From a virus: 21,152 bases of DNA. Shown piece after piece: positions 1-21,152 of the stretch. The DNA lies in IMG/VR virus record IMGVR_UViG_3300048588_000279, positions 1 through 21,152 of that record. One strand, written 5' to 3'. A program made the translations under genes and the position numbers. Within the stretch, counting starts at the first letter, position 1. Each line of letters begins with the position of its first letter. The notes below the pieces were generated by a model that was given only the letters and a program-made list of their open reading frames with translations, was not told the DNA's origin and searched no databases.

Positions 1-2624
1 CCACCGCCGTTGCTGTTGGCGCCGGTGAGCATCCGCTTGGTTTCGGCAGCGTTGAACATGTGCCCCTTGCCCGACGCGTAGCCGAGCTCAGGGCCCTTCT
101 CGCCGGCGAGGAACCACCCATTCCACAGCGGGCCGCCCTCAGCTCGCGCGCCGTCAAGGGGCGCGGCCGGGTTCGGCAGGCCGGGGTCGCCGTTCAGGTC
201 GCCGAACATCTTGCCGCCCTGGCCGCCCGTGCCGTTCCCGCCCATGCCGCCCGGCTTGATCGAGTTGAGCAGGCCGCCGATGCTGTCGATCGTTTCCCTC
301 AGGAAGGGGACGGCAGCGATGATGCCGTTGATCAGGCTGTCGATGATCGCCTTGCCTGCCGCGAAGAGATCGATGTTGTCGAAGGCGGTCTGCAGGAAGG
401 TCCGCAGTTCTTCGATTTTCGCGATCGCGTTCGTGACGTGGGTCGGGATGTCGGTCAGGAACTTGATGACCTGGTCGAGAACCGTGATCTCGATCGAGAG
501 CCCCACGCCGAAGGCCTGGCCGAGCAGCCGCATGAACTCGGAGAACCCGCTCATGTCGGCGTTGGCGATGGCCTCGGCGATGCCGGTGATCAGATCCCAC
601 AGGCCGGTCGCAAAGTCGGCGATCGTGGTGCCCCAGCGGCCGAGGATCTCCATCGTCGCCGGGTCGATCCCCTCGGTGAGCCCCGTGAAGAAGGACACGG
701 CCCCATCGGCCGCCGTTTTCGTCAGGTTGCCAACCGCACCGACGATGGCGACAACCGCATTGCCGAACGAGATGAAGATCGGGGTGATCGTGTCGAGGAT
801 CGGCTGCGCATCACTGCGGAGCTTTTCGAGGAACTTCAGGAAGTCGGGCACCTTGTTGACCAGGTCGGCCAACGTCGTTCCCACCGTCTGCCCCCACCCG
901 GCGAAATCGAAACCGTCGCCAAGGCTGTTTAGGGCATTGGGTAGCTGCTCGATCCAAAGGACCACCTCCGAGAACAAGGCCGTCGCCTCGGGGGTAAGCC
1001 CCTGGGTGAAGAACTTGGTCAGGTTGTTCCAGAAGGCGTTCAGTCCGTCCCAGTTTTGGAAAGCCAGGTAGCCGAGCGCGGCGGCCACGATCGTGATCGG
1101 GTTCGACATCAGGGCCAGCGCCGAGGCGACGCCCGAGATTGCGAAGCCGATCGGCGCGAGGGCGGTCAGGGCCAGGAACGCGTATGCCCCCAGACGGAGG
1201 GCCTGGGGGTTGATGACCGAGATGGTGTCTACGAGCTTCACCAGCTCCTGCAGGCCCTTCACTGCGTCGTTGAGCAGGCCGGTGTCGGCCAGCGTCAGGA
1301 CGAAGTTCTCGATTGAGGCGGTGAGCTCGTACCAGTCGCCGACCACGCCCTTGAGCCGCTTGGAGGACATCTCCGATGCGGCGCCGTCCATGTTCTGCTC
1401 GAAGTCGGCGGTCGTTCCGGCCAGGTCGCCGGCAAGGAACGCCATCATCTTCACGGCGTGCTGCTTGCCGAAGATCGCCCCGAAAAGAGCTTCGGACTGC
1501 GGGTTCGACTGGAAGGCCTTCATCAGACCAACCAGGTCAACCTGGGTGCCGAGCACCGTCAGCGACTCGCTCAGGCTGTTGGCAAGAGCGGTCTGGTCGA
1601 CGATGCCCTGGTCGCCGACCGCCTGGTTGATCAGCTCCGAAAGCCGAGAGACCAGCTTTGCGGGAGACTTCGCGATAGCCGGGTCATCGAGCGCCGCCTG
1701 GATCTGCTTGTCGAGCCCCATCTCCTCGATGTGGATGCCATCCATGCCGAGGTTGGTGATGAGGTCCGAGGCGTTGATCTTCTGCGCGCCGGTGACGTAG
1801 TCGCCGAGGTCGATGTTCAGCTTGGCAAAGGCTTCCGACGCGGCCTTCGACGGGTTGATCAGCTGCAGCAGAGCGTAGCGCAGGCCCGTGCCCGCGTTCG
1901 ACCCCATCATGCCGTTGTTGGCGAGGACGGTCAGGGACGCGCCCAGCTCTTCGACGGACATGCCGGTGGCAGCAGCGGCAGCAGCCACGTACTTCAGGGT
2001 GACGCCGAGGTCGGGGATTTCGGCCAGCGACCGGTTGGCGGCATAGGCCATCATGTCGGCGATCTTCGCCGTCGATGCCGCAGCCTCCTCCTCGGTGCCC
2101 ATCGCCAGTCGCATCGCGGTCGCGGTTGCGATCAGGTAGGACGACGACTCCTTGAAGCCGAAGTCGCCGGCAAAGGCGAGGTTCAGGGTGTTGGCGAGCG
2201 ATCCGCGGATCTGCTCGAAGGTCATGCCCGACTTCGCGAGTTCAAGCGCGGCCTGCATGATGTCGACGTTGGTCGCGGGATAGAGGGCATTCAAGTCCCG
2301 CGACAGCTGCTCCAGCTCTTCGCGCTGCCCGGCGGTGAGATCGGTCACCGCCTCGATGGCGTTGCCGACCTTCTCGAACTCGAAGACCTGCTCCGCCATG
2401 TTCTTGGCGGCGATGGTGCCGACGGCCCCGAGGGCCGCCGAGTCGCTGGCCGCCTGCCGGACCGAGCGCCCGGTGGCGGCCACCGGCTTGGAGACCGCGC
2501 CCATCGTCCGCAGTCCGGCCATAGTGCCACTGAGGGAGGAGAGGACACCGCTGATCATGCGGGCCGGACCCGACACCTGATCAATCAGGCGAAGGGTCAA
2601 AGTTGCTTCACGACCGGATGCCAT
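1..2624 (-). CDS. Tail tape measure protein (C-terminus cut by window edge)
   Basis: This protein sets tail length and sits inside the tube during assembly. The frame is open from an ATG at 2624 to the window start, giving 874 visible codons. Residues about 90-290 look like the TP901/PhageMin_Tail core, with alternating helices and the segment LAKSGMTFEQIRGSL. Residues about 475-525 are strongly hydrophobic and could form membrane-spanning helices, which is common in this family. Near the left edge the motif RAEGGPLWNGWFLAGEKGPE is the typical tape-measure C-terminal signature, so only a short piece should be missing. The start is supported by GGGAG at 2631-2635, six bases upstream. The gene overlaps the gpE' frame by 17 bases. 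At about 0.15 nm per residue, a tail of at least roughly 130 nm would be expected; this is inference. The family call is secure; only the exact end is unknown. Confidence 0.93.
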   Translation of the reverse strand, partial: MASGREATLTLRLIDQVSGPARMISGVLSSLSGTMAGLRTMGAVSKPVAATGRSVRQAASDSAALGAVGTIAAKNMAEQVFEFEKVGNAIEAVTDLTAGQREELEQLSRDLNALYPATNVDIMQAALELAKSGMTFEQIRGSLANTLNLAFAGDFGFKESSSYLIATATAMRLAMGTEEEAAASTAKIADMMAYAANRSLAEIPDLGVTLKYVAAAAAATGMSVEELGASLTVLANNGMMGSNAGTGLRYALLQLINPSKAASEAFAKLNIDLGDYVTGAQKINASDLITNLGMDGIHIEEMGLDKQIQAALDDPAIAKSPAKLVSRLSELINQAVGDQGIVDQTALANSLSESLTVLGTQVDLVGLMKAFQSNPQSEALFGAIFGKQHAVKMMAFLAGDLAGTTADFEQNMDGAASEMSSKRLKGVVGDWYELTASIENFVLTLADTGLLNDAVKGLQELVKLVDTISVINPQALRLGAYAFLALTALAPIGFAISGVASALALMSNPITIVAAALGYLAFQNWDGLNAFWNNLTKFFTQGLTPEATALFSEVVLWIEQLPNALNSLGDGFDFAGWGQTVGTTLADLVNKVPDFLKFLEKLRSDAQPILDTITPIFISFGNAVVAIVGAVGNLTKTAADGAVSFFTGLTEGIDPATMEILGRWGTTIADFATGLWDLITGIAEAIANADMSGFSEFMRLLGQAFGVGLSIEITVLDQVIKFLTDIPTHVTNAIAKIEELRTFLQTAFDNIDLFAAGKAIIDSLINGIIAAVPFLRETIDSIGGLLNSIKPGGMGGNGTGGQGGKMFGDLNGDPGLPNPAAPLDGARAEGGPLWNGWFLAGEKGPELGYASGKGHMFNAAETKRMLTGANSNGG

Positions 2625-2724
2625 TCACCTCTCCCAGCACGCGTAGAGCCTCCGCCCACCAGCCCGCGAGCTCCTCGAAGTCCATCTCGAGGAGGTCGCG
2701 GTAGGAGAAGTGGAGGACGTGCAT
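2608..2724 (-). CDS. gpE'-like tail assembly chaperone frame (P2 GpE family), probably reached by -1 frameshift
   Basis: This is a 38-codon frame, from an ATG that overlaps the gpE stop (TAATG) to a TGA inside the tape measure start region. It reads MHVLHFSYRDLLEMDFEEL followed by a Trp-Trp-rich helix, matching the P2 GpE/E' pattern of an aromatic 'FxW/Y' motif then 'M..EEL..W...A'. The same frame stays open upstream to 2865 without any ATG, GTG or TTG. Immediately before the ATG it encodes WRKWRGYAADV, which also looks like real protein. The frame is -1 relative to gpE, as in P2 and lambda chaperone pairs. So the product is probably an extension of gpE rather than a free peptide, though start-stop coupling at TAATG is the alternative. 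It would bind the tape measure during tail assembly. Confidence 0.72.
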   Translation of the reverse strand: MHVLHFSYRDLLEMDFEELAGWWAEALRVLGEVNGIRS

Positions 2725-3122
2725 TACGTCTGCGGCGTACCCTCGCCATTTCCGCCAGTCGGTGCGTTCGCCGCGGACACCAACTGGGGCATAAAATCCT
2801 TGGCCTCGCTGGCGAGGCGGGCGAAGTCGACCGCATCGAGCGAGATGATGACGAGCGGGGGCACGTCACACATCGCGGCAAAGACCACCATCTCAGGCGA
2901 GATGCCGCTGTTGAGCTGTCCCTGGAGATCCATCAGCTCGCGGCCGACGAGGCGGCGGGCGGTGATGCGGTGGTACTCGACCCCGAGGAGCTCGAACGGC
3001 TCGACCAGGTCGATGGTCTTGGAGCGCGGGCGACCGCTCAAATAGCGAGGGGCGGCCGGAGCCGCCCCTGCTACTGGAACCGATGCCTCGACGCCTTTCG
3101 TGGCGCTGACGATTTTATCCAT
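2724..3122 (-). CDS. Tail assembly chaperone, gpE-like
   Basis: This 132-aa protein lies between tube and tape measure, the position of gene E in P2 and of the equivalent Mu gene. The core at residues 35-105 (TIDLVEPFELLGVEYHRITA, then a Leu/Met-rich helical stretch) resembles the phage tail assembly chaperone family of E/41/14-type proteins. It is preceded by an Ala/Pro-rich N-terminus. It likely binds the tape measure and recruits tube subunits, and is absent from the finished virion. It starts 8 bases inside the tube gene with no clear Shine-Dalgarno sequence, so coupling to tube translation is likely. A strong hairpin lies early in the coding region (3048-3069). The run GATTTTATG at 2798-2790 (residues 109-111) is a candidate slip site into the gpE' frame. 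Confidence 0.82.
   Translation of the reverse strand: MDKIVSATKGVEASVPVAGAAPAAPRYLSGRPRSKTIDLVEPFELLGVEYHRITARRLVGRELMDLQGQLNSGISPEMVVFAAMCDVPPLVIISLDAVDFARLASEAKDFMPQLVSAANAPTGGNGEGTPQT
3048..3069 (-). other. Strong hairpin in early gpE coding sequence
   Basis: A perfect 9-bp GC-rich stem (AGGGGCGGC with GCCGCCCCT) closes a 4-base loop. It lies about codons 18-25 of gpE. On the minus strand it is followed by CGCTATTTGAG, not by a clean T-run, so I do not call it a terminator. It could lower gpE translation or transcript passage; this is inference. Confidence 0.4.
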
Positions 3123-3633
3123 TGGAATACCCGAGGATGGTGTTGATGTTGGCGAGCTGGTCGACGCGGTTGATCACACGACGGGGCGGGTAAGCCTGGA
3201 TGTCGTGCGTCACCGAGCCGGCGATCTCGTAGCGGTAGGCGAGGATGCCGCTCATGGTCACCTCGATGCCGCCCTTCTCGCCGCGCTTCCACACGTCGCG
3301 GGAGTGCTCGTTGAACTGGCCCTGCAGCACCACGACGTGGGCGTCGTGCTCTCCGGTCAGGGCGTTCAGCACGGCGCCGCGAGCGGTAACCGAGATGAAC
3401 TTGCCCGGACCCTGAGCAACCTGCTGCAGGACGTTGCGGGCATGGCCGGCGAACTTGAAGCTCGCCTCGAGGGCCTCGAGGGCCGCCATGCCGTGGTTGA
3501 CTTCGAGGTCCATGCCGCCACCGCGGTAGGCCTGCTGGACGACCTTGGGGGTCGGCAGGCCGATCTCCTCGCAGTCGATGCCGTGGTCCACGCCTGCGAT
3601 GTAGACGGTGAACCCCTGAAGAATGTCGCGCAT
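3115..3633 (-). CDS. Major tail tube protein (P2 FII family)
   Basis: This 172-aa protein is the usual length for contractile-tail tube proteins. It starts MRDILQGFTVYIAGVDHGID, contains the glycine-rich GGGMDLEVNHGMAALEA segment, and ends with the YRYEIAGSVTHDIQ region typical of P2 FII. It forms the inner hexameric tube through which DNA passes. The start ATG is preceded by AGGAG about 7 bases upstream. It lies directly downstream of the sheath gene with a 27-base gap and overlaps gpE by 8 bases, matching the P2 order FI-FII-E-E'-T. Nothing is missing by length. Confidence in the family is high. Confidence 0.92.
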   Translation of the reverse strand: MRDILQGFTVYIAGVDHGIDCEEIGLPTPKVVQQAYRGGGMDLEVNHGMAALEALEASFKFAGHARNVLQQVAQGPGKFISVTARGAVLNALTGEHDAHVVVLQGQFNEHSRDVWKRGEKGGIEVTMSGILAYRYEIAGSVTHDIQAYPPRRVINRVDQLANINTILGYSNG

Positions 3634-3660
3634 TCGTTTCTCCTAGCGTGACGTGTGGGG

Positions 3661-5115
3661 TTAGATCGCGCGGCCCGAGAGCCGTGCGATTTCGCGGATG
3701 GCGTCCTGCCCGAGCTGCTCGTAGTAGCCAGTGTTCCGCGAGAACTGGAACGTGATGTGCTCGATCGGCGCCGGGCCTTCGGCGTCGTAGGACACGTAGA
3801 GATGGCCGTCTGCCCAGCTCTCCTTGGTGTTGAGGCCGGCATCGAGCCAGACCCGACCACCCAGGGTCGCCCCCATCGCCTTCCACTTGCGGAGGGCCTG
3901 GTTCACCGTCTCGGCGATGTCCGTCAGCACCTGCAGGCTGAAGGGCTTGTCGATGAACGGTTCGTGCGCCAGCTCGATCGAAGAGATGATCGTGTCGTGC
4001 GCGCGGCGGACCGACCAGAACTTCTTGAGCGGGTCACCCGAGGGAACGCGGGAGCCCCAGAGCTTGAAGCCGCCGGAGGGCGACCGCACGATCGTGGCGA
4101 CCGAGTTCTTGTTGAGGTACTGGCTCTCGACCGAGGGGTCGGACATCGAGTGCTCGACCACGCGGTGGGCGCCGACGATGCCGGCGATGACGTGGTTGGA
4201 GGGCGCTGCCCAGAAGCCTTCGGTGTAGTCGACCTGGGCCTGGAGGCCGGCGACGCGGGCGGAGGCCGGCTCGCTGACGATGGCGTCACCCTTCTGGATC
4301 TTCACGAAGGGGTCGACGATCAGCATGCGATCGCTGTCCCAGTCCAGGCGGTAGGCCACCGCGGCGTCCGAGGTCGAGTTCGGGCCGTCGGCGATGACGC
4401 AGGCGCGCAGGATGTTGGCGATGACCAGCAGCTCGGCGGTCACGGGGTTGGCGACGACGCCAACGACGGCCGTTGCCGTAGCCGTGGTAGTAAATCCACC
4501 GCCGGTCAGCACGACAGTCGGGGCCGAGGTGTAGCCGGAACCCGGGTTGTCGATGATGATGTCGGTGACCTTGCCGCCGGCGACGACCGCGTGGGCCAGT
4601 GCGCCCGAGCCGCCGCCACCGGTGAAGGAGACGGCGGGGGCGGAGGTGTAACCGGCACCCTGCACGCCGACCGTAACGTCGCTGAGCCCGTCGGTCGGGC
4701 GGTGGCCGGTAAAGCCGGGAGCGATGAGCAGCTTGGGGTCGAGGTTCAGCAGGTTCTTCGACTTGCGCAGGGCGTGCGCGCCGGTGCGGGCGGTCGGGCT
4801 GCCGACGATGTTGCCGCAGGTGGCGGCCAGGTTGGCGCCCTCTTCCACGCGGACCACCACGACGGTCTGCGACACGCGGGTGGCCTGGTCGAAGATGGCG
4901 TTGATGGCGTCGAGAAGAGTGCCGGCCTCGCCGAGCCCTTCGGGCACGTCATTGATGCCGTGGATCGCGATCGGCGTGTCCAGCGGCCACAGCAGCTCGT
5001 CGGCGTCCGGGGCGGTGCCCACGAGGCCGATCACGCCGGTGTCGATAGTCGCGACCGGGCGCGGGCCGCTGTCCTTCTCAACGGTCTCAATACCGTGGAG
5101 GTAGATGTCTGCCAT
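3661..5115 (-). CDS. Tail sheath protein (P2 FI family) with a glycine-rich insertion
   Basis: This 484-aa protein has the features of P2 FI sheath: an N-terminal Val/Gly-rich strand region (VATIDTGVIGLVGTAP), the KLLIAPGF strand at about 128-135, and the conserved C-terminal half with SPSGGFKLWGSRVPSG (345-360) and HEPFIDKPFSLQVLTDI (384-400). It is longer than P2 FI, which is about 396 aa. The excess is a block at about residues 139-224 holding two related GxGYTSAP units. The block interrupts the sheath fold directly after LLIAPGF and before TAELLVIANILRACVIADGP, where P2-like sheaths run on continuously. A perfect AAGGAG lies 8 bases before the ATG, fitting high expression. The sheath contracts around the tube to drive it through the envelope. 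Confidence 0.93.
   Translation of the reverse strand: MADIYLHGIETVEKDSGPRPVATIDTGVIGLVGTAPDADELLWPLDTPIAIHGINDVPEGLGEAGTLLDAINAIFDQATRVSQTVVVVRVEEGANLAATCGNIVGSPTARTGAHALRKSKNLLNLDPKLLIAPGFTGHRPTDGLSDVTVGVQGAGYTSAPAVSFTGGGGSGALAHAVVAGGKVTDIIIDNPGSGYTSAPTVVLTGGGFTTTATATAVVGVVANPVTAELLVIANILRACVIADGPNSTSDAAVAYRLDWDSDRMLIVDPFVKIQKGDAIVSEPASARVAGLQAQVDYTEGFWAAPSNHVIAGIVGAHRVVEHSMSDPSVESQYLNKNSVATIVRSPSGGFKLWGSRVPSGDPLKKFWSVRRAHDTIISSIELAHEPFIDKPFSLQVLTDIAETVNQALRKWKAMGATLGGRVWLDAGLNTKESWADGHLYVSYDAEGPAPIEHITFQFSRNTGYYEQLGQDAIREIARLSGRAI
4462..4677 (-). repeat. Two tandem GxGYTSAP repeat units inside the tail sheath
   Basis: Residues 147-178 and 185-218 of the sheath are two copies of one unit of about 32 residues: a short strand, G(A/S)GYTSAP, a strand, then TGGG and an Ala/Thr-rich strand. 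The copies are diverged but line up throughout. The unit is known to me from phage structural proteins and bacterial surface proteins, where it recurs as a beta-rich decoration domain. Confidence 0.75.
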
Positions 5116-5142
5116 TTGCAGAGCTCCTTAGGTGTTTGGCTG

Positions 5143-5550
5143 TTAGGCCGCGATGGGGGTGGTTTCGCTGAAGATGCGGACCGCCACGAACATGACCAGG
5201 GCCTTCCAGCGAGGGACGCCGAGGATCAGCATTGCCTCGAGGAAGACGCCGTCGGCCGTTGCCCGGTCGAAGGCCTCACCCTCGGGAGAGCGCCACGAGT
5301 AGAGGAAGTCGTGGAGCACCGCCGCCGCCGCATACTGCGGATCGTGCGGCGGGAAGAGCCACCACAGTGCACGGGGCACGGTGGCGAGGTCGGTCGGGAA
5401 GTTCTCCGGCACCGTGACCGTCAGGCCAGAGCCCTTGAACCCGATGTCGTAGGAGAACTCCCGGGTGGTGCGGTATCCGCGCCGGGGAGTGTCAGGCGAA
5501 AGCACGAGGGGCGCCGTGAAGCGCCCCTCCTTGCCGGTCTGCGATGTCAT
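5143..5550 (-). CDS. DUF1353 family protein
   Basis: This 135-aa protein carries the DUF1353 signature: FPTDLATVPR at residues 51-60, and AAAAVLHDFLY at 74-84, followed by an Arg/Asp-containing helix (DRATADGVFLEAM). The His-Asp pair (80-81) is the conserved polar centre. The molecular function is not established. I chose the ATG at 5550, preceded by AGAGGG, because upstream residues in the same frame look unstructured and overlap the previous gene. It sits between the fibre cluster and the sheath gene with short gaps on both sides, so it is probably expressed with the tail genes. A C-terminal hydrophobic stretch (about 113-127) may be a buried helix rather than a membrane segment. Confidence 0.75.
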   Translation of the reverse strand: MTSQTGKEGRFTAPLVLSPDTPRRGYRTTREFSYDIGFKGSGLTVTVPENFPTDLATVPRALWWLFPPHDPQYAAAAVLHDFLYSWRSPEGEAFDRATADGVFLEAMLILGVPRWKALVMFVAVRIFSETTPIAA

Positions 5551-5558
5551 GTTGCCCT

Positions 5559-6053
5559 CTACGCTGCGATGTCCGAGGCCCACATCCAGAGCAGCGTGCG
5601 CTCGTTTTCCGGGATGCCCGCCAGCCCCATGAGGGTCTGGGTCATCGGGTGATCCCACTGGATGACGGTGGTGCGATCCCACCAGACCTGCGCGATGGCG
5701 CGGTCGACCGGATCCTCGATGGCCGCGATGGCGGTCTCGACGACGGCCAGATCGTAGCCGGCCGATAGGAGGCCGATGCGCAGCTGCCGGTCCGTCAGGG
5801 AAACGTCCGAGGGGGTGAGCTCCGGGATGTCCTCGAGCTCATGCACGAAGGATACAACCCCTGCAACTCGCGCCACAGTTGTGCCGATCGCGCGTTTGCC
5901 TTCTGGCACGCCGGGGTCAACGGGGAGGAACAGTCCCACCGAAGCGAGCTCGGCCTCCGTCCATTTTTGCGCGATGTCGCGCGGGTACAAGATGCCGTCG
6001 ACTGGCTCGCCGCTCCAAGCGACGAACCCAGTCTCGGTTTCACGGTAGAGCAT
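5559..6053 (-). CDS. Phage protein of unknown function downstream of fibre genes
   Basis: I do not recognise this 164-aa protein with certainty. Its N-terminal half is beta-rich (MLYRETETGFVAWSGEPVDG). The C-terminal half holds LTDRQLRIGLLSAGYDLAVV, then an Ala-rich helix and WWDRTTVIQWDHPM. Similar helical tails, with an R-Q-R/L motif and a closing acidic/aromatic segment, recur in small proteins next to phage tail fibres. A fibre-associated or fibre-assembly role is therefore possible, but this is inference. The ATG is preceded by AAGGGG about 7 bases upstream. It follows the 254-aa gene by 14 bases and precedes the DUF1353 gene by 8. Confidence 0.6.
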   Translation of the reverse strand: MLYRETETGFVAWSGEPVDGILYPRDIAQKWTEAELASVGLFLPVDPGVPEGKRAIGTTVARVAGVVSFVHELEDIPELTPSDVSLTDRQLRIGLLSAGYDLAVVETAIAAIEDPVDRAIAQVWWDRTTVIQWDHPMTQTLMGLAGIPENERTLLWMWASDIAA

Positions 6054-6067
6054 GATGGCCCCTTGGG

Positions 6068-6832
6068 TTACCTGAAGGATACTGCGATCCCGAGCGCGGC
6101 GTTGCCGGATGAGCCCGAGTACGCTGGCGTGATGACCTTGTTGGCCTCGAAACCAACGCCGTTGTTCTCGTAGAACGCGCAGCCGTGCTTCGAGGTACTC
6201 TCGATGAGCTGGTCATAGACCTCGGTAGCGTTGGTCCACACGATGTCGCCGGAGTAGCCGCCCTTATAGACGGCCACCGCTGCCGCGCCGCCGTCTGGCA
6301 CATCCAGCGTGAACGGGGACGTCAGGCCGCTCACAAAGATGTTTTGGCCGTCAACCTTAGCCGGGGTGTCCAGGTTCTCGACCTTGAGGATGTGGATGGC
6401 GCCGCGAGAGCGGGCGGTGGTCCATGTAGCCGAGAACGAAATGGTGCCCGCAGACAGTCCGAGGCCGAACGCGCAGGCGTGTTCGCCGTCGAGCGGGGTG
6501 CGCGACACACCGCCGATGGTGACGTTGGACACCGTCCCATAGGACGACGCCTGATCCCCGACGCCGATGAGCAAGACGTCGCAAGCCTCGGTGAGCGTGA
6601 AGTTGCCGCTGAGCGTGTTGCCGTTGGCCGTGAACCCCACAGAGGTGATGTAAGTGAGCTTGACGGGGAGTGGTGCCCCGCCGAGCAGCCCGCCTATGCC
6701 AGGGAGCCCGGCCTCCTTCAGGCGGGCGCGTTCGGCTCGAAGGATGTCGTCGCCGGGGCGGATGATGGCGGGGCGCTTGGCCTCCCAGTGCTCGGGCAAG
6801 ATAAGCTGCGGAGGCGGTCCCATTTGAAGCAT
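6068..6832 (-). CDS. Probable tail-tip or fibre-associated protein, function unknown
   Basis: This 254-aa protein begins with a Pro-rich stretch (LPEHWEAKRPAIIRPGDDIL), then a short helix and a Gly/Leu-rich linker at about 43-55. The remainder is a beta-rich, Thr/Ser/Gly-rich domain without clear repeats (GNTLSGNFTLTEACDVLLIG and FSATWTTARSRGAIHILKVE). This looks like a single beta-sandwich, as found in phage receptor-binding or virion-surface proteins. I cannot name a family. It is the last of the fibre-like genes before the 164-aa protein, starting one base after the 186-aa fibre gene's stop codon. ATG codons exist at residues 1 and 4 (MLQM), so the exact start is not certain. Confidence 0.6.
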   Translation of the reverse strand: MLQMGPPPQLILPEHWEAKRPAIIRPGDDILRAERARLKEAGLPGIGGLLGGAPLPVKLTYITSVGFTANGNTLSGNFTLTEACDVLLIGVGDQASSYGTVSNVTIGGVSRTPLDGEHACAFGLGLSAGTISFSATWTTARSRGAIHILKVENLDTPAKVDGQNIFVSGLTSPFTLDVPDGGAAAVAVYKGGYSGDIVWTNATEVYDQLIESTSKHGCAFYENNGVGFEANKVITPAYSGSSGNAALGIAVSFR

Positions 6833-6833
6833 G

Positions 6834-7394
6834 TCAGATGTCCTTACTCGCCAGCATCAGATGAACCTTGCCCCCCTGCCGCACGAAGTAGCTGAACAGA
6901 TAGGTCTGCCCGCTAGGTATCGTGACGGCCGTGCCGGAGAATGCGGAGGTTGTGAGGCCCACGGTCCGGTTTCCGCCGGACGCGGTGATCTCGATTGTGC
7001 CGGACTGGCTCTTCAGGTTGGTGGCGGCGTTGAAGACGATGTTGCCGGTGGCCGTCCCGTACGCGTGGATGAAGGTGGCGAGGTCCAGGGTCAGGTTGCC
7101 TGAGAGCGTGGCCCCCAGGTTGACCGGGACCGCCGCGTCCCACACCGCATCCGCGGTCAGCACCTTCCCAACCACCTTGGCGAGGAAGTTCGCTGCGGTT
7201 GCGATGGCGGTCTGTAGCACGTAGAGGGCGTCGTGGTTGTGCGCCTCCTTGGCCAGGGGCGTTCCCCCAGGCGTGACCCCGTCGTGCACCACGACGGTTT
7301 TCTTGGTCGTATCGATTGTGATCTCGCCAGAGATCCCGGTGAACGCCGCGTGCTCAGCGGTGGTGCCGCGTCGCCGCTGCACTGCAGTGCTCAT
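6834..7394 (-). CDS. Tail fibre protein with Mtd-type N-terminal module
   Basis: Residues 1-48 of this 186-aa protein (RRRGTTAEHAAFTG, EITIDTTKKTVVVHDG, TPGG) match the short N-terminal domain seen in major tropism determinant and many tail fibre proteins. An HNH-type histidine cluster follows (AHNHDALY, 51-58), comparable to other fibre neck regions. Residues 57-183 form a beta-rich C-terminal domain (KVLTADAVW, TLDLATFIHAYGT) that is clearly related to the end of the 359-aa fibre protein. It shares an ATGA overlap with the 77-aa gene upstream. It probably forms a trimeric fibre or its tip. No variable-repeat pattern or reverse transcriptase is visible, so the N-terminal match does not imply a diversity-generating system. 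Confidence 0.78.
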   Translation of the reverse strand: MSTAVQRRRGTTAEHAAFTGISGEITIDTTKKTVVVHDGVTPGGTPLAKEAHNHDALYVLQTAIATAANFLAKVVGKVLTADAVWDAAVPVNLGATLSGNLTLDLATFIHAYGTATGNIVFNAATNLKSQSGTIEITASGGNRTVGLTTSAFSGTAVTIPSGQTYLFSYFVRQGGKVHLMLASKDI

Positions 7395-7624
7395 GAGAGG
7401 TCTCCGTAGTCAGCGGACGCCGTCGGCGACGAGGTGATCAGCCCGTAGTCAGCTCCCCCCTCGCCCCCGGCGTCGACCCATTCGGTCGCGTAGTCGGTGC
7501 CGCTCGACTTCGCCAGCACCTGCCCGGCTGTTCCGCCGGGCGGCAGCAGCTTCGGCAGCATGGCCTTGATCTCGACGCCGATCCGGGTGGCCAGGTCGGA
7601 GAGGCGGGTTTGTAGTGTGGCCAT
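7391..7624 (-). CDS. Short fibre-module protein (MATLQT N-terminus)
   Basis: This 77-aa protein begins MATLQTRLSDLATRIGVEIK, sharing its opening with the 389-aa fibre encoded just upstream (MATLQTNITNLATRIATECK). A segment follows that is typical of tail fibres, LPPGGTAGQVLAKSSGTDYA and TEWVDAG (residues 27-53), then a Gly/Tyr/Ser-rich end with two ADYG units. The Shine-Dalgarno AGGAG lies 6 bases before the ATG and decides the start. The stop overlaps the next gene as ATGA. It may be a separate fibre subunit, a spacer segment, or the remains of a larger fibre split by recombination. Its small size and shared N-terminus are the odd points. Confidence 0.72.
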   Translation of the reverse strand: MATLQTRLSDLATRIGVEIKAMLPKLLPPGGTAGQVLAKSSGTDYATEWVDAGGEGGADYGLITSSPTASADYGDLS

Positions 7625-7633
7625 TCACCGCTC

Positions 7634-8803
7634 CTATGCCAGGGCGGCTTCGAACACCGTCACCCAGTTGGTGTCAGGGTTGCCGATCGCCGAGCTGTCC
7701 ACCTTCGCGTTCAGCGCCGTCTGCTGCGCCGTGCTAACCGGCTTGTTTGCATCCGACGTGTTGTCGACATTGCTGAGGCCGACGGTGGACTTGGAGCCGT
7801 TGAAGCTGACCGTCACCGTGTCAGTCACCGCGTCCGTGGTGATTGCGATGCCTGTGCCGTTCGCCAGCGTCAGGGTGTCCGTCTTCCCATCGGCCGCGAC
7901 TGACGTTTGCCCGGAGACCGCGATTGTGGTGAAGGCGTTCTGGTTGACCTCGGCGCCTGCGGCGATGCCATCGAGCTTGCTCTTGTCCGTCGAGGACATG
8001 AACCCGGAGACGCTCGTGGTGGCGTTGCCATGCCCGTGGCCGCTGTCGGCCTTGCCGTCGAGGGCGGCCTGCTGCGCGGTCGAGACAGGCTTATTCGCGT
8101 CGGACGTGTTGTCGACGTTGCCAAGGCCGACGTCGGACTTGGTCAGGGCCGACCAGACTGCGGCCGCTCCAGCGGTCGCCGCAGACTTCAGGAACTTGAG
8201 CACGTCGCCGGCGAGCGTCGCAGGGACGTGTCGGTTGCCGTCGGTGGTCGGGTGCACGTAGTTGTTCGCGCCGGCCGCGATGCCGTCGAGCTTGGTCTTG
8301 TCGGTTGCCGACATGAAGCCAGCCGCGCCGGTCGTTGCCGCGCCGTGGGTGTGGGTGTCGGCGGCGGCCCCGATGTTCGCCAGGGCCTGCGTCTTCTGAG
8401 GCGCGGTCAGCGTCTGGGCAGCGTCGAAGCGCACTCGATTGTCGAGGGCGGTCAGGATGCCCGTGATGTCGCCGTCGTTCTCGCCGATCAGCGTGGCGAG
8501 CTCCTGAAGGGTGTCGAAGGCCGACCCGGCGCCGCCGAGGATCTCGCTCTTGAGGTCGCCCAACTCCTCAATGATCTTGGAGGCGGACCAGGTGGCGCCG
8601 GTTCCAGTCGAGGCGTCGTTGATGCCCGTTGCGCCAGCGATCGCGCCCTGCAGCTCGTTGATGGCGGATACGAGGCTGGTCTTGGACGTCGTGGTGAGCG
8701 CCGAAAGGTCCGCGGCGTTGCCGTTGATCATCGTGCGGAGAGACTTGCACTCCGTCGCGATCCGGGTGGCGAGGTTCGTGATGTTCGTCTGCAAAGTCGC
8801 CAT
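7634..8803 (-). CDS. Repeat-rich tail fibre protein
   Basis: This 389-aa protein has an N-terminal helical stretch beginning MATLQTNITNLATRI, then modular repeats. Two copies of GFMS-TDK-KLDGIAAGA occur at residues 162-179 and 267-284, each preceded by an H-x-H cluster (HTH, HGH). Two copies of VGL-NVDNTSDANKPVSTAQQ-AL occur at 225-248 and 341-364. These modules are widespread in phage tail fibres and shafts and usually form intertwined trimers. The His clusters could bind a metal along the axis; this is inference from other fibre needles. The ATG is preceded by AAAGG about 10 bases upstream, and there is a 9-base gap to the next gene. It probably contributes to host binding. Confidence 0.85.
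   Translation of the reverse strand: MATLQTNITNLATRIATECKSLRTMINGNAADLSALTTTSKTSLVSAINELQGAIAGATGINDASTGTGATWSASKIIEELGDLKSEILGGAGSAFDTLQELATLIGENDGDITGILTALDNRVRFDAAQTLTAPQKTQALANIGAAADTHTHGAATTGAAGFMSATDKTKLDGIAAGANNYVHPTTDGNRHVPATLAGDVLKFLKSAATAGAAAVWSALTKSDVGLGNVDNTSDANKPVSTAQQAALDGKADSGHGHGNATTSVSGFMSSTDKSKLDGIAAGAEVNQNAFTTIAVSGQTSVAADGKTDTLTLANGTGIAITTDAVTDTVTVSFNGSKSTVGLSNVDNTSDANKPVSTAQQTALNAKVDSSAIGNPDTNWVTVFEAALA
7712..8131 (-). repeat. NVDNTSDANKPVSTAQQ repeat pair in the fibre gene
   Basis: Two near-identical 24-residue copies are encoded at 8131-8060 and 7783-7712. They differ mainly at G/S and A/T positions. A second pair (H-x-H plus GFMS-TDK-KLDGIAAGA) is encoded at 8359-8267 and 8047-7952, interleaved with the first. 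The order is His/GFMS, NVDN, His/GFMS, NVDN, so the whole block of about 105-115 residues is duplicated. Confidence 0.85.
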
Positions 8804-8816
8804 TACGTCGCGCCTT

Positions 8817-9104
8817 TCAAATCAGCATGTTGTCGAAGAGGAGGGTGAAGTCCGGCAGGTCGTCGTAGTAGCCGCCCCCGGGAGGGCCGGCGGGACCAGC
8901 GGGCCCAGCCGGGCCCTGCTCCCCTTGAGCGCCTGTTCGTCCGGAGGCGCCCACGGGCTCCGCCTGCACCTCGACGGCGCCCAGGGCGTCAACCGAAACC
9001 TCGACCGCGTCGTCGTCGCCCGTCTCGATGGCAATGCCGTCGGCGACGCCGGTCTCGATGACCACGCCGTCGACGATCTCGATTGTGATGGTGGTGCTGT
9101 CCAT
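8817..9104 (-). CDS. Small collagen-like virion protein
   Basis: This 95-aa protein has an acidic beta-strand-like N-terminus with repeating Val/Ile-Glu-Thr units (residues 5-50). A run of Gly-X-Y triplets follows at 52-78 (GASGRTGAQGEQGPAGPAG and onward), then a short acidic and hydrophobic end (YYDDLPDFTLLFDNMLI). Gly-X-Y runs are used in phage fibres as trimerising shafts. The start ATG overlaps the previous stop as TGATG; in-frame residues upstream look like non-coding shadow. It probably trimerises and links fibre parts, but this is inference. Its length of eight to nine triplets is short for an independent collagen helix, so flanking domains are likely to stabilise it. Confidence 0.75.
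   Translation of the reverse strand: MDSTTITIEIVDGVVIETGVADGIAIETGDDDAVEVSVDALGAVEVQAEPVGASGRTGAQGEQGPAGPAGPAGPPGGGYYDDLPDFTLLFDNMLI
8871..8951 (-). repeat. Collagen-like Gly-X-Y tract
   Basis: About nine consecutive codon triplets with glycine in the first place (residues 52-78 of the 95-aa protein), rich in Pro and Ala in the later part. The DNA on the plus strand shows repeated 'gccggg/gcgggacc'-like units. Confidence 0.85.
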
Positions 9105-9451
9105 CAGGCACCCCTTGTCACTGGCACGACCACTGGAATGGTAAGCCGGAAGCCGAGGTGCTGAGCCTGGGGCAGGTCCGTCCGGACCACATCGAGAACG
9201 ACGTGGCGCGCGGGCCAGGAGGCGCTTGCAGCGGCAGGGATCACCAACTCCAGAGCATCGACTGAGGTGCGAATGATCGTGCCGTCGTCGCTCGAGAGCT
9301 CGACCAGCAACTGCTCCAGATTGCCGAGGGGGCGCACCTGGGCCGTGAAGGTTGCGCCCTCGTCGAAGGAGCCCACGCCAGCGACCGTGACGCCGAGTCG
9401 CCACTCATAGCCGGCCTGGATGGAGCGGCCCGGAACGACCTTGCGCGTCAT
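9104..9451 (-). CDS. Small beta-rich phage protein next to fibre genes
   Basis: This 115-aa protein starts at an ATGA overlap with the 359-aa fibre gene. It reads as a single beta-sandwich: a polar N-terminus (MTRKVVPGRSIQAGYEWRLG), a central strand block (FTAQVRPLG), and a C-terminal LGFRLTIPVVVPVTRG. This layout is common in small phage proteins placed beside fibre genes, some of which act as fibre adaptors or baseplate-upper-type domains. I cannot assign a named family. It lies between a fibre and a collagen-like protein and shares overlapping codons with both, so a role in connecting fibre parts is plausible but unproven. Confidence 0.65.
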   Translation of the reverse strand: MTRKVVPGRSIQAGYEWRLGVTVAGVGSFDEGATFTAQVRPLGNLEQLLVELSSDDGTIIRTSVDALELVIPAAASASWPARHVVLDVVRTDLPQAQHLGFRLTIPVVVPVTRGA

Positions 9452-10527
9452 GCCATCCCCTTGCCGACCAGGAAGATGTGCACCTTCAAGTCATGGTCCA
9501 CGTAGTAGGAGATGTCGTTCTTGCCCGAAGCGAGCTGGATGCCCGCGCCGTTGTTGGCGATGAACGTCGCCGTGTTGACGCCCAGAGTGAAGGCGCCGGG
9601 ATTGGTCAGGACGATGACACCGGTCTGCCCCGGGGCGAGGTTGGAAGCGGCGCTGAAGGTGATATTCGCCGCGAGGGTGCCGTAGGCGTGGAAGAACGCC
9701 GCGAAGTCGAGCGTCACACTTCCGGAGAGCGAACCCAGGTCAACCGGCGCCGCCGCTCCGAATACCTTGTCCGCCGTCAACACCTTGTCGGCCGCCTTGG
9801 CGCGGTACTGAGCGGCCGTCGCGACGTTGGCAATGGCGAGATACACGGCATCCGCTTTGCCCTTCAGGTAGTTCGACCAGAGGTTGAGCATCCCAACCTT
9901 ACGGGTGGCGTTGCTCGCAGCGCTGTCCGCTACGACAAACACATCCCCGTCCAGTGGGGTGTTTTTGGCCGTCTGGCCCACGATGGCAGGGCCGAGAGCC
10001 GCCCAGATGGCCGTCTTGATGTTGGCCCAAGACTGCTTGATGAGGGCGCCGGTGCTGCTCTTGCGAATAGCGAACTCGTCGGCGTCGAGCACTGTCGTTT
10101 GCGCGACGGCCGCAACCTGAGCCGAGATCCCGAGGCCGTCGAGCGCGGTCTGCAGGTTCACGACATCTTCGATGACGTGCTGGTGCGAGCCGATGATGGA
10201 GGCCGGCGACGCCGGCCCCCAGGTGCCGTCCACTAGCTTGACCAGGACATACCCTGCCGGCGCCACGAGCGTGCCGCCTACATCCGAGAGAGCCTCGAGG
10301 GTGTGGGTGTGGGTCGTGTCGGACTTGCCGGCCAGAGCGGTGGTCAGCCCCTGAATGTCGGCGATGACGTGCTCGTGGTCGATCGGCGCCAGGTCAGCGA
10401 TCGCCGCGAACAGCAGGTGGATGTCGTTGTCGACGAGATCCATCGCCTGCTGCAGCAGGAGCACGTCGTCCGAGACGTTGTGCGCCGGCACCGGCTTCGG
10501 GTAGTTCCGGTGCTCAGTGTTGGACAT
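9448..10527 (-). CDS. Tail fibre protein with H-x-H neck motifs
   Basis: The N-terminal third of this 359-aa protein contains several H-x-H clusters: DHEH (50-53), THTHT (72-76) and SHQH (114-117). Each is followed by the VIADIQGL/VIEDVVNL-type coiled segment that is typical of fibre necks. A middle region (residues 145-225) contains LDADEFAIRKSSTGALIKQS, resembling a repeat found in many phage fibres. The C-terminal domain, about 228-355, is homologous to the end of the 186-aa fibre protein. The start follows GGGGGTGG, 4-5 bases upstream, and lies 12 bases after the 1063-aa gene. A receptor-binding or fibre shaft role is the natural reading. Confidence 0.82.
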   Translation of the reverse strand: MSNTEHRNYPKPVPAHNVSDDVLLLQQAMDLVDNDIHLLFAAIADLAPIDHEHVIADIQGLTTALAGKSDTTHTHTLEALSDVGGTLVAPAGYVLVKLVDGTWGPASPASIIGSHQHVIEDVVNLQTALDGLGISAQVAAVAQTTVLDADEFAIRKSSTGALIKQSWANIKTAIWAALGPAIVGQTAKNTPLDGDVFVVADSAASNATRKVGMLNLWSNYLKGKADAVYLAIANVATAAQYRAKAADKVLTADKVFGAAAPVDLGSLSGSVTLDFAAFFHAYGTLAANITFSAASNLAPGQTGVIVLTNPGAFTLGVNTATFIANNGAGIQLASGKNDISYYVDHDLKVHIFLVGKGMA

Positions 10528-10539
10528 AGTCCACCCCCA

Positions 10540-13500
10540 TTACATGACGGCGGCGCCGAGATCCCCGAACAGCGGACGGGCAGCGGGCCCGCCGGTGAAG
10601 GTGAATTTCAGGCGCCCCTGGATTGCGTTGATCCCCGTCGCCTCCATCTTCCGCTCCACCCAGCCGGGCAGCGCGAGGACTTCGGTCGCGACGGTCGGCA
10701 GGGCCTGCCAGTTGTCGTCTGCCACGTCGTACTGGGCGGTCAGCGTCGAGCCGGCCGGAAGGAAGGCCTTCATGTACGACGTCAGCTTCACCACGCTGCC
10801 CAGGTTGAAGGCCCGGCTGACGTAGCTGCCGCTCGTAGCGATCTTTCCCGCGACAAACCAAACCGGCGCGAACAGCGTCGGCGACAGCTTCTCGGTGCCC
10901 GTCAGGACGGCCCGAAGCTGCACGGTCTCGGTGATGAACTCGGTCAGCTGCAGCACTTGGAAGGGCAGCACCCGCCAGACCTCGCTGTTGGCGCGGACGA
11001 TCTCGAAGACCACCGAGCACTCAGCCGAGGGGAGCTCCACTACGGCGCGGACCTGCAAGTCGCTGGCGTCTACCAGGTTGAACGAGCCCAGCGGCACCGT
11101 CTTGGTGAAGCCGGGGTTGGTGAACTTCGCGGCGATCAGCCGGAAGGTCACATCTCGCTCCTGATGGGCAGTCCAGGACTTGGCGTTCGACGACGACAGA
11201 TTGACGCCGATCGAGTAGGGCTGCGCGCCCACCCACCGCTGCTGCGCCGTGTCGAAGTCGCCGACGCGGGCCATCGCGAGTGCGTGGTTCGCGTCGTCCG
11301 TCTTCACGACGAAGGCCGCGTCCTGAGAGGGAAGCGTCAGCACCGGCATGGCATAGCGAGCCGACTTCCAGCCGGGCGTCGCGCCCAGCATTGAGACGAA
11401 GGCCTGGGCCATGACGTCTTCGGTCGGGTCGCCGTTCTCCACGGTAACCTGCTCGATCAGCAGCGAGTTGTCGGTGTCGCCGACAGCGCACAGCTTGATG
11501 TCGACCCCTACGAGCTGCCGACCCTCGACGACCGTGAAGGTCTGGGCCTGCGGATCGTAGGACGTGCTGTTCCCCGAACTCTGCGGCTCCGGCGGCCGCC
11601 TCCAGCGCTCGATCGTGGTGACACGACGCATGGTCGCAATCTCGATCGTGCCCTGGCCGACGAAGAAGGCATAGGCCTCCCCGCTTGCCGCACCCTTCGC
11701 CACGACCGCCTTGGTGCCGGCGGTGATGTTCGACGGGATGACGAAGGTGTTCGTGATCTCGCCGTTGGCGTCGGCGGTGATCACGCCGGCAGGCTTGACG
11801 TCGACGCCATCGAAGGTCAGCGACTGCAGGACTTCGCCCGGCCCAAACCCCTTCACCTTGAAGGTGATCGGGATCTGGCGCAGGAACTGGATCAACTCGT
11901 CGCGCTCACCCAGCAGCTGCACATCGGTCGAGGTGACGACCAGCGGGCCGGTGCGGGTGGTGCCGCGATTGAACTCCTGCGTGACGGGCGAGGCCCATAC
12001 GGTCTGCTGCACCGTCCAGAAGTCAGCCGAGGGCGTGATCGTGATCGCGCCCGGCATCGGGTTGAAGTTCTGGTACGGGTTGATCTTCTCGCAGAAGGTG
12101 TCGAGCTCCTGCGCGATGATGACCTCCTCGACCCAGTCGAGCATGACCGGACCGGCGAGCGACGCCTGGTAGAACGTCGGCTCGATCGCCAGTTCCATGA
12201 ACCCGTCTGCGACCGCTGCGGTTTGGGTCTCCCCAGCGTCGCGGTAGTAGTCGTTCAGGAACGGGTCGACGAAGGTGTTCTTCTTCGCCGTGGGCTCGCG
12301 GGCGTCGATGCCGGACTTGATGCGCTCGAGCTGCACCAGGCGAACCTGGTTCTCGAGGACGCGGGCCATCCGGTCGATCTCGGCGAAGGTGCGCCGATAG
12401 ACGCCGTCGTTCTCGACCTCCGGCTTGCCGATCCACGTGTTCTTGATCTGCGCCAGCGGGAGCAGGTCGTTCGGCGGGATCGGCGGCAGGGCTTTGTCGA
12501 GGGCCTGAGCCGAGACGCCCTTCACGTAGACCGAGACGCCAGCCTGGTTGAGGCAGAGCCGGTCGATGCGGGGCAGCTTGTACGTGTAGCCGACCAGCAC
12601 TTCCGTGCCGTCTACGCCGCCCGCGACCACGACATTGAAGTCGTCGAAGCTCGTCGGCACCACCACCGCGCGGTAGCGGTAAGTCACGTCGTACTGCGAG
12701 CCGCCAGCCGGCTCAGCGCCGGCGGGCGACCAGTCCACCTGATCGCCGGTTTTGATCCAGGAGGCCGGGTTCGTATAGGTCGTCCCGCCCTGCACCACCG
12801 AGATGATCGAGGTGATCGAGCTATCGGGCAGCAGGTCGGCACCGTGCACCGTATTGCCGCGCGTGATCGAAACCGTCTTCTGCTTGGTCACCAGCACTGA
12901 GGTGATGCTGGCGATCGGCGAGCGCGACAGGGCGATCGTGTTGGGGGTCGAGCCGACGAAGGTATGGCTCTCGGCCGCCACTGCGCCGATGTCCCAGGCC
13001 TCGAGCTCCTCGTGGCGAAGAGCGGCGGCGCGGGTGCGCTTGAAGCCGTAGATATTGGCCGTGCCCTCCTGGATTGAGAACACCTGCTTGCCACCGGATT
13101 TGCCGAGCGCCGTGACCCGGCAGCCCTCCACGATGTAGTGCCCGTGGGCTTCGCGGTCGTAGATGGCGATCGCGGCATTGATGCCGCTCAGCGAGGGAGG
13201 CGGCGTCTGGTCGACGATGGTGCCGTCGCTCAGGGTGTAGACCAGCACGAACGGCAGGTCGTCGGCGTCCTCGGCCAGGCACCACTCAATGGAGATCGTC
13301 TCGCGCGCGGCGCCCGGCTCTCCCTCCGACAGCGTTCCGGGGACGAGGCCCAGAAGCGTCGGGTCGTCCTCGTGATCCACCCAGGTCTTGGTGACCCGCA
13401 CGCCGATCTCGACGGCACCGACCATCGGCACGTCATAGAGAGTAGCCAAGCCGACCGGGACGACGTCGCCGCCCACGAAGAGCTTGCCGGGAGTGAGCAG

Positions 13501-13731
13501 AACGGTTCCCGCCTCGGTATCGACCACGGCGGCCGCACCTTCGACGCGATCACCGTCCTTGGCGATCAGGCCGGCCACACGGTTGTGCCGCTGCCGGGCG
13601 ATGGTCTGGGCCTCGTTCAGCTCGGCCGCCTGAACGTCGCGGTCGCCGACGAAGGCGACGCCCTGCCATTCGGGATGAGCGGGGGCGCGGTCGAATGCGT
13701 TCGGGATGCCGCTCTCGTGCTCGTGGGCCAT
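10540..13731 (-). CDS. Large DUF4815-like structural protein at the baseplate-fibre junction
   Basis: This 1063-aa protein begins MAHEHESGIPNAFDRAP and contains FVGDRDVQAAELNEAQTI (residues 27-44), the N-terminal pattern I associate with DUF4815 phage proteins. The rest is beta-rich, with a helical section at about 410-450 (EIDRMARVLENQVRLVQLER). C-terminal domains look like jelly-roll modules (VELPSAECSVVFEIVRANSE). ATG at 13731 overlaps the gpI stop (TGATG), and residues further upstream in the frame are shadow. Position directly after gpI, where P2 carries its fibre gene H, suggests a large baseplate-attached appendage or fibre base. The family has no established biochemical role, so the function is inference from place and fold type. 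Confidence 0.75.
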   Translation of the reverse strand: MAHEHESGIPNAFDRAPAHPEWQGVAFVGDRDVQAAELNEAQTIARQRHNRVAGLIAKDGDRVEGAAAVVDTEAGTVLLTPGKLFVGGDVVPVGLATLYDVPMVGAVEIGVRVTKTWVDHEDDPTLLGLVPGTLSEGEPGAARETISIEWCLAEDADDLPFVLVYTLSDGTIVDQTPPPSLSGINAAIAIYDREAHGHYIVEGCRVTALGKSGGKQVFSIQEGTANIYGFKRTRAAALRHEELEAWDIGAVAAESHTFVGSTPNTIALSRSPIASITSVLVTKQKTVSITRGNTVHGADLLPDSSITSIISVVQGGTTYTNPASWIKTGDQVDWSPAGAEPAGGSQYDVTYRYRAVVVPTSFDDFNVVVAGGVDGTEVLVGYTYKLPRIDRLCLNQAGVSVYVKGVSAQALDKALPPIPPNDLLPLAQIKNTWIGKPEVENDGVYRRTFAEIDRMARVLENQVRLVQLERIKSGIDAREPTAKKNTFVDPFLNDYYRDAGETQTAAVADGFMELAIEPTFYQASLAGPVMLDWVEEVIIAQELDTFCEKINPYQNFNPMPGAITITPSADFWTVQQTVWASPVTQEFNRGTTRTGPLVVTSTDVQLLGERDELIQFLRQIPITFKVKGFGPGEVLQSLTFDGVDVKPAGVITADANGEITNTFVIPSNITAGTKAVVAKGAASGEAYAFFVGQGTIEIATMRRVTTIERWRRPPEPQSSGNSTSYDPQAQTFTVVEGRQLVGVDIKLCAVGDTDNSLLIEQVTVENGDPTEDVMAQAFVSMLGATPGWKSARYAMPVLTLPSQDAAFVVKTDDANHALAMARVGDFDTAQQRWVGAQPYSIGVNLSSSNAKSWTAHQERDVTFRLIAAKFTNPGFTKTVPLGSFNLVDASDLQVRAVVELPSAECSVVFEIVRANSEVWRVLPFQVLQLTEFITETVQLRAVLTGTEKLSPTLFAPVWFVAGKIATSGSYVSRAFNLGSVVKLTSYMKAFLPAGSTLTAQYDVADDNWQALPTVATEVLALPGWVERKMEATGINAIQGRLKFTFTGGPAARPLFGDLGAAVM

Positions 13732-14843
13732 CAGAACCTCAGGATGAACTTGATGTCCTCCCGCACGGTGGGCCGTAGCGGGATGGAAACATTGGTGGTG
13801 GCGATCTCGTCGGCCGACACGACGTCGTCCTCCTCGAGCCACAGGCGGCCGGGCGGTACGTCGTCAGCGGTGACGAGGTTGAAGGCGAGGCTGACGGAGG
13901 TGGCGGTGCGCCCCGCTCCGTCCCCGAACCCGGTTAGCGCCGCCAGGTAAGCTCGGCGTCCGCTCGGGGTCGGCTGGTACTTGATGTTGGCGACCTTGTA
14001 GACGCCGGCAGTGTCGTCCTCGACGGTCCACTGGGCCCGTAGGCGCCGGTAGCCGATCAGGCCGTCCGTGTCTCTGAGGCAGACATAGCCGGGGTTGGCC
14101 TGGAACCAGGCCGCCAGGAGCGCTGCGCGAGCGTCCACCCCGTCCGCCGTCCACGGGAAAGTGGCGTCGGTCCACGGGTAGCCCATGTCTTCCCACGTGA
14201 GGCCGCCGACAACGGGCTCGAGCCAATTGTCGATCGCGCTGCCGTCCTCCTCGGTCAGGAGGTTGACGATCTCGGTTGGCCGACCGAACGACCAGAGCGG
14301 CCCGTTCTCCCGCAACCGGACCCCGCTCTCGGCCTCGAGCCGAGACCCGTCGAGCTTTGCGCCGCCGTCGCCCACCAGGGGGCCAACGTCGTAGTAGTGC
14401 ACACCGCGACGGAAGACCGAGCGCTTCGGCACGGACAGCGTGGCGATGCCGTCGATCCGGTCGAGGTCGGGATAGTCAACCGGCGGCAGCGTCGGGAACC
14501 GCAACTGGAAGGAGTTCCAGAAGTGGCGACGGGCCAGCGCCTCCTCGATCGAGGCCGTGTAGCCAATGAAGCCGAGACCCTTCTGGACGGCCGCATGAGT
14601 GCCGCGGACGCGCTGCCAGTCGATGCCCTGCTCGATCAGCTCGTAAAGGTTCGGCACATAGGGCCGGAGCTCGTCGAGGCCATACTCGTAGACGAGGAAC
14701 GGCAGCCAGGCCGCCGGAGGGTTGACCAGCTTCGTTCCGCGGATCGCGTTGATCGACCCCTCGACGCTCACGATCGTGTCGATGGTGGAGGCGAGCGCCT
14801 CCTCCCACGAGGTGGCGTTCGCCGGAAGAAGCTGCTTCAGCAT
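13731..14843 (-). CDS. Baseplate protein gpI-like, enlarged
   Basis: Residues 1-125 of this 370-aa protein (MLKQLLPANATSWEEALAST, then YEYGLDELRPYVPN and IEQGIDWQRVRGTHAAVQKG) match the P2 gpI tail protein family, which completes the baseplate wedge with gpJ. P2 gpI is only about 176 aa. Here an extra region of about 200 residues follows, with Trp-rich segments (LTWEDMGYPWTDATFPWTAD) and a second beta-rich domain up to RPTVREDIKFILRF. The extension may carry a fibre-docking surface. The true ATG at 14843 overlaps the gpJ stop in TGATG; residues before it in the same frame are shadow. The following gene overlaps in the same way. Confidence 0.85.
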   Translation of the reverse strand: MLKQLLPANATSWEEALASTIDTIVSVEGSINAIRGTKLVNPPAAWLPFLVYEYGLDELRPYVPNLYELIEQGIDWQRVRGTHAAVQKGLGFIGYTASIEEALARRHFWNSFQLRFPTLPPVDYPDLDRIDGIATLSVPKRSVFRRGVHYYDVGPLVGDGGAKLDGSRLEAESGVRLRENGPLWSFGRPTEIVNLLTEEDGSAIDNWLEPVVGGLTWEDMGYPWTDATFPWTADGVDARAALLAAWFQANPGYVCLRDTDGLIGYRRLRAQWTVEDDTAGVYKVANIKYQPTPSGRRAYLAALTGFGDGAGRTATSVSLAFNLVTADDVPPGRLWLEEDDVVSADEIATTNVSIPLRPTVREDIKFILRF

Positions 14844-15706
14844 CAGAACCCACGTCCCATGTTGGTGATGGTCACCGTCCCGAGCGCCGCGGCTTCGTTG
14901 AACGGGACGGAGATGTCCGTGGCAGGCGCAACGATCTCGACGCGCTGCACGCCGGGCTGCATGAGCTTGGCGATGATCCACGACTTGGTGAGGTCAAACC
15001 CAAGGGTGTCGACCTGGCTCCACGCCGCGCGCAGGGCCGCCTCAAGACCAGTGGCCACGGCAGGGGCCGCGCCGGGCAGAAGCCAGACGTTCGCCGAGAC
15101 GTTCACCACCTGCTTGACGGCGCCGGAGACCACGATGCGGTCATTGACCATCCGCACCTCGGCCTTCTGCAGCGCCGCATCGACCGCCGCCAGGAGGGCC
15201 GGGCTGGCGACGCCGCTCTCCTCGGTGCTGAAGATCGCCACGCGGATCGTCGGGTCGCGCCCCACGGTGTAGACCGCGGCGTCGGCGACGCGCACGTCTG
15301 AGGTGAGCGCCACATACTTGTACCGGGGCTCGGTGCCGCCGGTGGACCTGCCCTGGATGGCGAGGATGATGCGCGCCCTCAGGCGCTCATCGTCCTCCTG
15401 GTAGAGCCGCACCACATCGTAGAATGCGGCGAGGTGGTCGAGATCACTTCCGTAGGCGAAGGCCAGCAGGTTTGCCCGCACCGCTTCGTTGATGCGCTGG
15501 CGCAGCATCACGTCGCCGTAGGTCGCGGCCTCGAGCAGGATCTTGGCCGGATCAACCTCGAGGCCTTGGGTGTCGTAGACAACCCCGACTGCGGCGAACT
15601 CCTGGACCAGCTTGTCGACGAAGAGCTGCAGCCGCACCTCGTAGTCGATCTCCTGGATGACGCCGGGCAGCGGCAAGCCGGCCAGCACCTCGGGCAGCGT
15701 CGTCAT
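14843..15706 (-). CDS. Baseplate wedge protein gpJ-like
   Basis: This 287-aa protein has the baseplate J features: an N-terminal region with EIDYEVRLQLFVDKLVQEFA, the central LLEAATYGDVMLRQRINEAV and NLLAFAYGSDLDHLAAFYDV (residues about 57-97), then RARIILAIQGRSTGGTEPRY (110-129) and a beta-rich C-terminus with a gpJ-like VSANVWLLPGAA motif. It builds the wedge around the hub together with gp25 and gpI. AAGGA lies about 9 bases before the ATG. It follows gp25 by 12 bases and is coupled to gpI by a one-base overlap. The length fits P2 gpJ (about 300 aa). Confidence 0.92.
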   Translation of the reverse strand: MTTLPEVLAGLPLPGVIQEIDYEVRLQLFVDKLVQEFAAVGVVYDTQGLEVDPAKILLEAATYGDVMLRQRINEAVRANLLAFAYGSDLDHLAAFYDVVRLYQEDDERLRARIILAIQGRSTGGTEPRYKYVALTSDVRVADAAVYTVGRDPTIRVAIFSTEESGVASPALLAAVDAALQKAEVRMVNDRIVVSGAVKQVVNVSANVWLLPGAAPAVATGLEAALRAAWSQVDTLGFDLTKSWIIAKLMQPGVQRVEIVAPATDISVPFNEAAALGTVTITNMGRGF

Positions 15707-15718
15707 GGGTCGCGGTCC

Positions 15719-16123
15719 TTAGCTGAGGTTGGCGGTGTCGATCGGGATGCGGAGCTGCTGGCGCTGCGCGCCGGTGATCCGCCCCTTGTGCCCATCCGGC
15801 AGGTAGACGCCGGTCATGGAGACGACCATTTCGCCGGGGGTGTCGACGTCGACGAGGATCTGCTCCACCTGGAAGCGAGGCTCGCCGTAAACCGAGTTTG
15901 CCATCTGCCGGGGCTCGATAGCCTCGGCAATGGCGATGAAGAACTCGAGCAGGGTTTCCTGGTTCTGCGGCCTGTCGATCAGCCCCGGAACGTTGGAGCC
16001 GAAGTCACGCCGCTGGACGCGCTCGCCGAGTTCGGTTGTGACGATCGTCACGATCGACTGCACCACGTGGGGCCAGCCGACGAGGAGCGCCCCCGTGTTG
16101 CGATCGATCCCGACGGAGCTCAC
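15719..16123 (-). CDS. Baseplate wedge protein, GPW/gp25 family
   Basis: This 134-aa protein begins MSSVGIDRNTGALLVGWPHV followed by the QSI..I.TT..GERVQRRDFGS core at about 22-44, the family signature of gp25/P2 gpW. The C-terminal half carries the usual beta strands (FQVEQILVDVDTPGEM). It uses a GTG start in a GTGA overlap with the preceding 81-aa gene. In the baseplate it links hub and wedge and helps trigger sheath assembly. The order spike, small protein, gp25, gpJ, gpI matches P2-type baseplate operons. Confidence 0.92.
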   Translation of the reverse strand: MSSVGIDRNTGALLVGWPHVVQSIVTIVTTELGERVQRRDFGSNVPGLIDRPQNQETLLEFFIAIAEAIEPRQMANSVYGEPRFQVEQILVDVDTPGEMVVSMTGVYLPDGHKGRITGAQRQQLRIPIDTANLS

Positions 16124-16365
16124 CGGGTGATGATCCCATCGGGCGGCGACGGGGTCTCAGGGGCTTCAGCCTGCCGGCTTGCCTTGGTGGCCTTAGCCTT
16201 CTGCGCGCCGAGGTCGCGCGCCTTCTCGAGCTGGCCCGACATTTCGAGGTACTTCGCCTCGTTCGGGGTGAGCCGGACGATGTCGCCGACCTTGACCTGC
16301 TTGTCGCCGACCCAGTTCAGCCCGTTCTCGTCGCCGAGAAGCACTACGTAGTTGATCTTCTGCAT
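16120..16365 (-). CDS. Small conserved-type phage protein of unknown function
   Basis: This 81-aa protein has an N-terminal beta-rich part (residues 1-45) with VKVGDIVRLTPNEAKYLEMS, a pattern common in short phage proteins that sit among head-tail or baseplate genes. A Lys/Ala-rich, probably helical and flexible tail follows (QKAKATKASRQAEA). No catalytic motif is visible. Its ATG directly follows the gpV stop (TAGATG), and its stop overlaps the gp25 start. Its insertion between gpV and gp25 genes is not seen in P2 itself. A small assembly or structural factor is possible, but the role is unknown. Confidence 0.65.
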   Translation of the reverse strand: MQKINYVVLLGDENGLNWVGDKQVKVGDIVRLTPNEAKYLEMSGQLEKARDLGAQKAKATKASRQAEAPETPSPPDGIITR

Positions 16366-16899
16366 CTAGCAGTCCTTCGGAATTGAGGTGCCGGTGAGCG
16401 CCGGGCCAGGCATGACGTCCTGGTGTTTGTGGCTGCTGCCGATGTCGATGCCGTTGTGCGTGACGCACGGCCCCTCGATGGTGACCTTCCCGCGGAGAAT
16501 GATCCGCGGGCTCTCGATGACGTGGGTTTCGCCGGTGGACAGGATTGAGGTCTCACCGATTACGCGCCGCGCCTCAGCCAGCTTGTCGTGCGGCTGGCCA
16601 TACTGCTTGCTGTACCCGCCGGGCAGGATCAGCCCCTTGCCAGGCTCGCCGGTGGGCGAGATCAGCAGGACGCGCTCCCCGACGCTGGGAGGATCCCAGT
16701 CCCGGATGTCGCCGGCACGCTGCAGCCACGGCACCTTCTTCGAGCCAGCGCCGTGGGCGTTCACCCGGGCCAGCCCCTCCCCGGGGTAGACTTCCTCCAC
16801 CCGGGCTTCGCGGAAGGTGTTGTTCACCCGCCGCTGCAGGCGGATGACCTCGGCCTCGAGGGTCGCGATGCGATCGATGAGGCGACCGAAGACGTCCAT
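16366..16899 (-). CDS. Baseplate spike protein gpV-like
   Basis: This 177-aa protein starts with a heptad-like helix (residues 1-28, MDVFGRLIDRIATLEAEVIR), then an OB-fold-like region with PSVGERVLLISPTGEPGKGL (71-90). It ends with a beta-helical spike region containing THNGIDIGSSHKH (147-159). The final H-x-H is the metal-binding tip motif known from P2 gpV and Mu gp45 spikes. It forms the trimeric membrane-piercing tip. An in-frame TTG lies 12 bases further upstream, but GGAG six bases before the ATG at 16899 favours the ATG. A Cys ends the protein. Confidence 0.9.
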   Translation of the reverse strand: MDVFGRLIDRIATLEAEVIRLQRRVNNTFREARVEEVYPGEGLARVNAHGAGSKKVPWLQRAGDIRDWDPPSVGERVLLISPTGEPGKGLILPGGYSKQYGQPHDKLAEARRVIGETSILSTGETHVIESPRIILRGKVTIEGPCVTHNGIDIGSSHKHQDVMPGPALTGTSIPKDC

Positions 16900-16920
16900 G
16901 CCGGGCTCCAAAGTTTACGG

Positions 16921-16964
16921 GCGGCGGCGACCTCAAGGCCAGGGACTGCCGAGATCGCCGCCGC
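16921..16964 (-). other. Inverted repeat between tail terminator and spike genes
   Basis: An exact 10-base arm (gcggcggcga) at 16921-16930 pairs with 16955-16964, with a loop of 24 bases. On the minus strand no T-run follows, so this is not a good intrinsic terminator. It fills about half of the only noncoding gap in this part (16900-17001). Confidence 0.45.
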
Positions 16965-17001
16965 GCTTCAGCGCTGCGGGGAGTTGCGAGGAACCCGCGC
17001 G

Positions 17002-17760
17002 CTAAAGAGGTTGGCCGTGTTGGTCGAGCCAGGTCACCGGAGTGCCCAGCGTGACATAGGGCTTCGTTGGGTAGCCGAGCCGGTCGTAGGTGTCCTTCGA
17101 CCAACCCATCGTCCGCACGATCCGTTCGTGATCGGTTACCGGTGCGTTGCCGTCGTAGATCGCTTTCAGCTGCTCCCCGATGCCTCCAAACCCGTTCGAG
17201 GCGGCAAGCTGGTCGAGGAAGGCTCGCAACCAGGATGGCGCGATGGGCGATGACGGTTCGTGCAGGCTGTTCGCCTCATAGGTGATCTGACGGGCGGCAA
17301 TCTTCGTGCCGCCCTCGGTGGTCGCGCCGCGACGGCTGGTGATCTGCTGCGGGCCGTAGCAGATCGTCCGGAACACGTTGGCAGCCGCGTTGTCCGCGCG
17401 CAGGGCTTCGAAGATCTGGTACTCGAAGATGTCGAGGGAGGCCTCGAGCTCGCTGTCCGTCACCGGGAAGTTCAGCGTGTAGTTGGCCGTCTCGTCCTTC
17501 GAGAGGATGCCGATCAGCAGTTCGAAGGTGACGGTCATGGTGCGCGGCCCGATCAGGGTCTCGGCGTGCGCGATCGAGTTGCGATCATAGTCGGTGTAGA
17601 TGACGCACATCGGATAGGCGACGTCCCGATCGACGCTGTCGACCGGCTCGATCTTGCTGTCGTAGATGTGCGGCCCCGCGAGCGTGGGATACGGCGCCAC
17701 GCCGAAGTTGTTGAGCGCGGTGACAACTGCGGTTCGCACCGCCAGACGGTTGAGGCTCAT
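17002..17760 (-). CDS. Putative tail terminator / tail completion protein
   Basis: The N-terminal half of this 252-aa protein resembles tail terminator proteins: a helix (LNRLAVRTAVVTALNNFG), a loop with AGPHIYDSKIEP, and strands VAYPMCVIYTDYDRN and RTMTVTFELLIGI. In these families the terminator caps the growing tube and joins it to the head. The C-terminal part (residues 170-250) is extra and not recognised. It is longer than lambda gpU (131 aa), so the assignment is a structural guess from pattern and position. It overlaps the preceding gene by ATGA and lies just before the baseplate genes. Confidence 0.6.
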   Translation of the reverse strand: MSLNRLAVRTAVVTALNNFGVAPYPTLAGPHIYDSKIEPVDSVDRDVAYPMCVIYTDYDRNSIAHAETLIGPRTMTVTFELLIGILSKDETANYTLNFPVTDSELEASLDIFEYQIFEALRADNAAANVFRTICYGPQQITSRRGATTEGGTKIAARQITYEANSLHEPSSPIAPSWLRAFLDQLAASNGFGGIGEQLKAIYDGNAPVTDHERIVRTMGWSKDTYDRLGYPTKPYVTLGTPVTWLDQHGQPL

Positions 17761-18203
17761 GCCTGCTGCCCTCGCTGCACGAGGCGTAGCTCCATGCGAG
17801 CCAGGCCATCGCGCTGGTTATCCATCACCTCGAACTGCGGGAGGTTAGGCTGCGGGAACCCGAAGTCGTCGAGCATCTCGATCAGGTCGCCCTGACGGGG
17901 CTCGAGCAGCGGGTCGGGGAAATACTTGCGGTCGATAGAGAGAACCGGCTTTCGACCCACCGACACGGCGCGAAGGTCGTTCGCTTCTCGGTAGCTCTTT
18001 CGCACGCCGAGCTCGAGGCCGTACTCCGCCGAGGTGTAGTCGAAGACGCCCCACAGGTCGTCGCGAACTTGGCGCTCGGGATCCGGCCGGCGGCGGCCGT
18101 TGGGGTCCGTATTGTCGAGCATCGGGATCAGCCGGAAGCGTTCCTTGTTCACCCTGTCCACGGCCCCGGAGACCATTTGGTCGAGGCGCTTGAAGATCGA
18201 CAT
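17757..18203 (-). CDS. Putative head-tail connector protein
   Basis: This 148-aa protein starts MSIFKRLDQMVSGAVDRVNK at 18203, preceded by GAGG about 7 bases upstream; the longer frame above this ATG is shadow of the decoration gene. The C-terminal half has RKYFPDPLLEPRQGDLIEML and a closing strand (ARMELRLVQRG), similar in layout to small beta-barrel head-tail joining proteins that carry a 'P..GD' loop. It follows the decoration gene and precedes the putative tail terminator, the usual place of connector genes. No family can be named with certainty. The gene begins just after a hairpin that may end part of the transcripts. Confidence 0.5.
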   Translation of the reverse strand: MSIFKRLDQMVSGAVDRVNKERFRLIPMLDNTDPNGRRRPDPERQVRDDLWGVFDYTSAEYGLELGVRKSYREANDLRAVSVGRKPVLSIDRKYFPDPLLEPRQGDLIEMLDDFGFPQPNLPQFEVMDNQRDGLARMELRLVQRGQQA

Positions 18204-18222
18204 ATGGCCACCTCGGATATGC

Positions 18223-18255
18223 AGAAAGGGGCAGGATGGCGAACCACCCTGCCCC
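18223..18255 (-). terminator. Terminator-like hairpin after the decoration gene
   Basis: A stem of 12 positions with one A.C mismatch (18228-18239 with 18244-18255) closes a UUCG loop on the minus-strand RNA. It is followed by TTTCT. The T-tract is short, so termination is likely partial. It lies between the DUF2190 stop and the next start. Confidence 0.65.
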
Positions 18256-18286
18256 GCCTGGCAGCTAGTGTGAGCAGCGGCCTTGG

Positions 18287-18631
18287 TTAGATCGTGAAGG
18301 CGGCGCTGAGGCGCACTTCGCCTTCGGGCGACGGGTTGGCAGCTGCCTTGGCGGCAACGCCGATCAGGGCATTGGCGCCGGAGGCCGCGGTCGTGGTCGC
18401 CAGCTTGGTGGCATTGTCCCAGTAGATCTTGGCGCCCTGGGCCCAGGCCTGAGCCGAGACCTTCGGAAGCGCAAAGACGCCGGTGAGGGACAGCTCGACA
18501 TCCTCGCCTTCGGCAGCCTTGCCGTTGGCGATGCCGAACATCGAGCCGACCAGGAGGCCAGCGCCGCTCTCGACGCCGCCTGCCGGGGCGGTCACGGTGA
18601 TCACGTTCCCCGGCTGAATGAAGTTCTTCAT
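18287..18631 (-). CDS. DUF2190 family capsid decoration protein
   Basis: This 114-aa protein starts MKNFIQPGNVITVTAPAGGV and continues with the DUF2190 pattern: SGAGLLVGSMFGIANG, EDVELSLTGVFALPK, and WAQGAKIYWDNATKLAT (residues 63-79), ending with a beta strand EVRLSAAFTI. Members of this family are capsid-associated and act as decoration or cement proteins on the outer head surface. The start is preceded by AGAGGA. The gene lies directly downstream of the capsid gene and sits between two terminator-like hairpins. This suggests that its dosage is tuned to that of the capsid protein. Length matches the family. Confidence 0.88.
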   Translation of the reverse strand: MKNFIQPGNVITVTAPAGGVESGAGLLVGSMFGIANGKAAEGEDVELSLTGVFALPKVSAQAWAQGAKIYWDNATKLATTTAASGANALIGVAAKAAANPSPEGEVRLSAAFTI

Positions 18632-18654
18632 GTTTTCCTCTCGTGAGGTTGCTG

Positions 18655-18688
18655 AAAAACGAAAGGGCTCCCGAAGGAGCCCGTTTCG
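18655..18688 (-). terminator. Intrinsic terminator after the capsid gene
   Basis: On the minus strand GGGCTCC-TTCG-GGAGCCC forms a perfect 7-bp stem with a UUCG tetraloop, extended by CGAAA/TTTCG with one bulge. It is followed by TTTCGTTTTTC. It lies 24 bases after the capsid stop and 23 bases before the decoration gene start, leaving no room for a promoter, so some read-through must supply the downstream genes. Confidence 0.85.
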
Positions 18689-18711
18689 TCGTCGTCAGTG
18701 GGTGGAGACGC

Positions 18712-20760
18712 TTACGCGCCGGGGTGACGGACCATGCCCTTGCTGTCGAGCGGGGCGGCACCGAAGTCGAGGCGAACCTTGACCTCGAGGCCGTCGACGT
18801 CGAAGCCGAGGCGGCTCTCGGTGTACGGGCCTTCGTTGCCTTCGAGGTAGGCGTACTCGATGGTGTCGATCTGCGCCGGGTCGGCCACGAGGTAGAACTC
18901 GGTGGCGGACTTCTGCGACAGGCGACCTTCGACGATCGGCTTCAGCTTGCGCATGCTCTCGGGCGTCACGTTGCCCGGCACGTTCGGCTGGAACGAGCCC
19001 ATCAGCTGCTCGGCCTTGAGCTCGAGCTCGGTCGGCAGAAGCACGAAGGCCGGACGGAGGTTCAGCACCGTCTTGTTGTCGAGGTCGAGCTGCTTGCCCA
19101 TCAGGGTGCGGCCGGCCGCAAGCGAGTCGACGCCGAAGGCGCCGCCGCCCGAGGCGATGTTGGCGTGATCGGCGTGGAACAGCGCCTTGCCGTCCGACAT
19201 CTTCACGTTGTTCGTGATGACGCCCCAGACCGTGTCGCTCTCGAGATTCGCGACGGCCTTACCGAACTGACCGGGGAGGTCGGTGAAGGCGCCGAGGTCG
19301 TCGTTGATCAGCACCTGGCGAGTGACGGCCACAACACGACCATAGGTCGCGATCTTGTAGCTTTCCTTGCCTTCGGTCAGGTTCGTGCGCTTGAACTCGC
19401 CGCTCTCGTTGACCTTGAGCAGCTCGCCGGCGCCGCCCAGACGGACGCGGGTCATTTCCTTGAAGTCGCGGGCGGTGGCCTGCTTGCAGAACTCGCGCCA
19501 GGTCTGCGGCATCGCCTGGTAGGCGGCAAGCAGGGTGCGATTCGTGACGCCCTCGAGGATGATCGGGAAGTCCGAGGTCGACATGAACGAGCGCTTGGCG
19601 ATCTCGTCGTAGGTCATGCCACGAACGTTCACGCCCTGCTCGCGCAGCGACTCGCGGGCCATTTCGATGAGCGACAGGCCACGATACTGGCGGCCGGCGT
19701 CGGTCAGCTTGGTGCGGGCCGGGGAAGCGCGGTTCAGGAGCGCGTTGGTCATCGCCTCACGGCGGGTCTCGACCTCGTCCTGCTGCGCGCCGCGCACGGT
19801 GGCATCAACCATCGGCACGATCGGCTGGCGGCTCTGGCGGGCCTCGATGCCATCGAGGATCGCATTGCGGAACGACTGCACGTCGCTGCCGTCGGCGATG
19901 GCGGCGTCGCGAATGGCGTCGGTCAGGCCGTGGCGCGCGGCCAGCGTCATGATGGTCGACACGCGGGTGCGCTCGGCGGTGCGGATGGCGTCCTGGTCGA
20001 CTGCCGGAGCGGCGACGGGGGCGGCCACCGGAGCAGCGCGGGTCTCGACGACCGGGGCAACCGGAGCAGCGACCGGGGCCGGAGCAGCGGTCACGGCAGC
20101 GGCGGCACGCGCCGCTTCGGCGGCCGCGATCTCTTCAGGGGTCATAGTCTCTTCCTTGGGTTCGGCCGCGGCAGCGGCTTCAGTGGTGTCGTCGCGGGTG
20201 ACGACTTCGACGTCGTAGACGCCTTCGGGCTCCCGGCGCGCATGAGCGCCGGGATCAGCGGGAATGGGCACCGCGGAGATTTCCATCGGTTCCCAGTCGG
20301 TGGCGCGGAGGGTGGGCAGCTTCTCGCCGTCGCCCTCGACCTTTTCGTAGCGGTGGATCTTGTAGCCAACGCTGATGAGCAGCGGGATGCCGTCGCGGGT
20401 GTCCTGGAGGATCCGCTCAGCTTCATCGCTGCGGGAGAACTTCACCTTGGCGAGGCCCTTGCCCTTCTCGACGCGGGCCGAACCGGGCACCACCGCGCCA
20501 AGGCGGGAGCCCATCGACCAGCTGTCGTGGGTGTCAAGGAACGCCGCGCCGGCGTTGAGGCGTTCGAGCCGGATGGACTTGGGATCCATGTCCAGCTCTT
20601 CCATGAAGAAGCCCTCGTCCCAGCTGTATCGCCGGACGGCCGCACCGGCGGCGAAGATCACCTCCACCGTGCGGTCGTCCAGGTTCACAGTGTCGGACCG
20701 GACCTCGAGAGCGAGGCGGCCGTCGTCGACCCGCACGCTCTGACCAGTCTTCTTGGTCAT
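18712..20760 (-). CDS. Fused prohead protease and major capsid protein
   Basis: This 682-aa protein joins two functions. Residues 1 to about 190 form an HK97/S78-like prohead protease, with likely catalytic His78 (FLDTHDSW) and Ser130 (LLISVGYKI) and the PMEISAVPIPADPGA strand. Residues about 194-254 are an Ala/Pro-rich linker. Residues about 260-682 are a capsid protein of the Mu gpT-like type, with EMARESLREQGVNVRG, TYGRVVAVTRQVLINDDLGA and the DGKALFHADHAN motif. The fusion replaces separate protease, scaffold and capsid genes; such fusions are known in prophages. Maturation would require self-cleavage near the linker. It overlaps the portal stop by ATGA. An in-frame ATG with a good Shine-Dalgarno lies at residue 206 (20145), so a shorter scaffold-capsid product is possible. 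Confidence 0.92.
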   Translation of the reverse strand: MTKKTGQSVRVDDGRLALEVRSDTVNLDDRTVEVIFAAGAAVRRYSWDEGFFMEELDMDPKSIRLERLNAGAAFLDTHDSWSMGSRLGAVVPGSARVEKGKGLAKVKFSRSDEAERILQDTRDGIPLLISVGYKIHRYEKVEGDGEKLPTLRATDWEPMEISAVPIPADPGAHARREPEGVYDVEVVTRDDTTEAAAAAEPKEETMTPEEIAAAEAARAAAAVTAAPAPVAAPVAPVVETRAAPVAAPVAAPAVDQDAIRTAERTRVSTIMTLAARHGLTDAIRDAAIADGSDVQSFRNAILDGIEARQSRQPIVPMVDATVRGAQQDEVETRREAMTNALLNRASPARTKLTDAGRQYRGLSLIEMARESLREQGVNVRGMTYDEIAKRSFMSTSDFPIILEGVTNRTLLAAYQAMPQTWREFCKQATARDFKEMTRVRLGGAGELLKVNESGEFKRTNLTEGKESYKIATYGRVVAVTRQVLINDDLGAFTDLPGQFGKAVANLESDTVWGVITNNVKMSDGKALFHADHANIASGGGAFGVDSLAAGRTLMGKQLDLDNKTVLNLRPAFVLLPTELELKAEQLMGSFQPNVPGNVTPESMRKLKPIVEGRLSQKSATEFYLVADPAQIDTIEYAYLEGNEGPYTESRLGFDVDGLEVKVRLDFGAAPLDSKGMVRHPGA
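20143..20157 (-). promoter_or_regulatory. Possible internal ribosome binding site and start within the capsid fusion
   Basis: AAGGA at 20157-20153 lies 7 bases before an in-frame ATG (residue 206 of the fusion), in the sequence PKEETMTPEE. Spacing and core are as good as those of the real starts in this window. Translation from here would give a 477-aa protein lacking the protease, keeping linker and capsid domain. Confidence 0.45.
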
Positions 20761-21152
20761 GCTGCTACCTTCTGCTTGGCGGCCGGCTTCTTGGCCGGCG
20801 CCTTCTTTGGGGTGGTCTTCGCTGCGGGCTTGGCGGCCGCAGCGGGCTTTTTCCCCTCGGTCGGCTTGTCGCCTTCCTCTGGGTCGGCCTCGCCGTCACC
20901 GACATCGCTCGACATCTGTGCGAGGCCCTGCTGCGTGGTGTAGCGGGGGTCGCTGTCGAGGATGATGCCGAAGTCGTCGAGGAGGAGGTTGACCGCGGCG
21001 ATCTCGTCGAGCACCTCGTCGGGGTCGTAGCCGTAGGAGGACACGACGTCCTTCCACGACTTCAGGCCCGCGCGGATGGCGAGGATGTCGGCCTTCACGT
21101 CGTCGATCGGGTTGATGAACTCGAACTTGGGCGGCACCCACTTCACCGGGAT
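20757..21152 (-). CDS. Portal protein, lambda gpB family (C-terminus only)
   Basis: The window holds the last 131 residues of this gene; the frame is open to the right edge and the real start is outside. Residues seen, KWVPPKFEFINPIDDVKADI followed by AIRAGLKSWKDVVSSYGYDP and DEVLDEIAA, match the conserved end of lambda-type portal proteins. The last 33 residues are a Lys/Ala/Pro tail with repeated KPAAK-like units (20760-20858), preceded by an acidic stretch (GDGEADPEEGD). The portal is the dodecameric ring through which DNA enters and leaves the head. It overlaps the protease/capsid gene by ATGA. A GTG at 21146 is internal and not the start. Confidence 0.87.
   Translation of the reverse strand: MPVKWVPPKFEFINPIDDVKADILAIRAGLKSWKDVVSSYGYDPDEVLDEIAAVNLLLDDFGIILDSDPRYTTQQGLAQMSSDVGDGEADPEEGDKPTEGKKPAAAAKPAAKTTPKKAPAKKPAAKQKVAA

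Follow-up and report, generated by a model that had tools for sequence, protein, structure and literature searches.

The window analysed here, a 21,152-base stretch that is the whole of an IMG/VR virus record, encodes a prohead protease, a scaffold region and a major capsid domain in a single ORF. This arrangement raises the question of how the protease is dosed, because a shell is built from hundreds of capsid subunits, and every one of them would carry its own protease into a small cavity. The original prediction answered this question with a nested in-frame start inside the fusion gene.

The ORF belongs to the NCBIfam family NF045541 (scaf_prot_MCP2, 'prohead protease/major capsid protein fusion protein'), whose profile is matched over its full length (1-634 of 634) with 751 bits against a curated cut-off of 525. 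It also matches PHROG 4523 (major head and protease protein). The family NF045540 (ClpP-like protease/major capsid fusion, Gifsy-2 type) gives 359 bits, below its cut-off of 475, which places the window protein outside that family. The NF045540 match is confined to residues 198-681, and the stretch common to both fusion families thus begins near the nested start. The full-length ATG (20760-20758) overlaps the stop codon of the upstream ORF (ATGA), the product of which matches portal PHROGs. The genes downstream of the fusion encode a cement protein, baseplate, sheath, tube and tape measure and mark the virus as a contractile-tailed phage. Its closest genome relative lies in a Devosia metagenome bin (79% identity). 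The features of the locus are listed in Table 1.

Table 1. Features of the fusion gene and its nested start (window coordinates)
Feature	Position	Strand	Basis
Prohead protease / scaffold / major capsid fusion ORF, 682 aa	18712..20760	-	NCBIfam NF045541, PHROG 4523
AGAAGG, SD-like motif before the full-length ATG	20768..20773	-	Sequence; SD duplex -4.8, local folding -11.5 kcal/mol
Peptidase_S78-like protease domain (residues about 18-175)	20236..20709	-	AlphaFold2 domain limits; PF04586 in homologues
AAGGA, Shine-Dalgarno (SD) core of the nested start	20153..20157	-	Sequence; surrounding codons identical in 79-86% relatives
Nested in-frame ATG (Met206)	20143..20145	-	Sequence; linker ATG in 64/65 homologue clusters
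Unstructured mRNA around the nested start	20121..20165	-	MFE -2.4 kcal/mol; position sampling, shuffles
Nested ORF, predicted 477-aa scaffold-capsid product, 51.4 kDa	18712..20145	-	ORF sequence
Probable delta-like scaffold domain, helical (residues 256-345)	19726..19995	-	AlphaFold2 helices; scaffold role by analogy
HK97-fold major capsid domain, residues 386-678	18727..19605	-	PF25209 Phage_capsid_4; Foldseek

The protease domain is connected to the scaffold-capsid part via a disordered linker. Of 30 aligned homologues, 17 match Peptidase_S78 (PF04586), and the window protein itself misses an E value of 0.01; through these homologues its protease is probably of the Peptidase_S78 type. In the AlphaFold2 model, residues 188-207 are disordered and are followed by a short helix (208-223) and an Ala/Pro stretch (224-253). 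The capsid domain is preceded by helices at residues 256-276, 281-290, 294-311 and 320-345, and by analogy this modelled region is probably a delta-like scaffold domain. The capsid domain itself is assigned to the HK97-fold major capsid proteins by both profile and fold, with a PF25209 match of 1e-57 and Foldseek matches to the Mu and HK97 capsids at E values of 9e-9 to 2e-8. The nested start had been predicted to lie exactly at the boundary between the protease and the Ala/Pro linker. Its position in the inter-domain linker was confirmed, but in the AlphaFold2 model it is displaced from the end of the protease by about 30 residues.

At the nested start site, the minus strand reads ...GAACCCAAGGAAGAGACTATGACCCCTGAAGAG.... 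As predicted, it contains an AAGGA core, a spacer of 7 nt (20152-20146) and an ATG in frame with the 682-aa ORF, and the resulting nested ORF has the expected length of 477 codons for amino acids. The full-length product would have a mass of 74.0 kDa, compared with 51.4 kDa for the nested one. The internal SD has a moderate duplex energy (-5.4, versus -4.8 at the first start). When the linker codons of the window were permuted, an equal or better SD arose in 21% of the permutations, and the SD motif by itself, judged within the window, is weak evidence. The mRNA structure is more distinctive. Sampling of 304 positions across the gene ranks the nested ATG as the most open, and 198 of 200 shuffles of the stretch of about 47 nt around it fold at least as well. 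An equally open site was found in 0.17% of the linker permutations, and an SD of this strength combined with this openness in none of 3000. Local folding is -2.4 kcal/mol at the internal site versus -11.5 at the first start. On sequence alone, the start signals of the window are predicted to favour more of the short product than of the long one.

Conservation of the site was analysed in 141 full-length fusions from IMG/VR and GTDB genomes, which were found by protein similarity or by an upstream protease motif, so that the start site itself played no part in their selection. This blastp-based set replaced an earlier strict-motif set of 67 genes, and its reach is bounded by the content of IMG/VR and by similarity to one family. 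Anchoring on the conserved protease motif DWEPMEIS was achieved for 139 of the 141 genes, which formed 65 clusters at 80% identity and 38 at 60%. Beyond this motif the linker is not alignable among the fusions, and the first linker ATG, picked blind to the SD, was used as the test ATG. SD energies were calculated with a single generic anti-SD sequence for all genes, and both duplex and folding scores refer to naked RNA, not to mRNA under translation.

An in-frame linker ATG is present in 64 of the 65 clusters, 15-75 codons past the motif (median 36), compared with about 46 calculated from the gene-wide Met rate. The lone exception (L031) has a GTG behind AAGGAG. The mean SD energy at the first linker ATG is -6.9, in contrast to -2.8 at other in-frame ATGs (p 1e-20), at out-of-frame linker ATGs (p 4e-13) and at non-ATG linker positions. 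Local mRNA folding at the nested ATG averages -5.1 kcal/mol versus -11.2 kcal/mol at other ATGs (p 6e-21) and -9.7 kcal/mol at a second set of comparison sites, and the averaged folding profile has a structure minimum centred on the nested ATG. Both single tests also hold at 60% clustering. Strong SD and openness occurred jointly in 49 of the 65 genes, whereas 6.7 were expected from permuted linker codons. The residue after the nested Met is S, T, P, A, D or E in 53 of 64 cases (321 of 627 for comparison; p 6e-7). The conserved nested signal, as read from these genes, far exceeds chance. Conservation in homologous fusions was the point at which the original prediction had declared itself open to refutation, and it withstood this analysis: a start-like ATG with an SD and open mRNA was found at the corresponding place in the linker of nearly all the divergent fusion genes, those of cultured phages included.

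The SD is present in three reading registers (36, 13 and 6 genes), and the residues encoding it differ (KE, QE, EE, GG, RR and others). Its occurrence in all three registers indicates that it is kept as nucleotides and not as amino acids. Among close relatives, the codons around the ATG are identical between the window and both L003 and L081 at 15 of 15 informative positions, versus gene-wide values of 81% and 64%. A synonymous-codon control gave a mean of -6.9 versus -5.3 overall (p 1e-6), and this control is conservative because the SD may itself dictate the Lys/Glu residues. It was dropped as support for the window alone, where the SD is weaker than that expected from random synonymous codons for Lys-Glu-Glu (p 0.97).

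In a minority of homologues, such as L132 and L107, the first linker ATG is preceded by a weak SD, and several of this minority offer a further candidate start. In L202 (IMGVR_UViG_3300009593_000353), the linker ATG has an SD of -4.3, and an in-frame GTG 13 codons on stands behind AGGAGG (-12.1); here the GTG may be the true nested start. L025, L027 and L013 have little SD at the nested site and at their other genes as well. A relative of L025, L083, comes from Foetidibacter, which we take to be a member of Bacteroidota.

These observations bear on the readings that dispense with a nested start. The SD-ATG could be a by-product of the Lys/Glu-rich linker in a gene from which only the full-length fusion is made, with the protease cleaving itself off after assembly. 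The protease is indeed encoded in the same chain, KEE codons easily yield AAGGA-like strings, and the 21% figure leaves the window SD alone within chance. A coding by-product is nevertheless improbable, given an SD found in three registers with different amino acids, placed at the ATG and not elsewhere in the linker and coinciding with the mRNA-structure minimum, the joint excess of 49 genes over 6.7, and the existence of split relatives. SD-like strings have also been said to slow ribosomes, although this is contested, and the AlphaFold2 model places the SD at a domain boundary. The internal SD might on this basis serve as a translational pause that gives the protease time to fold ahead of the capsid part, with no initiation. 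Such a pause would need neither an ATG at start spacing, nor a start-like second residue, nor open mRNA, all of which were found; moreover, L025 and L013, whose genes all show little SD, retain the ATG in a fully open state. A pause in place of initiation is very hard to credit.

The nested start could alternatively be real and yet yield a minor or regulatory product, the protease:capsid ratio being set mainly by the fusion. This is unlikely, although the moderate SD of the window fits it. Among 11 cultured S78-type phages, the internal SD averages -7.3 versus -3.5 at the annotated start, with similar openness. The internal SD is the stronger in nine of the 11, and in the other two, RcKemmy and Pd_22F, the first start roughly equals or surpasses it. 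In the window, the far more open internal site also speaks against a minor role. The gene is very probably a dual-product capsid gene, in which a real nested start would supply scaffold-capsid subunits in excess of the protease. GenBank records list the full-length product alone, which counts against this reading.

Relatives in which the protease and capsid genes are separate have their boundary at the same place. In L033 and L034, the end of the protease ORF is followed about 100 bases on by a separate scaffold-capsid ORF, whose start in L033 stands behind a clear AGGAG. In Dulem virus 34 and the gut phage clone L240, the protease stop and the capsid start lie within a few bases of each other, and the Dulem virus 34 stop shares bases with a strong GAGGAGG. 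The two split groups adjoin different fused relatives in the tree. Two independent splits were not taken as proven, the tree being formally compatible with one origin. The scaffold-capsid ORFs of L033 (3687-5333) and L034 (3727-5505) have a hydrophobic, membrane-segment-like N-terminus (MKFVNKRAALAIGFGLAAVVICIVFAG and MKSAKRFGLMLALPLAIGLFALFAL, respectively), which is odd for a capsid precursor. The gene of Paenibacillus phage Pd_22F (L231, 1456-3498), placed with support as sister to the split genes of Dulem virus 34 and L240, is fused, and its nested ATG carries an SD of -10.6; the fused and split states thus stand close together.

The same junction is observed in fusions with a different protease. 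L241 (MT835566.1, 2143-4314) combines a ClpP-type protease with a capsid part that is 54% identical to that of the S78-type Bordetella phage PBb001, and both have an SD-ATG at the protease-capsid junction. By sequence comparison, L241 is a protease swap with its junction next to the SD-ATG. In all 20 clusters of ClpP-type fusions, an ATG lines up with codon 220 of F10 and is preceded by an SD, and no other conserved ATG is as open (-4.0 versus a mean of -10.0); Gifsy-2 has the same SD and site at codon 221. The amino acids around this ATG are conserved too, and protein-level constraint could account for its conservation. Two further SD-ATGs of this family, at the conserved ETWM motif and, upstream of it, at F10 codon 146, were rejected as starts; both lie inside the protease domain, and their mRNA is not open. 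Nested starts are likely to be general in tripartite protease-scaffold-capsid genes of the S78 or ClpP type, including Gifsy-2 and F10, with start strengths that would set the protease:capsid ratio and with swaps and splits occurring at the start.

A same-frame nested start inside the protease gene is present in phage Mu (I/Z). The C/Nu3 arrangement of lambda is of the same kind (Shaw and Murialdo 1980, as cited in PMC8508860). In both phages, many copies of a shorter product are obtained from one gene, as proposed here; however, their nested product is the scaffold only, and the capsid has a separate gene. The likeness to lambda drawn in the original prediction holds for the conserved in-frame start with a ribosome-binding site inside the protease gene and fails for the product, since the nested ORF of the window includes the capsid domain. 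In its product, the window would by analogy match HK97, where gp5 joins an N-terminal scaffold (delta) domain to the capsid and gp4 is the protease (PMC8508860, PMC10275583). The HK97 protease is a separate gene, whereas that of the window is fused and set apart solely by the nested start.

Fusion genes of this type are already known. One gene for protease, scaffold and capsid is described for Gifsy-2 (a 2010 study, referenced via PMC8538268) and for MD8-like Pseudomonas phages (PMC8508860), and the fusion of Rhodobacter RcC phages has been reported (PMC8601537). The Gifsy-2 and MD8 genes resemble that of the window in having an HK97-fold capsid, a homologous scaffold-capsid part and an equivalent nested SD-ATG, but their protease is ClpP-like whereas that of the window is S78-like. 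A term search of the MD8 paper (PMC8508860) returned no mention of an internal start. The name of NF045541 refers to a single fusion product, and a second product is absent from the description shown. We found no report of a nested start in protease-capsid fusions in the accessible literature, outside which lie the original Gifsy-2 description and most subscription papers; the nested start appears to be unreported.

From these comparisons, we infer that ribosomes use the site, that the short form is in excess and that cleavage follows assembly. Ribosomes that load at the first start, where it overlaps the stop of the portal gene, would make the 682-aa protease-scaffold-capsid protein, and those at the internal SD and ATG (20145) would make the 477-aa scaffold-capsid protein. 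The shell would consist mostly of the short form with a minority of full-length subunits, which would carry the protease in through their common scaffold and capsid parts, and the protease would remove the scaffold at maturation. A conserved nested start would resolve the puzzle of the protease load and provide a simple handle for studying it in laboratory strains. It also predicts two products from genes annotated with one, including those of well-known phages. Fused and separate protease and capsid genes could interconvert by a stop gained or lost at one place.

Elsewhere in the window, the tail sheath protein (3661-5115, minus strand) contains an additional stretch rich in Gly, Ser and Ala, in which the motif GxGYTSAP recurs (VQGAGYTSAPAVSFTGGGGSG... 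NPGSGYTSAPTVVLTGGG). This stretch lies between an N-terminal match to gp18 domain III (residues 26-90) and the sheath domain (residues 236-356) and looks like an inserted repeat.
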